64,000 nt of DNA, taken from contig NZ_CP108002.1 of assembly GCF_041435055.1 (NCBI RefSeq), positions 806,001 through 870,000 on the forward strand, in the 5' to 3' direction. The notes below the pieces were generated by a model that was not told the origin of the DNA, did not search any database, and saw only the letters and a program-made list of their open reading frames with translations. This document shows, piece by piece, positions 1 to 64,000 of the stretch; positions within the stretch are counted from its first letter, which is position 1, and each line of letters begins with the position of its first letter. A program made the position numbers and the translations under genes. The stretch comes from Streptomyces sp. NBC_00341 (GTDB lineage Bacteria > Actinomycetota > Actinomycetes > Streptomycetales > Streptomycetaceae).

Positions 1-653
1 CCGACGACCAGATCTGCGCCACGGGACCCGACCCGGCCAAGTGCGGCAAGGACGATCTCGTCCCGCGGATCGGGTTCAGCGGCGCCCAGATGGGCGGGGA
101 GGTCGGCAAGCGCGCCGCCGCCGAGTACAAGAAGGCCGGCTGGAAGGCCGCGGACACCCGCATCATCTCGGCCTGGAAGCAGGACGTGACCGTCTGCGGC
201 GACCGGGTGGCAGGGGCCAAGAAGGCGTTCCAGGCCGCCGTTCCCGATGTGAAGACCATCAACGTCCCCACCGACAACACCCCCACCGGCGCACAGGACA
301 AGATCGCCGCGACGATCACCGCGAACTCCAAGGTGAAGCACTGGGTCGTCTGGGGCTGCAACGACGAGAACGTCATGGGCGGCGTCACCGCGCTCGCCAA
401 CGCGGACGTCAGCCCGGACAACGTTATCGGTGTCGGGCTCGGCGCCTATCTCGCCTGCAAGGAGTGGGAGTCCGACAAGCCGACCGGCATGAAGGCGGCC
501 CTCTTCATCAACGGCAAGGACGTCGGCGCCCTGGCCGTCCAGACCATGTACGACAAGCTCAAGAAGGACAAGAAGTTCCCCGCCGAGGCCTTCGCCCCCA
601 CCACCATGGTCGACCACACCTCGTGGAAGGGCGCCGGAGTCACCTGCAGCTGA
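1..653 (+). CDS. Sugar ABC transporter substrate-binding protein (3' part)
   Basis: The gene is cut by the window start; the reading frame begins at base 3 and ends at a TGA at 651-653, leaving about 216 residues. The protein looks like the C-terminal two thirds of a periplasmic-binding-protein type 1 sugar receptor of the ribose/arabinose class. It alternates short beta strands and helices (KHWVVWGCNDENVMGG, NVIGVGLGAYLACKEW) and ends in a Cys-containing tail (GAGVTCS). Four Cys residues are unusual for the family and may form disulfides outside the cell. It precedes the matching ATPase and permease, so it should be the extracellular lipoprotein receptor that delivers sugar to them. The sugar cannot be told from sequence; pentoses or rhamnose are guesses. 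Confidence 0.85.
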   Translation, partial: DDQICATGPDPAKCGKDDLVPRIGFSGAQMGGEVGKRAAAEYKKAGWKAADTRIISAWKQDVTVCGDRVAGAKKAFQAAVPDVKTINVPTDNTPTGAQDKIAATITANSKVKHWVVWGCNDENVMGGVTALANADVSPDNVIGVGLGAYLACKEWESDKPTGMKAALFINGKDVGALAVQTMYDKLKKDKKFPAEAFAPTTMVDHTSWKGAGVTCS

Positions 654-659
654 GTGCTC

Positions 660-694
660 CCGGCGGGCGGCCGCGACACGCCGCCGCCCGCCGG
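660..694 (+). terminator. Intercistronic hairpin between binding protein and ATPase
   Basis: Bases 660-671 and 683-694 form a perfect 12-bp GC-rich stem with an 11-nt loop, starting 7 nt after the binding-protein stop codon. No T-run follows, so it is more likely a partial terminator or a 3'-end stabiliser that keeps binding-protein mRNA above the downstream ATPase and permease mRNA. Confidence 0.6.
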
Positions 695-750
695 TGACCC
701 CACCGCGCTTCCGACCTTGCCTGCACCACGCCATCGAGGTGAACCGACCC

Positions 751-2337
751 ATGACCCCAGAGCAACACCCGGCCGCCGCACCAGAACCCCCCGGCGGCCC
801 GGCGGCGCCGCACCCCACCCCCGTCGCCGTGTCGGGCCTCACCAAGCGCTTCGGCCCCGTGCAGGCGCTCGGCGGCGTCACACTCGACTTCCCGGCCGGA
901 CAGATCACCGCGCTGATGGGCGAGAACGGCGCCGGCAAATCCACACTGCTGAAGATCCTCACCGGTGACCACCAGCCCACCGAGGGGGGCGTGGTCATGA
1001 ACGGGGAGCAGATCACCCTCGACTCCCCCGCCCGCGCACGGGCCGCCGGTATCCGGATCATCCCGCAGGAACCCGAGATCATCCCCCACATATCCGTGGC
1101 GGAGAACGTGTACGCCGGCGCCCTCCCCCGCAAGCGCGGACGGGTGCTCGACCGGGCCGAACTCAACCGGCGCATCAGGGCCGACCTGGACCGGCTGGGC
1201 TTCGCCCACGTCCTGGACCCCACCCTGCTCGGCTCCCAGCTCACACCCGCCCAACGCCAGTTGGTCGAGATCATGCGCGCCCTGACCGGTGCCACGACCG
1301 CGCGGCTGATCGCCTTTGACGAACCGACATCGTCGCTGTCGGAGCACGAGGTGGACGCCCTGTTCACGCTCATCCGGCGGCTGCGCGACGAGGGCATCGC
1401 CATCGTCTACGTCTCGCACCGCATGCAGGAGATCTTCCAGCTCGCCGACCGCATCGCCGTCCTTCGCGACGGCAGCCTCGTCGGCGTCCAGGACGCGGGC
1501 GCCACGAACGAGGGCGAGCTCGTGCGCCAGATGGTCGGCCGCGACCTGTCCGCCGCGTTCGTACGCCCGCACATCGCGACCGACCGCCTGGTCCTGGACG
1601 TCCAGCACCTCACCACCGACGACGTCACCGACATCTCGCTCCAGGTGCACGCGGGCGAGGTCGTCGGCCTCGCCGGCCTGATCGGAGCGGGCCGCTCCGA
1701 ACTCGCCCTCGCGCTCGCGGGCGACCTGCCCGTCCGGGAGGGCACGGTCACCCTCGACGGCACGCCGCTGCGCAGCGGCCGGCCGGGCGACGTCATCAGC
1801 GCGGGGCTCGGGCTGGCGCCCGAGGAACGCAAGGCCCAGGCCCTGTTCCTGCAGCAGTCCATCAAGGACAACACCTCACTCGTGGTGCTGGACCGATTGC
1901 GGCGCTTCCGCTTCGTCCGGCGTACGGCCGAACGCCGCCTCGCGCAGGAGTACACCGACCGGCTCCGGGTCCGGGCCCCGTCGATCGATCACGAGGTGCG
2001 CAAACTGTCGGGCGGCAACCAACAGAAGGTGGTCCTGGCCCGCTGGCTGGCCCGCAAGCCGAAGGTGCTGGTCCTCGACGAGCCGACCCGCGGCATCGAC
2101 GTCGGGGCCAAGGCGGAGATCTACCAGATCATCGCCGACCTGGCGGCCGAGGGGGTCGCGTTGCTGGTCATCTCCTCCGAGCTCCCCGAACTCCTCGGCC
2201 TCGCGGACCGCGTGATCGTGATGCAGAACGGCCGCATCACGGGCGAACTCGACCGCGGTGAAGCCACCGAAGAATCCATCCTCCAGCTCGCCATGGCCGA
2301 TGACATGGTCGGCACCGCCCCCGGAGCCTCCTCATGA
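751..2337 (+). CDS. Sugar ABC transporter ATP-binding protein, duplicated NBD (RbsA/MglA type)
   Basis: This 528-residue protein has two fused nucleotide-binding domains, as in the CUT2 family (RbsA, MglA, XylG). NBD1 has an intact Walker A (GENGAGKS, residues ~57-64) and Walker B (LIAFDEPTSSL), with a non-consensus signature (LTPAQRQ). NBD2 has the family's usual degenerate P-loop (GLIGAGRSELA), a canonical signature (LSGGNQQK) and Walker B (VLVLDEPTRGID). It powers import at the inner membrane face for the preceding receptor and following permease. I chose the ATG at 751 because GAGGTGAA lies 8 nt upstream; an in-frame ATG at 694 has no such site and would overlap the hairpin. The last codons overlap the permease start (ATGA). 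Confidence 0.93.
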   Translation: MTPEQHPAAAPEPPGGPAAPHPTPVAVSGLTKRFGPVQALGGVTLDFPAGQITALMGENGAGKSTLLKILTGDHQPTEGGVVMNGEQITLDSPARARAAGIRIIPQEPEIIPHISVAENVYAGALPRKRGRVLDRAELNRRIRADLDRLGFAHVLDPTLLGSQLTPAQRQLVEIMRALTGATTARLIAFDEPTSSLSEHEVDALFTLIRRLRDEGIAIVYVSHRMQEIFQLADRIAVLRDGSLVGVQDAGATNEGELVRQMVGRDLSAAFVRPHIATDRLVLDVQHLTTDDVTDISLQVHAGEVVGLAGLIGAGRSELALALAGDLPVREGTVTLDGTPLRSGRPGDVISAGLGLAPEERKAQALFLQQSIKDNTSLVVLDRLRRFRFVRRTAERRLAQEYTDRLRVRAPSIDHEVRKLSGGNQQKVVLARWLARKPKVLVLDEPTRGIDVGAKAEIYQIIADLAAEGVALLVISSELPELLGLADRVIVMQNGRITGELDRGEATEESILQLAMADDMVGTAPGASS

Positions 2338-3371
2338 CCCTCACCAGTTCCCCCTCTCCGTCCGTGAAGGGAACCCCCGACGACAGCCCCGCGCCGCGCC
2401 GCTCGAAGCTCCTTTCCGGCCTGGGCGGCCAGAACGTCAGCCTGATCGGTGCGCTCGCCGTCGTTCTCATCCTTTTCGGTGTCCTGAACGACAACTATCT
2501 GAGCCTGTCCAACATGCAGGTCATCGCCGAAGCGGCGACCATCACCGGACTGCTCGCGATCGTGCAGACCGTGGTCATCATCTGCGGCGGTCTGGACATC
2601 TCGGTCGGCTCGCAGGTGGGCGTGGCCTCGGTCGTCAGCGCCATGGTGTTCACCTCAGCGAGCTCGAACGCCTTCCTCGGCATGGCCGCGGCCGTCGGCG
2701 TCGGCATCCTGATCGGCGCGCTGAACGGCCTCGTGATCGTCTACGGCCGGGTCAACCCCACGATCGCCACCCTGGCGGGGCTCGCAGCCTACAAGGGCCT
2801 TGCCCAGCTCCTGTCGGACGGACGGGCCCAGGGATACGTCCTCAACAACGACTTCTTCATCTTCCTCGGGCGCGGCAAGATCGCCGGCCTGCCGGTCATG
2901 GTCTGGATCCTGATCGTGGTGGCCGTCATCGTCCACCTGCTGCTGAAGTACACCGACATCGGGCGCAACCTGTACGCGATCGGTGGCAACGACACCGCCG
3001 CCCGCCTGGCCGGCATCAACATCAACAAGTACCTGATCTGCGTCTACGCCCTCATCGGCGTCGTCGCCGCCATCGCGGGCATCCTGCTGACCGCCCGCAC
3101 CGGATCCGGTCAGCCCACCTCCGGCAGCGAGGGCCTCGAACTCAAGGCCATCACCGCGGCGGCCCTGGGCGGCGCCGCGCTCAAGGGCGGCAAGGGAGGC
3201 ATCGGCGGCACCCTGCTCGCCGTGGCGCTGCTCGGCTGCCTGGAGAACGGGCTCACCGTCCAGGGCATCAACACCTTCTGGCAGAACGTCGCCCAGGGCG
3301 CGCTGCTCGTCATCGCCGTCGTCATCCAGCAGCGTCGCAGCGGTGAGAGGGCTGTCGGGCTGCCTCACTGA
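2334..3371 (+). CDS. Sugar ABC transporter permease (RbsC type)
   Basis: A 345-residue, very hydrophobic protein of the BPD_transp_2 (CUT2 permease) family with about eight to ten membrane segments after a charged ~35-residue N-terminus. Family hallmarks include GGLDISVGSQVG near residue 85, GRVNPTIATLAGL near 140, a cytoplasmic segment DIGRNLYAIGGNDTAARLAG near 215 and GGAALKGGKGGIGGTLLAV near 280. Its start overlaps the ATPase stop by 4 nt (ATGA), implying translational coupling. It forms the membrane channel of the importer encoded by the two upstream genes and is the last gene of that operon, followed by a terminator hairpin. Confidence 0.93.
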   Translation: MTLTSSPSPSVKGTPDDSPAPRRSKLLSGLGGQNVSLIGALAVVLILFGVLNDNYLSLSNMQVIAEAATITGLLAIVQTVVIICGGLDISVGSQVGVASVVSAMVFTSASSNAFLGMAAAVGVGILIGALNGLVIVYGRVNPTIATLAGLAAYKGLAQLLSDGRAQGYVLNNDFFIFLGRGKIAGLPVMVWILIVVAVIVHLLLKYTDIGRNLYAIGGNDTAARLAGININKYLICVYALIGVVAAIAGILLTARTGSGQPTSGSEGLELKAITAAALGGAALKGGKGGIGGTLLAVALLGCLENGLTVQGINTFWQNVAQGALLVIAVVIQQRRSGERAVGLPH

Positions 3372-3377
3372 CCGCTT

Positions 3378-3413
3378 CGGCCGTCGCCGCGCCGGCAGGC
3401 ACGGCGACGGCCG
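3378..3413. terminator. Hairpin terminator between convergent operons
   Basis: Perfect 12-bp inverted repeat (3378-3389 with 3402-3413), 12-nt loop, between the plus-strand sugar importer and the minus-strand beta-propeller gene. It can serve both directions. Confidence 0.6.
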
Positions 3414-3454
3414 CTCAGCGCGAGGAACGCCGGACGTACGTCGTCACCGGTCGC

Positions 3455-5443
3455 TCAGCGACGGCCGACCTCGATCCGGATCAGGTTGCGCCCGCGGATG
3501 GCGTAGAACCTGCCACGCTCGTCCACGGCGGCCCGCGGGATGCCGTACCAGTCCGCGTCGAGCGCGACCAGGTCCGTACGGGCGAACGTCTTGCGGTCGT
3601 AGCGGACGAAGTCCGAGCTGGACGCGCCGTACACGTACCCCCGGTCGGCCAGCAGCGTCCCGTAGTTCGGCACCACCGGGCCGTGGTTGGCGGAGTGGAT
3701 CACCTTTCGGGTGCGCAGGTCGATCACGAAGAAATCGCCCTTGAAGCACATGACGTACAGGTGATGGCCGAGCACGGTGAGACCGGTGATCCCGGTGGGC
3801 TTGTCCTGCGGCGTCATCCGCCACAGCTCCCGCTTGCGGACCGGGTCCCACGCGACCAGGGTTCCCGCGGTGGTGGCGACGTTCTGGCCACCGAGATAGG
3901 CCACGCCGTCGTGCGCCACGACCGCGCGGACCATCTGGTCGTCGTCGATCGGGTTGACGGCGACCGTGGTGGCACCCTTCTTCGGGTCGAACGTCATCAG
4001 CGAGCCGCCCGCGTTGTAGTCGGACTGCAGCCCCATCAGAGCCAGTTGGTGCCGGTCGTCCCAGACGATCTGGTGCGGGCGGTTCTGCTTCGGCGGCAGA
4101 TCGGCGAGCTTGCGGGTCCACTCGTCGTCGGTGCGCGGGTTGTACGCCAGGAGCCCGACCGCGTTGTACTGGGCGAGGTAGGCGGTGCCCTTGTGCAGCA
4201 GGATGTCCTTGGCCTCGCTCGTCGCCAGCACCCTGCTCTGCTTACCGGTGCGCAGGTCATGCCGTGCCACGGAGTTCGTCCCGCCGACGTACACGTTGTG
4301 CGTGTCGGCGGCTATCGACATCCCCAGCTGGGGCCCGATCGGGGCGCCTGCCTCGATCAGGTCCCACGAGGTGTCCGTGCCTGCGCTCGGATCGACCTCG
4401 AAGATCAGGCCGAAGGCCGAGACGACGATGACCTTCTCCTCGCGGATCCACAGACCCCAGAGCTCGCCGAAATCGCCGTCCTTGGGCTTGATCTCGCGGA
4501 ACTTGCCCGTGCTCAGGGTGAGTTCGATCAGCGCGGCGCCGTTGAAGTACATCTTGTCGCCGAGCTTGCGCGGCAGCCGGAGGAAGGACTGCTTGCTCTG
4601 CACGAGCGTGTACTGAGCCGGGTCTTCGGCGTCCATGATCGCGACCGCCGCACCGTCGGCGGTGGTCGAGCACACGTACAGCGTGCCGTCGTAGAGACCG
4701 ACGTCACGCACCTCCACCTGCCCCGCGAACTCCTTCGGCAGGATCGAGGTGATCTTCTTCGTGGCGCGGTCCATGACGAACAGTCCGGCCTTGGTGCTGG
4801 TCGGAATGGCGCCGAGCGACGCGCCCGTGCCGATGTAGATCTTGTCCTGGGTGGCCAGCAGGCAGCGGATCATCGGGACGTCCGGATCGGGGATCGCGAT
4901 CTCGGTGAGCTCACCGGTGGCCGGGTCGTACTGGCGCAGCTTGGGCTGGGGTTCCCGTCCGCCGAAGAAGATCTTGTTGTCGGGGGACGCGCTGATCGCG
5001 TACGGGTCGAGGCCGGGGATCGAGTGGAGGTCCTCCTTGGGCGCGTCGGCCACGGACAGGTCGAGCCGGATGAAACCCGGGCCGGGGGCGGAGTCGTACT
5101 CCCGGATCGCCGAGTACAGATACCGCCCGTCCGGGTCGACGGCGAGCAGCTGCGTGCTGATCCCGGGGCCCTCGGTGACGCTGGTGACCTTCTCCGTGCC
5201 GAAGTCGAAGCTGATGATCCGCATCGGATCGATGTTGCGCGAGGCGATGTACGCCTTGTCGCCCACCGGAATGGCGGCGGCGAGCGAGAAGTTGTTCACC
5301 CCGGGGCCGAGGTCCGTGACCCGCACCCCTGACCTCGGCGCCGCCAGGGCGTCGGTCGCGGGCAGGCCGGTGACGGCCAGTGCGCCCGCACCGACGGCCC
5401 CCCACTGCATCAGCTGACGTCGTGTGATCTGTCCGTCCTGCAT
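3455..5443 (-). CDS. Tat-exported beta-propeller protein (PQQ/WD40-like)
   Basis: A 662-residue protein with a twin-arginine signal (TRRQLMQW, arginines at 8-9, then a hydrophobic stretch and an Ala-rich cleavage region near residue 35). The rest is repeated blades of about 45-60 residues with recurring patterns such as DKIYIGTG, GTLYVCST, DGVAYLGGQ and HHLYVMC, typical of a seven- or eight-bladed propeller. No catalytic motif is evident. It is the last gene of the operon running from 10587, with GGAG 8-9 nt before its ATG. Tat export implies folding before secretion, possibly with a cofactor. It may bind or modify the sugar imported by the operon's transporter; the actual role is unknown. 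Confidence 0.75.
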   Translation of the reverse strand: MQDGQITRRQLMQWGAVGAGALAVTGLPATDALAAPRSGVRVTDLGPGVNNFSLAAAIPVGDKAYIASRNIDPMRIISFDFGTEKVTSVTEGPGISTQLLAVDPDGRYLYSAIREYDSAPGPGFIRLDLSVADAPKEDLHSIPGLDPYAISASPDNKIFFGGREPQPKLRQYDPATGELTEIAIPDPDVPMIRCLLATQDKIYIGTGASLGAIPTSTKAGLFVMDRATKKITSILPKEFAGQVEVRDVGLYDGTLYVCSTTADGAAVAIMDAEDPAQYTLVQSKQSFLRLPRKLGDKMYFNGAALIELTLSTGKFREIKPKDGDFGELWGLWIREEKVIVVSAFGLIFEVDPSAGTDTSWDLIEAGAPIGPQLGMSIAADTHNVYVGGTNSVARHDLRTGKQSRVLATSEAKDILLHKGTAYLAQYNAVGLLAYNPRTDDEWTRKLADLPPKQNRPHQIVWDDRHQLALMGLQSDYNAGGSLMTFDPKKGATTVAVNPIDDDQMVRAVVAHDGVAYLGGQNVATTAGTLVAWDPVRKRELWRMTPQDKPTGITGLTVLGHHLYVMCFKGDFFVIDLRTRKVIHSANHGPVVPNYGTLLADRGYVYGASSSDFVRYDRKTFARTDLVALDADWYGIPRAAVDERGRFYAIRGRNLIRIEVGRR

Positions 5444-5516
5444 GTTCAGTGCTCCTTCGTAGGGTTTCTGAGGATGCGCACGGGGGAGTTCATGGCCTTC
5501 CCCGTGGCCGGATGGA

Positions 5517-6188
5517 TCAGGCAGCGGTCCAGCTCAGGCCGCCCAGGAGGTGGCCTCGGAAGGCCGGGTCCGTGTAGGCGTCGGACGCGTGGCCCAGCGA
5601 CGTGTAAAACGAGCGGCCGGCGCCGGACTCCCTGCACCACACCAGGGGGTGGTCGGCGCCCATGCCGCCTCCCTCGTAGCCGGCTTCGTCGATGGTCGCG
5701 AGGACCTGTACGCCGGGGCGCCGCGGGTTGCTCCGGAAGTCGTACCACTCGTCGTTCCAGTCCCACCGCTGCGGCAGATGGCGAGTCGACGGATGGTTCC
5801 GGTCCTCGACCAGCACGGTGCCGGGCTGGAAGTCCGGGTGGCCGGCGAACCGGGCGCCGAGCAACTCCCCGTAGTACGGCCAGTCGTACTCGGTGCACGC
5901 GGCGGAATGGATGCCCATGAAGCCGCCGCCGTCAGAGGTCCAGCGCCGCAGCGCCAGCTGCCCCTGCGGGGTGAGCACCTCGCCGCTGGTGGACAGGAAG
6001 ACCACCGCGCTGCGCCCCGCCAGCGAGGCGTCGGTGAAGACCGAGGGGTCCTCGGAGGTCTCCACGGTGAAGCCGTGCTCCTCCCCCAGCTCTCGCAGGG
6101 CCGCCTGGCCGGCGGGGATCGAGTCGTGGCGGTAGGCCGTGGTGCGGGTGAAGACGAGAACGTCCGACAGGCGGTCGGGCTGGGACAT
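5517..6188 (-). CDS. ThuA-like domain protein
   Basis: A 223-residue single-domain protein of the ThuA family, a glutamine-amidotransferase-like fold first linked to trehalose utilisation in rhizobia. Visible hallmarks are the N-terminal DVLVFTRTTAYRHDSI, the strand and turn AVVFLSTSGEVLTP, GGGFMGIHSAA, the DWNDEWYDF segment, HPLVWCRESGAGRSFYTSLGH and a C-terminal LLGGLSWTA. In this family a His/Glu-type pocket is thought to act on keto-sugars, but no reaction is firmly established. It lies between a 2-hydroxyacid dehydrogenase and the beta-propeller gene in one operon, so a step in modification or hydrolysis of an imported sugar derivative is a reasonable inference. Confidence 0.85.
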   Translation of the reverse strand: MSQPDRLSDVLVFTRTTAYRHDSIPAGQAALRELGEEHGFTVETSEDPSVFTDASLAGRSAVVFLSTSGEVLTPQGQLALRRWTSDGGGFMGIHSAACTEYDWPYYGELLGARFAGHPDFQPGTVLVEDRNHPSTRHLPQRWDWNDEWYDFRSNPRRPGVQVLATIDEAGYEGGGMGADHPLVWCRESGAGRSFYTSLGHASDAYTDPAFRGHLLGGLSWTAA

Positions 6189-6271
6189 GCTGGCGCTCCT
6201 GGTTCCGGACGTACGGGGTGATCGGCAGTCTCACAGGGCGGGGCGGGACGGCGCGGCGGCCGTCCGGGTTC

Positions 6272-7282
6272 TCAGGCCGAGGTGGTCAGGGCCGCCCGGT
6301 TCACGGGGTACGCGAACTCCCGCCCGGCGCAGTAGCGTTCGACCTCGTCCAGGGCGCTGCGGGTGATGCGGGCGAGTTCACCGCCGAGCGATCCGGCGAT
6401 GTGCGGGGTCAGCAGCACGTTCGGCAGCGCGTACAGGGGTGAGGCCGCCGGCAGCACTTCGGGCTCCGTGACGTCGAGGACGGCGTGGATGCGTCCCGAC
6501 GACGCCTCCGCGGTGAGGGCCGCGGTGTCGATGAGGGAGCCGCGCCCGGTGTTGACGAGCGTGGCGCCGTCCCGCAGGAGCGACAGTCTGCGGGCGTCGA
6601 GCAGGTGGTACGTCTCGGGCAGCGCGGGTGCGTGCAGCGAGACGACGTCGGAGACGGCCAGCAGCTCGTCGAGCTCGACGAGCCGGGCACCCATCGACCT
6701 GGCCACCTCGGGGTCGAGGTGCGGGTCGGCCAGCAGGATGTCGAAGTCGTGGGGCCGGAGCAGCTCCAGTACCCGGCGTCCCACCAGGGACGCGCCGACC
6801 AGGCCGATCGTCCTGCGGTAGTTGCCGAAGCCCGGGAAGTGGGCCGCCCAGTCCAGGGCGTTGCGGTGTTCGCGGTAGAGCCCGCCGATCTCCAGGACGC
6901 GCTTGTTGGCGAAGAGGATGGCGGCGAGGGTGTATTCGGCGACGGGTACGGCGTTGGCGGCAGCGGCTGTGGAGACGTGGATGCCTCGGTCCCAGCAGGC
7001 TTCCGTCACATGGTGTTTGACGCTTCCCGCCGCGTGCACGACGGCTTTCAGCTCCGGCATGCGGGCGAGTACGGCGTCGTCGAGCGGGCGGCATCCCCAG
7101 GACGTGATCAGGATCTCGACAGCGGCCAGGTGGGGTACGTGGTCGAAGTCCTCTGCGACGAAGTCCGGTTCGATGTCGACGAGACCGGTCAGCCGGTCGG
7201 TCGCGGCACGCGGGAAGAGCGCGTCCCGGTGAGGTCGGCCCATCGCGAACAGGGCACGCGGGCGGAGCGGGGTGGATGACAT
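6272..7282 (-). CDS. D-isomer-specific 2-hydroxyacid dehydrogenase
   Basis: A 336-residue NAD(P)-dependent dehydrogenase related to phosphoglycerate and glyoxylate reductases. The split catalytic domain surrounds a Rossmann domain beginning TIGLVGASLVGRRVLELL (residues ~173-190), where the middle glycine of GxGxxG is Ser. The catalytic Arg lies in VNTGRGSLID, the Glu in DVTEPEVLP and the His in LLTPHIAGSLGGE, so the active site is complete. It starts 21 nt after the end of the permease gene and belongs to the same operon. It probably oxidises or reduces a hydroxy/keto acid made from the imported carbohydrate (a sugar acid, for instance); the substrate is not known. Confidence 0.87.
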   Translation of the reverse strand: MSSTPLRPRALFAMGRPHRDALFPRAATDRLTGLVDIEPDFVAEDFDHVPHLAAVEILITSWGCRPLDDAVLARMPELKAVVHAAGSVKHHVTEACWDRGIHVSTAAAANAVPVAEYTLAAILFANKRVLEIGGLYREHRNALDWAAHFPGFGNYRRTIGLVGASLVGRRVLELLRPHDFDILLADPHLDPEVARSMGARLVELDELLAVSDVVSLHAPALPETYHLLDARRLSLLRDGATLVNTGRGSLIDTAALTAEASSGRIHAVLDVTEPEVLPAASPLYALPNVLLTPHIAGSLGGELARITRSALDEVERYCAGREFAYPVNRAALTTSA

Positions 7283-7303
7283 GGGGATCCTCGGGACGAT
7301 GGC

Positions 7304-8278
7304 CTACTTGACGGCGCCGGCGGTCATGCCGGACTTCCAGAACCGCTGGAGCATCAGGAAGAGAATGACCAGCGGCACCACGGACACCAGCGATCCGACG
7401 ATGGCCAGGAGGTAGTCCTGTGGGTGCCCCTGGGAGAGCGCGGAGGAGTACCAGACGTACAGCCCGAGGTTGACCGGGAAGAGGTCCTTGTCGGACAGCA
7501 TCACCAGGGGAAGGAAGAAGCTGTTCCAGATCTGGGTGAACTGGAAGAGGAAGATGGTCACGAAGCCCGGTGCGATCATCGGCAGGCCGATCCTGCAGAA
7601 GGTCCTGAACTCTCCCGCCCCGTCCACCCGGGCGGCCTCCAGGACCTCGTTGGGGATGTACGAGGCGCTGAAGACGCGGGCCAGGTACACCCCGAACGGG
7701 AAGACGAGGCCGGGGATGAACACGCCCCAGAAGGTGTTCACCAGCCCCGCTTTGGCAGCGAGCAGGTAGAGCGGGATCGCCATCGCCGTTCCGGGCACCA
7801 TCACGCCCAGCAGGACGAAGGAGAAGAGCCTCTCCTTGCCGGGGAAGTTCAGTTTGTCGAACGTGTACCCGGCGGCCACGCTGAACACGGTCGCCAGCAG
7901 CGAGCCGACACCGGCGTACAGGACCGTGTTGAGCAGCCAGCGCAGGAAGATCCCGTTGTCGACCTGGAACAGGTACTTGAGGTTGTCGACGAGCGCGAAG
8001 TCCTTGCCCGGGGCGAAGCCGTTGGTGGCGAAGAGGTCCTGGCGGCTCTTGGTGGACGAGAGGAACAGCCAGAGCATCGGCAGAAGCGTGTAGAGGGCGG
8101 CGAGACCGAGCATGGCGGTCACACCGGCTCTGGACAGCAGGACCGAGGGGCGGTTCCCGGGGCCACGCCGCCCCGGCCCACTCCTGTCCGTCCGGCTCTT
8201 CTCCGTCCCGTTCCCGCCCGTCCGGTCCGGAGCCGGACAGGAGCCGTCGGGGGCAACGCGTGTCATGGTCTTGGTCAC
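7304..8278 (-). CDS. Carbohydrate ABC transporter permease (MalG type)
   Basis: About 324 residues, with six predicted membrane segments after a long polar Arg/Pro-rich N-terminus. The cytoplasmic EAA loop, LEAARVDGAGEFRTFCRIGLP, contacts the ATPase. I place the start at the GTG at 8278: it overlaps the stop codon of the previous permease (GTGA) and has AGGAG 6 nt upstream; an ATG at 8266 is the alternative. It pairs with the upstream MalF-type permease as a CUT1 importer. No ATPase gene lies in the operon, consistent with streptomycete CUT1 systems that share a multi-use MsiK ATPase encoded elsewhere. Confidence 0.9.
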   Translation of the reverse strand: MTKTMTRVAPDGSCPAPDRTGGNGTEKSRTDRSGPGRRGPGNRPSVLLSRAGVTAMLGLAALYTLLPMLWLFLSSTKSRQDLFATNGFAPGKDFALVDNLKYLFQVDNGIFLRWLLNTVLYAGVGSLLATVFSVAAGYTFDKLNFPGKERLFSFVLLGVMVPGTAMAIPLYLLAAKAGLVNTFWGVFIPGLVFPFGVYLARVFSASYIPNEVLEAARVDGAGEFRTFCRIGLPMIAPGFVTIFLFQFTQIWNSFFLPLVMLSDKDLFPVNLGLYVWYSSALSQGHPQDYLLAIVGSLVSVVPLVILFLMLQRFWKSGMTAGAVK

Positions 8279-9171
8279 GGCTTGCTCCTGCTGCGCGAAA
8301 AGCGGGTGACGAGGAATGACAGCAGCGCGGCGAACAGTGCGATGAGCAGCGAGGCCGCTGCTGCCAGTCCGAAGTCGTTGTGGGTGAAGGCGGCGGTCTG
8401 GACGAACATGTTGGGGGTCCAGCTGCTGCCGATGGAGCTGGAGGCGCTGTAGATGACCTTCGGTTCGGTGAAGAGCTGGACCGATCCGATGACGGTGAAC
8501 AGCACGGCCAGGGCGATGGCCGGGCGGATCATCGGGACCTTGATCGACAGGGCGGTACGGATCTGGCCGGCGCCGTCGATCTTCGCCGCGTCCAGGGCCT
8601 CGGTCGGCACCGCCTGGAGGGCTGCGTAGAAGATGACCATGTTGTACCCGATCCACTCCCAGACGGCGATGTTCGCCGCGGAGAAGACCGCGTTGTCGGC
8701 CGACAGGAAGTCGATGTCGAGGCCGCCGGAGTTGAGGAAGTCGATCACCGGGCTGAGTCCGGGCGTGTACAGGTAGACCCAGATGAGTGCCGCGATCAGA
8801 CCGGGCACCGCGTGCGGGAGGAACAGGGCCAGCTGGAAGAAGGTCCGCGCCCTGGTCAGTGCGGAGTCCAGCAGCAGGGCGAGGACGAGCGCGCCGCCGA
8901 TCATGATCGGGATGTAGATCGCGACGTACGCGGCGATGGTGAGGAATCCGCCGCGGAAGCCCGGGTCCGACAACGCGTGTACGTAGTTGTCCAGTCCGGC
9001 GAAGACCTCTTCCGTCCCGCCGAAGCCGAGGCCGGAGGTGTGGGTGGTGAACAGGCTCATCCAGCCCGCGTAGACCAGCGGAGCGAGGGTGACGGCGGCG
9101 AAGAGGATGAAGAAGGGGGCCAGGAGCAGCGTGGCGGTGCGGCGCTGGGCGCGGGCTGACGGAGTTGTCAT
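8275..9171 (-). CDS. Carbohydrate ABC transporter permease (MalF/UgpA type)
   Basis: A 298-residue integral membrane protein with six predicted transmembrane segments, of the binding-protein-dependent CUT1 permease family. The EAA loop ALDAAKIDGAGQIRTALSIK is near residue 200. The chosen ATG at 9171 is preceded by an AAAGG-type site and gives the usual family length; a longer in-frame extension to 9249 would be Arg/Pro-rich and lacks a ribosome site. It lies 111 nt after the binding-protein gene and overlaps the second permease by 4 nt. Together the two permeases form the membrane channel for the lipoprotein receptor encoded upstream. Confidence 0.9.
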   Translation of the reverse strand: MTTPSARAQRRTATLLLAPFFILFAAVTLAPLVYAGWMSLFTTHTSGLGFGGTEEVFAGLDNYVHALSDPGFRGGFLTIAAYVAIYIPIMIGGALVLALLLDSALTRARTFFQLALFLPHAVPGLIAALIWVYLYTPGLSPVIDFLNSGGLDIDFLSADNAVFSAANIAVWEWIGYNMVIFYAALQAVPTEALDAAKIDGAGQIRTALSIKVPMIRPAIALAVLFTVIGSVQLFTEPKVIYSASSSIGSSWTPNMFVQTAAFTHNDFGLAAAASLLIALFAALLSFLVTRFSRSRSKP

Positions 9172-9282
9172 ACCGGGCCTTTCTCGAAAGGGGAGCGGGA
9201 AGCGTCGGGGCGGGAGCCGATGCCGGCCTCGGCCTTGGGGGCCGGGCACCGGCTCACCGGGGTTCGCGAACTGCTTCGCGTC

Positions 9283-10587
9283 CTACGGGGCGACCTTCAT
9301 CCCGCGCCGCTTCATGTCCTGGACGGTCGCCTGCTGGGCGCCGGTGAGGACGTCGAAGAGCTTCACCTTGCCCTGGGCGACCTTCGGAAGCTGGTCGACG
9401 ACGGCCGTGTTCGTGGTTCCCATGACGGGGCCCCACGTCCAGCCGGGCCGGACCGCCGCGTAGGACTTGTTGCCCAGGGCGTACACGTCCTGTCCGCCGA
9501 AGTAGTCGGTGGGGAACGCGGCCTTGGTGACCGGCACGAGCTTGGGGTCGGCGGGGAACATGCTGCTGGTCCCGGAGGAGACCCACGCCTTCATGCCCTC
9601 GGGGTCCGTGGTGATCCACTTGATGAACTCCGCAGCGGCAGCGCTGTTCTTGGCGCCCTTCGGTATGACGAAGGAGGAGCCGCCGTACATGGCAGAGGCC
9701 GGTTTGCCGTCCCAGGTGGGCACCGGGGCAACCGACCACTTGCCCTTCTGGTCGGCGACGGTCGCCTGCTGGGACCCCGCGCACCAGCTCGCGCAGACGT
9801 AGGCGACGGTGCGGTTCTGCTGGACGCTCGTCCAGAACGGGTCGAGCGAGCTGACCGAGCTGATGAGGTCCTTGCTGGCGAGGTCACCCCAGTAGTCGGC
9901 GACCTTCCGGGAGGGGGCGTCGTCCAGCGAGACCTTCCAGGAGTCCTTCTCCGTGCCGAACCACTGCGAGCCGGCCTGCCAGGCCAGGGCGGTCAGCAGT
10001 CCCGGGTTGTCCGTGTAGAGAACCCCGCCGCGGGCCTTCGGGTCCGCCTTCTTCACCTGCTCGGTCATGTTCCGGTACGCGTCCCACGTCTTGGGGACGC
10101 CGATCTTGTGGCTCTTGAAGAAGTCGTTGCGGTAGTACAGCATCAGCGGAGCCGCGTCGCGGGGAACGCCCCACGTCTGGCCCCCCAGCTCGACCAACTG
10201 CCTGACGGACTTCGGGAAATGGTCCTTGACCAGCGGCCCGAGCGAATCGCTCAGCGTCTCCAGCTTGCCCTGGGTGGCGAACTCGGGCAGCTGCGGGTAC
10301 TCGACGACCGCGGCATCCGGGGCGGTGCCGGCCTTCACGGCGTTGGTGAGTTTGGAGTAGTACTCCTGGCCCGAGGGCACCGCCTCGAAGGTCACCTTGA
10401 TGTCCGGGTGGGTCCGGTTGAACGCCTTCGCCACTTCGTCGGAGCCCTTGACGAAGGACCAGAAGGTGACCTTTCCGGTGCCCTTGTCCGCCGTGGAGGT
10501 CCCGCTGTCCGAGTCTCCACACCCCGTGGCGAGAAGGCCTACTGCTGCGACGGAGCCGACCAGTGCTGTCAGTCGTCTACGAAACAT
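9283..10587 (-). CDS. Extracellular solute-binding lipoprotein (CUT1 sugar receptor)
   Basis: A 434-residue binding protein (family 1, MalE-like) with a lipoprotein signal: MFRRRLTALVGS, a hydrophobic core, then the lipobox LATGC near residue 23. The mature part shows KVTFWSFVKGSDEVAKAFN, the typical first strand and helix, GTAPDAAVVEYPQL and TWGVPRDAAPLMLYYRNDFF, all usual for sugar receptors. It is the first gene of the operon that runs down to 3455. A good sigma70-like promoter and a DeoR-type dyad lie directly upstream. I chose the ATG at 10587 because it yields the signal peptide; an in-frame extension to 10686 would run through the promoter. The ligand is unknown. Confidence 0.9.
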   Translation of the reverse strand: MFRRRLTALVGSVAAVGLLATGCGDSDSGTSTADKGTGKVTFWSFVKGSDEVAKAFNRTHPDIKVTFEAVPSGQEYYSKLTNAVKAGTAPDAAVVEYPQLPEFATQGKLETLSDSLGPLVKDHFPKSVRQLVELGGQTWGVPRDAAPLMLYYRNDFFKSHKIGVPKTWDAYRNMTEQVKKADPKARGGVLYTDNPGLLTALAWQAGSQWFGTEKDSWKVSLDDAPSRKVADYWGDLASKDLISSVSSLDPFWTSVQQNRTVAYVCASWCAGSQQATVADQKGKWSVAPVPTWDGKPASAMYGGSSFVIPKGAKNSAAAAEFIKWITTDPEGMKAWVSSGTSSMFPADPKLVPVTKAAFPTDYFGGQDVYALGNKSYAAVRPGWTWGPVMGTTNTAVVDQLPKVAQGKVKLFDVLTGAQQATVQDMKRRGMKVAP

Positions 10588-10623
10588 GATGTGCCACCGA
10601 TCGTTTGCTTGGGTGTCACCGCA

Positions 10624-10652
10624 ATCATTCGTTACGTACGACAGCGAGTCAA
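10624..10652 (-). promoter_or_regulatory. Promoter of the carbohydrate operon
   Basis: On the minus strand TTGACT (10652-10647) and AATGAT (10629-10624) are separated by exactly 17 nt. Transcription would start near 10617, about 30 nt before the binding-protein ATG. A half-site AACGAA (10633-10628) overlaps the -10 region. Confidence 0.6.
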
Positions 10653-10661
10653 TGCATCTGA

Positions 10662-10682
10662 TTTCGTTTTTTGATAACGAAA
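10662..10682. promoter_or_regulatory. Candidate operator of the DeoR-type regulator
   Basis: TTTCGTT (10662-10668) and AACGAAA (10676-10682) form a perfect 7-bp inverted repeat with a 7-nt spacer, ending 9 nt upstream of the -35 box. TTTCG-containing repeats are typical DeoR-family operators. A further half-site lies in the promoter at 10628-10633. Confidence 0.55.
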
Positions 10683-10700
10683 CCATTTGGCATCACTTGG

Positions 10701-11801
10701 CTACGCTTCGCTCCGGCGGCTGGCTCCGCAGGACGCGCGGACCCGCAGTTCCGGGCGGAGCAGGATCTCCGCCAGCGGGGTGGCCGGGTCGGACAGCCGG
10801 CGTACCGCCAGGTCGAGCGCCCATGACCCCACGGCCTGCTTGGGGGGCGCGACGGCGGTCAGCGGGACGTCGCTCAGCTCCGCGACCTCGTCGTCATAGG
10901 TGACCACAGCCAGGTCTTCCGGCACACGCATACCTCGTGCGCGCAGGATGCCGACGAGAGCGATGGCATCGATGTCGTTGTGCACCAGTGCGGCCCGGAC
11001 CTCGCCGGACTCCACGGCTCTGACCACTTCCTCGAAGCGGGCGTCGGCCGGAACCGCGTCCCCGGTGGTGCTGATGAGGAACTCCGGCCCCGGCGTCAGC
11101 CCCATGGCCTTCACGGCGTCGCCGTGCCCCGCGCTGAGAAGCGCCGTGTTGGGGCTCTCGATCCTGGCGACGAGGGCCACCTTGTCGTGCCCGAGCCCGG
11201 CGAGATGGCGCACCGCGAGGGCCGCGCCGTATGCGTGGTCGGACGCCACCTGCTCCAGCCGCCCGGCCTGGATCCCGGCCCGGCGCTCCACCAGCACGGC
11301 CGGCACATCGAGGGTGCTCAGCCACTGCTCGGCCTCCTCCAGCGGGCGCAGGCCCGGGTGCAGCATGAGCAGCAGGCTGTTGATCCCGCCGGCCACCAGC
11401 TGGCGGACCTGCTCCTGGTTCTCCGCCAGCGACTCCCCGGAGACGGCCAGCACGACGCGGACGCCCCGCGCGCGGGCCGCGTTCTGGACGCCCCGGATCA
11501 CCTCCGCGTAGTAGTAACCGCCCGGCGGCACCACCAGCCCGACGGCGTACTTCTCCCCCGCGGGAGCCGGGGCGGGGGCCGGGGCTTCGACGGACGCGGA
11601 AACGGGAACTGGAACGTCCGGCGCCAGCGCCGTGGCCCCGCCGTGCACACGGTTCAGCAGCCCCTGACCGGCCAGCTCCCGCACGTCCTGGCGCAACGTG
11701 ACGGCGGAGACCCCCATCTCCTCGGCCAGCACCTTCACGGTGATCGAACCCTGGCGCTCCACCGCGCGCAGGATCGCTTCCCGCCGCTCGTTAGCCAACA
11801 C
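10701..11801 (-). CDS. Transcriptional regulator with DeoR-type HTH and LacI-type sugar-sensing domain
   Basis: A 366-residue regulator. Residues ~1-55 form a DeoR-type winged helix (NERREAILRAVERQGSITVK, EEMGVSAVTLRQDVREL, RVHGGA). A Pro/Ala/Val-rich linker (~60-85) leads to a LacI/periplasmic-binding-protein effector domain (YAVGLVVPPGGYYYAEVIRG, VPAVLVERRAG, SDHAYGAALAVRHLAGLGH, DIDAIALVGILRARGMRVPE). LacI-type HTHs differ, so this is a mixed architecture. I chose GTG 11801 because AGGGGA sits 6 nt upstream; an ATG at 11864 lacks a site. It lies directly upstream of the transporter operon and divergent to the GH92 gene, so it likely represses both until the imported sugar binds. Confidence 0.85.
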   Translation of the reverse strand: MLANERREAILRAVERQGSITVKVLAEEMGVSAVTLRQDVRELAGQGLLNRVHGGATALAPDVPVPVSASVEAPAPAPAPAGEKYAVGLVVPPGGYYYAEVIRGVQNAARARGVRVVLAVSGESLAENQEQVRQLVAGGINSLLLMLHPGLRPLEEAEQWLSTLDVPAVLVERRAGIQAGRLEQVASDHAYGAALAVRHLAGLGHDKVALVARIESPNTALLSAGHGDAVKAMGLTPGPEFLISTTGDAVPADARFEEVVRAVESGEVRAALVHNDIDAIALVGILRARGMRVPEDLAVVTYDDEVAELSDVPLTAVAPPKQAVGSWALDLAVRRLSDPATPLAEILLRPELRVRASCGASRRSEA

Positions 11802-12043
11802 CTTCAGTCCCCTCTCGGTAACGAGTGACCCAACTACCTTCACTCGACAACCGAAAGATATCAATCAAAGGTCAACGATGGCCTGGAGCGGCGAATCGGG
11901 GAGCTCTCGGTCGGCCGAGGCCGCTGCCGTCACCTCAGCCAAGTGACGCAGCAGTAACCCCTTGCCGGGGTGGAGGAGACGATCTAGCGTCACGTGCGGT
12001 GCATGACAACGATGTCTACGAGCAGGCGCAGGACGGGAGTGGT

Positions 12044-15000
12044 ATGCAATCAACGCGATACGCACCGACCCGGAACGGGTCGACGGCGCGGCGTCTGAGG
12101 AACCGGCTGGGGGTAGCTGCGCTCTGTATCGCCCTCGGTGCCGCGGGATCTGTCACCGGGACCGCTGCGAGCGCGGTTGCCGCCACGCGGTCGGCGGCGT
12201 CCGACGCGGCACCGGGCGCGGGGACCGATCTGACGGAGCTGGTCAATCCGTTCATCGGGACCGAGAACGAGGGGCTGACCTTCCCTGCCGCTGGTGCGCC
12301 GTTCGGCCTGGTGCAGGAGAGTCCGTTGATGAAGACGGCCGGTGGCACGGGGTGTGACAAGGAGTCGTCCGACACGGTCATCGGGTTCAGTCAGACGACG
12401 ATCAACGGGTGCCGGTTCAACTATCTGCCGATGATGCCCACGACCGGCGCGGTGACTTCGACCGATCCGGCACAGTACGCGTCGGCCTTCAGCCATGAGA
12501 ACGAGACGACGGGACCCGACTACTACCGGACGAAGCTCGACAAGTACGGCGTGACCGCCGCCTTGACGGCGACCGAACGGACCGGGTGGCAGCAGTACGA
12601 GTTCCCGCGGACGAGTCGGGCCAACGTGATGTTCAACGCCGGTGCCGGTGTCTCCGGTTCCGAGATCCACGTCGTCGGCGACCGGACGGTCGAGGGGTGG
12701 GTCGAGGATTCCAAGAAGACCTACTTCGTCGCACAGCTCAGCCGGCCGTTCTCGTCGTACGGCACGTGGAAGGGCACCGACCGGAGCCCGGGGTCCCGTA
12801 CATCGGCCGCCAAGGGTTCCAACGGGGCGTGGGTGTCGTTCGACACGAGGAAGAACGACGCTCCTGTGGTCGCGAAGGTGGGGCTCTCCTTCACCGGGCT
12901 CGACGGCGCCCGCAAGAACCTCTCGACGGAGACGGGGAAGTTCGGCTTCGACTTCGACGCCGTGCACAAGGCGTCGAACACCAAGTGGAACTCGATGCTG
13001 CACAAGGCCGCGATCGGTGGTGGTTCGCATGACCAGCAGGTCGCGTACTACACGGCGCTGTACCACTCCATGGTTGATCCGAACATCATCGGTGACGTCG
13101 ACGGACGCTACGTCGGAGCCGACAAGAAGATCCACACCGCCAGGGACTACACCCCGTACAGCAACCTCTCGCTGTGGGACACTTACCGGACGCAGAACAA
13201 GCTCCTCGAGATGCTCGTTCCCGAGGTCGCCCACGACATCGATATGTCGATCCTGGCGATCGCACGGGAGGGCGGCGCGCTTCCACGCTGGTATCTGGAG
13301 GACGAAGAAGGCAACATCATGACCGGCGACCCGGTCACCCCGTTCCTGGTCGAGGGCTGGTCAAAAGGGCTGCTGACCGGAGCGGACGCCCAGGAGGCGT
13401 ACACGTACCTCCGGGCGAACGCGACCGAGGTGCCGCCCGCCGACGTCCGTGAGAACGGGCGTGCCGGAGCCGCGTACTACGCGGAACGCGGGTACATCCC
13501 CTACGGCCTCAACGTGAAGTCGAGCGCCGACTGCGACGGAGGGACGGGCGGCAACTGCTGCCCGACCAAGTCGAACGACAACGACTGCTACTACGGCACG
13601 TCGGCCACGTTGGAGTACGCGGCGGCCGACGCGTCGTTGGCCCTGATGGCGAAGGGCCTGGGCCACACGGCCGACGCCACGATGTTCGCCAGGCGCGGCC
13701 AGTCGTACAAGAACGTCTTCGACACACGGACCAGCCAGTTCCGGCCGCGCACCGCGGCCGACGGCACCTGGCTGACCCCGTACGACCCGGTCACCAGCGA
13801 CCACGCGTTCCACGAGCAGAACGCGAGCCAGTACCAGTGGTCGGTGCCCCAGGACCCGGCGGGACTCATCAGCATGCTGGGCGGCAGCGCCGCGACGAAC
13901 AGCCGGCTGAACGACTTCTTCGCCTACGACGACCTCCTCACCGATCCGGCGGGGACCGCGCGCACGGCGTGGGTCAGCGACCCGTACGACTACTACGGCT
14001 CCACGAAGTACAACCCGAACAACGAGCCGAACCTCATCGCGCCGTTCCTCTACGCGTGGACGGGGCAGCCCGGCAGCACCGCGACCGTGGTCAAGGCGCA
14101 GGAGACCCTGTTCACGAACAGCCCCGGCGGCATCCCCGGCAATGACGACATGGGCGAGATGTCCGCCTGGTACGTGATGTCGTCGCTGGGGCTCTACCCC
14201 ACGACCAGCGGCGGCAACTTCGACGTCATCACCACGCCGCAGTTCCCCAACGCCCAGGTGCGGATCGGTGAGTACGGGAGGACGCAGGGCGGGACTCTGA
14301 CGATCTCCGCGCCCGGCACCAGCATGGCCAACCGCTACATCGCGTCCGCGACGGTGAACGGCAGGGACTGGGGCAAGGCATGGGTCGACCAGGCCGACAT
14401 CGCCCACGGCGGGCGCATCGACTACGCCCTGAGCACCGAGCCCACCGCGTGGGCGACAGCCGCGAAGGACGCCCCGCCGTCGATCAACACGACGCCGAAT
14501 CCGCAGCATCAGCTCAGCGCCGACGTCGGGCCCGACCAGGTCGTCATGGAGTCCACGGCGGACCACGCCTCGCGGCAACAGGCCGAACTGACGCTGCTGG
14601 CCACGGCTCCGCACACCGCGCGGGTCACCGTGACCGCGAAGGCGCCGAAGGGGTGGGCTGTGTCGCCGTCCCGCGCGACGGCGACGGCCGACTCGAACGG
14701 GCTCCCCGCCCAGCTGAACAAGCGATTGCGGATCACCACGCCGGCCGGAACCGAGCCGGGCACCTACCGGGTGACGGTCACCGCCGAGCTCCCCGGAGCC
14801 GCGCCGGTCAGGAAGACAGTGAGCGTCGTTGTCGAGAAGGCCGGCAACTGCGCCATCAAGACGGCCACTTCATGCGCCGTCGACCTTGACGACACCTACA
14901 ACAACGACGGCGTCGCCACGCTCGCCGCACCGGGCCAGGGAGACTTCGACGGCACGGGTACGAGCTTCGCCGCCGACCAACTGCCCGCGCCGGGACCGGT

Positions 15001-15475
15001 CACCTTCGATGGGGTCACCTACCGGGCACCCAAGACCTCCGGCACCAGCAAGAACTTCGTCAAGTCCACCGGGCAGGCAATCGCCCTGCCCTCCGGCAAC
15101 TACCACAGCCTCCACATCGTGGGCGCTTCCGACAACGGCAGTACCGGCGCCGCGTCGGCCACCGCCGTCGTCACCTACACCGACGGCAGCACCGCGACCG
15201 TTCCGCTGGAACTCACCGGCTGGGCGAACAAGACTCCGGACTTCGGCAACGCCGTCGCGCTGACGACCGCGTACCAGCTCAAGGCCGGAACCGGGAAGAC
15301 CACCACCAAGGCATCGCTCTACGAAACGACCGTCCCACTGGAATCCGGGAAGAAGGTCCGGTCCCTCTCCCTGGCAACACCATCCGTGCCGGCATGGGTC
15401 GCACCCGGGTCCGGAGGACTCGACTGGCAACGCAACAGCGACCTGGAGATCTACGCGATGACCCTGGAGCACTGA
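12044..15475 (+). CDS. Secreted GH92 family alpha-mannosidase
   Basis: A 1143-residue protein with an Arg-rich N-terminus, hydrophobic core and Ala-rich cleavage zone near residue 45. The GH92 module (~60-810) opens with VNPFIGTENEG and PFGLVQESP and contains SLWDTYRTQN and the diagnostic GNDDMGEMSAWYVMSSLG (~700), whose acidic residues are calcium-binding/catalytic in the family. A NEW3-like beta domain follows (~840-940), then a Gly/Thr/Asp-rich C-terminal beta module that may bind carbohydrate. GH92 enzymes are calcium-dependent exo-alpha-mannosidases acting on N-glycans and mannans. The start has GGGAG 5 nt upstream. It is divergent to the sugar regulator, so its product may be what the adjacent importer takes up. 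It is followed by a strong terminator. Confidence 0.92.
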   Translation: MQSTRYAPTRNGSTARRLRNRLGVAALCIALGAAGSVTGTAASAVAATRSAASDAAPGAGTDLTELVNPFIGTENEGLTFPAAGAPFGLVQESPLMKTAGGTGCDKESSDTVIGFSQTTINGCRFNYLPMMPTTGAVTSTDPAQYASAFSHENETTGPDYYRTKLDKYGVTAALTATERTGWQQYEFPRTSRANVMFNAGAGVSGSEIHVVGDRTVEGWVEDSKKTYFVAQLSRPFSSYGTWKGTDRSPGSRTSAAKGSNGAWVSFDTRKNDAPVVAKVGLSFTGLDGARKNLSTETGKFGFDFDAVHKASNTKWNSMLHKAAIGGGSHDQQVAYYTALYHSMVDPNIIGDVDGRYVGADKKIHTARDYTPYSNLSLWDTYRTQNKLLEMLVPEVAHDIDMSILAIAREGGALPRWYLEDEEGNIMTGDPVTPFLVEGWSKGLLTGADAQEAYTYLRANATEVPPADVRENGRAGAAYYAERGYIPYGLNVKSSADCDGGTGGNCCPTKSNDNDCYYGTSATLEYAAADASLALMAKGLGHTADATMFARRGQSYKNVFDTRTSQFRPRTAADGTWLTPYDPVTSDHAFHEQNASQYQWSVPQDPAGLISMLGGSAATNSRLNDFFAYDDLLTDPAGTARTAWVSDPYDYYGSTKYNPNNEPNLIAPFLYAWTGQPGSTATVVKAQETLFTNSPGGIPGNDDMGEMSAWYVMSSLGLYPTTSGGNFDVITTPQFPNAQVRIGEYGRTQGGTLTISAPGTSMANRYIASATVNGRDWGKAWVDQADIAHGGRIDYALSTEPTAWATAAKDAPPSINTTPNPQHQLSADVGPDQVVMESTADHASRQQAELTLLATAPHTARVTVTAKAPKGWAVSPSRATATADSNGLPAQLNKRLRITTPAGTEPGTYRVTVTAELPGAAPVRKTVSVVVEKAGNCAIKTATSCAVDLDDTYNNDGVATLAAPGQGDFDGTGTSFAADQLPAPGPVTFDGVTYRAPKTSGTSKNFVKSTGQAIALPSGNYHSLHIVGASDNGSTGAASATAVVTYTDGSTATVPLELTGWANKTPDFGNAVALTTAYQLKAGTGKTTTKASLYETTVPLESGKKVRSLSLATPSVPAWVAPGSGGLDWQRNSDLEIYAMTLEH

Positions 15476-15496
15476 CCGTCGCAGTCACCCCCGCAA

Positions 15497-15536
15497 CACG
15501 GGAGGCCCGGTGCTCACCAGCACCGGGCCTCCCGTG
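15497..15536. terminator. Strong bidirectional hairpin terminator
   Basis: Bases 15497-15514 pair perfectly with 15519-15536: an 18-bp stem with a 4-nt loop, between the convergent GH92 and methyltransferase genes. Confidence 0.85.
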
Positions 15537-15557
15537 ATCACGGCGTCCGGCACGTCC

Positions 15558-16163
15558 TCATCGACGGTGAACGCTTACGGCATAGCCGCCACCGTCGTAA
15601 GGGGCGGCATCCCAGGTGGCGAAGTGGTCGACGAGGGTCAGGCCGGACGCGGCACAGCAGTCGTCGTAGTCCGACAGCGTGAGGCCGGGCGCCACCGGCA
15701 GGTGGGCTTCGTCGAGGCCGAAACCGGCGACCAGCAGACCACCCGGGCGCAGGGCCGCGGAGAGATGCTTCACCACCGCCGCCTCGGTGCCGGGGGCGAG
15801 CAACGGGAAGATATTGCCCGCGGCAACGACAAGGTCGAAGCCTCCCGTGATACCGAGCCGGGCCGGCTCGAACTCGGCCAGATCGGTCTGGAACCACGGC
15901 AGCCCCGGCGCCTGCTTCCGCGCCACTGCCAGCATCGACGCGTCAAGATCCACCCCGACGCAGTCGTACCCCAGTTCCGCGAGCCGGATCATGACCCGCC
16001 CGGTACCGCACCCGGCGTCCAGCACCCGCGCTCCGGCCGGCAGGAGAGCGGCGCAGAACCGCGCCTCACCGTGCACGTCCTTGCCGCTACGGGCCAGGGT
16101 CGCAAACCGTGCGGCGTAGTCCTCCCCGGACGCCTCCCCGGCGAAATCCGTCCAACGACTCAT
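15558..16163 (-). CDS. Class I SAM-dependent methyltransferase
   Basis: A 201-residue protein with the Rossmann-type methyltransferase core: motif I VLDAGCGTGRV (~51-61), the acidic end of beta 2 (CVGVDLDASMLAVAR), motif II region WFQTDLAEF and motif III-like ALRPGGLLVAGFGLDE. The nearest resemblance is to small Methyltransf_25/11 proteins annotated generally as class I methyltransferases; the acceptor is not known. The ATG at 16163 (MSRW) is chosen; an in-frame ATG at 16175 would add four residues, and neither has a strong ribosome site. It is divergent to the recA-like gene and shares the intergenic region that holds a LexA-like box. Confidence 0.82.
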   Translation of the reverse strand: MSRWTDFAGEASGEDYAARFATLARSGKDVHGEARFCAALLPAGARVLDAGCGTGRVMIRLAELGYDCVGVDLDASMLAVARKQAPGLPWFQTDLAEFEPARLGITGGFDLVVAAGNIFPLLAPGTEAAVVKHLSAALRPGGLLVAGFGLDEAHLPVAPGLTLSDYDDCCAASGLTLVDHFATWDAAPYDGGGYAVSVHRR

Positions 16164-16282
16164 AAGGCCCAGCATAGGGTGCCGCTCGCCGACGGGATCC
16201 GAACACCGGAGCGGTCCGGAGCGGTCCGGCGCGCAACCTGTTCCGCTTCCCTCCGTTTGGTACCTTTCACTGACACGTAAAT

Positions 16283-16296
16283 CGATCGGATGTTCG
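16283..16296. promoter_or_regulatory. Candidate LexA (SOS) box
   Basis: CGATC-N4-GTTCG matches the actinobacterial SOS consensus CGAAC-N4-GTTCG in spacing and in 9 of 10 arm bases. It lies 92 nt upstream of the recA start and 120 nt upstream of the divergent methyltransferase start. Confidence 0.6.
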
Positions 16297-16387
16297 TTTT
16301 CTGGACTTCCGACACGTCCGTTGTCGGCAGCAGACGCCCACGTTCTCCGACGTGCGGCGGGCCACTCAATCGGACCGGGTGAAGCTC

Positions 16388-17464
16388 ATGGCAGGAACCG
16401 ACCAGGAGAAGGCGCTGGACACCGCGCTCGCGCAGATCGAGCGGAAGTTCGGCAAGGGCGCGGTCATGCGCCTCGGCGAGCGGCCCAACGAGCCCATCGA
16501 GGTGATCCCCACCGGGTCCACCGCGCTGGACGTGGCGCTCGGTGTGGGCGGTCTGCCACGCGGCCGCGTGGTGGAGGTGTACGGGCCGGAGTCCTCCGGC
16601 AAGACGACGCTGACGCTGCACGCGGTGGCGAACGCGCAGAAGGCCGGCGGCACGGTGGCGTTCATCGACGCCGAGCACGCCCTGGACCCGGAGTACGCCA
16701 AAAAGCTCGGCGTCGACACCGACAACCTCATCCTGTCCCAGCCGGACAACGGTGAGCAGGCGCTGGAGATCGTCGACATCCTGATCCGCTCCGGCGCGAT
16801 CGACCTGATCGTGATCGACTCCGTCGCGGCCCTGGTTCCACGTGCCGAGATCGAGGGCGCCATGGGTGACTCCCACATGGGTCTGCAGGCCCGCCTGATG
16901 AGCCAGGCGCTCCGCAAGATCACCAGTGCGCTCAGCCAGACGAGGACGACGGCGATCTTCATCAACCAGCTGCGCGAGAAGATCGGCGTGATGTTCGGCT
17001 CGCCGGAGACCACGACCGGTGGCCGGGCGCTGAAGTTCTACGCTTCGGTGCGTCTGGACATCCGACGGATCGAGACGTTGAAGGACGGCACCGACGCGGT
17101 CGGCAACCGCACCCGCGTCAAGGTCGTCAAGAACAAGGTCGCGCCGCCCTTCAAACAGGCGGAGTTCGACATCCTCTACGGCCAGGGGATCAGCCGTGAG
17201 GGCGGGCTGATCGACATGGGCGTGGAGCATGCGTTCGTACAGAAGGCCGGCGCCTGGTACACGTACGAGGGCGGCCAGCTCGGCCAGGGCAAGGAGAACG
17301 CCCGCACCTTCCTCAAGAACAACCCTCATCTCACCGACGAGATCGAGAAGAAGATCCTGGAGAAGCTCGGAATCGGGGTACCGGCGAAGGCCGCGGTCGC
17401 AGACGACACCGCCCCTGTCCCCGTCCCTGATGCCACCGGGGCCTCGGCGGGAAGAGCCGCGTGA
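16388..17464 (+). CDS. recA: RecA recombinase (possibly a second copy)
   Basis: A 358-residue RecA with all core elements: Walker [10 protein letters not shown] (~66-74), Walker [13 protein letters not shown], loop L1 region [20 protein letters not shown], loop L2 around [20 protein letters not shown], and the [12 protein letters not shown] and [22 protein letters not shown] core. ATG 16388 gives the usual actinobacterial start MAGTD; a GTG at 16352 is possible but less likely. RecA forms ATP-dependent filaments on single-stranded DNA, promotes strand exchange and triggers LexA cleavage. It carries uncommon choices ([27 protein letters not shown]) compared with the Streptomyces RecA I remember. 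recX, which normally follows recA in streptomycetes, is absent, and the neighbours are not core genes. A paralogue is therefore plausible. Confidence 0.93.
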
Positions 17465-17506
17465 CAGACTCGCCGCCGGTCTCGTCCGGTGGGGAAGACT
17501 GAGTCC

Positions 17507-18757
17507 ATGAGAGACATCGTTTTCACGCGGCAGAGCGGCTGGATACCGAACGTGATCCGCGAGGACGGTGAGCTGAAGCTGATGCTCGGTGCCGGGGCCG
17601 ACGCCAACCATGAGCCCCGCACGTTCACGTTCCCGATAAGGGAAGCCCATCTCGCGGTGATCCAGGAGGACCTGGCCAGACACCTGCTGCTGTGGAGTGC
17701 GGTCCTTCCGCTGTGCGACGCCGCCGGAACCCGGGGCCGGCTCGACGAGAACGCTGCCATCACGCTCCTGGACCCGGTCCTCCTCTCCACGCCCGCAGAC
17801 GTCGACGCGCTCTTCCGGCGCATCCGGTGGGACAGGAGCCGGCTCATCGCCCATGGGGCCGACATCGAACTGCTCGGACGCGGCCAGGTCTGCGCGGCGA
17901 TGCGCGCGGCGACAGAGACGCCCAACGAGAAACGAGCTCGGGAGCACCACGTGAACCGCCGTCGCGCCGACCGCGGAGCAGTACTCGGTCCCCTCGACAC
18001 CGCGATTCTGAAGTACACCGGCCAGTACCTGCACGGCTCGACGGTTCCGAGACGGATGCCCGATGCGGTCGCCCCCGCTCTGCTCCCCGAGGTCATACGT
18101 GTGATCGCCACGGCGGAACAGGCATGCGCCGGGATGCGGATCGGCCGCGATCCGCGGCGCGGAAAACGCGCCACGGACAAACAGGACTGGGAACGGATGG
18201 CAGCAACGGTCGACGCGGCCGTGCGCCGTGGACACCCTGAGCTCGTCGATGAGGCGGTGCGCACCGTGGGCTTCCTGATGTGCTCGGAGGCCGCGGACCG
18301 CTCCAGGAGTGCCCCTATGGAGGACGACGCGGAGACTGCCGGCGGGGGTGCGAGGAAGAGGGTCCTGTCGTTCACCGACGACAAGGGCGTCGAGAAGAAG
18401 TCGCTCCCGGGTAGTCCCCGCTCTGCCGGCGCCGAGTTCTGGGAGTTCGTCGGAGATCGCTCTGCCGCGGACAACGAGGTGTTCACCATCGAGGACGAGG
18501 AAATGGGCGAAGGGATCCAGCTCCACTTCTACGCGGACTCCATCGCACGGGTCACGACCGTGCGCGAGGGAGCAGGCGGTGGGTCGGATCCGGAGTACCG
18601 GGTCGAGTACAGCCTGGTCGACGGGATCGGTGGGTACCGGAACCTGGTGAGTGCCTTCGTGCGGGGCGGTTGCGCCGCACTCGACCACCACGGCCCTTGG
18701 ATGTCGGATGCCGCCGAGTTCGAGCGGGCCCGCCGACGGCGGCGTGGCGCCCAGTAG
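17507..18757 (+). CDS. Conserved hypothetical protein (DUF6357-like)
   Basis: A 416-residue soluble protein beginning MRDIVFTRQSGWIP, with no signal or membrane segment. It has an acidic/polar middle with an Arg/Lys-rich helix (GRDPRRGKRATDKQDWERM, ~218-236) and a C-terminal half rich in acidic residues (EVFTIEDEEMGEGIQ; YRVEYSLVDGIGGY). From memory it resembles a Streptomyces family labelled DUF6357, whose function is unknown; I could not check. GGGGAAGA lies 11 nt before the ATG at 17507. It starts 42 nt after recA in the same direction, so co-transcription is possible but not proven. Confidence 0.7.
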   Translation: MRDIVFTRQSGWIPNVIREDGELKLMLGAGADANHEPRTFTFPIREAHLAVIQEDLARHLLLWSAVLPLCDAAGTRGRLDENAAITLLDPVLLSTPADVDALFRRIRWDRSRLIAHGADIELLGRGQVCAAMRAATETPNEKRAREHHVNRRRADRGAVLGPLDTAILKYTGQYLHGSTVPRRMPDAVAPALLPEVIRVIATAEQACAGMRIGRDPRRGKRATDKQDWERMAATVDAAVRRGHPELVDEAVRTVGFLMCSEAADRSRSAPMEDDAETAGGGARKRVLSFTDDKGVEKKSLPGSPRSAGAEFWEFVGDRSAADNEVFTIEDEEMGEGIQLHFYADSIARVTTVREGAGGGSDPEYRVEYSLVDGIGGYRNLVSAFVRGGCAALDHHGPWMSDAAEFERARRRRRGAQ

Positions 18758-18895
18758 CCCGCGCGCGCTCCGCCGGAAGGGTCTGCACAGGAGCGGGTAC
18801 GGGAGTCCGACGAAGGCCCCCCTCTACGATCCATCGACGCATGGCTTCGGATCGGGACCGACGGACTGGCCCAGGAGCTCCACGGAAAGCAGGCC

Positions 18896-19225
18896 CTACT
18901 CCAGTTCCGCCGCGCGCCTTTTGAGGTCCTCGGCGAACACGTCCCAGTCGGGTCCGAAGCACAACAGGTCCGCGGCCGCTTCCCGGAGCAGTCGCGGGTC
19001 GTCAGGACGTTGCAGGCAGGCCAGGCGGTAGGCGAGATTCCGGGCCCAGGGCGGCAGCGCCATCCAGTCCTCGGCGAGGATCTCCCGAAGCATGGCGAGG
19101 ATCTCGTCGGCCGTTGCGAAGGTGAGCTTCTCGATAAAATCACGGCCCGCTTCGCTGATCTGCTGGCTTTCGGCGCTGTCGATCGCCTGGCTCAGGCTCC
19201 TGGCGGCGAGGGTCGGATCGGGCAT
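18896..19225 (-). CDS. Small hypothetical protein, helical
   Basis: A 109-residue protein with a clear ribosome site (GGAGAAG, 6 nt before ATG) and codon use typical of the window. It is predicted almost wholly alpha-helical, acidic, Leu/Ala-rich, with no signal or membrane segment (AARSLSQAIDSAESQQISEA; EILAMLREILAEDW; LLREAAADLLCF). I do not recognise it. It is convergent with the DUF6357-like gene and its promoter side faces the insertion sequence, whose left end lies about 80 nt upstream of its start, so the element may have displaced its original regulatory region. Small helical proteins of this size are often immunity or antitoxin-like, but nothing here proves that. Confidence 0.65.
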   Translation of the reverse strand: MPDPTLAARSLSQAIDSAESQQISEAGRDFIEKLTFATADEILAMLREILAEDWMALPPWARNLAYRLACLQRPDDPRLLREAAADLLCFGPDWDVFAEDLKRRAAELE

Positions 19226-19307
19226 CTCACGCTTCTCCTGACAAGTATTCTTCCGGCGCTCCGGAGGGCAGCGGAGTTCGTTGACGGCATGGGCGCCCAG
19301 ACCCTAG

Positions 19308-20372
19308 GGCGTGTGTGGAGTTGTGATCTCGTGGGCCCCCGGCCCGGGAGGGTCGGGGGCCTTGGAGTAAAACGGTGGGGTGTCTCGACTTCAACTTTCA
19401 GATACCGAGTGGGAGTTCATCTCCCCGTTCCTGCCGGTCGGTGAGTACGGGCCGTACCCGGAGAACCTACGGGCGCACTTCGAGGGCGTCGTGTGGCGGT
19501 TCAGGAACGGTGCGAAATGGCGGGAGTTGCCCGAACGATTCCGGCACTGATCCACCGTTTACGGCCGGTTTCGACAGTGGCGGGATGCCGGGGTGTTCAC
19601 CGCGGTGTTCCAGGGCGCGATCGCCGAGGCGGCGAAGCAGGGCCTGGTGGACTTGTCGCTGGTCAGCGTGGACTCGACCACGGTCCGGGCCCATCATGAT
19701 GCTGCCGGGATGATCGTGGAGCCCGAGATCCTGGACGCGGTGGAGAAGGCCGCCGCGGAAAAAGGGGCGCCAGCCAGGAACAAGACGGGCAACTGGACCC
19801 GGAGCGGGAAGAACGACGACGCGTGAGGCGTCGCCGCAGGGCCCGGCTCGCCGCTGCTGACCTGGGACGTTCCCGCGGCGGACTGACCACCAAGACGCAT
19901 CTGTCCTGTGTGCCGCAATGCCTGCCCCTCTCACTCAAGCTCACTGCGGGGCAAGCCGGGGACAGTCCGCAGTTCATCCCCGTCCTGAACAAGATCCGCG
20001 TCCCGGGCCCGGTCGGGCGGCCCCGCACCCGGCCCGACGCAGTCGCGGGCGATAAGGCGTACTCGTCCCGCCAGAATCGTTCCCACCTGCGCAAACGTGG
20101 GATCAAAGCGGTCATTCCCGAGAAGAAGGATCAGGCCACCCACCGCAAGAACCGCGGCTCACGCGGCGGACGGCCCGTCACCTGGGACAAGCAGCTGTAC
20201 AAGCTCCGCAACAGCGTCGAACGCACCATCAACAAGATCAAGGACTGGCGCGGTCTCGCTGTCCGCTACGACAAAAATCCTGAAAGCTACCAGGCCGGAC
20301 TCGAATTATGCGCCGACCTCCTCTGGATCCGACACCTCGGATCACAGCCTTGATCACAACTCCACACAGGCC
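19308..20372 (+). mobile_element. IS5-family insertion sequence (IS427-like), 1065 bp
   Basis: Terminal inverted repeats of 21 bp (19308-19328 and 20352-20372) differ at one position and are flanked by the direct repeat CTAG (19304-19307 and 20373-20376), the target duplication expected for the IS427 group. Inside lie two overlapping transposase frames. The element sits between the small helical gene and the 3' end of yjbQ and does not interrupt either. Confidence 0.88.
19380..20353 (+). pseudogene. IS5-family DDE transposase, inactivated by a nonsense codon
   Basis: Frame A starts at GTG 19380 (VSRLQLSDTEWEFISPF) and ends at 19826. Frame B (19823-20353) follows in the -1 frame, so the element normally uses a programmed frameshift. 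The DDE residues are all present: Asp in VSVDSTTVRAHH (frame A), Asp in VAGDKAYSS and Glu in NSVERTINKIKDWR (frame B). Frame A, however, has an in-frame TGA at 19548-19550, where relatives have the Trp of a W-STVYGRF segment (TGG to TGA). Frame A is thus split into ~56 residues and an internal remainder; the copy should be unable to make full transposase. It could still be moved in trans. Confidence 0.85.
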
Positions 20373-20394
20373 CTAGTGCGGCCGGAAGTCGCTC

Positions 20395-20841
20395 CTACAG
20401 TGACGGGGAACTTTGCCCCAAACCGAGGAACGACAACCGCACCTGACGGTTGCGGTTCGAGACGTTCGTATCGACCAGGCACACCGACTGCCAAGTCCCC
20501 AGCTCCAGCCGCCCCGCGATCACCGGGAGTGTCGCGTGCGGCGGGACGAGGGCCGGCAGTACGTGGTCGCGGCCGTGGCCGGGGCTGCCGTGGCGGTGCT
20601 GCCAGCGGTCGTCGGCGGGAAGCAGGGTGTGCAGGGCGGAGAGGAGGTCGTCGTCGCTGCCCGCGCCGGTTTCGAGGACCGCGATCCCCGCTGTCGCGTG
20701 CGGTACGAAGATGTTGAGGAGTCCGTCCCGGCCGGCGGCCGCCCGGGTGAGGAACTGTTCGCAGTCGGACGTCAGATCGGTGACGGTCTCCGTGGTTCCT
20801 GTGGTGATGTGCAGGACGCTGGTGGTGAAGGCGGTGGACAT
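20395..20841 (-). CDS. yjbQ: YjbQ family protein (UPF0047)
   Basis: A 148-residue single-domain protein of the YjbQ/UPF0047 family, a compact beta fold that forms trimers. Hallmarks: NIFVPHATAGIAVLETG (~43-59), DDDLLSALHTLLP, the His-rich GHGRDHVLPALV and the C-terminal LGTWQSVCLVDTN. Family members have weak thiamine-phosphate synthase activity in E. coli assays, and a link to ThiN exists, but the true role is uncertain. The C-terminus (LGLGQSSPSL) runs a few residues longer than usual. The insertion sequence ends 18 nt beyond the stop, so it has not truncated the gene. It is divergent to the sulfonate leader region. Confidence 0.88.
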   Translation of the reverse strand: MSTAFTTSVLHITTGTTETVTDLTSDCEQFLTRAAAGRDGLLNIFVPHATAGIAVLETGAGSDDDLLSALHTLLPADDRWQHRHGSPGHGRDHVLPALVPPHATLPVIAGRLELGTWQSVCLVDTNVSNRNRQVRLSFLGLGQSSPSL

Positions 20842-20896
20842 GGGGTCATTCTCCTGCCCGTGCCGCGCGATCGCGCGTCCACGTGCCGAGACACCA

Positions 20897-20926
20897 TTGA
20901 CCGTTTCATTGAGGGATCGCTACGTT
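20897..20926 (+). promoter_or_regulatory. Promoter of the leader peptide and ssu operon
   Basis: TTGACC (20897-20902) and TACGTT (20921-20926) are 18 nt apart. The leader ATG begins 8 nt after the -10 box, so transcription should start at or next to the ATG, giving a leaderless leader mRNA. Confidence 0.6.
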
Positions 20927-20933
20927 CAGCGCC

Positions 20934-21017
20934 ATGTTCCGATCAGCTCTGCTCACTTCGCGCGGTCACATCGACCTGCTGCGGGTGGCCTCCGCCGCTT
21001 GTTGTCGCGGCTGCTGA
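20934..21017 (+). CDS. Cys-rich leader peptide (27 aa) upstream of sulfonate genes
   Basis: A 27-codon gene from ATG 20934 to TGA 21015-21017. The peptide begins MFRSALLTSRGHIDLLR and ends ACCRGC, with three Cys codons among the last five positions. The ATG lies 8 nt past a -10-like hexamer, so it would be translated as a leaderless message. Peptides with this RSALLTSRGHIDLLR core are, as I remember them, common short leaders before sulfur-assimilation operons in actinomycetes, and Cys-rich leaders control cysteine-responsive attenuation in mycobacteria. The hairpin 20-60 nt downstream and the sulfonate operon fit that model: ribosome stalling at the Cys codons when cysteine is low would favour downstream expression. 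Too short for ordinary gene finders. Confidence 0.8.
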   Translation: MFRSALLTSRGHIDLLRVASAACCRGC

Positions 21018-21036
21018 CGTTCTCTCAACACTTTCC

Positions 21037-21076
21037 CGTCAGTGACCGGGCGCGAGGCGCCCGACCGCTCCTGACG
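21037..21076 (+). promoter_or_regulatory. Attenuator-like hairpin after the leader peptide
   Basis: CGTCAG (21037-21042) pairs with CTGACG (21071-21076), and inside it CGGGCGC (21047-21053) pairs with GCGCCCG (21057-21063) over a GAG loop; unpaired bulges lie between. It starts 20 nt after the leader stop and 157 nt before the permease start. It has no T-run, so either Rho-dependent termination or sequestration is possible. Confidence 0.5.
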
Positions 21077-21232
21077 TAGTACGCGTCCAGCCCCGCCCCT
21101 CCCGTGCCGCTCGGCCCTGCCGGATGCTCGCGGTGGTTCCTCGTGACCCCCGCCGGTACCGCACGGCCGTCGCCTGCCCGGGTGCCCGGTGCCGGGGCAC
21201 CTCCATCGCCATGAACCGTTCGTGGAGCCCAC

Positions 21233-22135
21233 ATGACTCTCGATCACGCTCTCGCCCCACCTGATATATCAGCCGAAATGGCAAAATCCGGCCAGGCGGA
21301 AGGTGCGGTTCGGCCCCGGTCGCTCGACCTGGAGCCCGTGACGCCGGCCACCGCCCGCGGGGTGCGGCTGCGGAACGTACCGCGGTGGCTTCGGCGCACC
21401 GCCGGTCCGCTGTTGCTGCTGGCCCTGTGGCAGGTGTTCAGCGCCACAGGTGTGCTGCATCCGGACGTACTGGCCTCGCCCGGCACCATCGCCCGCGCGG
21501 GATGGGATCTGATCGCGGACGGGACCCTCACCTCCGCGATGGCCGTCTCCCTCCAGCGGGTGGCGGTGGGGCTGGTGCTCGGCGGCGCTGTCGGGACGGC
21601 GCTCGCGCTGGTCTCGGGGCTCTCCCGGCTGGGTGAGGATCTGGTCGACGCGAGCGTCCAGATGCTGCGCACCGTTCCGTGGGTCGGGCTGATCCCGCTG
21701 TTCATCATCTGGCTGGGAATCGGTGAGGCCCCCAAGGTGGCGCTGATCGCGCTGGGTGTGGCCTTCCATCTGTATCTCAACGTGTATGCGGGCATTCGCG
21801 GTGTGGATCCCCAACTCATCGAGGCAGGTGAGTCGTTGGGGCTCGGGCGCTGGGGGCTGGTGCGGCATGTGGTGCTGCCGGGGGCGTTGCCCGGGGCCAT
21901 GACGGGGCTGCGCTACTCGCTGGCGACCGCGTGGCTGGCTCTGGTGTTCGGCGAGTCGGTCAACGCCGATGCCGGAATCGGCTTCCTGATGAACCAGGCC
22001 AGGGAGTTCTTCCGTACCGACGTCATCGTCGTCTGCCTGGTGGTCTACGCCTTCCTCGGCCTCGCCGCCGATGTCATCGTCCGCATTCTCGAAAGGCTGC
22101 TGCTGCAATGGCGACCGACCTTCACGGGCCAGTGA
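21233..22135 (+). CDS. ssuC: Sulfonate ABC transporter permease
   Basis: A 300-residue protein with a ~55-residue polar N-terminal extension and about six membrane segments, of the nitrate/taurine/sulfonate permease family. The hallmark cytoplasmic loop IEAGESLGLGRWGLVRHVVLP is near residue 200, after MLRTVPWVGLIPLFIIWLG. It starts at an ATG with GTGGAG 6 nt upstream. The genes ssuB, ssuA and ssuD follow, closely spaced or overlapping. Family knowledge: with SsuB and SsuA it imports alkanesulfonates as sulfur sources, normally under sulfate or cysteine limitation. The Cys-rich leader upstream supports that regulation. Confidence 0.9.
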   Translation: MTLDHALAPPDISAEMAKSGQAEGAVRPRSLDLEPVTPATARGVRLRNVPRWLRRTAGPLLLLALWQVFSATGVLHPDVLASPGTIARAGWDLIADGTLTSAMAVSLQRVAVGLVLGGAVGTALALVSGLSRLGEDLVDASVQMLRTVPWVGLIPLFIIWLGIGEAPKVALIALGVAFHLYLNVYAGIRGVDPQLIEAGESLGLGRWGLVRHVVLPGALPGAMTGLRYSLATAWLALVFGESVNADAGIGFLMNQAREFFRTDVIVVCLVVYAFLGLAADVIVRILERLLLQWRPTFTGQ

Positions 22136-22887
22136 CCAACCACTCCCCCGCCCAGGCCGGCACGCTGCCGGAAGCCGCCGTACGGGTCGAGGGGCTGTCC
22201 CGTTCCTTCGACGGCCGGGACGTCATCGACGGGCTCGATCTGACCCTGCGCGCCGGGGAGTTCACCGTGCTGCTCGGGCGCAGCGGCTGCGGCAAGTCGA
22301 CCCTGCTGCGGGTGCTCGCCGGCCTCGACCGGGAGATCCGGGGGACGGTGCTGGTGCCCCGGCGCCGGGCCGTGGCGTTCCAGGCGCCGCGGCTGATGCC
22401 CTGGAAGCGGGTCTGGCGCAACGTACTGCTCGGGCTGCCCGGGAAGCCGGAACGGGACGTCGCCGAGAAGGCGTTGGCGGAGGTCGGGCTCAGCGAGCGG
22501 TCAGGGGCCTGGCCCAGGACCCTCTCGGGCGGTGAGGCACAGCGCGCCTCGCTCGCTCGGGCGCTGGTCCGCGAGCCCGATCTGCTGCTGCTCGACGAGC
22601 CGTTCGGCGCACTCGACGCGCTGACCAGGATCAAGGCCCAGCAGCTGGTGGCCGAGCTCTGGCAGCGCCGGGGCTGCGCCGTACTGCTCGTCACGCACGA
22701 CGTGGACGAGGCACTGCTCCTCGCCGATCGCGCGCTGGTCATGCGGGACGGCGCCATCGCCTACGAGACGTCGGTGGGCCTGGACCGGCCGCGTAACCCC
22801 GGTACACCGGAGTTCGCCGCGCTGCGCACCCGGCTGCTCACCGAACTCGGCGTGGAGACAGCCCCCGCGCCCACCGGCACCTCCTGA
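22108..22887 (+). CDS. ssuB: Sulfonate ABC transporter ATP-binding protein
   Basis: A 259-residue ABC ATPase. Walker A is GRSGCGKST (~58-66), the Q-loop lies in AVAFQAPRLMPWKRV, the signature is LSGGEAQRASLARAL and Walker B LLLLDEPFGALD, with the switch His in LLVTHDVDEA. These are standard features of the nitrate/sulfonate (SsuB/TauB) ATPases. The ATG at 22108, with GAAAGG 11 nt upstream, overlaps the permease end by 28 nt; a GTG at 22132 overlapping the stop codon (GTGA) is an equally plausible start and would shorten it by 8 residues. It energises the SsuC permease. Confidence 0.9.
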   Translation: MATDLHGPVTNHSPAQAGTLPEAAVRVEGLSRSFDGRDVIDGLDLTLRAGEFTVLLGRSGCGKSTLLRVLAGLDREIRGTVLVPRRRAVAFQAPRLMPWKRVWRNVLLGLPGKPERDVAEKALAEVGLSERSGAWPRTLSGGEAQRASLARALVREPDLLLLDEPFGALDALTRIKAQQLVAELWQRRGCAVLLVTHDVDEALLLADRALVMRDGAIAYETSVGLDRPRNPGTPEFAALRTRLLTELGVETAPAPTGTS

Positions 22888-22942
22888 ATCACCGATCCCC
22901 GCAGCTTCTGAACCTCCCCTGTCCGGACCGGAGAGAGACGAT

Positions 22943-23971
22943 ATGAATCGCCGTACCCTGCCCGCGCTCCTGCTCCCCCTTGCCCTGCTGCTCACCGCCT
23001 GCGGTGGCGCGAGCTCCGCCTCCACGGCGGGCAGCACCGACGGCAAGGGCAGCGTCACGCTCAACATCGGTGATCAGAAGGGTGGTTACGAGGCCATCCT
23101 GCGCGCCTCCGGCGAGCTGGACGACCTCGGTTACCGCATCAAATGGTCCACCTTCACCTCCGGTCCGCCACTACTTGAGGCGGTCAACGCCGGGGCCGTG
23201 GACATCGGCGGGGTCGGCAACACCCCGCCGGTGTTCGCCGCAGGTGCCGGTTCCAAGGTCGTGGTGGTGGGCGCCACGCACGGTTCCTCGGCCGGTGAGG
23301 CGATCGTGGTCCCCAAGGACTCACCGCTGCGGAGTCCGGCCCAGCTCAAGGGCAGGTCGATCGCTGTGGCCCAGGGCAGCTCCGCCCACTTCCAGCTCAT
23401 CAGTTCTCTGAAGAAGGCGGGGCTCAGCCTCTCGGACGTGAAGCTGAAGTACCTCCAGCCGGCCGACGCCCTGGCCGCGTTCACCCGGGGCAAGGTCGAC
23501 GCCTGGGCGATCTGGGACCCGTACACCTCGCAGGTGCTGCGCGGCGGGAAGGCGCGGGTCCTGACGACGGGTGAAGGGGTCGTCAACGGTCTCGGGTTCC
23601 AGGTCGCCTCACCCGCCGCGCTCAAGGATGCCGGGAAGTCCAAGGCCATCGGTGATCTGCTCGTCCGGCTGAACCGGGCGCAGGGCTGGGTGTTCAAACA
23701 CCCCGACGCGTGGGCGAAGGTCTGGGCGAAGGAGACCGGGCTGCCGTACGAGGTGGCACTGGACGCGGTGAAGCTGACGGCCGGTACCCGGGTCCCCGTC
23801 GCCATCGACCCGGCCGCGATCGCCTCCGAGCAGGAGATCGCGGACACCTTCGCGGATCTGAAGCTCATCCCGCGCCGCTTCGTCTTCAAGGACTTCGTCG
23901 ACACCCGCTTCAACCGCGACCTCCCCGCGTCCTCCGCGACCCCGCGCTCGTACGGAAAGGCCTCCTCATGA
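22943..23971 (+). CDS. ssuA: Sulfonate ABC transporter substrate-binding lipoprotein
   Basis: A 342-residue lipoprotein with signal MNRRTLPALLLPLALLLTAC, Cys at residue 20 being the lipidated residue. The mature protein is a type 2 periplasmic binding protein (NMT1/SsuA-like): NIGDQKGGYEAILRASGEL, FTSGPPLLEAVNAGAVDIGG, IAVAQGSSAHFQLISSLKKA and VDAWAIWDPYTSQVL, matching aliphatic-sulfonate receptors. GGAGAGAG precedes the ATG. It overlaps ssuD by 4 nt (ATGA). It should bind alkanesulfonates outside the cell and hand them to SsuC. Confidence 0.9.
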   Translation: MNRRTLPALLLPLALLLTACGGASSASTAGSTDGKGSVTLNIGDQKGGYEAILRASGELDDLGYRIKWSTFTSGPPLLEAVNAGAVDIGGVGNTPPVFAAGAGSKVVVVGATHGSSAGEAIVVPKDSPLRSPAQLKGRSIAVAQGSSAHFQLISSLKKAGLSLSDVKLKYLQPADALAAFTRGKVDAWAIWDPYTSQVLRGGKARVLTTGEGVVNGLGFQVASPAALKDAGKSKAIGDLLVRLNRAQGWVFKHPDAWAKVWAKETGLPYEVALDAVKLTAGTRVPVAIDPAAIASEQEIADTFADLKLIPRRFVFKDFVDTRFNRDLPASSATPRSYGKASS

Positions 23972-25176
23972 ACGTCCACCTGCACTGGTTCCTGCCCACG
24001 GGCGGCGACGGGCGCACGCTCGTCGACCGGCACGCGTACACCGACGGCGGGATCAAGCGGGACCGGATCACTCCGGTCAGCGGGGTGCGCGCACCCGACA
24101 TCGAGTACCTGGCGCAGATCGCCAAGGCCGCCGAGCAGTTGGGGTTCGAGGCGGTGCTGACGCCGACCGGGACCTGGTGCGAGGACGCCTGGCTCACGAC
24201 CGTGGCGCTGGCCCAGCACACCGAGCGGCTGAAGTTCCTGGTGGCGTTCCGGCCGGGCGTGATCTCGCCGGTCCTGGCCGCGCAGATGGCCGCGACGTAT
24301 CAGCGGATCACCCGGGGGCGGCTGCTGCTCAATGTCGTGACGGGCGGTGACTCCACGGAGCAGCGTAGGTTCGGTGACCATCTGGACCATGACCGGCGCT
24401 ACGCGAGGACCGCGGAGTTCCTGTCGGTGGTGCGGGGTGCGTGGAGCGGCCGGCCGTTCGACTTCGACGGTGAGCACTACCAGGTGGAGGGCGGGCTGAC
24501 GGCGCTGCCGCCGGATCCGCTGCCGGAGATCTTCTTCGGGGGTTCGTCGGCCGCCGCCGGGCCGGTCGCGGCCGCGCACGCCGATGTCTACCTGACCTGG
24601 GGCGAGCCGCCCGCCGACGTGAAGAAGAAGATCGACTGGATCCGGGGGCTCGCCGAGGAGCAGGGCCGCACTGTCCGGTTCGGGATCCGGCTGCACACCA
24701 TCTCGCGCGATTCGTCGCGCGAGGCGTGGGCGACCGCCGACCGGCTGCTGGGCGATCTCGACGCCGACACGGTCGCCGCGGCCCAGCAGGCGCTGGGGCG
24801 GAGCGAGTCCGTGGGGCAGCAGCGGATGCTGGCGCTGCACGGGGGCTCGCGCGACAAGCTGGAGATCGCGCCCAACCTGTGGGCCGGTGTCGGCCTGGTA
24901 CGGGGCGGCGCCGGCACCGCGCTGGTCGGCAGCCACGCCGAGGTCGCGGACCGGATCGAGGAGTACCACGCCCTGGGGGTGGAGCACTTCGTGCTCTCCG
25001 GATACCCGCATCTGGAGGAGGCGTACTGGTTCGGCGAGGGCGTCGCTCCGGAGCTGGCGGCCCGGGGGCTGCTGTCGACGGTCCCGTCGTCCCCGCTCTC
25101 GGCGGTCCCCGCGGCGAACGGCCGTCCGGCCTCCGCTCCGGGTGGTGCGCCGCTGCTGATCGCCGGGGGGCGCTGA
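23968..25176 (+). CDS. ssuD: FMNH2-dependent alkanesulfonate monooxygenase
   Basis: A 402-residue member of the bacterial luciferase-like family. It starts MNVHLHWFLPTGGDGRTL and shows AEQLGFEAVLTPTGTWCEDAW (~50-70), RPGVISPVLAAQMAATYQ, LNVVTGGDS, EIFFGGSSAAAG and the C-terminal HFVLSGYPHLEEAYWFGEG, all characteristic of SsuD. The usual length is ~380; an Ala/Pro-rich tail of about 20 residues explains the excess. It converts alkanesulfonates to aldehydes and sulfite with FMNH2 and oxygen and depends on a flavin reductase that is not encoded nearby. The ATGA overlap with ssuA couples translation; it ends the ssu operon. Confidence 0.92.
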   Translation: MNVHLHWFLPTGGDGRTLVDRHAYTDGGIKRDRITPVSGVRAPDIEYLAQIAKAAEQLGFEAVLTPTGTWCEDAWLTTVALAQHTERLKFLVAFRPGVISPVLAAQMAATYQRITRGRLLLNVVTGGDSTEQRRFGDHLDHDRRYARTAEFLSVVRGAWSGRPFDFDGEHYQVEGGLTALPPDPLPEIFFGGSSAAAGPVAAAHADVYLTWGEPPADVKKKIDWIRGLAEEQGRTVRFGIRLHTISRDSSREAWATADRLLGDLDADTVAAAQQALGRSESVGQQRMLALHGGSRDKLEIAPNLWAGVGLVRGGAGTALVGSHAEVADRIEEYHALGVEHFVLSGYPHLEEAYWFGEGVAPELAARGLLSTVPSSPLSAVPAANGRPASAPGGAPLLIAGGR

Positions 25177-25228
25177 GCCCCGCGACGGGCCCGGGAAGAT
25201 CCACGCACCCCGCGTAGTTGGTAGAAGC

Positions 25229-26332
25229 GTGAACAACATCGGGGCGCAGCCAGTGGATGTCGTGGTGGTGGGTGCCGGGCAGGCGGGTCTGTCCGCCGCC
25301 TACCACCTGCGCCGTACGGGCCTGGAGCCGGACCGCGATTTCGTGGTGCTCGACCACGCCCCGCGCCCGGGTGGCGCCTGGCAGTTCCGCTGGCCGTCGC
25401 TGACGTACGGCAAGGTGCACGGCATGCACGCGCTGCCCGGCATGGAGCTGACCGGCGCCGATGACAGCAGGCCCTCCTCCGAGGTGATCGGGGAGTACTT
25501 CGACTCGTACGAGCGCGCCTTCGGTCTCCGGGTGCACCGGCCGGTGGAGGTGAGCGCGGTGCGCGAGGGCGACGGCGGGCGGCTGCTCGTGGAGACCTCC
25601 GAGGGGACGTACGCGACGCGCGCGCTGATCAACGCGACGGGGACCTGGGACCGGCCGTTCTGGCCGCGCTACCCGGGCCAGGACACCTTCCGGGGCCGCC
25701 AGCTGCACACGGCGAACTATCCGGGGCCCGCCGAGTTCGCCGGACTGCGGGTCGTCGTGGTGGGCGGCGGGGCCTCCGGTACCCAGCACCTGATGGAGAT
25801 CGCCGAGGTGGCCGCGGACACCCACTGGGTGACGCGTCGGCCGCCGGTCTTCCGCGAGGGCCCGTTCGACGCGGACCGGGGACGGGCAGCGGTCGCCATG
25901 GTGGCGGACCGGGTGCGGCGCGGGCTGCCGCCGCAGAGCGTGGTGAGCGTGACCGGGCTGCCGGTCACCGACGCCGTCCGGCGCGCCCGCGAGTCGGGGG
26001 TGCTCGACCGCCTGCCGATGTTCGACCGGATCACTCCGGACGGTGTCGCCTGGGACGACGGCCACACCGTCGAGGCGGATGTGATCCTCTGGGCGACCGG
26101 ATTCCGGCCCGCCGTCGACCACCTCGCCCCGCTGAGGCTGCGCGAGCCGGGCGGCGGCATCCGGGTCGAGGGGACCCAGGCGGTACGCGACGAGCGCGTC
26201 CAGCTCGTCGGCTACGGTCCGTCCGCCAGCACGATCGGCGCCAACCGGGCGGGGCGGGCCGCCGCACGGGCGGTCGGACGGCTGCTGGAGCGCACCGGGC
26301 CGGCCGCCGAACCTGCGGAGTCCGCGGCGTGA
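25229..26332 (+). CDS. Flavin-containing monooxygenase-like oxidoreductase (CzcO type)
   Basis: A 367-residue enzyme with an FAD-binding Rossmann motif VVVGAGQAGLSAAYHL (~12-27) and a second nucleotide-binding motif VVVVGGGASGTQHLMEI (~174-190) for NAD(P)H, plus RALINATGTWDRP and VILWATGFRPAVDHL, the ATG motif of the CzcO/YpdA-like group. It starts at GTG 25229 with a weak site (GGTAGAAG) and lies 52 nt after ssuD, so it may be read through from the ssu operon. Possible roles are oxidation of sulfur- or nitrogen-containing substrates. A supply of reduced flavin to SsuD is conceivable but not shown. Confidence 0.8.
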   Translation: MNNIGAQPVDVVVVGAGQAGLSAAYHLRRTGLEPDRDFVVLDHAPRPGGAWQFRWPSLTYGKVHGMHALPGMELTGADDSRPSSEVIGEYFDSYERAFGLRVHRPVEVSAVREGDGGRLLVETSEGTYATRALINATGTWDRPFWPRYPGQDTFRGRQLHTANYPGPAEFAGLRVVVVGGGASGTQHLMEIAEVAADTHWVTRRPPVFREGPFDADRGRAAVAMVADRVRRGLPPQSVVSVTGLPVTDAVRRARESGVLDRLPMFDRITPDGVAWDDGHTVEADVILWATGFRPAVDHLAPLRLREPGGGIRVEGTQAVRDERVQLVGYGPSASTIGANRAGRAAARAVGRLLERTGPAAEPAESAA

Positions 26333-26402
26333 ATGAACCCGCCGCACCACGGAGGAGAGCTTGAGCGCTCCCCCCGCACCACGGCGGAGACCCGGATGCG
26401 GC

Positions 26403-27242
26403 TCAGCCGCCGCGGCGGTTGCGGTTGAACTCCGCGACGTTGCGCTGCTGCTCCGCGTAGTCGGCGGTGAAACGGGTGTCGCCCGGCGCGACGGTGACGA
26501 AGTAGAGCCAGGGGCCCGGCGTGGGGCTGACCGCGGCGACCATCGCCTGCTCCCCAGGATTGCCGATGGGGGTCGGCGGCAGCCCCTTGCGCTCATAACT
26601 GTTGTACGGGCTGTCGATCTTCGTGTCGCCCGTGGTGGTGTCCAGGGTGCTGCGGTTCAGCGCGTAGTTGAGCGTGGAGTCCATCTGGAGCGGCATGTCA
26701 CGCGCGAGCCGGTTGTGCACGACCCGGGCCACCTTGCCCATGTCCGGCTCGGTGTCCGCCTCCGCCTGCACGATGCTGGCGAGCGTCACCGTCTGGTAGA
26801 CCGTGACGCCGTTGCGCTGCGCCCCGGCCGTGATGTGGTCCGCGCCGAACCGCTTGGCCGCGGTGTCCACCATGTAGCGCAGCAGGCTCTCCGGGGTCGT
26901 GCCGGAGGTGACGGGGTACGTCGCCGGGAAGAGGTAGCCCTCGGGGTTGCCCTTCGCCGCCGCCGGGAGGGGCAGGTCGGCCGTGGCGACAGCCTTCTCC
27001 GTGGTGCCGGACGGCTCATCGAGCACCTTGTCCACGGCCGCGTACACCTGAGAGGCCCGCCACCCCTCGGGGACCAGGAGCGAACGGGTCCGCTCGGTTG
27101 ACTGCTCCCGCGTCAGCAACGGTACGAGCACGGCGGCGGCCACCACGAGGACGAGCACGGCGCCGACGAGCAGCGCCAGCCGGCCGCGCCGGGTCGGGCG
27201 GAGCTTGCGAGGGGGCGGGGTGTCCGGGGACTCGTTCACCAT
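26403..27242 (-). CDS. MltG/YceG-like endolytic transglycosylase paralogue
   Basis: A 279-residue membrane-anchored protein with a short charged N-terminus, one membrane segment (~22-42) and a YceG domain outside the cell. The predicted catalytic Glu is residue 161 in ASIVQAEAD. Other MltG hallmarks are EGYLFPATYPV, VVHNRLARDMPLQMDSTLNYAL, SPYNSYERKGLPPTPIGNPG and YFVTVAPGDTRF. MltG cuts nascent peptidoglycan strands. The usual streptomycete MltG is far longer and sits beside aroE/ruvX-type genes; this copy is short and isolated, so it looks like a specialised paralogue. It is convergent with the flavin monooxygenase. Confidence 0.87.
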   Translation of the reverse strand: MVNESPDTPPPRKLRPTRRGRLALLVGAVLVLVVAAAVLVPLLTREQSTERTRSLLVPEGWRASQVYAAVDKVLDEPSGTTEKAVATADLPLPAAAKGNPEGYLFPATYPVTSGTTPESLLRYMVDTAAKRFGADHITAGAQRNGVTVYQTVTLASIVQAEADTEPDMGKVARVVHNRLARDMPLQMDSTLNYALNRSTLDTTTGDTKIDSPYNSYERKGLPPTPIGNPGEQAMVAAVSPTPGPWLYFVTVAPGDTRFTADYAEQQRNVAEFNRNRRGG

Positions 27243-27338
27243 GCGGGCACGCTATCCCGCACCCGTCCGCTCCTTGGGCACCCCGCCTCCGGCGACACGC
27301 GCCCCGCTCCTCAACGTGCAGCACCGGAGGCGAACGTA

Positions 27339-27360
27339 CGAACAGGGGATCGGGTGTTCG
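27339..27360. promoter_or_regulatory. Dyad upstream of the 19-aa peptide gene
   Basis: CGAACA (27339-27344) and TGTTCG (27355-27360) form a 6-bp inverted repeat with a 10-nt spacer, 136 nt upstream of the peptide ATG and 97 nt upstream of the divergent mltG-like start. It could be an operator; the spacing does not match a LexA box. Confidence 0.35.
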
Positions 27361-27495
27361 CTGGAACGCGTGGTCGTATCGGTATTCGTTGCTCAGCTGC
27401 CGTGCGGCACATGATGATTACAGGGCGCAAGCGACGGGCTGCAGACCGCGACTGTGCTGTCCCGGAGAATCACCATGCACAAGGAGAAACACCAG

Positions 27496-27555
27496 ATGAA
27501 CTTCCTCACCAACCTGCTGGCCGGTGTCGTCCACTTCGTGGGTTGGCTCATCTGA
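27496..27555 (+). CDS. 19-residue hydrophobic peptide
   Basis: ATG 27496 to TGA 27553 encodes MNFLTNLLAGVVHFVGWLI. A strong ribosome site (AAGGAG) lies 9 nt upstream, and a near-perfect 15-bp terminator stem begins 15 nt after the stop. An in-frame ATG at 27475 would add seven polar residues (MHKEKHQ), but the ribosome site lies inside that extension and favours 27496. The peptide has no charge except its single His, carries one Asn, one Trp and three Phe/His-like aromatics, and would form a single membrane helix. Such peptides can be type I toxins, membrane-protein regulators or secreted surface peptides; I do not recognise this one. Confidence 0.6.
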   Translation: MNFLTNLLAGVVHFVGWLI

Positions 27556-27569
27556 CCAAGGCTCGATCA

Positions 27570-27607
27570 GGCGCCGCCGCTCCCCGTCCCACGGGAGCGG
27601 CGGCGCC
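27570..27607. terminator. Strong terminator between peptide gene and monooxygenase
   Basis: Bases 27570-27584 pair perfectly with 27593-27607 (15-bp stem, 8-nt loop). It ends the short plus-strand peptide transcript and can also end the minus-strand monooxygenase transcript (stop at 27633). Confidence 0.85.
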
Positions 27608-27632
27608 GTCGTGTGGGGTCCCGGGCCGGGGT

Positions 27633-28775
27633 TCACCCTGCGGCGAACGAGGTGAACATGTCCACGAGCGGCTGCGGCGCCCGGTCATTGAAGATCATTT
27701 CCAGGCCCTCGGCGGACTCCTGGGCGCTCTTCGCGCTGCGCACGAAGAGGGGTTCCTCGTAGGCGGTCAGCGCCGCTTCGATGTCTCCCGGGTGAGCCGC
27801 GAGCGCCAGGCCCAGATCTGCGCCGTCGATCATGGCGAGGTTGGCGCCTTCGCCCGCGAAGGGCGACATCAGGTGTGCGGCGTCACCGAGCAGGGTGACG
27901 CCCGGAGTGCGCTTCCAGTGGTGCCCTGCGGGAAGCGCGTGGATGAGGCGCGGCACCAGCGGGCCGTCGGCGTCGGTGATCAGCCGCCGGAGGCCGGGCG
28001 CCCAGTCCGCGAAGCGCTGGGCGATGGCGGCCTTGGAGGCTTCGGCGTCGGTGAAGTCGATCGCCGACAGCCCGTCCTCGGCGGCGCGCAGCCCGGCGTA
28101 GACGTGAAGGCTGCCGTCGGATTCGCTGTGTGCGAGGAGTCCCTTGTTGTCACCGAGCGCGAAGAACATCCCGCCGCCGATGAGCTCGGCGCACTCGGGA
28201 TGGTCGGCATCGGCCTCGAAGAGGTCCATTTCCACGAAGGAGACGCCGGTGTAGGCGGGGACGGCATCGGAGAGCAGCGGACGGATGCGGGACCAGGCTC
28301 CGTCCGCCCCGACGAGCAGTCCGGCCGTGAAGGAAGTGCCGTCCGCGAGCGCCACCTCGTGCTGCCCGTCGGCGGTGGGCGCGGCGCCGGTGATCCTGCT
28401 GCCCCAGCGCACGGTGCCCTCGGGCAGCGAGTCGAGCAGCAGATCGCGGAGGTCTCCTCGGTCGATCTCGGGACGGTCACCCGAACCGTCGTCCGCCTCC
28501 TCATGCAGCACCCGGGCGCGCTTGTCCAGGACCCGCATGGCTTCGCCGCCGGGATGGACCTTCTCCCGGAACAGCTCGTGCAGGCCGGCGGCGCGCAGGG
28601 CCGCCTGGCCGGAATCCTCGTGGATGTCGAGCATGCCGCCCTGGGTACGGGCGCTCCGGTCGGCCTCCAGGTCGAAGACCGCCGCCTCGATCCCGTTCAC
28701 ATGCAGTACGCGGGCGAGCGTGAGGCCGCCGAGGCCGGCGCCGATGATCGCGATGGGGTGGCGCACGGTGCTCAT
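27633..28775 (-). CDS. FAD-dependent monooxygenase (TetX/PHBH-like)
   Basis: A 380-residue class A flavin monooxygenase. FAD-binding GxGxxG lies in AIIGAGLGGLTLARVL (~9-24), with EIDRGDLRDLLLDSLPEG (~107-124), GADGAWSRIR and the C-terminal DG motif LLGDAAHLMSPFAGEGANLA (~290-309). These fit TetX-like monooxygenases, which inactivate tetracyclines or hydroxylate aromatics using NADPH. I chose ATG 28775 because GGAGG lies 7 nt upstream; longer in-frame starts cross the operator. Two tandem palindromes about 100 nt upstream suggest control by a TetR-type repressor, but no such gene is next to it. Substrate is unknown. Confidence 0.85.
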   Translation of the reverse strand: MSTVRHPIAIIGAGLGGLTLARVLHVNGIEAAVFDLEADRSARTQGGMLDIHEDSGQAALRAAGLHELFREKVHPGGEAMRVLDKRARVLHEEADDGSGDRPEIDRGDLRDLLLDSLPEGTVRWGSRITGAAPTADGQHEVALADGTSFTAGLLVGADGAWSRIRPLLSDAVPAYTGVSFVEMDLFEADADHPECAELIGGGMFFALGDNKGLLAHSESDGSLHVYAGLRAAEDGLSAIDFTDAEASKAAIAQRFADWAPGLRRLITDADGPLVPRLIHALPAGHHWKRTPGVTLLGDAAHLMSPFAGEGANLAMIDGADLGLALAAHPGDIEAALTAYEEPLFVRSAKSAQESAEGLEMIFNDRAPQPLVDMFTSFAAG

Positions 28776-28872
28776 GGTGGTACCTCCGGCTCGTCGGAAA
28801 TGCCGGCCGCAGGATTCCCGGAGGGCCGGCGCCCTCGGCAGCGACAGAACAGCCAGGGCACATCCCACCATA

Positions 28873-28902
28873 ACGAACGCGTTCGTAACGAACAAGTTCG
28901 TT
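28873..28902. promoter_or_regulatory. Two tandem palindromic operators
   Basis: ACGAAC-GC-GTTCGT (28873-28886) and AACGAAC-AA-GTTCGTT (28887-28902) are adjacent perfect palindromes with centres 15 bp apart, about 1.5 helical turns. They lie 98 nt upstream of the monooxygenase start and just 3' of the ABC exporter stop (28930). The architecture fits cooperative TetR-family binding. Confidence 0.65.
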
Positions 28903-28929
28903 CGCGCGCTCGGCGTGTCCGGCGGCCCG

Positions 28930-30735
28930 TCAGCCCGCCGCCGGGGCGAGCTGGGTGTCCCTGCGGACGAGAGCCGCATAGCGACCGCCCTGGTCGAGCA
29001 GTTCCTCGTGACTGCCGCGCTCGGCGGTCCGCCCTCCGTCCAGAACGACGATCTGGTCCGCGTCGCGCACGGTGGACAGCCGGTGCGCGATGGTGAGGGT
29101 GGTGCGCCCGGCGGAGAGCGCGTCGATCGCCTCCTGCACGGCGAATTCGGTACGGGTGTCGAGGGCGCTCGTCGCCTCGTCGAGGATCAGCACCGGCGGG
29201 TCGCGCAGGATCGTGCGGGCGATGGCCAGGCGCTGCTTCTCGCCACCGGAGAACCGGTAGCCGCGTTCACCGACCAGGGTGTCGTAGCCGTCGGGCAGCG
29301 ACGCGATGTGGTCATGGATCTGTGCCGCGCGGGCAGCCGCCTCGATCTCGTCATCGGTGGCGTCCGGCTTGGCGAAGCGCAGGTTCTCCGCGACCGAGGC
29401 GTGGAAGAGGTACGTCTCCTGGGAGACCACCCCGATGGCCCTGGCGAGGGTGTCGAAGTCCAGATCCCGTACGTCGACGCCGTCGAGCGTGACCCGTCCG
29501 CCGGATACGTCGTACAGCCGGGGCACCAGGTAGCTGAGAGTGGACTTGCCGGAGCCGGTGGGGCCCACGACGGCCAGGCTGCCGCCGGCGGGCACGGCCA
29601 CGTCGACGCCGCTGAGCGTGGGCGCGCCCTTCTCGTCGTAGCTGAAGTCGACGTTCTCGAAGCGGATCTCGCCGCGGATCTTCTCCAGCCGGACCGGGTT
29701 CTCCGGCTCCGTGATGTCGACCGTGAGGTCGAGGTATTCGAAGATCCGCTGGAAGAGCGCGAGGGACGTCTGCATCTGCACGCCGGTGGAGAGCAGGCTC
29801 ACGGCGGGCCGGAACAGGCCCTGCTGGAGAGAGACGAAGGCGACGAGCGTGCCGATGGAGACGGCGGGTCCGCTGGACTGGAGGGTGATGCCCGCCGCCC
29901 AGTAGATGACGGCCGGCATGGCGGCCATGACGATGCCGATCGTCGACATCCGCCAGCGTCCGGCCATGCTGGAGCGCACTTCGAGGTCGACCAGCCGCTC
30001 GGACTCCTCGGTGAAGCCCTTGGTGAGCGAATCGGAGCGGCCCATCGTGCGGCCGAGCAGGATGCCGCTGACGGAGAGCGATTCGGTGACGGTGGCCGCC
30101 ATGGCGGCCATCTGCTTCTGCCGTTGGGTGGTGATCCTCTTGCGCTCGCGGCCGACCCGGCGGCTGATCCAGACGAAGACCGGCAGCAGGAGCAGCGAGA
30201 CGATGGTCAGCCGCCAGTCGAGCGCGATCATGGCGACGACGGTGGCGATGACCGCGGTGAGGTTGGAGACCAGCGAGGTCGCCGTCGAGGTGACGGTGGC
30301 CTGCATGCCTCCGATGTCGTTGGCGATCCGGGACTGGACCTCGCCCGTGCGGGTCTTGGTGAAGAAGGCGAGCGGCATCCGCTGGAGCTGGGTGTAGACC
30401 GCGGTGCGCAGATCGTGCATCACACGCTGGCCCACAGTGGTGGAGATGAGGGTCTGCAGCACACCGAAGACGCTGTTCATCACGGCGGTGAGGATCATGC
30501 CGAGCGCGAGCAGCGACAGGAGTCCGGTCCGCCCCTGCGGAATGGCGGTGTCGAGGATCTCGCGCAGCAGGAACGGCGAGGCGACCGACACCAGCGACGA
30601 GGCGCCGACGAGCAGTCCGACCACCGCGAGGCGGCCGCGGTACGGATGGAAGAGGCGGAGGATGCGGCGCAGTTCGGCGGGTGGCTGCTCGGCATCCGGG
30701 GGCGGGGGTGTCCACGTGGGTTCGTCGGGTTTCAT
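28930..30735 (-). CDS. ABC multidrug exporter (transmembrane plus ATPase)
   Basis: A 601-residue half transporter: six membrane segments in residues ~35-320 (type IV exporter fold) followed by one NBD. Walker A is GPTGSGKST (~390-398), the signature LSGGEKQ-like segment reads YRFSGGEKQRLAIARTI, and Walker B is LILDEATSALD, with the switch His in TIAHRLSTVRD. All catalytic residues are intact, so it should work as a homodimeric exporter of drugs or lipids. It is divergent to a MarR-type gene and separated from it by 221 nt with a dyad, the usual arrangement for MarR-repressed efflux pumps. Confidence 0.92.
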   Translation of the reverse strand: MKPDEPTWTPPPPDAEQPPAELRRILRLFHPYRGRLAVVGLLVGASSLVSVASPFLLREILDTAIPQGRTGLLSLLALGMILTAVMNSVFGVLQTLISTTVGQRVMHDLRTAVYTQLQRMPLAFFTKTRTGEVQSRIANDIGGMQATVTSTATSLVSNLTAVIATVVAMIALDWRLTIVSLLLLPVFVWISRRVGRERKRITTQRQKQMAAMAATVTESLSVSGILLGRTMGRSDSLTKGFTEESERLVDLEVRSSMAGRWRMSTIGIVMAAMPAVIYWAAGITLQSSGPAVSIGTLVAFVSLQQGLFRPAVSLLSTGVQMQTSLALFQRIFEYLDLTVDITEPENPVRLEKIRGEIRFENVDFSYDEKGAPTLSGVDVAVPAGGSLAVVGPTGSGKSTLSYLVPRLYDVSGGRVTLDGVDVRDLDFDTLARAIGVVSQETYLFHASVAENLRFAKPDATDDEIEAAARAAQIHDHIASLPDGYDTLVGERGYRFSGGEKQRLAIARTILRDPPVLILDEATSALDTRTEFAVQEAIDALSAGRTTLTIAHRLSTVRDADQIVVLDGGRTAERGSHEELLDQGGRYAALVRRDTQLAPAAG

Positions 30736-30906
30736 GGGCTCCTTCGTCAGGCGTGCGGCAACAGGGAGAGGAGGGCTGCGACCGCCTGCGACGCCGTGCG
30801 CGTCAGCGGTCCGGGGCGGTCCGGGTCGGCGGCCCGTACGGATCTACGGCCTGCCGGGATTTCCGGGATTGACGGCCCTGAGCAGTCCAGCAGATAGGAG
30901 CATAGC

Positions 30907-30931
30907 TCATTGTTACCTCTACTCACAATGA
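30907..30931. promoter_or_regulatory. Candidate MarR operator
   Basis: TCATTGT (30907-30913) and ACAATGA (30925-30931) are a perfect 7-bp inverted repeat with an 11-nt spacer, 25 nt before the MarR start, in the divergent region shared with the ABC exporter. Confidence 0.5.
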
Positions 30932-30956
30932 ACAGGGTCCTGATATTGTTCCTCCT

Positions 30957-31400
30957 ATGGATTCCCCCGACCCCGACGGCCTGCTCGCCGAACAGCTGCT
31001 GCGGCTGACCCGCAGGCTCCAGCGCATTCAGAGCCGTCAGCTGGAGCCGGCCGGCATCACTCCCGCGCAGTTCCGGCTGCTGCGCACCGTCGCCCAGTAC
31101 GACCGTGCGCCACGGATGGCGGATCTCGCGCAGCGCCTCGATGTGGTCCCGCGCGCCGTCACCACCCTGGTGGACGGCCTGGAGGCCAGCGGCCGGGTGC
31201 GTCGGGTCCCCGATCCGGACAGCCGCAGGGTCGTCCGGATCGAGATCACCGACGAGGGCACCGCCACGCTCCGCTCGCTGCGCAACGGGCGCCGGGCGGC
31301 CGCAGAGGAGATCCTGGCTCCATTGACCGCCGATCAGCGTGACGTGCTCGGCGGCCTGCTGACCGCTCTGGTCGACGGAATGCCGGAGCGCCGCTGCTGA
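30957..31400 (+). CDS. MarR family transcriptional regulator
   Basis: A 147-residue winged-helix protein: N-terminal helix LLAEQLLRLTRRLQRIQ, then ITPAQFRLLRTVAQ, the recognition region MADLAQRLDVVPRAVTTLVDGLEASGRV (~52-79) and a wing with DSRRVVRIEITDEG. The C-terminal helices would form the dimer. It is divergent to the ABC exporter and likely represses it and itself through the dyad at 30907-30931. It ends 42 nt before the next gene on the same strand (the D-lactate dehydrogenase-like enzyme), so read-through is possible. Start ATG 30957 has a TCCTCCT-flanked weak site. Confidence 0.88.
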   Translation: MDSPDPDGLLAEQLLRLTRRLQRIQSRQLEPAGITPAQFRLLRTVAQYDRAPRMADLAQRLDVVPRAVTTLVDGLEASGRVRRVPDPDSRRVVRIEITDEGTATLRSLRNGRRAAAEEILAPLTADQRDVLGGLLTALVDGMPERRC

Positions 31401-31442
31401 CCGGGGGCGAAGCACCCCACCGAGCCGCCGAGGGGACCTCGA

Positions 31443-34382
31443 ATGCCGCTGCTGGAGCCGAAGCCGGAAGCCCTGAGCCCCGGGGCGATGCGCAGCCCCG
31501 CCCACGACCGGGTGCCCGACGAGCAGGCACCGGGCACACCCGAGCCGATGCGGAGCGAGCTGACCGCCCTGCTGGGGCCCCGGAAAGTGCTGTGGAAGAT
31601 CTCCGACCTGGTGCGGTACGCCTCCGATGCCAGCCCCTACCGGTTCGTGCCCCAGGTCGTGCTCGTCCCCGAGGACATCGACGACGTCTCGGCGATCCTG
31701 TCGTACGCGCACGGCAAGGGCCGCAACGTCGTCTTCCGGGCCGCGGGCACCAGCCTGAACGGCCAGGCGCAGGGCGAGGACATCCTCGTCGACGTACGGC
31801 ACCACTGGGCGGGCATCGAGGTCCTGGACGGCGGGGCGCGGGCCCGCATCCGGCCGGGGACGACGATCATGCGGGCCAACGCGACCCTCGCCCGGCACGG
31901 CCGGCTGCTCGGACCCGACCCGGCCAGCGCGATCGCCTGCACGATCGGCGGGGTCGTCGCCAACAACGCCTCAGGGATGACGGCGGGCACCAGCCGCAAT
32001 TCGTACCGGACGGTGTCCTCGCTCACCTTCGTGCTGCCCGGCGGCACGGTGGTGGACACCGGCGATCCCGCTGCGGACGAGGACCTGGCGCACGCGGAGC
32101 CGCAGCTCTGCGCGGGGCTCCTCGCGTTGAAGGCCGAGATCGAGGCCGATGCCGGGCTCACCGCCCGGATCCGGGCCAAGTACGAGATCAAGAACACCAA
32201 CGGCTACCGGCTCGACGCGTTCCTCGACGGCACGACGCCCGTGGAGATCCTGCGCGGGCTCATGGTCGGCTCGGAGGGGACCTTCGGCTTCATCTCCGAG
32301 GTCGTCTTCGACACACTGCCGCTGGACCGCCGGGTCTCCACCGCGCTGCTCTTCTTCCCGTCCCTGACCGCGGCGGCGGCCGCCGTCCCGCTGTTCAACG
32401 AAGCGGGCGCCATCGCCGTCGAGCTGATGGACGGGAACACCCTGCGGGCCTCCGTCAGCGTCCAGGGGGTACCCGCCGACTGGGCCGGGCTGCCGAAGGA
32501 GACCGCCGCGCTGCTGGTGGAGTTCCGCGCGCCGGACGACGCGGGCCAGGAGGCGTACGAGCGGGCGGCGGCCGGTGTGGTGCGGCGGCTGGAGCTGGTG
32601 CGGCCCGTCACCTCGGTCACCAATGAGTTCACCCGGGACGCGAAGACCATCTCCGGCTACTGGAAGGCCCGCAAGGCCTTCGTCACCGCGGTGGGCGGCT
32701 CCCGGCCGTCCGGTACGACCCTGATCACGGAGGACTTCGCCGTACCGCCCTCCCGGCTGGCCGACGCGTGCGAGGCGTTGCTGGCGCTCCAGGCCGAGCA
32801 CGGTTTCGACGCCGCCGTGGCGGGCCACGCGGCCCACGGCAACCTGCACTTCCTGCTCGCCTTCGACGCGGCGAAGCCGTCCGACGTCGACCGGTACGCC
32901 GCGTTCATGGCGGACTTCTGCCGGCTGACCGTGGAGCGGTTCGACGGATCGCTCAAGGCGGAACACGCCACCGGCCGCAATATCGCGCCCTTCCTGGAGC
33001 TGGAGTGGGGACCGCGGGCGACCGAACTGATGTGGCGGACCAAGCAGCTCATCGACCCCGACGGCGTGCTGGCGCCCCGGATCGTCCTGGACCGCGACCC
33101 CAGGGCCCATCTGCGCGGACTGAAGACCATCCCGCGCGTCGAGCCGGTGGCCGACCCCTGCATCGAGTGCGGATTCTGCGAACCGACCTGCCCCAGCCAC
33201 GATCTGACCACGTCACCGCGCCAGCGCATCGTGCTGCGCCGGGAGATGATGCGGCAGCCGGACGGCTCTCCGGTGGAGACCGGACTCCTCGACTCCTACG
33301 GCTACGACGCCGTCGACACCTGCGCGGGCGACTCCACCTGCAAGCTCGCCTGTCCGGTCGGCATCGACACGGGCGCCATGATGAAGGGCTTCCGCCACCA
33401 GCGGCACTCCCCGCGCGAGGAACGGATCGCCGCGCTCACGGCGAAGAACTTCCGTGCCGTGGAGACGGCGGCCCGGCTCGCCGTCGCCGCGGCGAGCCGG
33501 ATCGACGACCGGCTCCTCGAAGGCGTCACCGGTCTCGCCCGCCGGGCCGTGCGCCCCGATCTGATGCCCGCGTGGCTGCCGGAGATCCCCGGAGCCGCCG
33601 CCCGCAAACTGCCGCCCACATCGAGGGCGGGAGCGAGCGCCGTCTACTACCCGGCCTGCGTCAACCGCATCTTCGGCGGCCCGGAGGGGCAGCACCTCCC
33701 GTCGCTGCCGCAGGCCGTGGTCGCCGTCTCCGCGCGGGCCGGAAAGCCGGTCTGGATCCCCGAGGACGTCGCCGGAACGTGTTGCGCGACGATCTGGCAC
33801 TCCAAGGGGTACGACACCGCGAACGCCGTGATGGCCAACCGGATCGTGGAGGCCGCCTGGGGCTGGACCGCGGGCGGGAAGCTGCCGCTCGTCGTCGACG
33901 CCTCGTCCTGCACGCTGGGCATCGCCCATGAGGTGGTGCCGTATCTGACCGAGGACAACCGGGCGTTGCACCGCGAGCTGACCGTCGTCGACTCACTGGT
34001 CTGGGCCGCCGACGAGCTCCTGCCGGAGCTGACGGTGCTGCGCCGGACCGGCTCCGCGGTCCTGCACCCGACGTGCTCGATGGAGCATCTGGGCGATGTG
34101 GCCCACCTGCGCGCGGTCGCGGAGGCCTGCGCCCGGGAGGTCGTCGTACCGGACGACGCCGCGTGCTGCGGATTCGCCGGCGACCGAGGCATGCTGCACG
34201 AGGAGCTGACGGCCTCCGCGACCGCGAAGGAGGCCGCAGAGGTGAACACCCGGGAGTACGACACGTATCTCTCGGCCAACCGGATGTGCGAGATCGGCAT
34301 GGACCGGGCGACGGGCCGTTCGTACTACTCGGTGCTGATGGAGCTGGAGCGGGCGACCAGGCCCGGTCCCGGTCAGGCCTGA
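31443..34382 (+). CDS. FAD and Fe-S D-2-hydroxyacid (D-lactate) dehydrogenase
   Basis: A 979-residue fusion of GlcD-like and GlcF-like parts. The PCMH FAD-binding domain (~65-250) shows FRAAGTSLNGQAQGED and IGGVVANNASGM; a FAD-oxidase C-terminal domain runs to ~540. Two 4Fe-4S sites follow: CIECGFCEPTCPSHD (~572) and CAGDSTCKLACPVG (~626). CCG domains end the protein (CVNRIFGG ~740, HPTCSMEHLG ~874, CCGFAGDRGMLHEE ~908). Such proteins oxidise D-lactate or glycolate at the membrane and pass electrons to quinone. It starts 42 nt after MarR; the 3' end overlaps the convergent L,D-transpeptidase-like gene by 10 nt. Confidence 0.92.
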   Translation: MPLLEPKPEALSPGAMRSPAHDRVPDEQAPGTPEPMRSELTALLGPRKVLWKISDLVRYASDASPYRFVPQVVLVPEDIDDVSAILSYAHGKGRNVVFRAAGTSLNGQAQGEDILVDVRHHWAGIEVLDGGARARIRPGTTIMRANATLARHGRLLGPDPASAIACTIGGVVANNASGMTAGTSRNSYRTVSSLTFVLPGGTVVDTGDPAADEDLAHAEPQLCAGLLALKAEIEADAGLTARIRAKYEIKNTNGYRLDAFLDGTTPVEILRGLMVGSEGTFGFISEVVFDTLPLDRRVSTALLFFPSLTAAAAAVPLFNEAGAIAVELMDGNTLRASVSVQGVPADWAGLPKETAALLVEFRAPDDAGQEAYERAAAGVVRRLELVRPVTSVTNEFTRDAKTISGYWKARKAFVTAVGGSRPSGTTLITEDFAVPPSRLADACEALLALQAEHGFDAAVAGHAAHGNLHFLLAFDAAKPSDVDRYAAFMADFCRLTVERFDGSLKAEHATGRNIAPFLELEWGPRATELMWRTKQLIDPDGVLAPRIVLDRDPRAHLRGLKTIPRVEPVADPCIECGFCEPTCPSHDLTTSPRQRIVLRREMMRQPDGSPVETGLLDSYGYDAVDTCAGDSTCKLACPVGIDTGAMMKGFRHQRHSPREERIAALTAKNFRAVETAARLAVAAASRIDDRLLEGVTGLARRAVRPDLMPAWLPEIPGAAARKLPPTSRAGASAVYYPACVNRIFGGPEGQHLPSLPQAVVAVSARAGKPVWIPEDVAGTCCATIWHSKGYDTANAVMANRIVEAAWGWTAGGKLPLVVDASSCTLGIAHEVVPYLTEDNRALHRELTVVDSLVWAADELLPELTVLRRTGSAVLHPTCSMEHLGDVAHLRAVAEACAREVVVPDDAACCGFAGDRGMLHEELTASATAKEAAEVNTREYDTYLSANRMCEIGMDRATGRSYYSVLMELERATRPGPGQA

Positions 34383-35113
34383 AGGGCCGCCCGGTCGCCC
34401 ATGACGACGACCGGGTGCTGCTTCGGGTCGAGGGTGCGCAGGAGCTTCTCCATGGCCGTCTTCGGCAGGCTCACACAGGCCGAGGTGCCGCTGCCGTGAT
34501 CCATGTGCAGCCAGATGCTGCCGCCCTTGGTCTGACCCTCGGGCCGCGTCGGGTCGTTGGGCGGGGTGCCCTTGACGCGGTTGTAGTCGATGGCGATGAC
34601 GTAGTCGAAGTCGTGCCAGTGGGACTTGGCCCAGTAGTGCGGGGCCTGGATGGACGCCGACTGCGTGTACGGGAGCCGGGCGCCCGGGTCGGGCAGTACG
34701 CCGGCCGCGTCGGTGAGGGTGAAGACACCGACTGGGCTGCGCTTGTCGTCCTCGTGGTGGTTGTCGGCCCAGCCCTTCTTCCCGTTGTGGGCCTTCCAAT
34801 CGGCGGCCTTGTCCCAGGTGGAACCTGACTTGGTGTAGAGCACGACCGTGGAGTCCGCGGAGTTCTTGCCCTCGCCGTACACGGTGACGACCTGACGGGA
34901 GTTGCCCGGGATCTTCGACTGCCAACGGTCGCCGACGTCCGGAATGCGCTTCAGGTCGGTGGTCTGCGCCTTGTCCTTCGGCTTCCGGGCATCGGCGGAC
35001 GGCGCGTCGTCCTTCTTCGCGTCCTGGTCCCCGCCGCATGACGTCAGGGTCGTGAGCAGGACTCCGCAGGCGGCCGCCGAGACCACCACTCGTACCGCAC
35101 CGGCTATATGCAT
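34373..35113 (-). CDS. L,D-transpeptidase (YkuD)-like lipoprotein
   Basis: A 246-residue lipoprotein: signal MHIAGAVRVVVSAAACGVLL with lipobox TLTSC (Cys 26), then a Lys/Asp-rich linker (~30-50). The C-terminal domain resembles YkuD: RSPVGVFTLTDAAG, HYWAKSHWHDFDYVIAIDYN, IWLHMDHGSGTSACVSLP, whose His and Cys match the HxxHGx...C catalytic signature, with Ser-Ala in place of the usual Ser-x-Gly before the Cys. It would remodel peptidoglycan crosslinks or be a shortened relative acting on another amide. ATG 35113 is the only start giving a signal peptide. It converges with the dehydrogenase gene, overlapping it by 10 nt. Confidence 0.8.
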   Translation of the reverse strand: MHIAGAVRVVVSAAACGVLLTTLTSCGGDQDAKKDDAPSADARKPKDKAQTTDLKRIPDVGDRWQSKIPGNSRQVVTVYGEGKNSADSTVVLYTKSGSTWDKAADWKAHNGKKGWADNHHEDDKRSPVGVFTLTDAAGVLPDPGARLPYTQSASIQAPHYWAKSHWHDFDYVIAIDYNRVKGTPPNDPTRPEGQTKGGSIWLHMDHGSGTSACVSLPKTAMEKLLRTLDPKQHPVVVMGDRAALQA

Positions 35114-35376
35114 CCGTCCATGGTCGCATCCGACGGCGTCCGGCCCCGCCCACCCGTGCGGGCCGCGGCGAATGCGTGCCGAATCTTTACCCCCCGACAC
35201 CCCCCGACCGGCGTCGGTGCGCGCGGTCCCCCGTACGTAAAAGGGTTTGCCGCGCCCACGGCCGGACGCGAGGATTGGACGGTTTGGTCCCCCCACATGC
35301 TCCTGCCCACACGCTCCTGCCCACGTGATTCTAGAGGTCCTCGCGGACCTCAGCTCCTTCCGATCTTTGGGACGTC

Positions 35377-37227
35377 ATGCAAATTCGCGATCTTCCGTAC
35401 CCGGATCCCGGCGATCCCGATGTCCGGTCGGGTCCTCGCTTTCTGATCTGGCTCGGCCGCAACCAGATCCGCGGACAGCTCAAGGCCATGTCCTGGGGCC
35501 TGCTCCACCAGTGCGCCCTCGCCGGGCTGCCGCTCGCCGTCGGGTTCGCCGTGCAGGCGGTCGTCGACCGGTCCGGCGGGCGGCTCGCACTGGCCGGCGG
35601 GCTGATCGCGGTGCTCGGCGTGCTGATCTCGGTGGGCGACACCATGCTGCACAGGACCGCCGTCACCAACTGGATCACCGCGGCCGCCCGGATCCAGCAA
35701 CTGCTGGCCCGCAAAACCGCGGAGCTCGGCTCGGCGCTGACCCGACGGGTCGCCGCGGGCGAGGTCGTAGCGGTGTCGACAGGTGATGTGGAGAAGATCG
35801 GCTGGTTCGTCGAGGCGCTCTCCCGGTTCGTGGCAGCCGCTGCCGCCCTGGTCATCATCTGTGTCGGTCTCGTGCTGTATCTGCCCTCGCTGGGCGTGCT
35901 GGTGGCGCTGGCCATGCCGGTGCTCGCGCTGGGCGTGCTGCCGCTCCTCCCCCGCGCCACCCGCCGCGCCGACCTCCAGCGCGAGAAGGCCGGAAAGGCC
36001 ACCGAACTGGCCTCCGACACCGTGGCCGGGCTGCGGGTGCTGCGCGGTATCGGCGGTGAGGAACTGTTCCTCGGCCGCTACCGGCAGGCCTCGCAGGAGG
36101 TCCGCAAGGCCGCCGTTCGCAGTGCGCGGATGTGGTCGCTGATCTCCGCGATCCAGGTTCTGCTGCCGGGCGTCCTGCTGATCGCGCTGGTCACGTACGG
36201 CGCCGCGCTGGCCCGTGACGGGAAGATCGACGTCGGTCAGTTGGTGACCGTGTACAGCACGGCGACGCTGCTGCTGTTCCCGCTGCGCCACTTCGAGGAG
36301 ATCGCCATGGCGTACTCCTTCTCGCGGCCGTCCGCACAGCGCGCGGTCCGGGTGCTGTCGCTGAACCGGGTCGCCCGCCCCTCGACGCTCGACACCGCAC
36401 CGGCCGGGGACCTGTACGACCCGGTCACCGGACTGATGGCGCCCGAGGGCCTGTTCACCGCGGTGGTCTGCGGCGATCCGGACGAGGCCGGACGGCTCGC
36501 GGACCGGCTCGGCGGCCACGCCCAGCCCGAGGTGGCCAGGGACGGCGCCGTCGAGAGCGGGACGGCGGACCAGGAGGTGCCGTCCGTGCTGCTCGGCGGA
36601 GTCCCCCTGGACGAACTGGAACTGGGCGCGGCCCGGACCGCCGTACTGGTCCAGGACAAGGACCCGGTGCTGCTCTCCGGCACCCTGCGCGAACTGCTGG
36701 ACGTGCCGTCGTCCGGCCGGGTGACCGCCGGGGACGCGCTGTCGGCCGCCCAGTGCGACGACGTCCTGAGCGCCCTGGCGCACGCGTCCGTCGACTCGGA
36801 CGGAGACCCGATGAACACCCGGATCACCGAACGCGGCCGGTCGCTCTCCGGCGGCCAGCGCCAACGGCTCGCCCTGGCGCGTTCGTTGGTGACCGACCCG
36901 GAGGCGCTGGTGCTCGACGAGCCGACCTCCGCGGTCGACTCGCACACGGAGGCGCGGGTCGCCGCGGGGATCAAGGCGCTGCGCAAGGACCGTACGACGG
37001 TGGCCTTCGCCTCGTCGCCGCTGCTGCTCGACCTGGCGGACCGGGTGGCGCTGGTCCACCGGGGCACGGTGGTGGCCGTCGGCACCCACCGTGAACTGCT
37101 GCACGGCGAACCGCTGTACCGGGCGGTCGTCACCCGCGAGACCGACGACGAGATCCCGGCCCCGCCGGGCGGGGACGGCGCGGTCCACCCGATCGACACC
37201 CACGAGGAAATCGAGGAGAGGGCATGA
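35377..37227 (+). CDS. ABC exporter half, pair 1 subunit A (degenerate P-loop)
   Basis: A 616-residue half transporter with six membrane segments (~25-315) and one NBD. The P-loop position reads AVVCGDPDEAGRLADRLG (~362-379): GxxGxGKS/T is gone and no Lys is available. The signature SLSGGQRQRLALARSL (~488) and Walker B ALVLDEPTSAVD (~511) are canonical. It overlaps the next gene by 4 nt (ATGA), so the two are made in stoichiometry and should form a heterodimer whose only working ATP site combines this signature with the partner's P-loop. Its start has a weak GGGA site. The N-terminus begins MQIRDLPYPDPGDPD, resembling the third gene of the run, which points to tandem duplication. Confidence 0.9.
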   Translation: MQIRDLPYPDPGDPDVRSGPRFLIWLGRNQIRGQLKAMSWGLLHQCALAGLPLAVGFAVQAVVDRSGGRLALAGGLIAVLGVLISVGDTMLHRTAVTNWITAAARIQQLLARKTAELGSALTRRVAAGEVVAVSTGDVEKIGWFVEALSRFVAAAAALVIICVGLVLYLPSLGVLVALAMPVLALGVLPLLPRATRRADLQREKAGKATELASDTVAGLRVLRGIGGEELFLGRYRQASQEVRKAAVRSARMWSLISAIQVLLPGVLLIALVTYGAALARDGKIDVGQLVTVYSTATLLLFPLRHFEEIAMAYSFSRPSAQRAVRVLSLNRVARPSTLDTAPAGDLYDPVTGLMAPEGLFTAVVCGDPDEAGRLADRLGGHAQPEVARDGAVESGTADQEVPSVLLGGVPLDELELGAARTAVLVQDKDPVLLSGTLRELLDVPSSGRVTAGDALSAAQCDDVLSALAHASVDSDGDPMNTRITERGRSLSGGQRQRLALARSLVTDPEALVLDEPTSAVDSHTEARVAAGIKALRKDRTTVAFASSPLLLDLADRVALVHRGTVVAVGTHRELLHGEPLYRAVVTRETDDEIPAPPGGDGAVHPIDTHEEIEERA

Positions 37228-39005
37228 CCGGCCTCGCACCACCGGCCTACGACCCGGCCGCACCCGAGTCGGCCACCACCCTGCCGGTCGGCACCCCCGC
37301 GACCGTACGGAGTTACGTCGGGGAGCTGATGCGGCGCCATCGGCGGCCGTTCCTCGTGGTCACCCTGCTCAACACGGTCGCGGTGGTCGCCTCGATCGCC
37401 GGGCCCTACCTGCTGGGCGGGCTCGTCGAGGACCTGTCCGACGGGGTCACCGACCTCCATCTGGAGCGCACCGCCGCGGTGTTCGCCGTCGCGCTGGTCA
37501 TCCAGACCGTGGTCACCCGGATGATGCGGCTGCGCAGCGCGATGCTCGGCGAGGAGATGCTGGCCGATCTGCGCGAGGACTTCCTCGTGCGCTCCGTCCG
37601 GCTGCCTCCGGGTGTGCTGGAGCGGGCCGGGACGGGTGATCTGCTCTCGCGGATCACCACGGACATCGACCGGCTCGCCAACGCCATGCGCGAGGCGGTG
37701 CCGCAACTGGCCATCGGTGTGGTGTGGGCGGGTCTGCTGCTCGCCGCGCTCGCGGTCACCGCTCCCCCGCTGGCGCTCTCGGTGCTCATCGCGCTGCCGG
37801 TGCTGATCATCGGCTGCCGCTGGTACTTCCGCCGGGCGCCGTCCGCGTACCGCTCGGAGGCCGCAGGTTACGCGGCGGTCGCGGCCATGCTCGCGGAGAC
37901 GGTGGACGCCGGGCGGACCGTGGAGGCGCACCGGCTGGGTGCGCGCCGGGTCGCGCTGTCGGACCAGCGGGTCAAGGAGTGGACGGCCTGGGAGCGGTAC
38001 ACGCTGTTCCTTCGGTCCGTGCTCTTTCCCGTCATCAACGCCACGTACGTGACGATCCTGGGCGCGGTCCTGATGCTCGGGGGCTGGTTCGTGATCGAGG
38101 GCTGGCTCACGGTGGGGCAGCTGACGACGGGCGCCCTGCTCGCCCAGATGATGGTCGACCCGATCGGCCTGATCCTGCGCTGGTACGACGAGTTGCAGGT
38201 CGCCCAGGTGTCACTGGCGCGCCTGGTGGGGGTCCGCGAGATCGAGCCGGACGCGGGCGACGCGTCGGTGGCCCCGGACGGCCGGGACGTGCGCGCCGAC
38301 GAGGTGCGCTTCGGTTACCGGGCCGGGCTCGACGTCCTGCACAAGGTGTCGCTGGACGTCGCTCCGGGCACCCGGCTGGCGCTCGTCGGCCCGTCCGGTG
38401 CGGGCAAGTCGACGCTGGGGCGGCTGCTGGCCGGTATCTACGCGCCGCGCACGGGTGAGGTCTCGCTGGGCGGTGCGCAGTTGTCGCGGATGACCGCGGA
38501 GCACGTGCGTACGCATGTCGCACTGGTGAACCAGGAGCACCATGTGTTCGTGGGGACCCTGCGGGACAACCTGTTGCTGGCCCGTGCCGGTGCGAAGGAC
38601 GCGGAGCTGTGGGCGTCGCTGGCCGCGGTGGACGCGGACGGCTGGGCCAGGGCCCTGGACGAGGGGCTGGACCGTGAGGTCGGCTCGGGCGGTCTGGTGC
38701 TCACTCCCGCACAGGCGCAGCAGATCGCGCTGGCCCGACTGGTGCTGGCCGATCCGCACACGCTGGTGCTGGACGAGGCGACGTCGCTGCTGGACCCGCG
38801 CGCGGCCCGTCATCTGGAGCGCTCGCTGGCCCGGGTGCTGGACGGCCGTACGGTCGTGGCCATCGCGCACCGGCTGCACACGGCGCACGACGCGGATGTG
38901 ATCGCGGTCGTCGAGGAGGGCCGGATCAGCGAGCTGGGCAGCCATGACGAGCTGGTGGCGGCGGACGGCGCCTACGCGGCGCTGTGGCGGTCCTGGCACG
39001 GCTGA
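37224..39005 (+). CDS. ABC exporter half, pair 1 subunit B (degenerate signature)
   Basis: A 593-residue half transporter; membrane domain ~35-330, then one NBD. Walker A GPSGAGKSTLGRLLAG (~389) is intact and Walker B LVLDEATSLLD (~513) has its catalytic Glu. The signature has become VLTPAQAQQIALARLV (~492) in place of LSGGQ. The H-loop is present (VVAIAHRLHTAHD). This is the exact complement of subunit A. The ATGA start overlaps subunit A. A stop at 39005 is followed, 53 nt later, by the second pair, so all four genes could share one transcript. Confidence 0.9.
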   Translation: MTGLAPPAYDPAAPESATTLPVGTPATVRSYVGELMRRHRRPFLVVTLLNTVAVVASIAGPYLLGGLVEDLSDGVTDLHLERTAAVFAVALVIQTVVTRMMRLRSAMLGEEMLADLREDFLVRSVRLPPGVLERAGTGDLLSRITTDIDRLANAMREAVPQLAIGVVWAGLLLAALAVTAPPLALSVLIALPVLIIGCRWYFRRAPSAYRSEAAGYAAVAAMLAETVDAGRTVEAHRLGARRVALSDQRVKEWTAWERYTLFLRSVLFPVINATYVTILGAVLMLGGWFVIEGWLTVGQLTTGALLAQMMVDPIGLILRWYDELQVAQVSLARLVGVREIEPDAGDASVAPDGRDVRADEVRFGYRAGLDVLHKVSLDVAPGTRLALVGPSGAGKSTLGRLLAGIYAPRTGEVSLGGAQLSRMTAEHVRTHVALVNQEHHVFVGTLRDNLLLARAGAKDAELWASLAAVDADGWARALDEGLDREVGSGGLVLTPAQAQQIALARLVLADPHTLVLDEATSLLDPRAARHLERSLARVLDGRTVVAIAHRLHTAHDADVIAVVEEGRISELGSHDELVAADGAYAALWRSWHG

Positions 39006-39058
39006 GCTGGGAGGTCCCCCGGATCCACCGGCCATCCGGGGATCGTTAATGTCGGTAC

Positions 39059-40807
39059 ATGACAGATTCCTATGCGGATCCGGGGACGCCCGACTGTCGC
39101 AGCGCACTGCGCTACCTGTGGTGGCTGGTCACCAGCCAGCGCCACCGGATCGCCGCCGGTGCGCTGCTCGGCAGTGCCTGGATGGTCTGTCTGACATTGC
39201 CGCCGTACCTGCTGTCGCGCGCCATCGACGACGGGCTCGAACCGGGGCGGTGGTCCGCGCTGGCGGGCTGGGTCGCTGCGTTGCTGGGTGTGGGGGTGCT
39301 CAACGCGTGGCTGGCGATCATGCGGCACCGCACGATGACCAGGGTGCGCATGGACGCCGCGTTCCGGTCCGTGGCGGTCGTGGTCAGGCAGGCGACCGTG
39401 CTGGGTGCGGAGCTGCCGCGCCGGGTCACGGGCGGGGAGGTCGTCACGATCGGGTTCCGCGATGTCGCCGTGATGGCCGCGACGCTGACCATCACCGGCC
39501 CCGGGGTCGGCGCGGTCCTCGCCTATGTCGTGGTGGCCGTGCTCCTGCTGACCGTCTCGCCGCTGCTCGCGGTGGTGGTGCTGCTCGGCGTGCCGCTGCT
39601 CGCGGTGCTGGCCGGCCCGCTGCTGTGGCGGCTGCAGGGCGTCGAGGCGGCGTACCGGGAGCAGGAGGGCACGCTCGCCGCCCGTTTCGAGGACATCGTC
39701 GGGGGCCTGCGCGTCCTCAACGGGATCGGCGGCAAGGAGGTGTACGGCGAGCGCTACCGGCGGGGTTCGCGGGAGCTGACGGCGGAGGGGTACCGGGTCG
39801 GTACGGTGACCAGCTGGATCCAGGCCCTCGGTGTCGGGCTGCCGACCCTGTTCCTCGGCGTCGTGACCTGGCTGGCGGCCCGGATGGCCGCTCAGGGGAC
39901 CCTCACCGTGGGCGAGCTGGTCGCGGTGTACGGGTACACGGCGGTGCTGGTGGTGCCCGTCTCGTTCTTCATCGAGGGCGGCTACTCCCTCAGCCGGGGG
40001 CTGGTCGCCGCCCGCAGGATCATCCGGTTCCTGGCTCTGGAGCCCGCTTCCCCGGGCACGGAGGCCACCTCGGACGGGCCCTCCGAGCCGTCCGCGCTGC
40101 GTGATCCGGAATCCGGCGTCGAGGTGGAGCCGGGCAGGTTGACCGCGCTCGTCAGCGCCCGCCCTTCGGACTCGGCGGCGGTGGTCGACCGTCTCGGCCG
40201 GTTCGCGGAGTCGGCCGCGACCTGGGGCGGGATCCGCCTCGACGAGATCGACCTGACGCGGGTCCGCCGCCGGATCCTGGTGGCGGACAACGAGGCCGAT
40301 CTGTTCGCCGGACCGCTGCGCGAGGTGATCTGCGGCGCGCGGGACCGGGACGAGGAGGCCATCGGCCGCAGCGTCCGCGCGGCCATGGCGCAGGACATCG
40401 TGCGCGGTCTGCCGGACGGGCTCGACTCGCCGGTCGACGCACAGGGCCGCAACCTCTCCGGGGGACAGCGCCAGCGCGTCCGGCTGGTCCGGGCCCTGCT
40501 GGCCGATCCCGAGGTGCTCCTGGCGGTCGAGCCCACCTCGGCGGTCGACGCCCACACCGAGGCGGCCGTCGCGGCACGGCTGCACACCGCGCGGTCCGGC
40601 CGCACCACGGTCGTCACCAGCACGTCGCCGCTCCTGCTGGACCGGGCGGACACCGTGTACTACCTGGTCGACGGCTCCGTCGCAGCGGTCGGAAGCCATC
40701 GCGAGCTCCTGGACGGGCAGCCCGGATACCGCGGGCTGGTGTCCCGCGGCGCGGACGACGACGCCCCCGGCACAACCGTCCCGGCGTCCCGGGAGTCCGG
40801 GCGATGA
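39059..40807 (+). CDS. ABC exporter half, pair 2 subunit A (degenerate P-loop)
   Basis: A 582-residue half transporter beginning MTDSYADPGTPDCRSALRYL, like subunit A of the first pair, with six membrane segments and one NBD. The P-loop position reads TALVSARPSDSAAVVDRLG (~363-381), again without Gly/Lys residues. The signature NLSGGQRQRVRLVRALL (~465) is canonical, but Walker B reads LLAVEPTSAVD (~485), where the Asp that binds magnesium is Val; the following Glu remains. Both changes fit a subunit that only lends its signature to the partner. It overlaps the next gene by 4 nt (ATGA). Confidence 0.9.
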   Translation: MTDSYADPGTPDCRSALRYLWWLVTSQRHRIAAGALLGSAWMVCLTLPPYLLSRAIDDGLEPGRWSALAGWVAALLGVGVLNAWLAIMRHRTMTRVRMDAAFRSVAVVVRQATVLGAELPRRVTGGEVVTIGFRDVAVMAATLTITGPGVGAVLAYVVVAVLLLTVSPLLAVVVLLGVPLLAVLAGPLLWRLQGVEAAYREQEGTLAARFEDIVGGLRVLNGIGGKEVYGERYRRGSRELTAEGYRVGTVTSWIQALGVGLPTLFLGVVTWLAARMAAQGTLTVGELVAVYGYTAVLVVPVSFFIEGGYSLSRGLVAARRIIRFLALEPASPGTEATSDGPSEPSALRDPESGVEVEPGRLTALVSARPSDSAAVVDRLGRFAESAATWGGIRLDEIDLTRVRRRILVADNEADLFAGPLREVICGARDRDEEAIGRSVRAAMAQDIVRGLPDGLDSPVDAQGRNLSGGQRQRVRLVRALLADPEVLLAVEPTSAVDAHTEAAVAARLHTARSGRTTVVTSTSPLLLDRADTVYYLVDGSVAAVGSHRELLDGQPGYRGLVSRGADDDAPGTTVPASRESGR

Positions 40808-42594
40808 CGGCCGGCTCCGGGACGGCGGACCGGGCCCTGCCCGTCGCCGGACCACGCCTGGTCCGCCTGGCCGCGCTCCGGCTGATCCGGCTGGACGGCC
40901 GCGCCTTCGCCGCCATGACCGCGCTCAACGCCCTCGCCGCGGCTGCCGGGCTCGTCGGCCCGTGGCTGCTCGGGCGCATCATCGACGAGGTCCGGGCGGG
41001 CGGCGGGGTGGCCGAGGTGGACCGCCTCGCGCTGACCATCCTCGTCTTCGCCGTGGCGCAGCTGCTGCTGGTCCGCTACGCCGGGCTCGTCGCGCACCGC
41101 TTCGGTGAACGGACCCTGGCCCGTATCCGGGAACAGTTCGCCGAACGGGCGCTCGCACTGCCCGCCACGGCCGTCGAGCGGGCCGGCACCGGAGACCTGA
41201 TGACCCGCGGCACCACGGATGTCGCCGCGGTCGGCGCCACCCTCCGGAACTCCGGTCCTGAGGTCCTCGTCGCGGGGGTCCAGGCGCTGTTCATCCTCGG
41301 CGCGGTCTTCGTCCTCGATCCGCTGCTCGGCGCCTGCGGGGTGCTGGGCCTGCTCGGCATCCGGTTCGCCGCCCGCTGGTACCTGCGCCGGGCGCTCACC
41401 GCGTACCTGGCGGAGGGAGCCGCCAACTCGGAGCTCGCGGAGCAGCTCGCCGCCACCGCCGCGGGCGCCCGCACCGTCGAGGCCCTGGGGCTTCAGCGGC
41501 GCCGGATCGCGGAATGCCGGGAGAGCACCGAGAAGTGCCGGCGCACCCGGACCCGGACGCTGTTCCTGCGCAGTGTGCTCTTCCCTGCCGTGGACATCTC
41601 CTACGTCATCCCGGTGGCCGGTGTCCTGCTGATCGGCGGCGTACTGCACGACCACGGGGCGATGAGCCTCGGCGCGGTCGTCGCCTCCGCGCTGTACCTG
41701 CGTCAGCTGTCCCAGCCCCTGGACGTCATCCTCCAGCAGATGGAGCAGCTCCAGAGCAGCGGCGCCTCGTTCGCGCGGGTGGAGGGGATCGGCACGGCGG
41801 CACAGGCCCTGTCGGCCGTCTCTCCCGCACCGGCTGCCTCTCCCGCACCGGTCCACGACGTGATCGAGGTGGCCGGGGCGCGCTACGCCTACGACGACGG
41901 GGACGACGTCCTGCACGGAGTCGACCTGACGGTCAGGCCCGGCGAGCGACTGGTGATCGTCGGCCCCTCCGGCGCGGGCAAGACCACCCTGGGCAGACTC
42001 CTGGCGGGCATGGACGCACCGCACACCGGCTCGGTGACGGTGGGCCGGGTCCCGGTGGCCGGTCTGGACCCCGGCCGGCTGCGCCGGCACGTCGTCCTGG
42101 TCGCCCAGGAGCACCACGTGTTCCTGGGCACGGTCCGGGAGAACCTGCGGATCGCCGCGGCCGACGCCACCGACGCGGAGCTGCGCGCGGCGCTCGCCGC
42201 CGTCGGCGCCGAGTGGGCCGAGGAGCTGCCGGACGGCCTGGACACCGATCTGGGCCACGGCGGGCACCGGCCGGACGGGGCCAGGGCGCAGCAGCTCGCC
42301 CTGGCGCGGGTGGTACTGGCCGACCCGCACACACTGATCCTCGACGAGGCCACCGCGCTGCTGGACCCGAGGACGGCCCGGCACACGGAGCGCGCGCTGG
42401 CCGCCGTGCTGGAGGGCCGGACGGTCGTGGCCATCGCGCACCGGCTGCAGTCGGCCCACGACGCGGACCGGGTGGCGGTGATGGAGGACGGCCGGATCAC
42501 CGAGCTCGGCACCCACGACGATCTCGTCGCGGCCGGCGGCGCGTACGCCGCGCTCTGGCGTTCGTGGCACGGCGGGCGGCCGCCCTCGTCCTGA
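40804..42594 (+). CDS. ABC exporter half, pair 2 subunit B (degenerate signature)
   Basis: A 596-residue half transporter with an intact Walker A (GPSGAGKTTLGRLLAG, ~386) and Walker B LILDEATALLD (~511) with catalytic Glu, but a signature replaced by HRPDGARAQQLALARVV (~488). The membrane domain covers ~30-330, and a Pro/Ala-rich linker (SPAPAASPAP) precedes the NBD. It should dimerise with the upstream subunit to give one active and one dead ATP site. It ends 12 nt before the convergent MetF-like gene. Confidence 0.9.
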   Translation: MTAGSGTADRALPVAGPRLVRLAALRLIRLDGRAFAAMTALNALAAAAGLVGPWLLGRIIDEVRAGGGVAEVDRLALTILVFAVAQLLLVRYAGLVAHRFGERTLARIREQFAERALALPATAVERAGTGDLMTRGTTDVAAVGATLRNSGPEVLVAGVQALFILGAVFVLDPLLGACGVLGLLGIRFAARWYLRRALTAYLAEGAANSELAEQLAATAAGARTVEALGLQRRRIAECRESTEKCRRTRTRTLFLRSVLFPAVDISYVIPVAGVLLIGGVLHDHGAMSLGAVVASALYLRQLSQPLDVILQQMEQLQSSGASFARVEGIGTAAQALSAVSPAPAASPAPVHDVIEVAGARYAYDDGDDVLHGVDLTVRPGERLVIVGPSGAGKTTLGRLLAGMDAPHTGSVTVGRVPVAGLDPGRLRRHVVLVAQEHHVFLGTVRENLRIAAADATDAELRAALAAVGAEWAEELPDGLDTDLGHGGHRPDGARAQQLALARVVLADPHTLILDEATALLDPRTARHTERALAAVLEGRTVVAIAHRLQSAHDADRVAVMEDGRITELGTHDDLVAAGGAYAALWRSWHGGRPPSS

Positions 42595-42606
42595 AACGGA
42601 CGGTGG

Positions 42607-43479
42607 TCAGCCGCCCGCGCCGGCCCGGAATTCGGTGACCCACCGCGACGTGGCCCCGATCCCGCCGAAGGTGTAGAAGTGCAGCTTGAGGACGCCGTGG
42701 CGGCGGGCGTCGTACCCCTCGGCCAGGGCACGGATGAAGCGGTCGGGGCCGGCCGTGCCCATCAGGTTGGTGAGCGAGAATCCGTACTTCTTCGCGATGG
42801 ACGTGCTCGTGCCGACGCCGAAGCGCGTGGCGTACGTCATCAGCCGCTTGATTCCGGCGGGGCCCGGGATCCCGACGCGCACGGGTGCGTCGATGCCCCG
42901 TTTCCGTACCGCCTCGACCCAGGCGAGGACCGGGTCGGCGTCGAAGCCGAACTGGGTGATGACGTCGCCGGACAGGCCCTGCCGGGCGAGGGCGGTGGTC
43001 TTGTCCTCGATCGCGGACCAGAGCGCGGGGCCCGCGATGGCCGGGTGGCCCTCGGGGTATCCGCCGATGCCGACGTGCCGTACGCCGTAGGACTGGAGCA
43101 GCCCGGACCGGATGAGCGCGAGGGAGTCGTCGTAGGGGCCGTGGGGCGTGGCCGGGTCGCCGCCGATGACCAGGACGTTGTCGGCCGTGCCGTCGGAGCG
43201 GAGGGCTGCGAGGAGTTCTTCCAGTTCCGGCCGGGAGCGCAGCCGGCGGGCCGCTACGTGCGGGACCGGGACGTAGCCGAGCCGCCGGACGGCGCGGGCC
43301 GCGGACAGCCGGGTGTCCAGGTCCTCGCTGCCGAGGAAGGTGATGTTGATCCGGGTGCCGGCCGGGATGCGGTCGCGGGCCGCTTCGAGATTGGGGACGT
43401 CCTTGCCGGTCATCTCCAGGGAGAAGTCGTCGAGCAGCGGGGCGACGGCTGGGGCGGTGGCCGTGGAGAGGGAATCCAT
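42607..43479 (-). CDS. Methylenetetrahydrofolate reductase-like protein
   Basis: A 290-residue protein of the MTHFR family (TIM barrel, FAD). It shows FSLEMTGKDVPNLEAARDRI at the first strand (Glu equivalent to the catalytic one), NITFLGSEDLDTRLSAARAV, VPHVAARRL, NVLVIGGDPATPHGPYDDSLALI, VGIGGYPEGHP and TQFGFDADPVLAWV, then PVRVGIPGPAG. These positions match MetF (GD and GYPEGHP motifs), although the N-terminal SFEFFPPK form of canonical MetF is altered. It may reduce methylene-THF, or act in one-carbon metabolism of demethylated aromatics or glycine betaine. It stands alone, with GAGGAGCAC before the ATG. Confidence 0.82.
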   Translation of the reverse strand: MDSLSTATAPAVAPLLDDFSLEMTGKDVPNLEAARDRIPAGTRINITFLGSEDLDTRLSAARAVRRLGYVPVPHVAARRLRSRPELEELLAALRSDGTADNVLVIGGDPATPHGPYDDSLALIRSGLLQSYGVRHVGIGGYPEGHPAIAGPALWSAIEDKTTALARQGLSGDVITQFGFDADPVLAWVEAVRKRGIDAPVRVGIPGPAGIKRLMTYATRFGVGTSTSIAKKYGFSLTNLMGTAGPDRFIRALAEGYDARRHGVLKLHFYTFGGIGATSRWVTEFRAGAGG

Positions 43480-43529
43480 CGTGCTCCTCGTTCGTGCGGT
43501 TCTCCCTTGACCACAAGTCTGCCGGTAGC

Positions 43530-43570
43530 GCCCGACGCGCCACCGGGAGGCCCCCGGTGGCGCGTCGGGC
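43530..43570 (-). terminator. Terminator of the MFS exporter gene
   Basis: A perfect 18-bp stem (43530-43547 with 43553-43570) with a 5-nt loop, 16 nt past the stop of the minus-strand MFS gene and 51 nt before the MetF-like start. Confidence 0.85.
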
Positions 43571-43585
43571 GTGGGCGCCCGTCCG

Positions 43586-45175
43586 TCAGCCCACGTGGGC
43601 CTGCGCGACGGCGGGCGCGCCGCTGGAGGAGGCCGCGACGGTGGAGGCCCCGCGCGGGCGGCGCAGGAGGACCGCGGAGACCAGGGCGGCCAGCAGGGTG
43701 AGGGCGGCGGCGACGATCAGGCAGAGGCGTAGGCCGTCGAGGAAGGCGTCGCCCACGGCGCTCAGGGCCGGGCCCGTGGCGGCGCCCAGGTGCATTCCGG
43801 CGACCGCGCCGAGTCCGCCCGAGCGGGCGGTCTCGGTGATGCCCTGACCGGCGGCCCCGGTGATCCCGGCGTCCGCGAGGTGCGCGGGGAAGGTGTCGAG
43901 GGCGCGGGCGGTGAGGAGGGCGCCCAGGACGGCGGGGCCGAGTGCCCCTCCGACCTGCCGGAAGGCGTTGTTGCCGGCTGCGGCCATGCCCGCCAGGTGA
44001 CCGGGCACGGAGGCGACGGCGGTGGCGGTCATGGGTGTCAGGACGCCGCCCATGCCCAGGCCCAGCAGCGCCAGCCGCCAGGCGATGGAGGCGAACGAGG
44101 TGTCGGCGTCGACGGTGGTCAGCGAGAGCAGGGAGCCGGTGACGACGAGCAGTCCGGCGGTGATCAGGACGCGGGCGGGCACCCGGTGCATCAGCCGGCC
44201 GACGGGAGCGCCCGCGACGATGGCGGTGCCGGTGACCATGAGGAGCCGCCAGCCCGCCTGGAGGGTGTCGAGCTGCTGCACCAGGCCGAAGTAGAGGCTC
44301 AGGAGGAAGAAGAAGCCGATCAGCGCCAGGAAGGTGATCATCGCGACGAGGGTGGTCGCGGTGAACGCGGGGCTGCGAAACAGCGCCAGGTCCAGCATCG
44401 GGCTGTCGCTGCGACGCTCTGCCAGGACGAAGGCGACGGCGCCGGCCACCGCGACGAGCAGCGCCACCAGGACCCGGGTGTCGGTGAACGATCCGGCGCC
44501 GCCCTCGATCACGCCGTATACCAGCGCGGTGATCGCGGACGCGGCGGTGATCTGGCCCGGCCAGTCCAGCCGCCGCCCGTGCGGGGCGCGCGAGTCGGTC
44601 AGCAGCCGCGCGGCGACCGCCATCGCGACGAGCGAGACGGGGATGACCAGGAGATAGATCCACCGCCAGGCGGCGTGCTCCAGGACGACTCCGGCGATCA
44701 GCGGTCCGACGGCCAGCGCCAGCAGGAGCGAGGTGGCCCAGAGGCCGATGAACTTGCCGCGCTCCCGGTGGTCGGGCACCGCGTGGCTGATCAGGGCCAG
44801 TGTGGTGGGCAGCAGCGCGGCCGCGCCGAGTCCGGCGAGTGCCTGACCGGCCCACAGCAGCTCGATCGACGGGGCGGTCAGGGCGACGGCGGCACCGACG
44901 GCGGAGGACGCCAGCCCCGCCTGGAAGACCTTCTTGCGCCCGTGGACCTCTCCGAACACTCCGGCGGTCAGGATGAACGCGGCCATCGGCAGGACGAACG
45001 CGTCCTGGACCCACGCCAGCTGGGCCGTCGACGCGCCGAGTGCCGCCTGGATGGCGGGCAGGCTCACGGAGACGGTGGTCACCGGCAAGTAGGCGACGAA
45101 TACGCCCAGGCAGGCCATGGCGAGCGTGGCCGCCCGCCGGTCGGCCGGCCCGCTCGCCGAGGGTGTGACGTTCAC
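43586..45175 (-). CDS. MFS exporter, DHA2 family (14 TM)
   Basis: A 529-residue transporter with about 14 membrane segments, of the EmrB/QacA drug:H+ antiporter type. The motif A region reads GVFGEVHGRKKVFQAGL (~72-88), and the long segment GLWATSLLLALAVGPLIAGVVL matches motif C of proton antiporters. A polar Ala/Ser tail ends the protein. The GTG at 45175 has AAGGAG 7 nt upstream and yields the usual N-terminus. An Lrp/AsnC-type regulator is divergent 163 nt away, so expression is likely induced by an amino acid or related small molecule. It is followed by a strong terminator. Confidence 0.9.
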   Translation of the reverse strand: MNVTPSASGPADRRAATLAMACLGVFVAYLPVTTVSVSLPAIQAALGASTAQLAWVQDAFVLPMAAFILTAGVFGEVHGRKKVFQAGLASSAVGAAVALTAPSIELLWAGQALAGLGAAALLPTTLALISHAVPDHRERGKFIGLWATSLLLALAVGPLIAGVVLEHAAWRWIYLLVIPVSLVAMAVAARLLTDSRAPHGRRLDWPGQITAASAITALVYGVIEGGAGSFTDTRVLVALLVAVAGAVAFVLAERRSDSPMLDLALFRSPAFTATTLVAMITFLALIGFFFLLSLYFGLVQQLDTLQAGWRLLMVTGTAIVAGAPVGRLMHRVPARVLITAGLLVVTGSLLSLTTVDADTSFASIAWRLALLGLGMGGVLTPMTATAVASVPGHLAGMAAAGNNAFRQVGGALGPAVLGALLTARALDTFPAHLADAGITGAAGQGITETARSGGLGAVAGMHLGAATGPALSAVGDAFLDGLRLCLIVAAALTLLAALVSAVLLRRPRGASTVAASSSGAPAVAQAHVG

Positions 45176-45338
45176 GGATGTACTCCTTGGCGGCGCTCGG
45201 CGCCGCGGTTGATGTTCAGCGGGGCCCGTCCGCCCCGGTCGCCAGCATCGGTGACATCGGCCGGAATCAACGAAGCGCATGCTCGGACCGGACCGAAACC
45301 TCCACCCTCTCGGCGCCTCATGGCAGACTTCCACCGTG

Positions 45339-46331
45339 ATGGACGCATTGGACATGCAGATCCTCCGCACACTCCAGTGCGCGCCGAGGGCCCCGTTCCG
45401 GCTCATCGGTGAGGTGAACGGGGTGTCGGAGCAGACCGCGGCCCGCCGCTACCACGCCCTGCGCCGCAGCGGGGTGATGCGGGTCGTGGGCCTGGTCGAC
45501 CCCGCCGTGTACGGGGAGGCGCGGTGGGTCGCGCGCATCCGCTGCCGCCCCGACCGGGTCGGTCCGCTGGCCGACTCCCTCACCCGGCGTCCCGACATCG
45601 CCTACGCGAGCATCGCCTCGGGCGGTTCGGAGATCATCTGCGTCATCCGCTCGCCGCTGGACACCCAGCGCGAGGACATGCTGCTCCAGCAGCTGCCCAG
45701 GTCAGCGGCCGTGCTCGACCTGAGTATCGATCTGCTCATCCACCCCTTCGACACCCCCGGCACGTCCGGGTGGACCGGCTACGGCGGGCATCTCACGCCC
45801 GAGCAGGAGGAACGGCTGACCGGCGGCCCGTCCCCCGCCCCGGCCGGCCCTCCGCTGCCCCCGGACGCCGAGGACGCCCCGCTGCTCGCCGCTCTCGCGG
45901 AGGACGGCCGTACCTCGCACACGCGGCTGGCCGAGGTCACCGGCTGGTCCAAGGGCCGCGTCGCACGCCGCCTGGAGTCCCTGGAGTCGTCCGGCGCCCT
46001 GTCGTACGACATCGATCTGCTGCCCGAGCGCCTCGGCTATCGCCTCAACGCGACTCTGTGGCTGCGCGTCGCCCCGGCCCGCCTGGAACGGACCGGACAC
46101 GAGATCGCCGGGCACGAGGAGGTCGCGTTCGCCGGTGCCACCAGCGGCGACCACAACGTGATGGCCATCGTCACCTGCCGGGACGCCCAGGACTTCTACC
46201 GCTATCTGACCACCCGCCTCGCGGCGGTGCCGGGCGTCGACGCCTACGGGGTCAGCATCCGGGCCCGGCGCCTCAAGCAGGCCGCCTCACTGATCTCCCA
46301 CGGCCGCCTGGTGCATCCCGTGCCCGGATAG
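45339..46331 (+). CDS. Lrp/AsnC family regulator, double module
   Basis: A 330-residue protein with two Lrp/AsnC units in tandem. Unit 1: HTH MDALDMQILRTLQCAPRAPF, GVSEQTAARRYHALRRSGVMRVVGLVDP and a RAM-like domain. Unit 2 begins near residue 190 with DAPLLAALAEDGRTSHTRLA, TGWSKGRVARRLESLESSGALSYDIDLLP and a second ligand domain. Duplicated Lrp proteins are frequent in streptomycetes. The ATG at 45339 overlaps a GTG at 45336 and has no ribosome site, consistent with leaderless translation. It is divergent to the MFS exporter and likely controls it. Confidence 0.87.
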   Translation: MDALDMQILRTLQCAPRAPFRLIGEVNGVSEQTAARRYHALRRSGVMRVVGLVDPAVYGEARWVARIRCRPDRVGPLADSLTRRPDIAYASIASGGSEIICVIRSPLDTQREDMLLQQLPRSAAVLDLSIDLLIHPFDTPGTSGWTGYGGHLTPEQEERLTGGPSPAPAGPPLPPDAEDAPLLAALAEDGRTSHTRLAEVTGWSKGRVARRLESLESSGALSYDIDLLPERLGYRLNATLWLRVAPARLERTGHEIAGHEEVAFAGATSGDHNVMAIVTCRDAQDFYRYLTTRLAAVPGVDAYGVSIRARRLKQAASLISHGRLVHPVPG

Positions 46332-46340
46332 AGCCGGGCG

Positions 46341-47132
46341 TCAGATGACGTTCATCGCGGCCGCTGCGCCCACTCCCCCGAGCACCATGAACACCGGCAT
46401 CAGCACCTTCAGTTCCACCCAGCTGCCGGCCCGGAAGCGCATGAACTTCGGCGGGCCGATCGGGTACCAGCGCTTGCGGCCCACCGGTATCGGCCAGAGG
46501 ATCGGGCAGCCGGAGACGGTCAGCGCGTCCCCGATGTCGTGGACGAGAGCGCCCAGCACGATCGGCAGCCCCAGCCACAGGTACTCCTGGCCGGGGGCCT
46601 CGAAGAGCCAGCCCGCCCCGTTGCCCGGCTTGTCCAGGACGCCGGCGAGAATCCACGCGCTGGTCGCGCCGAGCAGCCACACCAGGACGTCGCTGGAGAC
46701 CCGGGCGGCCCGCCAGAGCAGCCCCTCGACGGCGAGCACCAGGTGGACGAAGAGGATCGCCAGCACCGCCCAGCGGCCGCCGGTGATGGCGGCGGCGGAG
46801 GCGCCGGCACCTATCAGCACCGCCCACAGCCAGGTGTGGGTGAGGGTCCGGTGGCCGCCGTTGCGGTTCGAGTCGCCCCGCATCTTCGTCGCCTTGTAGA
46901 CGGCGTGCGACAGCTTGTCGACGATCTCGCAGAGGCCGCGGGAGACCGGCCCGAAGGCGCGTGAGATGGTCGCGGACTTGTGGTCCAGGTCCGGTGCCAG
47001 CGCGGCGCCGGCGGTGATCAGCGCGCCGACGACCAGGACTGGCCACGGCATGGTGTGTCCCGCGGCTGCCGCAGCCGCGCCCACCCCCAGCCAGGCCGCC
47101 GCCCCTGACAGAGAGTGTGCCGGTCCCATCAT
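46341..47132 (-). CDS. YdjM-like membrane-bound metal-dependent hydrolase
   Basis: A 263-residue membrane protein of the YdjM/LexA-binding inner-membrane hydrolase family. It has four to six membrane segments and the metal-site pattern: an N-terminal His (GPAHSLSGA), APDLDHKSATISR, NRNGGHRTLTHTWLW and a later acidic helix (LVHDIGDALTVSGC). The family is named after an E. coli LexA-regulated gene; a phospholipase-like activity is suspected but not shown. It converges with the Lrp gene, 9 nt apart, and is divergent to the helicase. Confidence 0.86.
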   Translation of the reverse strand: MMGPAHSLSGAAAWLGVGAAAAAAGHTMPWPVLVVGALITAGAALAPDLDHKSATISRAFGPVSRGLCEIVDKLSHAVYKATKMRGDSNRNGGHRTLTHTWLWAVLIGAGASAAAITGGRWAVLAILFVHLVLAVEGLLWRAARVSSDVLVWLLGATSAWILAGVLDKPGNGAGWLFEAPGQEYLWLGLPIVLGALVHDIGDALTVSGCPILWPIPVGRKRWYPIGPPKFMRFRAGSWVELKVLMPVFMVLGGVGAAAAMNVI

Positions 47133-47314
47133 GTCTGTTGCCGCCCCCGTAGGTATTGACCAGTGATGGACAACGCGTGAACGGGTGTCGCCCTGTCCGG
47201 GCGCGGAGCACCGCCGTTGCGCTGTCGTCGAGTTGAGGGGGAAGCGTATCGTCCGTGATCTTCGTGCTGTCGTCCGGTTCCCTCATCCGGGCGGAAGGCA
47301 GGCAAGATGGGGGC

Positions 47315-49828
47315 GTGACCCTAATCGATCAGCTGCCCCCGACCGACGACCCCGACGCCCTCTTCGAGGCATTCTCGTCATGGACCGAGACGCAGGGCAT
47401 CACCCTCTATCCGGCTCAGGAGGAGGCGCTGATCGAGGTGGTCTCCGGGGCCAACGTGATCCTGTCCACCCCCACGGGCTCCGGCAAGAGCCTGGTCGCG
47501 GCCGGTGCGCACTTCGCGGCCCTGGCCCAGGACAAGGTCACCTTCTACACCGCGCCGATCAAGGCGCTGGTCTCGGAAAAGTTCTTCGACCTGTGCAAGC
47601 TGTTCGGCACGGAGAACGTCGGCATGCTCACCGGCGACGCCTCGGTCAACGCCGACGCCCCGGTGATCTGCTGCACGGCCGAGGTGCTGGCCGCCATCGC
47701 CCTGCGTGACGGGAAGTACGCAGACATCGGCCAGGTCGTGATGGACGAGTTCCACTTCTACGCGGAGCAGGACCGCGGCTGGGCCTGGCAGATCCCGATC
47801 CTGGAGCTGCCGCAGGCGCAGTTCGTCCTGATGTCCGCCACCCTCGGTGACGTCAGGATGTTCGAGGAGGACCTGACCCGCCGCACCGGCCGCCCCACCT
47901 CCGTGGTGCGGTCCGCGACGCGTCCGGTCCCGCTCAGTTACGAGTACCGGCTGACGCCCATCACCGAGACCATCACCGAACTGCTCGACACCCGGCAGTC
48001 GCCGGTCTACATCGTGCACTTCACCCAGGCGTCGGCCGTCGAGCGGGCGCAGTCGCTGATGAGCATCAACATGTGCACCAAGGAGGAGAAGGAGAAGATC
48101 GCCGATCTGATCGGCAACTTCCGCTTCACCACCAAGTTCGGCCAGAACCTCTCCCGTTATGTGCGGCACGGCATCGGGGTGCATCACGCGGGCATGCTGC
48201 CGAAGTACCGCAGGCTCGTGGAGAAGCTCGCGCAGGCGGGTCTGCTCAAGGTCATCTGCGGTACGGACACGCTCGGCGTCGGCGTCAACGTCCCCATTCG
48301 CACCGTGCTGTTCACCGCGCTCACCAAGTACGACGGCACCCGGGTGCGTACGCTGCGCGCCCGTGAGTTCCACCAGATCGCCGGCCGCGCCGGGCGGGCG
48401 GGCTTCGACACGGCGGGCTTCGTCGTCGCACAGGCCCCCGAGCACGTCGTCGAGAACGAGAAGCTGGTCAAGAAGGCGGGCGACGACCCGAAGAAGAAGC
48501 GCAAGGTCGTCCGCAAGAAGGCCCCCGAGGGCTTCGTGGCCTGGTCGGAGACGACGTTCGACAAGCTGATCCAGTCCGACCCGGAGCCGCTGACCTCCCG
48601 TTTCCGGGTCACCCACACCATGCTGTTGTCCGTCATCGCGCGTCCCGGCAACGCCTTCGAGGCGATGCGGCACCTGCTGGAGGACAACCACGAGCCGCGC
48701 AAGGCGCAGCTGCGCCACATCCGCCAGGCGATCGCCATCTACCGCTCGCTGCTGGACGGCGGCGTGGTGGAGCGGCTCGAAACCCCGGACGCGGAGGGCC
48801 GCATCGTGCGGCTCACCGTCGATCTCCAGCAGAACTTCGCGCTGAACCAGCCGCTGTCCACGTTCGCGCTCGCCGCGTTCGAGCTGCTGGACGCCGACTC
48901 CCCCTCGTACGCGCTGGACATGGTCTCGGTGGTCGAGTCGACGCTCGACGACCCGCGTCAGATCCTCGCCGCCCAGCAGAACAAGGCGCGCGGCGAGGCG
49001 ATCGGGCAGATGAAGGCCGACGGCATCGAGTACGAGGAGCGGATGGAGCTCCTCCAGGACGTCACGTACCCGAAACCGCTGAGCGAGCTGCTGTGGCACG
49101 CGTACGACGTCTACCGGCAGAGCCACCCGTGGGTCGGTGACCACCCGGTGTCGCCCAAGACGGTGGTCCGTGACATGTACGAACGCGCCATGACGTTCAC
49201 GGAGTTCACCTCTAACTACGAGCTGGCCCGCACCGAGGGCATCGTGCTGCGGTATCTCGCGGGCGCGTACAAGGCGCTGGAGCACACCATCCCGGACGAC
49301 CTCAAGTCCGAGGACCTGGAGGACCTGATCGCCTGGCTCGGTGAGATGGTGCGGCAGGTGGACTCCAGTCTGCTCGACGAGTGGGAGCAGCTCGCCAACC
49401 CCGAGGTGGAGACGGCCGAGCAGGCGCAGGAGCGGGCCGACGAGCTCAAGCCGGTCACGGCGAACGCCCGCGCCTTCCGGGTGCTGGTGCGCAACGCGAT
49501 GTTCCGCCGGGTCGAGCTGGCCGCGCTTGACCGGGTCCGCGATCTCGGTGAGCTGGACGGCGACGCGGGCTGGGACGAGGACGCGTGGGGCGAGGCGATG
49601 GACGCGTACTGGGACGAGCACGAGGAGCTGGGTACCGGTCCCGACGCCCGCGGCCCGAAGCTGCTGAAGATCGACGAGGACGCCGAGCACGGTCTGTGGC
49701 GGGTCCGGCAGACGTTCGCGGACCCGAGCGGCGACCACGACTGGGGCATCAGCGCCGAGGTCGATCTCGCCGCGTCCGACGAGGAGGGCCGGGCGGTGCT
49801 CCGGGTCACCTCCGTGGGCCAGTTGTGA
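47315..49828 (+). CDS. Ski2-like DEAD/DEAH box RNA helicase
   Basis: An 837-residue superfamily 2 helicase. Motif I is STPTGSGKSLVAAG (~50-63), motif II VVMDEFHFYAEQD (DEFH, ~140-152), motif III LMSATLGDV (SAT), motif IV-like SPVYIVHFTQAS, and motif VI HQIAGRAGRAGFD (QxxGRxxR form). A basic KKKRKVVRKKAPEG patch (~388-401) and a long helical C-terminus follow, as in actinobacterial Ski2-like proteins thought to act in RNA decay. The GTG at 47315 sits 6 nt after CAAGAT, a possible -10, so it may be leaderless; a longer in-frame start at 47255 lacks support. No partner gene is beside it. Confidence 0.9.
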   Translation: MTLIDQLPPTDDPDALFEAFSSWTETQGITLYPAQEEALIEVVSGANVILSTPTGSGKSLVAAGAHFAALAQDKVTFYTAPIKALVSEKFFDLCKLFGTENVGMLTGDASVNADAPVICCTAEVLAAIALRDGKYADIGQVVMDEFHFYAEQDRGWAWQIPILELPQAQFVLMSATLGDVRMFEEDLTRRTGRPTSVVRSATRPVPLSYEYRLTPITETITELLDTRQSPVYIVHFTQASAVERAQSLMSINMCTKEEKEKIADLIGNFRFTTKFGQNLSRYVRHGIGVHHAGMLPKYRRLVEKLAQAGLLKVICGTDTLGVGVNVPIRTVLFTALTKYDGTRVRTLRAREFHQIAGRAGRAGFDTAGFVVAQAPEHVVENEKLVKKAGDDPKKKRKVVRKKAPEGFVAWSETTFDKLIQSDPEPLTSRFRVTHTMLLSVIARPGNAFEAMRHLLEDNHEPRKAQLRHIRQAIAIYRSLLDGGVVERLETPDAEGRIVRLTVDLQQNFALNQPLSTFALAAFELLDADSPSYALDMVSVVESTLDDPRQILAAQQNKARGEAIGQMKADGIEYEERMELLQDVTYPKPLSELLWHAYDVYRQSHPWVGDHPVSPKTVVRDMYERAMTFTEFTSNYELARTEGIVLRYLAGAYKALEHTIPDDLKSEDLEDLIAWLGEMVRQVDSSLLDEWEQLANPEVETAEQAQERADELKPVTANARAFRVLVRNAMFRRVELAALDRVRDLGELDGDAGWDEDAWGEAMDAYWDEHEELGTGPDARGPKLLKIDEDAEHGLWRVRQTFADPSGDHDWGISAEVDLAASDEEGRAVLRVTSVGQL

Positions 49829-49874
49829 GCGCGTCCGTACCGCGGGCGGCGTCGCGAGAGTGGAGACGAACAGC

Positions 49875-50756
49875 ATGACGAACCCCGCAGAGCGCCTGGT
49901 CGACCTGCTCGACCTGGAGCGGATCGAGGTCAACATCTTCCGCGGCCGCAGCCCGCACGAGTCCCTGCAGCGGGTCTTCGGCGGACAGGTCGCCGGGCAG
50001 GCCCTGGTGGCGGCCGGCCGCACCACCGACGGGGACCGGCCGGTCCATTCCCTGCACGCCTACTTCCTGCGGCCAGGCCGGCCGGGAGTGCCGATCGTCT
50101 ACCAGGTCGAGCGGGTCAGGGACGGCCGGTCCTTCACCACCCGCCGGGTGACGGCCGTGCAGCAGGGGCGCACCATCTTCGATCTGACGGCGTCCTTTCA
50201 CCGTCCCGAGGAGGCGGGCATCGCGCACCAGCTGCCTCCGGCGCGCGTCGTCCCGGATCCGGAGGAGCTGCCGACGGTCGCGGAGGAGGTACGTGATCAC
50301 CTCGGCGCGCTTCCCGAGGCGCTGGAGCGGATGGCGCGGCGCCAGCCGTTCGACATCCGTTACGTCGACCGGCTGCGCTGGACGCGGGAGGAGATCACGG
50401 ACGCGGACCCGCGCAGCGCGGTCTGGATGCGTGCGGTCGGCCCGCTCGGCGACGACCCGCTCGTGCACACCTGTGCGCTGACGTACGCGAGTGACATGAC
50501 GCTGCTGGACGCGGTACGGATCCCGGTGGAGCCGCTGTGGGGGCCGCGCGGCTTCGATATGGCGAGCCTGGATCACGCCATGTGGTTCCACCGTCCGTTC
50601 CGGGCCGACGAGTGGTTCCTGTACGACCAGGAGTCACCTATCGCGACGGGCGGGCGAGGGCTGGCGCGCGGCCGGATCTATGACCGCGAGGGGAATCTGC
50701 TGGTGTCCGTGGTGCAGGAGGGACTGTTCCGGCGGCTGGGCGAGCAACCCTCCTGA
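49875..50756 (+). CDS. tesB: Acyl-CoA thioesterase II
   Basis: A 293-residue double-hotdog thioesterase. It begins MTNPAERLVDLLDLERI, with FRGRSPHESLQRVFGGQVAGQALVAA-type residues near 22 (FRGRSP and VFGGQVAGQALVA), SFTTRRVTAVQQGRTIF and the C-terminal GFDMASLDHAMWFHRP, whose Asp belongs to the conserved active site. It hydrolyses medium- and long-chain acyl-CoA. The ATG at 49875 has GGAGA 7 nt upstream; a GTG at 49860 would add five residues. It follows the helicase by 46 nt. Confidence 0.92.
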   Translation: MTNPAERLVDLLDLERIEVNIFRGRSPHESLQRVFGGQVAGQALVAAGRTTDGDRPVHSLHAYFLRPGRPGVPIVYQVERVRDGRSFTTRRVTAVQQGRTIFDLTASFHRPEEAGIAHQLPPARVVPDPEELPTVAEEVRDHLGALPEALERMARRQPFDIRYVDRLRWTREEITDADPRSAVWMRAVGPLGDDPLVHTCALTYASDMTLLDAVRIPVEPLWGPRGFDMASLDHAMWFHRPFRADEWFLYDQESPIATGGRGLARGRIYDREGNLLVSVVQEGLFRRLGEQPS

Positions 50757-50790
50757 CGACCGGGGCCGCCGGGCCCGACCGGGGCGGGGC

Positions 50791-51021
50791 TCAGGTGCCG
50801 GGCAGCGGGTCCTGTTCGACCTCGTGCCGGCGGGTGCGGATGTCCGGGGGCGCCGGGTGCAGTTTGGCGTCGCAGGCGGGGCCGAGTCCGGTGCGGCGCG
50901 AGGCCGTGCCGGTGAGCGGGCGTCCGCACAGCCGGCAGCGCACGGTACGGCGGACCGCAGCCTGGCCGGCCTCCGGCAGCGGTTCGGTACCGGATCCGGG
51001 GAAGGGTTCGGGAGTCTCCAC
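50791..51021 (-). CDS. Small zinc-ribbon-like protein (DUF6011-like)
   Basis: A 76-residue polar protein with CRLCGRPLTG (~29-38) and GLGPACDAKLHP (~45-56), giving three Cys and one His that could hold a zinc ion. A short acidic/Pro tail follows. From memory this matches small actinobacterial proteins labelled DUF6011; role unknown. It converges with tesB and is divergent to the next gene. The start at 51021 lacks a strong site. Confidence 0.6.
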   Translation of the reverse strand: METPEPFPGSGTEPLPEAGQAAVRRTVRCRLCGRPLTGTASRRTGLGPACDAKLHPAPPDIRTRRHEVEQDPLPGT

Positions 51022-51089
51022 CCGTCGATCCTCTCAAGCCCCCGGGCTACTCTGCGACTTCCCGACCCCGCACGCCGAGGAGTCCGCAG

Positions 51090-51797
51090 GTGACCAGCGT
51101 CCTGACACTGGAGTCCGTCCCCCGGGACAAGAAGGCGGAGAAGGCGGAGAAGGCGGCCGCACCGGGTACGGTCCGCCCCGTCGGGCACTTCGTCACCCTC
51201 ACCGACACACCAGAGGGCTCCTCACGGCCGGTCGCGCACGTGGAGCGCGAACTGCCGCCGGACGGCATACCCGCGTACCTCGCGGCCCGCAAGGAGGGAA
51301 TCCGCTCCTTCGTCCTGTGGGCGGAGCCGGAGCGCCGCTCCCGGCTGGCCACGCTCGTCACCGTCTCGACGGCGGAGGGTGTGTCGACGTACGAGGTCCG
51401 GGACGAGCAGGGCGCTCCCATCGGGACGATCCTCCGCGAGAAGGCCCTGTACGGCCGTGGCCTGCGCACCCGCTGGACGGTCACCCAGCCCGGCTGCCCC
51501 GAGGCCGTCGGGTACAAGGGCCGGATCTTCTGGTGGTACGTGTGGTGGCTGGTGTTCCCCGTCCAGGTCGCCATCGGCGTGGGCAGCGTCCTGGCCGGCG
51601 GCGGCGATGTGGCCCGCGGTCCCCGGCGCGTCATCTGGCGGGCGGGCGGGGAGGTCCCGCTGGAGTTCCGGTCGGACGGCGACGAGGTCCATGTGCACGC
51701 GCCCTGGGTCGACCGGCGGCTGGCGGCGGCTCTGGCGGCGCTGATCCGCTCCTTCGACAGCTGGATGGGCACGCCCTGGGACGACAAGCGGGAGTGA
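51090..51797 (+). CDS. Hypothetical protein with LURP-one-like features
   Basis: A 235-residue soluble protein. After a Lys/Glu-rich N-terminal stretch with repeated KAEKAEKA (~15-22), it has beta-rich segments resembling phospholipid-scramblase/LURP-one folds (STYEVRDEQGAPIGTILREKA; RTRWTVTQPG), a Trp/Tyr-rich hydrophobic patch (WWYVWWLVFPVQVAIGVG) that could be one membrane-associated helix, and a terminal helix (RLAAALAALIRSFDSWMG). GAGGAG lies 8 nt before the GTG. I do not recognise the exact family. Confidence 0.65.
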   Translation: MTSVLTLESVPRDKKAEKAEKAAAPGTVRPVGHFVTLTDTPEGSSRPVAHVERELPPDGIPAYLAARKEGIRSFVLWAEPERRSRLATLVTVSTAEGVSTYEVRDEQGAPIGTILREKALYGRGLRTRWTVTQPGCPEAVGYKGRIFWWYVWWLVFPVQVAIGVGSVLAGGGDVARGPRRVIWRAGGEVPLEFRSDGDEVHVHAPWVDRRLAAALAALIRSFDSWMGTPWDDKRE

Positions 51798-52011
51798 GCG
51801 TCGCGGGGCGCGGTGCACGGATCCGGTGCCGTCCCGAAGGCGGGTCCCGGCCCTGGTTCCGTTAGCCCGTCCGGCGGACAGCGGGGGACTCGGCCGGGCC
51901 CCGGCGCGAGCCCTTCCCCCTCTGTCGTTCCACGCCACGGAGGGTGGTCGCGCGCGGTGATCCACGGGGCGGACGCGCCGGCCCGGCGCTCTCACCGCAG
52001 GAGGCGCGGTC

Positions 52012-53772
52012 ATGACGGACGATCAGGTGTTCCTCGGCCTGGGACTGATTGTGGTGCTGGCTGTCGGCTCCCAGCTGCTGGCGGGCCGGCTGCGGGTGCC
52101 GGCCCTGCTCGTCCTGCTGCCGGTCGGCTTCACCGCCGGCGCGCTGACGGACGACATCGATCCCCAACGGCTGCTCGGCACCGCCTTCTCGCCGCTGGTG
52201 TCGCTGGCCGTGGCGGTGATCCTCTACGACGCCGGACTCGGGCTGGATGTCAGCAGGCTCAAGGGCCACAACCGCCGTGTCGTGGTCCGGCTCATCTGGA
52301 TCGGGACGGTGCTCACCGTGGTGTCGGCCGCGCTGTTCGCCGTGCCGGTACTCGACATGTCGATGTCCGGATCCGTGATGCTCGCGTCGATCCTGGTCGT
52401 CTCCGGCCCGACCGTCGTCGGGCCGCTGCTCAACTTCGTCCGGCCCAGCGAGCGGTTGCAGCGCGTGCTGATCTGGGAGGGGTCCCTGATCGATCCGGTC
52501 GGCGGGATCCTGGGGGCGCTGGTCTTCCACGGGGTGCTCGCGGGCGACCGGCCGGGGTTCGGCCGTCAGCTGGGGCAGTTCGCGGCCAGCGCGGCGGTGG
52601 GCGTGGCCGGCGGTGCGGTCGGGGCGTGCCTGCTGTGGCTGCTGCTGAGCCGGGTGCGGCTGAGTGAGGAGCTGGGTACGTCGGTGCAGTTCGCCGCGGT
52701 GATCGGCGTGGCGGCGGCGTGCGACGCGCTGCGCGACGACACGGGGCTGATCTCCGCCGTCGTCATGGGGATGGCCGTCGCCAACCTGCCGGGCCCGGAC
52801 GTACCGGTGCGGAGGCCCTTCTTCGACACACTGGTCTCGCTCACCATCGGTCTGCTCTTCATCTCCATCTCGGCCACGGTCACTCCCGCCTCCCTGCGGC
52901 ACGTGGTGCTGCCGTCGCTGGCGCTGGTCGCGCTGCTGGTCCTGGTGACCAGACCCCTGGTGGCCCACCTCGCGACGCTCGGAACCGATGTGCCGCGCGG
53001 GGAAAGGTGGTTCATCGGCTGGATGGCCCCCCGGGGCATCGTCGCGGCGGCCACCGCCTCCACGTTCTCCGCGACCCTGGCCGACAAGGGCGTCGGCGGC
53101 GCGGAACGCATCCTGCCGGCCACCTTCGTGGTGATCGTCGCCACGGTCACGCTGTACGGCCTGACGGCGTTCCCGGTGGCCCGGCGGCTGCGGGTGCTGC
53201 GCCCGGCGAGGTCCAGGCCGCTGCTGGTGGGCGGCGCCCCGTGGACGGTCGACCTGGCGTGCGCGCTGCGCTCCGCGGGGCCGGACGTACTGATGTGGGC
53301 GGGCGCCGCCCCCGAGCGGGCGCGGATCGAGGAGGCGGGGCTGAAGCTGGCCCCCGGTGAGCTGCTCGCCTCCGCCACCGGCGCCGGGGCGGAGCTGGAG
53401 GGGATCAGCGGGGTGCTGCTGCTGACCGGTGAGGACGACTTCAACGCGCTCGCGTCGATGACGCTCCGGGAGACCTTCGAGGGCCCGGTCCACCGGCTCC
53501 GGCCGCCGTCCGCGAGTCACGGGGTGGTGGCCCCGTACACGGGTGGTGAGTCGCTGTTCGGTCCGGGACTCACCGGTCCCGAACTGGCCCGCAGGTACGA
53601 GGGCGGGGCGCGGGTGGTCAACCGGCCCTTCGACGGTGAGATCCCGGCCGGCGACGAGCTGCTGTTCGTGGTGAGCGCGGCCGGCCGGCTCACCCCGGTG
53701 ACCGGCTCCGGCACGGCCGCGCCGGAGCAGGGCGACACCCTCGTCCTGCTGAGCCCGCCGTCGCGGCCCTGA
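52012..53772 (+). CDS. Cation:proton antiporter (CPA type) with C-terminal regulatory domain
   Basis: A 586-residue protein with ~12 membrane segments in the first ~400 residues: PALLVLLPVGFTAGALTDD, VAVILYDAGLGLDVSRLKGH, VVSGPTVVGPLLNFVRP, IWEGSLIDPVGGILGAL, WMAPRGIVAAATASTFS. The ND-like IDPVG segment and the MAPRG segment match CPA antiporters. The last ~190 residues form a soluble domain resembling a RCK/TrkA-N-like fold without a clear GxGxxG (RSRPLLVGGAPWTVDLA; VLLLTGEDDFNALAS). It should exchange Na+ or K+ for H+. GGAGG precedes the ATG. Confidence 0.88.
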   Translation: MTDDQVFLGLGLIVVLAVGSQLLAGRLRVPALLVLLPVGFTAGALTDDIDPQRLLGTAFSPLVSLAVAVILYDAGLGLDVSRLKGHNRRVVVRLIWIGTVLTVVSAALFAVPVLDMSMSGSVMLASILVVSGPTVVGPLLNFVRPSERLQRVLIWEGSLIDPVGGILGALVFHGVLAGDRPGFGRQLGQFAASAAVGVAGGAVGACLLWLLLSRVRLSEELGTSVQFAAVIGVAAACDALRDDTGLISAVVMGMAVANLPGPDVPVRRPFFDTLVSLTIGLLFISISATVTPASLRHVVLPSLALVALLVLVTRPLVAHLATLGTDVPRGERWFIGWMAPRGIVAAATASTFSATLADKGVGGAERILPATFVVIVATVTLYGLTAFPVARRLRVLRPARSRPLLVGGAPWTVDLACALRSAGPDVLMWAGAAPERARIEEAGLKLAPGELLASATGAGAELEGISGVLLLTGEDDFNALASMTLRETFEGPVHRLRPPSASHGVVAPYTGGESLFGPGLTGPELARRYEGGARVVNRPFDGEIPAGDELLFVVSAAGRLTPVTGSGTAAPEQGDTLVLLSPPSRP

Positions 53773-53790
53773 ATCAGATCATCCCGGATC

Positions 53791-53805
53791 AGAGATATCA
53801 TCTCT
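53791..53805. promoter_or_regulatory. Palindrome at the XRE-cupin start
   Basis: AGAGAT-ATC-ATCTCT is a perfect 6-bp inverted repeat whose right arm ends 4 nt before the GTG start at 53809. It is well placed for autorepression. Confidence 0.5.
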
Positions 53806-53808
53806 CCT

Positions 53809-54390
53809 GTGAGAGAGATGGAGAGCGCCGAGCCGGACAACGTCGATGCCCGGCTGGCCGCACGGCTGGCCGAACTCCGCGCCGAGGCAGGCTGGTCGCT
53901 GGAGGAGCTGGCGCACCGCACGGGGGTGAGCCGTTCGACGCTCTCGCGGCTGGAGCGCGGCGAGCTGAGCCCGACCGCGGCCCTGCTCGGACGGCTGTGC
54001 ACGGTCCACGGGCGGACCATGTCGCGGCTGCTCCTCGAAGTGGAGTCGGAGCCGCCGCAGCTGGTGCCCGCCGGGCGCCAGCCGGTGTGGCGCGACGCGG
54101 AGTCCGGCTTCGTACGCCGCTCGGTCTCACCCCCGCACCCGGGGCTGCGCGCGGAGGTCGTCGAGGGGGTGCTCGGCGCGGGCGCCTCGATCGCGTACGA
54201 GAACCCGCCCGTCCCCGGCCTCGAACAGCACATCTGGGTCCTGGAGGGGACGGTCGAGATCACCGTGGACGGCACGGTGCACACCGTCCGCACCGGCGAC
54301 TGCCTGCGCTTCCGGCTCCGCGGGCCCTCGCGTTTCCACTGTCCGGGCCCGGCCGGGGTCCGCTATGCACTGATGATCGTTCTGCCCTGA
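53809..54390 (+). CDS. XRE family regulator with cupin domain
   Basis: A 193-residue protein: XRE helix-turn-helix (~22-78; WSLEELAHRTGVSRSTLSRL) and C-terminal cupin (~100-190; EQHIWVLEGTVEITVDG, VHTVRTGDCLRFRL). Such XRE-cupin proteins sense small ligands through the cupin pocket; the conserved metal His residues are only partly visible. GTG 53809 is chosen for its tight fit to the palindrome; ATG 53818 is an alternative. It overlaps no gene but the GNAT start follows 13 nt after its stop, so they form an operon. Confidence 0.85.
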   Translation: MREMESAEPDNVDARLAARLAELRAEAGWSLEELAHRTGVSRSTLSRLERGELSPTAALLGRLCTVHGRTMSRLLLEVESEPPQLVPAGRQPVWRDAESGFVRRSVSPPHPGLRAEVVEGVLGAGASIAYENPPVPGLEQHIWVLEGTVEITVDGTVHTVRTGDCLRFRLRGPSRFHCPGPAGVRYALMIVLP

Positions 54391-54403
54391 AAGGACCTGT
54401 CGT

Positions 54404-54961
54404 ATGACCGAGATCGTCCAGGTGTCCGGACCCGAACTGGTCACGTACGCCGATGAGCTGGCCGCACTCCTGGTGGAGATCGTGGACGGCGGGGCCTCCG
54501 TCGGATTCCTCGCACCGCTGGACCGGGACGCGTCGGCCTGCTGGTGGCGGGAGCAGGCCGCGTCCGTCTCTGCCGGGCGCCTCCAGGTCTGGATCGCCCG
54601 GGACGGTGAGCGGGTCGCCGGGACCATCGGCCTGGTCCGGGCGCCGTTGCCCAACGCCCGCCATCGCGCGGAGGTCACCAAGCTGATGGTGCGTCCGTCG
54701 GCGCAGGGCCGGGGTCTGGGCCGACGGCTGCTGGACGCCGTCGAGGAGACGGCGGCCGGGGACGGTGTGACGCTGCTCGTCCTGGACACCGAGAACGACA
54801 GCGCCGCCGAGCGGCTCTACCGCTCCGCGGACTGGACCGCGTGCGGATCGGTCCCCGGCTACGCCGCCGACCCGGCGGGGGCCCTCAGGCCGACCACCTA
54901 CTACTACAAGGCGGTCGGCCCGGGGCCGGCTCAGGCTGCGAGCCCGTCGGAGTCCTTGTAG
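54404..54961 (+). CDS. GNAT family N-acetyltransferase
   Basis: A 185-residue acetyltransferase: RVAGTIGLVRAPLPNARHRAEV (~66-87) and the acetyl-CoA loop KLMVRPSAQGRGLGRRLLDAV (~90-110; QGRGLG matches Q/RxxGxG/A), then LLVLDTENDSAAERLYRSADW (~125-145). The substrate is unknown. It probably acts with the XRE-cupin regulator encoded 13 nt upstream. Its 3' end overlaps the convergent amidohydrolase gene by 31 nt. Confidence 0.87.
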   Translation: MTEIVQVSGPELVTYADELAALLVEIVDGGASVGFLAPLDRDASACWWREQAASVSAGRLQVWIARDGERVAGTIGLVRAPLPNARHRAEVTKLMVRPSAQGRGLGRRLLDAVEETAAGDGVTLLVLDTENDSAAERLYRSADWTACGSVPGYAADPAGALRPTTYYYKAVGPGPAQAASPSESL

Positions 54962-56178
54962 ACGACGCCGTCCTTCATCACCACCAGGACGTTCGCGGGG
55001 TCACCGAGGGCGTGGATGTCGTCGAGCGGATTGCCGCGGGCTATGACGACGTCGGCGCGCTTGCCGGGCTCCAGGGTGCCGGTCTCGTGGGCGATGCCGA
55101 GGAGTTCGGCGGCCTCCGCGGTACCGGCGCGCAGCGCGCCCATCGGGGTCATTCCGCAGTCCACGAGGTGGCCCAGCTCGCGCAGGTTGGTGCCGTGCTC
55201 CGCGATGCCGCAGTCGGTTCCCATGGCGACCCGCACCCCGCGCTCGATGGCGTGCGGGATGTGCGTGCGGGCGACCTCCTGCCAGTGCTTCTTCTTCGCG
55301 TACGCCCAGGGCGCCGCCTTCTTCGGGTCCGGGTCGGTGTGGGCGGTGGTGAGCGTCGGCACGAGGAACGTGCCGCGCTCCAGCATCAGGTCGATGGCCT
55401 CGTCGTCGATCTCGTAGCCGTGCTCGATGCTGGCGACCCCGCCCCGTACGGCGTTGAGGATGCCGCCCCTGCCCTGGGCGTGGGCGGCGACCTTCTTGCC
55501 GCGGTGTCCGGCGGCGATCTCCGTGATCGTGCGGATCTCGTCCTCCAGGAACCCGTCGTCGTCGGGCTGGTCGGTGGGGCTCCAGACGCCGCCGGTCGCG
55601 GCGATCTTGACGCAGTCGGCGCCCTGGCGCAGCACGCCGCGCACCGCCCGGCGGCATTCGGCGGTGCCGTCGGCCAGCCGCCCCATGGTGTTGTCGTTGG
55701 CGCGGTCGTCGTTCCCCGACCGGAAGTCGCCGTGCCCGCCGGTCGGACTGAGCATGGCGACGGCCACCAGGAGCCGGGGGCCCACCAGCAGTCCGGACTC
55801 GACGGCCCGGCGGTGTCCGGCGTCCGCCCCGCCGAGGTCCCTGGCGGTGGTGACCCCGGCTTCGAGCGTCGCCCGCATCCGGGGTGCGGCGAGGAAGGTG
55901 AGCAGGCTGCGGGGCATGGTGGCGATCTCGGCATGGCTCAGTGCGGTGCCGGGCGCGGCCATGTGGACGTGGCAGTCGATGAAGCCGGGCAGGATCGTGC
56001 CGCCGCGGACATCGACGCGCCGGGTCCCCTCCGCGGTCGCCGGACAGTCCGCGGACGGGCCCGCCCAGCGGACGCGCCCGTCCTCGATGAGCACCGCGCC
56101 GTCCCGGACGGGTTCGGCGCCCGTGCCGTCGATGAGCAGGCCGTTGTGCAGGAGTACGGGGGTGGTGGGAGCGGGCAT
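54931..56178 (-). CDS. Metal-dependent amidohydrolase (imidazolonepropionase-like)
   Basis: A 415-residue amidohydrolase. The HxH metal motif is His70 and His72 in FIDCHVHMAAPG; the bridging Lys lies in CVKIAATGGVW, further His ligands in VAAHAQGRG and SIEHGYEIDD, and Asp in VAMGTDCGIAEHG. The C-terminal VVIARGNPLDDI is usual for dipeptidase/prolidase-like members. It likely cleaves an amide or peptide bond of a small molecule. It is the last gene of an operon with a MFS transporter and an amidase, starting 46 nt after the MFS gene. Confidence 0.9.
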   Translation of the reverse strand: MPAPTTPVLLHNGLLIDGTGAEPVRDGAVLIEDGRVRWAGPSADCPATAEGTRRVDVRGGTILPGFIDCHVHMAAPGTALSHAEIATMPRSLLTFLAAPRMRATLEAGVTTARDLGGADAGHRRAVESGLLVGPRLLVAVAMLSPTGGHGDFRSGNDDRANDNTMGRLADGTAECRRAVRGVLRQGADCVKIAATGGVWSPTDQPDDDGFLEDEIRTITEIAAGHRGKKVAAHAQGRGGILNAVRGGVASIEHGYEIDDEAIDLMLERGTFLVPTLTTAHTDPDPKKAAPWAYAKKKHWQEVARTHIPHAIERGVRVAMGTDCGIAEHGTNLRELGHLVDCGMTPMGALRAGTAEAAELLGIAHETGTLEPGKRADVVIARGNPLDDIHALGDPANVLVVMKDGVVYKDSDGLAA

Positions 56179-56224
56179 GGCGCTGTTCCTTCCCTGGAGG
56201 GTGCGGATCGGGGTGGGTGGCGGG

Positions 56225-57655
56225 TCAGTCGAGGGCGGTACGGGGCCGGGCCACGACGGCTGCCGCGACGGCGACCAGGACCGACACGCCGGCGCAGCAC
56301 CACCAGACGGTGGTGTAGGCGTCGATCGTGGGGATCTTCGTGCCCTTGAAGGTGATCGCGGTCAGGATGGCCGCGAAGACGGCTCCGGCGACAGAACCGC
56401 CGACTGTCTTGGCGGTGTTGTAGATGCCGGTGGCGATCGCGGTGCGCTCGTGCGGGCTGGCGTCGACGATGAGGACGGGCATGGCGCTGAGGGCCAGGCC
56501 GACGCCCGAGCCGACGATGGCGTTGACGACGACGAACTGCCAGGGCTCGTCGTGCGCCATGATCAGGAAGACGTAACCGGCCGCCATGAGGAGCCCGCTG
56601 AGCGCGAGGGCGCCGCGTCCGCCGATCAGCCGGAAGAGCCGGGAGGCGACGAGCGAGGCGGCGAACGCCATCACGCCGGACGGCAGCATCAGCCACGCGA
56701 TTCCGAGGGCGTCGTAGCCGAATCCGTATCCGAGCTTGTCGCCGGGCGAGGAGACGAAGAGGACGGCGGCGGTCTGGGCGCCGAAGAGCGCGGTGCCGAG
56801 CAGGAAGCTGGCCGCGTACACGGGGAGCAGGGTGCGCCGCACGGTGAGGCGGATGTCGACGATGGGCTCCGCGACGCGGAGCTCGACCAGGACCCAGACG
56901 ACGAGCGTGGCGGCGGCGACCGCGAGGAGCGTCAGGGTCCGGCCGTCGCTCCAGCCCCACTTGGGCCCCTGGGAGATGCCGAGCAGCAGCGTGGCGAGTC
57001 CGACGCTGAGCAGCCCGGCGCCGGCCCAGTCGACCCGGCCCCGGGCGCGGGTCTTCGACTCGGGTACCAGGAAGAAGACGACTCCGGCGCACAGGACGGT
57101 CGTGACGGCCGGGATCCAGAGCACGCCGTGCACCGAGGAGATGACTTCGCGCAGGAGACCGGCGATGACCATGCCGGCGCTGGCGCCGAGGGTGAGTGCG
57201 CCGACCAGCAGGGCGATGGCGCTTCGGGCGCCCGCCGCGTCGAGGCGGTCGCGGACCAGGCCGATCTCCAGCGGGAGGAGCGCGGCGAGCGGTCCCTGCA
57301 GGACGCGCCCGACGAGCAGCACCTCGAAGGAGGGCGACCAGGCGACCAGGACGGAGCCGGCGACGAGGCAGAGGACCGCGATGCGCAGCAGCCGCCGGTG
57401 GCCGTACATGTCCCCGAGCCGGCCGAACAGCGGTACGGAGACGGCGGCGGCGAGGAGTTGTGCGGCGTTGACCCAGTTGAGGTCGCCCGCTCCGACGTGG
57501 AGGACGGTGCCGAGTTCGGGCAGCAGGGCCGGCATCATCCCCTGGATGATGCCGCTGGTCAGTTCGACGAAGACCAGGAATCCGACGACCGCGGCGACGC
57601 GGGCGCCGCCGAGGCCAGGCGCGCCGGCGCCCGCGGTGGGCTGGATACGCGACAT
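56225..57655 (-). CDS. MFS transporter
   Basis: A 476-residue transporter with about 14 membrane segments: FGRLGDMYGHRRLLRIAVLC (motif A, ~70-89), then regularly spaced hydrophobic stretches. The start ATG 57655 has GGAGA 6 nt upstream; longer in-frame starts lack sites. The gene lies between an amidase (upstream) and an amidohydrolase (downstream) in one operon, so it may import the amide substrate or export a product. It is not a typical drug-pump neighbourhood. Confidence 0.88.
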   Translation of the reverse strand: MSRIQPTAGAGAPGLGGARVAAVVGFLVFVELTSGIIQGMMPALLPELGTVLHVGAGDLNWVNAAQLLAAAVSVPLFGRLGDMYGHRRLLRIAVLCLVAGSVLVAWSPSFEVLLVGRVLQGPLAALLPLEIGLVRDRLDAAGARSAIALLVGALTLGASAGMVIAGLLREVISSVHGVLWIPAVTTVLCAGVVFFLVPESKTRARGRVDWAGAGLLSVGLATLLLGISQGPKWGWSDGRTLTLLAVAAATLVVWVLVELRVAEPIVDIRLTVRRTLLPVYAASFLLGTALFGAQTAAVLFVSSPGDKLGYGFGYDALGIAWLMLPSGVMAFAASLVASRLFRLIGGRGALALSGLLMAAGYVFLIMAHDEPWQFVVVNAIVGSGVGLALSAMPVLIVDASPHERTAIATGIYNTAKTVGGSVAGAVFAAILTAITFKGTKIPTIDAYTTVWWCCAGVSVLVAVAAAVVARPRTALD

Positions 57656-57764
57656 GGGGATCTCCACTTGGGCACGGCCGCGCACACGGGCGCGGCGGAG
57701 GGTGGTGGGGCAGGAAGAGTTCGCTGTGCGGGCACTTCCAAGGACGGAAGCGGGTGCCGGCGGA

Positions 57765-59309
57765 TCAGGCGGCCGGCCGCCGGGCGGCCGCGAGGAGGCC
57801 GCGGGCCACGGCCCCGACGACGGCCAGATCGGCCGGGCCAGGGGTGATGCCGACGGCCGCGAGGGCCTCCTCGATGCCGGCCGGGGCGTGGCCGGGTATG
57901 GAGGAGGCGGGTGCCGGTTCTTCGCGGTCCGGGTCGCGGAGCGGGGCGGGCCGGTGCCGGGGGTCGGGCGCGGCCCTGCGCAGATGCCAGGTGGTGACGG
58001 ACTGGAAGGCCTCGCCCGCACGGAGCAGGGTGTGCTCGCTGCGGGGGCGGCCGGCCAGTTGGAGGGAGAGCGGCAGCCCGGCGGGGTCGGCGCCCATGGG
58101 CAGCGCGAGGGCCGGGAAGCCGGTGGGGTTCCAGACGGCGGTGAGGTTGAGCTCGTCGCCGGGTGCGGTTTCCCGGGCGTAGGGGCGGGCGGGCGCGGGC
58201 CAGGTCGGGGTGGCGATCACGTCGGCCCCGGCCGGGCCGTCCAGCCGCTCCAGCAGCGCGGCGGTGAGCCGTTCGCGGGTCCGCTGGGCGCGGAGGTAGA
58301 GGTGCGCGGGAATGAGTCCGCCCGCCGCGGCCAGCCGGCGGAAGCCCCGCCCGTGTCCGTCCCAGTCGGCGGCGAGCCGTTCGCCGTGCTCGGAGAAGGC
58401 CTCCGCGAGCATCGTGACGGCGTTGACCGCGAGCAGCTCCCCGAATTCGGGGAGTTCGAACTCCCTGACCTCGCAACCGAGTTCCCGTAGGTTCCGCAGC
58501 GCGTCCAGGAAGGCCGCGCGGCACGGTCCGGTGACGCCCGGCGCGTCGAGGAGCCCGTACGGGACGCCGACGCGCAGTCCGCGGATGTCCGCGGGACCGG
58601 GCGCGAGGCCCGGCTGCCCGGTCAGCGCGTCGAGGAGGAGCCCGCAGTCGCCGGCGCTGACGGCCATCGGCCCCAGGACGTCCTGCGAGGGGCTGAGCGG
58701 CAGGCAGCCGTCGGTGGGCAGCAGGCCGAAGGTGGTCTTCAGGCCGGTGGTGCCGCACAGGGCGGCGGGCAGCCGGACGCTGCCGGAGGTGTCGCTGCCG
58801 AGGGCCCCGAGGAAGAGCCCGGAGGCGATGCCCGCACCGTTGCCGGTGCTCGATCCGCCGGTCCACCGCTCCGGGTCCCAGGGGTTGCGGGGCACCGGGA
58901 AGGGGTGGGCGGGGTCGGGACGGCCCATGGCGTACTCGGCCATGGTGGTCTTGCCGAGGACGACGGCCCCGGCGCGGCGCAGCCGGGCGACGGCGGGCGC
59001 GTCGAGCCCGCGCCACCAGTGCGGGTCATGGGCGGGGCTCTGCGCGGTGGCCGGGCCCTCGACGGTGGCGAGGTTGTCCTTCACGGCGAGCGGCAGCCCG
59101 TGCAGCGGGCCGCGTTCGGCGGCCGGGCGGGAGTCGGCCGTGCGGGCCGCGGCGAGTGCCTGTTCCGGGAAGCGGGTCACGTACACGCCGAGCAGCGGAT
59201 CGAGCGCGTCGGCGTCGGCGAGTGCGGCGGCGACGAGCTCACGGCTGCCGACGGCGCCCGACCGGAGGGCGCGGGCGGCCTCGGTGAGGGTGGCGAAAGG
59301 CTGCTGCAC
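57765..59309 (-). CDS. Amidase, amidase-signature family
   Basis: A 514-residue hydrolase of the AS family. The Ser-cisSer-Lys triad is visible: Lys in GLPLAVKDNLAT (~69-80), then GSSTGNGAGIASGLFLGALG with the cis-Ser, and SDTSGSVRLPAALCGTTGLK with the nucleophile Ser. It hydrolyses amides, in the manner of AtzF or GatA-like enzymes. A C-terminal extension of ~80 residues (TWHLRRAAPDPRH onward) is longer than in simple amidases and is Pro/Ala-rich. It is first in the operon with the MFS transporter and amidohydrolase and divergent to an Lrp regulator. Confidence 0.9.
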   Translation of the reverse strand: MQQPFATLTEAARALRSGAVGSRELVAAALADADALDPLLGVYVTRFPEQALAAARTADSRPAAERGPLHGLPLAVKDNLATVEGPATAQSPAHDPHWWRGLDAPAVARLRRAGAVVLGKTTMAEYAMGRPDPAHPFPVPRNPWDPERWTGGSSTGNGAGIASGLFLGALGSDTSGSVRLPAALCGTTGLKTTFGLLPTDGCLPLSPSQDVLGPMAVSAGDCGLLLDALTGQPGLAPGPADIRGLRVGVPYGLLDAPGVTGPCRAAFLDALRNLRELGCEVREFELPEFGELLAVNAVTMLAEAFSEHGERLAADWDGHGRGFRRLAAAGGLIPAHLYLRAQRTRERLTAALLERLDGPAGADVIATPTWPAPARPYARETAPGDELNLTAVWNPTGFPALALPMGADPAGLPLSLQLAGRPRSEHTLLRAGEAFQSVTTWHLRRAAPDPRHRPAPLRDPDREEPAPASSIPGHAPAGIEEALAAVGITPGPADLAVVGAVARGLLAAARRPAA

Positions 59310-59461
59310 GGGGCGCCTCCGGGGGCGGGAAACTGGCTGGATCTGATGAGGTAGGGCGATGCTAATCTCCGATCATGAGGTGACATCGAATTGCTTATCT
59401 CTGTCATGAATCACGATCCAATGCAGTTTTTTCCCATAACGATTCCCGATGCGGATCCCAG

Positions 59462-60466
59462 ATGACTGAAAACCTGCCCCCGCTCAGCGAGCTCGATCTG
59501 GCCCTGGTCAACGCCCTGCAGATCAGCCCCAGGGCGCCCTGGACGGAGCTGGCGAAGGCGCTGGACATCGACGCCGCGACCGTCGCCCGGCGCTGGGAGC
59601 GGCTGCGGACGGCGGGCCACGCCTGGGTGACCGCCTATCCCTTCGGCGGCTCGGGAGCCGGTGCGCTGATCGAGATCGACTGCGCGCCGGGGCAGGCGGG
59701 TGCGGTGGCCGAGCAGCTCTCCGCGGACCCGCACGCGGTGACCGTGGAGCACGCGGCGGGCGGCCGCGACCTGCTGATCACAGCAATGGCCACCGGTTTC
59801 GGCGCACTCTCGCGCTACATCGTGGACCGGCTCGGCACGATCCCCGGCATCACGGCGACCCGGGCCCATCTGGTCACCCGCAGTTACACGGAGGGGAGTG
59901 TCTGGCGGCTGACGAGCCTGAGCCGCTCCCAGCAGGAGGCGCTGGCCGCGTCCCGGCGCTCGGCGCTGGGCGGCTCCCAGCAGTCGCCCGAGTACGCGGA
60001 GCTGGTCACGGCTATCGGCGAGAACGGGCGGATGTCGCTGAGCGAACTCGCCGAGACACTGGGCGTCTCGGTGAACACCGCGAGCCGCCGGCTGAACCGG
60101 CTGCTGGAATCCGGCCGGCTGGTGCTGCGCTGCGACCTGACCCGCTCACTGTCCGGCTCACCGGTCGCGGTGACCTTCTTCGGCACTGTCTCGCCCGAGC
60201 ATCTGGACTCCACGGCAAGGGAGTTGGCGAGGCTTCCGGAGATCCGGCAGTGCCTCGGCCTGGCCGGCCCGCAGAATCTGATCGCGACGGTCTGGGTCTC
60301 CTCGCTGGTGGATGCCCAGGACCTGGAGGTACGGCTGGCCGCGGCCCTCCCCCATCTGCGGATCGCCGACCGGGCGGTCGCGCTGCGCGCGGTCAAGCTG
60401 ATGGGCAGGCTGCTGGATCCGGACGGCCGTGCGATCGGCTTCGTCCCGATGAACCTGTGGGCGTAA
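59462..60466 (+). CDS. Lrp/AsnC family regulator, double module
   Basis: A 334-residue tandem Lrp/AsnC protein. Module 1 starts LSELDLALVNALQISPRAPW with recognition helix DAATVARRWERLRTAGHAW; module 2 near 175 with LVTAIGENGRMSLSELAETL, SVNTASRRLNRLLESGRLVLR. It is divergent to the amidase operon, with 152 nt of AT-richer sequence between, and should control it in response to an amino acid or amide ligand. It follows the same layout as the Lrp/MFS pair at 45 kb. Confidence 0.88.
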   Translation: MTENLPPLSELDLALVNALQISPRAPWTELAKALDIDAATVARRWERLRTAGHAWVTAYPFGGSGAGALIEIDCAPGQAGAVAEQLSADPHAVTVEHAAGGRDLLITAMATGFGALSRYIVDRLGTIPGITATRAHLVTRSYTEGSVWRLTSLSRSQQEALAASRRSALGGSQQSPEYAELVTAIGENGRMSLSELAETLGVSVNTASRRLNRLLESGRLVLRCDLTRSLSGSPVAVTFFGTVSPEHLDSTARELARLPEIRQCLGLAGPQNLIATVWVSSLVDAQDLEVRLAAALPHLRIADRAVALRAVKLMGRLLDPDGRAIGFVPMNLWA

Positions 60467-60493
60467 GTGGGGGCCTGCGGGCGTAAGAATGGC

Positions 60494-60506
60494 AGTGAAA
60501 GTCACT
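60494..60506. promoter_or_regulatory. Small palindrome upstream of glutathione peroxidase gene
   Basis: AGTGA-AAG-TCACT, a perfect 5-bp inverted repeat ending 15 nt before the ATG; possible redox regulator site. Confidence 0.35.
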
Positions 60507-60521
60507 TACTAGGAGATCCTC

Positions 60522-61010
60522 ATGACGCTTTACGACATTCCCCTCCACACCCTGACCGGCGAGCCGACCACCCTGGGCGACTACCGGGGCCAGGCCGTCC
60601 TGCTGGTGAACGTCGCCTCCAAGTGCGGGCTGACCCCGCAGTACGCCGGACTGGAGCGGCTCCAGAAGACTTACGGGGACCGGGGGTTCACCGTGCTCGG
60701 CGTGCCGTGCAACCAGTTCGCCGGCCAGGAGCCCGGGAGCTCGGAGGAGATCCAGGCGTTCTGCTCGGCGACGTACGGGGTGAGTTTCCCGCTGCTGGAG
60801 AAGACGGACGTCAACGGCGCGGGCCGGCACCCGCTCTACGTGGAGCTGACGAAGCTCGCGGACGCCGACGGCGAAGCCGGTGACGTGAAGTGGAACTTCG
60901 AGAAGTTCCTGCTCTCCCCGGCGGGCGAGCCGGTCGCCCGGCTCCGTCCCGCCACCGAGCCGGAGGCCCCGGAGCTCGTCGCGGCCATCGAGGCCCAGCT
61001 TCCCGCCTGA
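60522..61010 (+). CDS. Glutathione/thioredoxin peroxidase
   Basis: A 162-residue thioredoxin-fold peroxidase. The peroxidatic Cys is Cys35 in NVASKCGLTPQY; the Gln and Asn partners lie in VPCNQFAGQEPG and the Trp in VKWNFEKFLL. These complete the Cys-Gln-Trp-Asn tetrad. Since actinomycetes lack glutathione, such enzymes generally use thioredoxin or mycothiol systems. AGGAG lies 7 nt before the ATG at 60522. Length is normal for the family. Confidence 0.93.
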   Translation: MTLYDIPLHTLTGEPTTLGDYRGQAVLLVNVASKCGLTPQYAGLERLQKTYGDRGFTVLGVPCNQFAGQEPGSSEEIQAFCSATYGVSFPLLEKTDVNGAGRHPLYVELTKLADADGEAGDVKWNFEKFLLSPAGEPVARLRPATEPEAPELVAAIEAQLPA

Positions 61011-61077
61011 AGCGATGCCGCCGGGTGGCCTGCGGCCGGATCGCCGCCCGCCGCCCGGTGGCGCTCCGGCCCGCCGC

Positions 61078-61476
61078 TCAGGCGTGGCTGAGCAGGAGCG
61101 AACCCTTGGGGTAGGTGACACCGGCGTTCACATTCGCCACCTGGATGCTCACGGGCGTGCCTTCCTTGATGTTGCCGCTCTTCCACGGGCTGCAGTAGGG
61201 GGAGTTGTGACCTCGGGTGCTCGCGACCCGGTCCCAGGTCCCGTCGCGGCCGATGTCGAGCTTCACCTCGATACCCCAGCCGTCCGCGCTCGTGTCGCAG
61301 GCGCGGATCGAGTCGCCGGGGATGCCGCCGTAGGGGTCGGGGTTCCATTCCCCGTATCCGCCGAAGGTCGCCTCGATCGGCTTCGGCGCGGCCGCGGCCG
61401 TGCCCTGTGCGGCGATGACGAGGCCGAACGCCGCCACGGCGGCGGCCACGACCCGCCTTCCGGTGAACCTCGGCAT
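61078..61476 (-). CDS. Secreted hypothetical protein
   Basis: A 132-residue protein with a Sec signal (MPRFTGRRVVAAAVAAFGLV, then AQGTAAAAPKP with an AxA site near 30). The mature ~100 residues are rich in Gly, Asp and Trp with two Cys (SIRACDTSADG and NSPYCSPW) that could form a disulfide. I do not recognise the family; such small secreted proteins are frequent in streptomycetes. It converges with the peroxidase gene. Confidence 0.7.
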   Translation of the reverse strand: MPRFTGRRVVAAAVAAFGLVIAAQGTAAAAPKPIEATFGGYGEWNPDPYGGIPGDSIRACDTSADGWGIEVKLDIGRDGTWDRVASTRGHNSPYCSPWKSGNIKEGTPVSIQVANVNAGVTYPKGSLLLSHA

Positions 61477-61561
61477 GGTGCGTCCCCCTCCATCGGCCAG
61501 TCACGATCTTCACGGGGAATCTACAGGTGCATGGCAGGTGCACACCATCCGCCCGCGCCAA

Positions 61562-61612
61562 AGGACCGGCCCCCGTCTCCTGCCGGTGCGGCGGGAGACG
61601 GGGGCCGGTCCT
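61562..61612 (-). terminator. Terminator of the acyl-CoA dehydrogenase gene
   Basis: Bases 61562-61580 pair perfectly with 61594-61612 (19-bp stem, 13-nt loop), 26 nt past the acyl-CoA dehydrogenase stop. Confidence 0.85.
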
Positions 61613-61637
61613 GCGGTGCGGGCGGCCTGGCCGGGCG

Positions 61638-62867
61638 TCAGCGGATGGGCATCCCGGACAGCGTGCGGGCGATCACCAGGCGCTGGATCTCGCTGGTGCC
61701 CTCGAAGATCGTGTAGATCGCGGCGTCCCGGTGCATCCGCTCCACCGGGTACTCACGGGTGAAGCCGTTGCCGCCCAGGATCTGGACCGCCTGCGCGGTG
61801 ACCTCCTTGGCCGTCTCACTCGCGTACAGCTTGGACATGGAGCCCTCGGCCGACTCGAACGGCTTTCCGGCGGCCGCCATCCAGGACGCGCGCCAGACCA
61901 GGAGGCGGGCCGCGTCGATCCGGGTGCGCATGTCGGCGAGCTGGAACGCGATGCCCTGGTTGTCGATGATCGGGCGGCCGAACTGGGTCCGGGTCTTCGC
62001 GTAGTCGAGCGCGACCTCGTACGCGGCACGGGCGGTGCCGACCGCCATCGCGCCGACGGCCGGGCGGGACGCCTCGAACGTGGCCATCGCGGCGTTCTTC
62101 ACCCGCTCGCCGCCACCGGAGGCGGCGCGCTCGCGGGCCCGCGCGAGGCGCTGGTCGAGCTTCTCCTTGCCGCCGAGCAGGCAGTGGCCCGGGACGCGCA
62201 CGTCCTCCAGGACGACCTCCGCGGTGTGCGAGGCGCGGATGCCGTGCTTCTTGAACTTCTGCCCCTGGGAGAGCCCGGGGGTGCCGGGCGGCACGATGAA
62301 GGAGGCGTGCCCCTTGGAACCGAGCTCCGCGTCAACGACCGCGACCACGACGTGGACGTTGGCGATGCCACCGTTGGTCGCCCAGGTCTTGGTGCCGTTG
62401 AGCACCCACTCGTCCTTGGCCTGGTCGTACACCGCGCGGGTGCGCATCGAGGCGACGTCGGAGCCGGCGTCGGGCTCGGAGGAGCAGAAGGCGGCGACCT
62501 TCACATCGTTCGCGTCGCCGTACATCTGCGGGATCCAGGTGCCTATCTGCTCCTCGGTGCCGTTGGCGAGGACGCCGACGGCCGCCAGGCCCGTACCGAC
62601 GATCGACAGGGCGATGCCCGCGTCGCCCCAGAAGAGCTCCTCCATCGCCATCGGGATGCCGAGGCCGGTCGGGTCGAAGAACTGCTGGGCGTAGAAGTCA
62701 AGGGAGTAGATGCCGACCTTGGCCGCCTCCTGGATGACGGGCCAGGGCGTTTCCTCACGCTCGTCCCACTCCGAAGCGGCCGGACGGATCACATCCGCGG
62801 CGAAGCCGTGCAACCAGTCACGGACCTGCTTCTGGTCGTCGTTGAGTTCGAGCGTGAACTCGGCCAT
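61638..62867 (-). CDS. Acyl-CoA dehydrogenase
   Basis: A 409-residue flavin enzyme. Signature segments: AAFCSSEPDAGSDVASMRT (~128-146; FAD/substrate binding), WVLNGTKTWATNGGIANVHV, HGIRASHTAEVVLEDVRVPG, the arginine YAKTRTQFGRPIIDNQG and AVQILGGNGFTREYPVERM, with the catalytic Glu in IFEGTSEIQRLVIARTL. It oxidises acyl-CoA to enoyl-CoA. The ATG at 62867 has GGAGGGG 4 nt upstream. It is divergent to a TetR gene across a strong palindrome, so it is likely repressed by it and induced by acyl-CoA. Confidence 0.93.
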   Translation of the reverse strand: MAEFTLELNDDQKQVRDWLHGFAADVIRPAASEWDEREETPWPVIQEAAKVGIYSLDFYAQQFFDPTGLGIPMAMEELFWGDAGIALSIVGTGLAAVGVLANGTEEQIGTWIPQMYGDANDVKVAAFCSSEPDAGSDVASMRTRAVYDQAKDEWVLNGTKTWATNGGIANVHVVVAVVDAELGSKGHASFIVPPGTPGLSQGQKFKKHGIRASHTAEVVLEDVRVPGHCLLGGKEKLDQRLARARERAASGGGERVKNAAMATFEASRPAVGAMAVGTARAAYEVALDYAKTRTQFGRPIIDNQGIAFQLADMRTRIDAARLLVWRASWMAAAGKPFESAEGSMSKLYASETAKEVTAQAVQILGGNGFTREYPVERMHRDAAIYTIFEGTSEIQRLVIARTLSGMPIR

Positions 62868-62904
62868 TTTCCCCTCCACGTACTGCTGTCAAAAACCGTT
62901 CGTT

Positions 62905-62937
62905 ACTTGCGGTAACAACAGTCTGTTACCGGCAAGT
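62905..62937. promoter_or_regulatory. Palindromic operator between acyl-CoA dehydrogenase and TetR genes
   Basis: GGTAACA (62911-62917) and TGTTACC (62924-62930), flanked by ACTTGC (62905-62910) and GCAAGT (62932-62937), form a long inverted repeat with one unpaired G and a 6-nt centre, well placed to control both divergent genes. Confidence 0.7.
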
Positions 62938-63039
62938 AGCCTCTGTCAACCGGTCAACCACAGATCCGCGCACCGCTGGACAGGGTGTTACGTTGCGCAG
63001 GCAGGACGGACAGGCACGGCCAGGGGTGGGAGAAACAGC

Positions 63040-63690
63040 ATGGAGACCACACGACAGGCGGAGCGGCAACGGTCCGCGGCAGAACGCCGCCGCCGCGAGC
63101 TGCTCGAAGCCGCCGACCGCGTGGTGCTCAGAGACGGCCCGGGGGCCTCGATGAACGCCATCGCGGCGGAGGCCGGAATCACCAAGCCCATCCTCTACCG
63201 TCACTTCGGCGACAAGGGCGGCCTCTACCGCGCCCTCGCGAAACGGCACACCGACGCGCTCCTCAGCGCGCTGCGGGCGGCGCTCGACGCCCCCGCCGAC
63301 CGCCGCGCCCGGGTCGAGGCGACGCTCGACACCTATCTCGCCGCGATCGAGGCCCGTCCGCAGGTCTACCGGTTCCTGATGCACCCCTCCGACGACGCGG
63401 CACCCTCGTCCGAGCAGGGCTTCGACGTCGGGCGCCACTCGGCCCCGCTGCTGCGCCGCCTCGGCGAGGAGCTGGCCGCGGTCATCGCGGAGCGGGTGGA
63501 CCTCGGGGCCGACAGCCAGGTCATGGCCCGGATCTGGGGTCATGGCATCGTCGGCATGATGCACGCGGCGGGCGACTGGTGGCTGGGCGAACGCCCCTGC
63601 TCACGGGCCCAGCTGGTGAGCAGCCTGGCCGATCTGCTGTGGGGCCGGCTGTCCGCGGCGGGCGACCGCCCCGGTGGCCCCGGGTTCTGA
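63040..63690 (+). CDS. TetR family transcriptional regulator
   Basis: A 216-residue TetR regulator. HTH: RRRRELLEAADRVVLRDG, MNAIAAEAGITKPILYRHFG (recognition helix around residue 50), then a helical ligand domain (RPQVYRFLMHPSD; VMARIWGHGIVGMMHAAGDWW). It starts at an ATG with GGGAG 6-8 nt upstream. It is divergent to the acyl-CoA dehydrogenase gene and should bind the palindrome at 62905-62937, with an acyl-CoA-type inducer the likely ligand. Confidence 0.9.
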   Translation: METTRQAERQRSAAERRRRELLEAADRVVLRDGPGASMNAIAAEAGITKPILYRHFGDKGGLYRALAKRHTDALLSALRAALDAPADRRARVEATLDTYLAAIEARPQVYRFLMHPSDDAAPSSEQGFDVGRHSAPLLRRLGEELAAVIAERVDLGADSQVMARIWGHGIVGMMHAAGDWWLGERPCSRAQLVSSLADLLWGRLSAAGDRPGGPGF

Positions 63691-63713
63691 AACCGCGCGA
63701 TACCGCTCGCCGG

Positions 63714-64000
63714 TCAGCCGGGCCGCCCCCAGGGCGCCCGGCGGGCCGCGCGCAGGGCCCGCGCCCGCCGCAGCCCGGTCAGCCGGTCGGTGTAGACGGC
63801 GCCGTCCAGGTGGTCGCACTCGTGCTGGAGGCAGCGCGCGAAGAAGCCGGTGCCGCTGACCCGCACCGGCTCGCCCTCGACCGTGACCCCTTCGACCACC
63901 GCGTGGTCGAAGCGGGGCGTGCCGGCCTCGATGCCCGGCAGCGAGAGGCAGCCCTCCGGGCCCCGCACGGTGATGCCGTCGGCCTCGACGAGGGTGGGGT
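63714..64000 (-). CDS. def: Peptide deformylase, C-terminal part
   Basis: The gene is cut by the window end; about 95 C-terminal residues are visible. Two of three PDF motifs are present: EGCLSLPG (motif 2, with its Cys metal ligand) and QHECDHLDG (motif 3, HExxH form). It removes the formyl group from nascent proteins. The upstream frame continues to the edge (PTLVEADGIT precedes motif 2). The C-terminus is Arg-rich (RRARALRAARRAPWGR). It is convergent to the TetR gene. Confidence 0.9.
   Translation of the reverse strand, partial: PTLVEADGITVRGPEGCLSLPGIEAGTPRFDHAVVEGVTVEGEPVRVSGTGFFARCLQHECDHLDGAVYTDRLTGLRRARALRAARRAPWGRPG

Follow-up and report, generated by a model that had tools for sequence, protein, structure and literature searches.

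The ssu locus and its leader

The window (the whole stretch of 64,000 nucleotides of Streptomyces sp. NBC_00341 that was analysed) carries four ssu-like genes on its forward strand: an ssuC-like ABC permease (21233-22135; PF00528), an ssuB-like ABC ATPase (22108-22887; PF00005), an ssuA-like substrate-binding protein (22943-23971; PF09084 and PF13379) and an ssuD-like flavin monooxygenase of the luciferase-like kind (23968-25176; PF00296). The order ssuCBA-ssuD given in an earlier note on this DNA is borne out by these fitting domains. Ahead of ssuC, on the same strand, lies the 27-codon ORF that the same note had placed behind a -10-like box (20934-21017; ATG at 20934, stop at 21015-21017); its translation, read directly from the window, is MFRSALLTSRGHIDLLRVASAACCRGC. 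Between the ORF and ssuC stretches a C-rich, G-poor spacer (21018-21232, forward strand) that contains a hairpin sequence at 21037-21076 and diverges quickly between clades. On the other side of the leader is a divergent UPF0047 gene (20395-20841), itself preceded by two reading frames (19375-20353) that resemble, by eye, fragments of a transposase-like protein.

The putative promoter (20898-20926, forward strand) consists of a -35 element, TTGACC (20898-20903), that the earlier note did not have, a 17-nt spacer and a -10 element, TACGTT (20921-20926), that ends 7 nt before the leader ATG. A scan of the window for a strict sigma-70 consensus called no promoter: it demands four of six matches to TATAAT, and TACGTT has three. 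Both elements fit those reported, in the available excerpt, for S. lividans, TAnnnT and nTGACn (PMC8079986). The pattern TTGAC-17/18-TAnnnT-6/7-ATG recurs at 75 of 76 ssu loci (the remaining one, L038, has TTGCCC), and this conservation of the promoter-to-ATG spacing makes a leaderless transcript likely. In the wider family of leaders described below, TAnnnT stands 5-8 nt ahead of the in-frame start in 73 of 168 cases, against 1 of 317 out-of-frame starts. The window's leader transcript, judged by its sequence, is thus probably leaderless, as had been proposed; in S. coelicolor, leaderless mRNAs are put at 21% in the excerpt available (PMC4895711).

What the ssu leaders share

A search with SsuC as query yielded 80 Streptomyces ssu loci, and the leader is present in all 77 that could be assessed (L030 and L074 run into contig ends, and L044 into an N gap). 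Its core, LLTSRGHIDLLRVASAAC, encoded at 20949-21002 (forward strand), comprises R(-13), D(-9), L(-8), R(-6), a small residue at -3 and C(0), with fixed spacing between these residues; in the ssu leaders LLT(S/T)RGHIDLLRVASAAC is nearly invariant. The motif can be written R-x-(H/A)-(V/I)-D-L-x-R-x-x-(S/G)-x-x-C. Among unique cores of the wider family, R(-13) and R(-6) are found in 160 of 161 and D(-9) in 161 of 161, frequencies for which the profile search has itself partly selected.

Past Cys23, the tail varies freely (RRGC, CRGC, RRGR, PGLR and others), and 21 of 76 ssu leaders have a single Cys. The two adjacent Cys codons of the window's leader accordingly fail as a conserved feature, and its Cys run is incidental; the Cys-rich tail that the earlier note had singled out drops away. 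The alignment of upstream regions that it had suggested retrieves one conserved Cys codon (78 of 78 leaders) and neither the other Cys codons nor the downstream hairpin (4 of 76 loci).

A known family of leaders and its genes

The window's peptide scores 31.5 bits against the NCBIfam model NF042934 (cis_reg_atten, "putative leader peptide"), passing its cut-off of 27. The kind of leader is therefore already known, and the window's is a real, conserved member of it. This comparison is by model name and scores, among which the codon rule, the in-ORF hairpin and the mechanism taken up below do not figure. Scores against two named models of mycobacterial Cys-rich leaders, NF042936 (Ms4527A, 21.4 bits) and NF042933 (Ms5788A, 16.6 bits), stay below their 45-bit cut-off. 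Records of an S. clavuligerus plasmid give such ORFs the product name "putative leader peptide". The window has no Rfam match at gathering score, to the T-box or to other cis-elements.

The window's genome holds 12 family leaders at E up to 0.01 (12 of 20 rows of the profile search were kept; the eight dropped had E above 0.3). The family is present in 41 of 41 sampled genomes of the genus and, across the class, in at least 197 of 296 genomes and at least 72 of 105 genera; a sample of the phylum gave 15 positive genomes in 246, all 15 of the window's own class. Counts of leaders per genome are lower bounds throughout. Six of 79 added stretches were dropped as repeats of loci already in the set. 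A single Cys is all that 63 of 167 distinct family leaders possess.

Downstream Pfam domains were assigned for 91 of 173 loci, and for 10 of the window's genome, in ORFs picked by a length and GC3 rule. In the window's genome, the domain list covers eleven leaders, whose links to genes are positional and in some cases span several hundred bases: PALP (cysteine synthase-like), CDO_I (cysteine dioxygenase), NIR_SIR, Cys_Met_Meta_PP, Rhodanese, Bac_luciferase, SDF symporter, SBP_bac_5, Flavin_Reduct, ROK and the ssuC permease. Over the 91 sampled loci the commonest are Rhodanese (14), NIR_SIR (12), SBP_bac_5 (8), Bac_luciferase (8) and SDF (7), followed by TauD (4), BPD_transp_1 (4), sulfatase (3), CDO_I (3) and PAPS reductase (3). 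Plain sulfur domains account for about half of these loci; transporters, oxidoreductases and genes that could not be placed make up the remainder. Cysteine dioxygenase is a catabolic target, and does not fit with simple induction by cysteine starvation. The leader before the cysteine dioxygenase gene in L090, of the window's genome, is a well-conserved sister type (RRVHMDL-RYAGC-C); similar leaders occur at L119, L130, L132, L133 and L135.

One codon, one synonym

The codon of Cys23, the last residue of the motif, is TGT (21000-21002, forward strand); it is the proposed sensor. All 78 ssu leaders (76 of the codon table plus L017 and L061) spell the motif Cys as TGT, as do all 11 Cys-bearing leaders of the window's genome. 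Of 173 family leaders examined in 87 genomes, 171 possess a Cys nine residues past the invariant Asp, and in 169 of these its codon is TGT. If full profile matches alone are counted, the figure is 167 of 169: 169 of the 173 loci reach profile position 19, two more carry the motif Cys beyond the local match and two have none. (For sixteen of the 87 genomes every listed match was taken, 101 leaders in all; the window's genome was taken at E up to 0.01.) Loci fetched later, many of them orthologs of earlier ones, have TGT in 21 of 22 cases. The rule is not absolute, since L173, L259 and L287 have TGC, the latter two being of one Cys-run type. Cys-run leaders (14 in all, 13 with TGT as motif codon) have the same VDLCR core, of which they seem to be an elaboration.

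How unusual is this? Among 308 Cys codons from downstream ORFs selected by length, about 10% are TGT; the counts are 7 of 80 in ssuC genes and 41 of 204 in annotated genes of the S. clavuligerus plasmid sample. The leaders provide an internal control: their Cys codons are TGC in 57 of 61 cases at -7, 27 of 40 at -2 and 45 of 76 in the tail. Over aligned codons -18 to +2, the chi-square for codon bias is by far the largest at the motif Cys (1409); next are Ser -3 (AGC in 79% against 25% in genes; 177), for which a local hairpin was tried as the cause and found unsupported, and Asp -9 (GAT in 32% against 11%; 75). Codons for the motif Arg and His residues follow near-background synonym use, which argues that at those positions it is the amino acid, that is, the peptide, that is held. 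A single tRNA-Cys, with anticodon gca, was found by a search pattern that could miss others, so that UGU is probably read by G-U wobble. Two side observations: UGU is followed by C or T in 153 of 161 unique leaders, and by G in one; and an S. clavuligerus ORF (L276, 19941-20066), annotated "putative leader peptide" and situated near LLM monooxygenases, has the core without the motif Cys, as do L007 (in the window's genome) and L235.

A small protein working in trans would account for the strong conservation of amino acids. Protein function cannot, however, select UGU over UGC, the tail is variable, and distinct copies stand before separate operons; we regard this explanation as scarcely credible. 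Two other notions were tried and set aside. A regulated frameshift at UGU was rejected, since dinucleotide shuffles of the spacer leave the +1 and -1 frames at least as open. A family-wide local hairpin as the reason for UGU was rejected as well: partition functions over the family leaders had hinted at one hairpin register, and were followed by a count of 4-pair runs (0.24 against 0.25 in the synonymous null) and by a count of pairable cells against column expectation for its five pairs (98/98, 97/96, 92/87, 76/62 and 69/75). The family leaders fold slightly worse than their synonymous recodings (mean z +0.38).

In the literature searched, which took in few subscription papers and not Canestrari et al. 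2020, no mention of the UGU rule turned up. The new content here is this one-codon rule, together with the hairpin inside the ssu leader ORF.

A predicted three-stem RNA inside the ssu leader ORF

The ssu leader RNA is predicted to fold within its own reading frame into three stems, all on the forward strand: P2 (20951-20989; ORF nt 18-34 with 40-56, 15 pairs, with offset bulges); a weaker P3 (20994-21011; ORF nt 61-65 with 74-78), whose loop holds UGU, the codon that lies 10 nt past the end of P2; and a closing stem, P1, whose 5' strand (20943-20947) has a partner (21013-21017) that includes the stop codon. Separate alignments of two clades led to much the same three stems, P3 differing somewhat.

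Pairing was counted on the 52 distinct ORFs of 84 nt (69 of 76 loci have that length), from some of which the structure had been derived. P2 keeps 14.90 of its 15 pairs, against 10.86 under synonymous recoding; P1 keeps 4.62 against 3.48, and has at least four of its five pairs in 97% of 59 distinct ORFs against 53% in the null; P3 keeps 4.67 of 5 against 3.75, with 93.5% of cells paired. For the whole structure, 96.8% of cells pair in the 52 ORFs, and slid structures reach at most 60.2%. Covariation is slight (two pairs and four cells with two-sided changes; 21 and 1 of 500 shuffles attain as much); few pairs vary, and the synonymous-codon test is therefore the main evidence for pairing within the ORF. 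Third positions never vary at the paired codons 7, 9, 11, 14-16, 18 and 21; they vary at the unpaired codons 2, 3, 5, 12, 19, 22 and 24. Among unpaired codons, 23 alone never varies; 13 (51 of 52 alike) and 20 (47 of 52) hardly do. As wholes, the ssu ORFs fold no better than their synonymous recodings (mean z -0.21; 0 of 59 below -1.5), so that P2 rests on the pairing counts. The window's own ORF folds mildly better than its dinucleotide shuffles (z -1.64; 10 of 200 shuffles do as well).

P2 is an ssu-specific layer of the sequence: other leader types show no trace of it (7.57 pairs against 7.56 in the null; n=155), and in the five other leaders of the GHIDL type it is weak or absent. It follows that P2 does not explain UGU. 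Might the frozen codons be a DNA operator or an RNA-protein site instead, with translation of the ORF incidental? Codons 6-18 are indeed frozen at the nucleotide level in the ssu leaders. Yet the offset bulges of P2 are unlike a two-fold operator, the third positions are most frozen precisely where they are paired, and other leader types retain the peptide and UGU without P2: a most improbable explanation.

Two details of the ORF are recorded here. Codon 4 (codons 4-5 are window positions 20943-20948) ends in A in 50 of the 52 distinct ssu ORFs, as TCA or ACA, both of which are rare here and pair with the stop-codon region; the codon could also serve leaderless initiation. At 20981-20996, in the P2/P3 region, two terminator-like words were found where 0.2 would be expected.

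The spacer and the ssuC start site

The nested inverted repeat in the spacer (CGTCAG at 21037-21042, CTGACG at 21071-21076) is present as the earlier note had it. In the window, its folding does not exceed chance (MFE z of -0.45 over the 90 nt past the stop and of -0.41 over 20934-21100); the outer stem is in register at 4 of 76 loci (the window, L009, L010 and L012) and the inner stem at 2 of 76, with one further match, out of register, at L055. No U-tract follows the hairpin in the window, and no conserved terminator hairpin with a U-tract was seen at the ssu loci. The classical terminator attenuator that had been proposed, in which Cys codons and this hairpin would choose between read-through and termination, can point to the repeat's existence in the window and three near relatives, and to the 90 nt past the stop being slightly more stable than shuffles over all 76 loci (mean z -0.72; nine below -2); moreover, at 58 of 76 loci CTGACG is also found across the ORF stop, which allows a competing pair to be drawn. 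With the hairpin in register at so few loci, lacking a U-tract and folding in the window no better than shuffles do, this kind of attenuator is highly improbable.

Could the RNA mask the ssuC start site instead, until a stalled ribosome relieves it, as proposed for the mycobacterial polycysteine leaders? In the window's clade, RNAalifold places the ssuC start region in a local hairpin and a long-range helix, and the second clade is likewise predicted to have a start-site hairpin. The predicted fold of spacer and ssuC start (21036-21249, eight sequences) has 18 two-sided changes, a number reached by none of 500 shuffles and by no slid structure (at most 7). These same eight sequences had, however, served to derive the fold, which spans a spacer whose alignment is loose, indeed poor. 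A usable Shine-Dalgarno sequence exists for 82 of 169 family leaders. Its exposure with native as against swapped leaders gives p=0.92 over the family (n=82), and with a stalled as against a free ribosome p=0.06 (n=82); at the ssu loci it is slightly less exposed with native leaders (p=0.05; n=76), and stalled against free gives p=0.46 (n=76). Pairing between leader and Shine-Dalgarno is thus weak or absent, and the notion that UGU is kept for such pairing found no support in the family test. The window leader does belong to the same family, NF042934, which speaks for masking; against it stand the negative family test, the lack of a stalled-versus-free difference at ssu loci and the 109-407 nt that separate the leader stop from ssuC. 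On balance masking is quite unlikely.

The spacers' mean C skew is 0.253 at the ssu loci (n=76) and 0.186 for the family (n=108), against 0.057 in a control of 46 stretches from one S. clavuligerus plasmid, with relatedness among loci not removed. Such C-rich, G-poor sequence would suit Rho; as proof of Rho it was rejected, the control being a single plasmid and kinship uncorrected.

A proposed mechanism

The ORF, its promoter pattern, the peptide motif, the UGU rule and the P2 pairing constraint are properties of the DNA as read. A rare codon whose position is fixed, behind a peptide that is fixed as well, is suggestive of a pause that requires low Cys-tRNA together with the nascent chain. 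Our preferred reading, to which we assign a probability of roughly 0.56, is that the leader is a cis-acting, leaderless regulator of ssu that answers to cysteine supply: the ribosome would pause at the single UGU, with help from the nascent peptide. Transcription would begin at the leader ATG, with a 70S ribosome translating from the outset. A shortage of charged tRNA-Cys would stop this ribosome while codon 23, the rare UGU read by wobble, occupies its A site; inside the exit tunnel, the conserved residues of the nascent chain (R..H.DL.R..S) would make the stop deeper or longer, and a single Cys codon would thereby be enough. With a footprint of the usual size, the halted ribosome would sit over P3, the base of P2 and the edge of P1, and the leader RNA would stay open; once the ribosome had passed UGU and gone, the leader would fold. 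The two states would differ either in whether transcription traverses the C-rich spacer, perhaps in opposition to Rho, or in whether ssuC is translated. The pause, its dependence on cysteine, the role of the peptide and the output are what we infer. Against a cysteine pause count the CDO_I targets, the leaders without the motif Cys (L007, L235 and the one of S. clavuligerus) and the lack of a conserved terminator. As for attenuation in the earlier note's general sense, what survives is a conserved leader with one Cys codon, of a known family found before sulfur genes; the Cys tail and the downstream hairpin, both unconserved, do not.

The alternative closest in kind is an arrest peptide like TnaC: the chain would bind cysteine or another sulfur compound in the tunnel, and the arrested ribosome would shield an adjacent Rho site. 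The precedent, as described in the available excerpt, shares a conserved nascent peptide and a Rho site beside the leader stop (PMC10941005); the fixed spacing of the peptide motif throughout the family and the C-rich spacer past the leader stop agree with it, and a cysteine dioxygenase target would be accommodated. TnaC, though, answers free Trp in excess, according to the same excerpt (PMC10941005), while the invariant codon here points to decoding: a peptide sensor offers no reason for UGU over UGC. Many of the targets, besides, are uptake and assimilation genes, which plenty should not induce. We consider a metabolite-sensing peptide unlikely.

Canestrari et al. 2020 are said to favour masking of the ribosome-binding site for the mycobacterial polycysteine leaders. 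How do the ssu leaders compare with these and with other known systems? The mycobacterial ORFs, in the excerpts available, are likewise leaderless (the ssu leaders probably so), have Cys codons and stand before sulfur genes (Canestrari et al. 2020, as described in PMC9031893, PMC9094748 and PMC13236596; also cited in the available part of PMC7790235); they differ in that one Cys alone is conserved in the ssu leaders. Cysteine-directed attenuation has been proposed in mycobacteria (PMC4633059, available excerpt). The candidate Cys leaders described by Seliverstov et al. 2005, as far as the available excerpt goes, resemble the window's leader in having Cys codons near the stop and no conserved terminator, Rho being suggested; they differ in their Cys runs, in Mycobacterium, Propionibacterium acnes and Bifidobacterium longum, and the excerpt names no Streptomyces Cys leader (PMC1262725). 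The leader peptides of S. lividans are leaderless, several without a clear terminator, as here; the amino acids given for the eight in the available excerpt are Leu, Trp, Ala, Ile, Met and Thr, with no Cys leader among them, and the Met leader, before metNIQ, has three Cys residues and, by eye, lacks the motif (PMC8079986).

Speculation can be carried further, at odds that lie somewhat against it: there may be a sulfur regulon, spanning the actinobacterial class, that is read at a single UGU nine residues past the invariant Asp of an arrest-like peptide, with the identity of that codon, UGU and not UGC, as the sensor. The three-stem RNA in the ssu ORF would then report the ribosome's passage, and may be an RNA-polymerase pause hairpin that synchronises the polymerase with the leaderless ribosome.

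In textbooks, attenuators that respond to an amino acid depend on runs of its codons. The present family appears to make do with one codon, and one synonym of it, beside a fixed peptide, in at least 197 of the 296 genomes of the class that were sampled. If this is true, nature has provided a test of how codon identity and nascent chain jointly set a ribosomal pause, and Streptomyces research would have a ready list of candidate cysteine-controlled operons.
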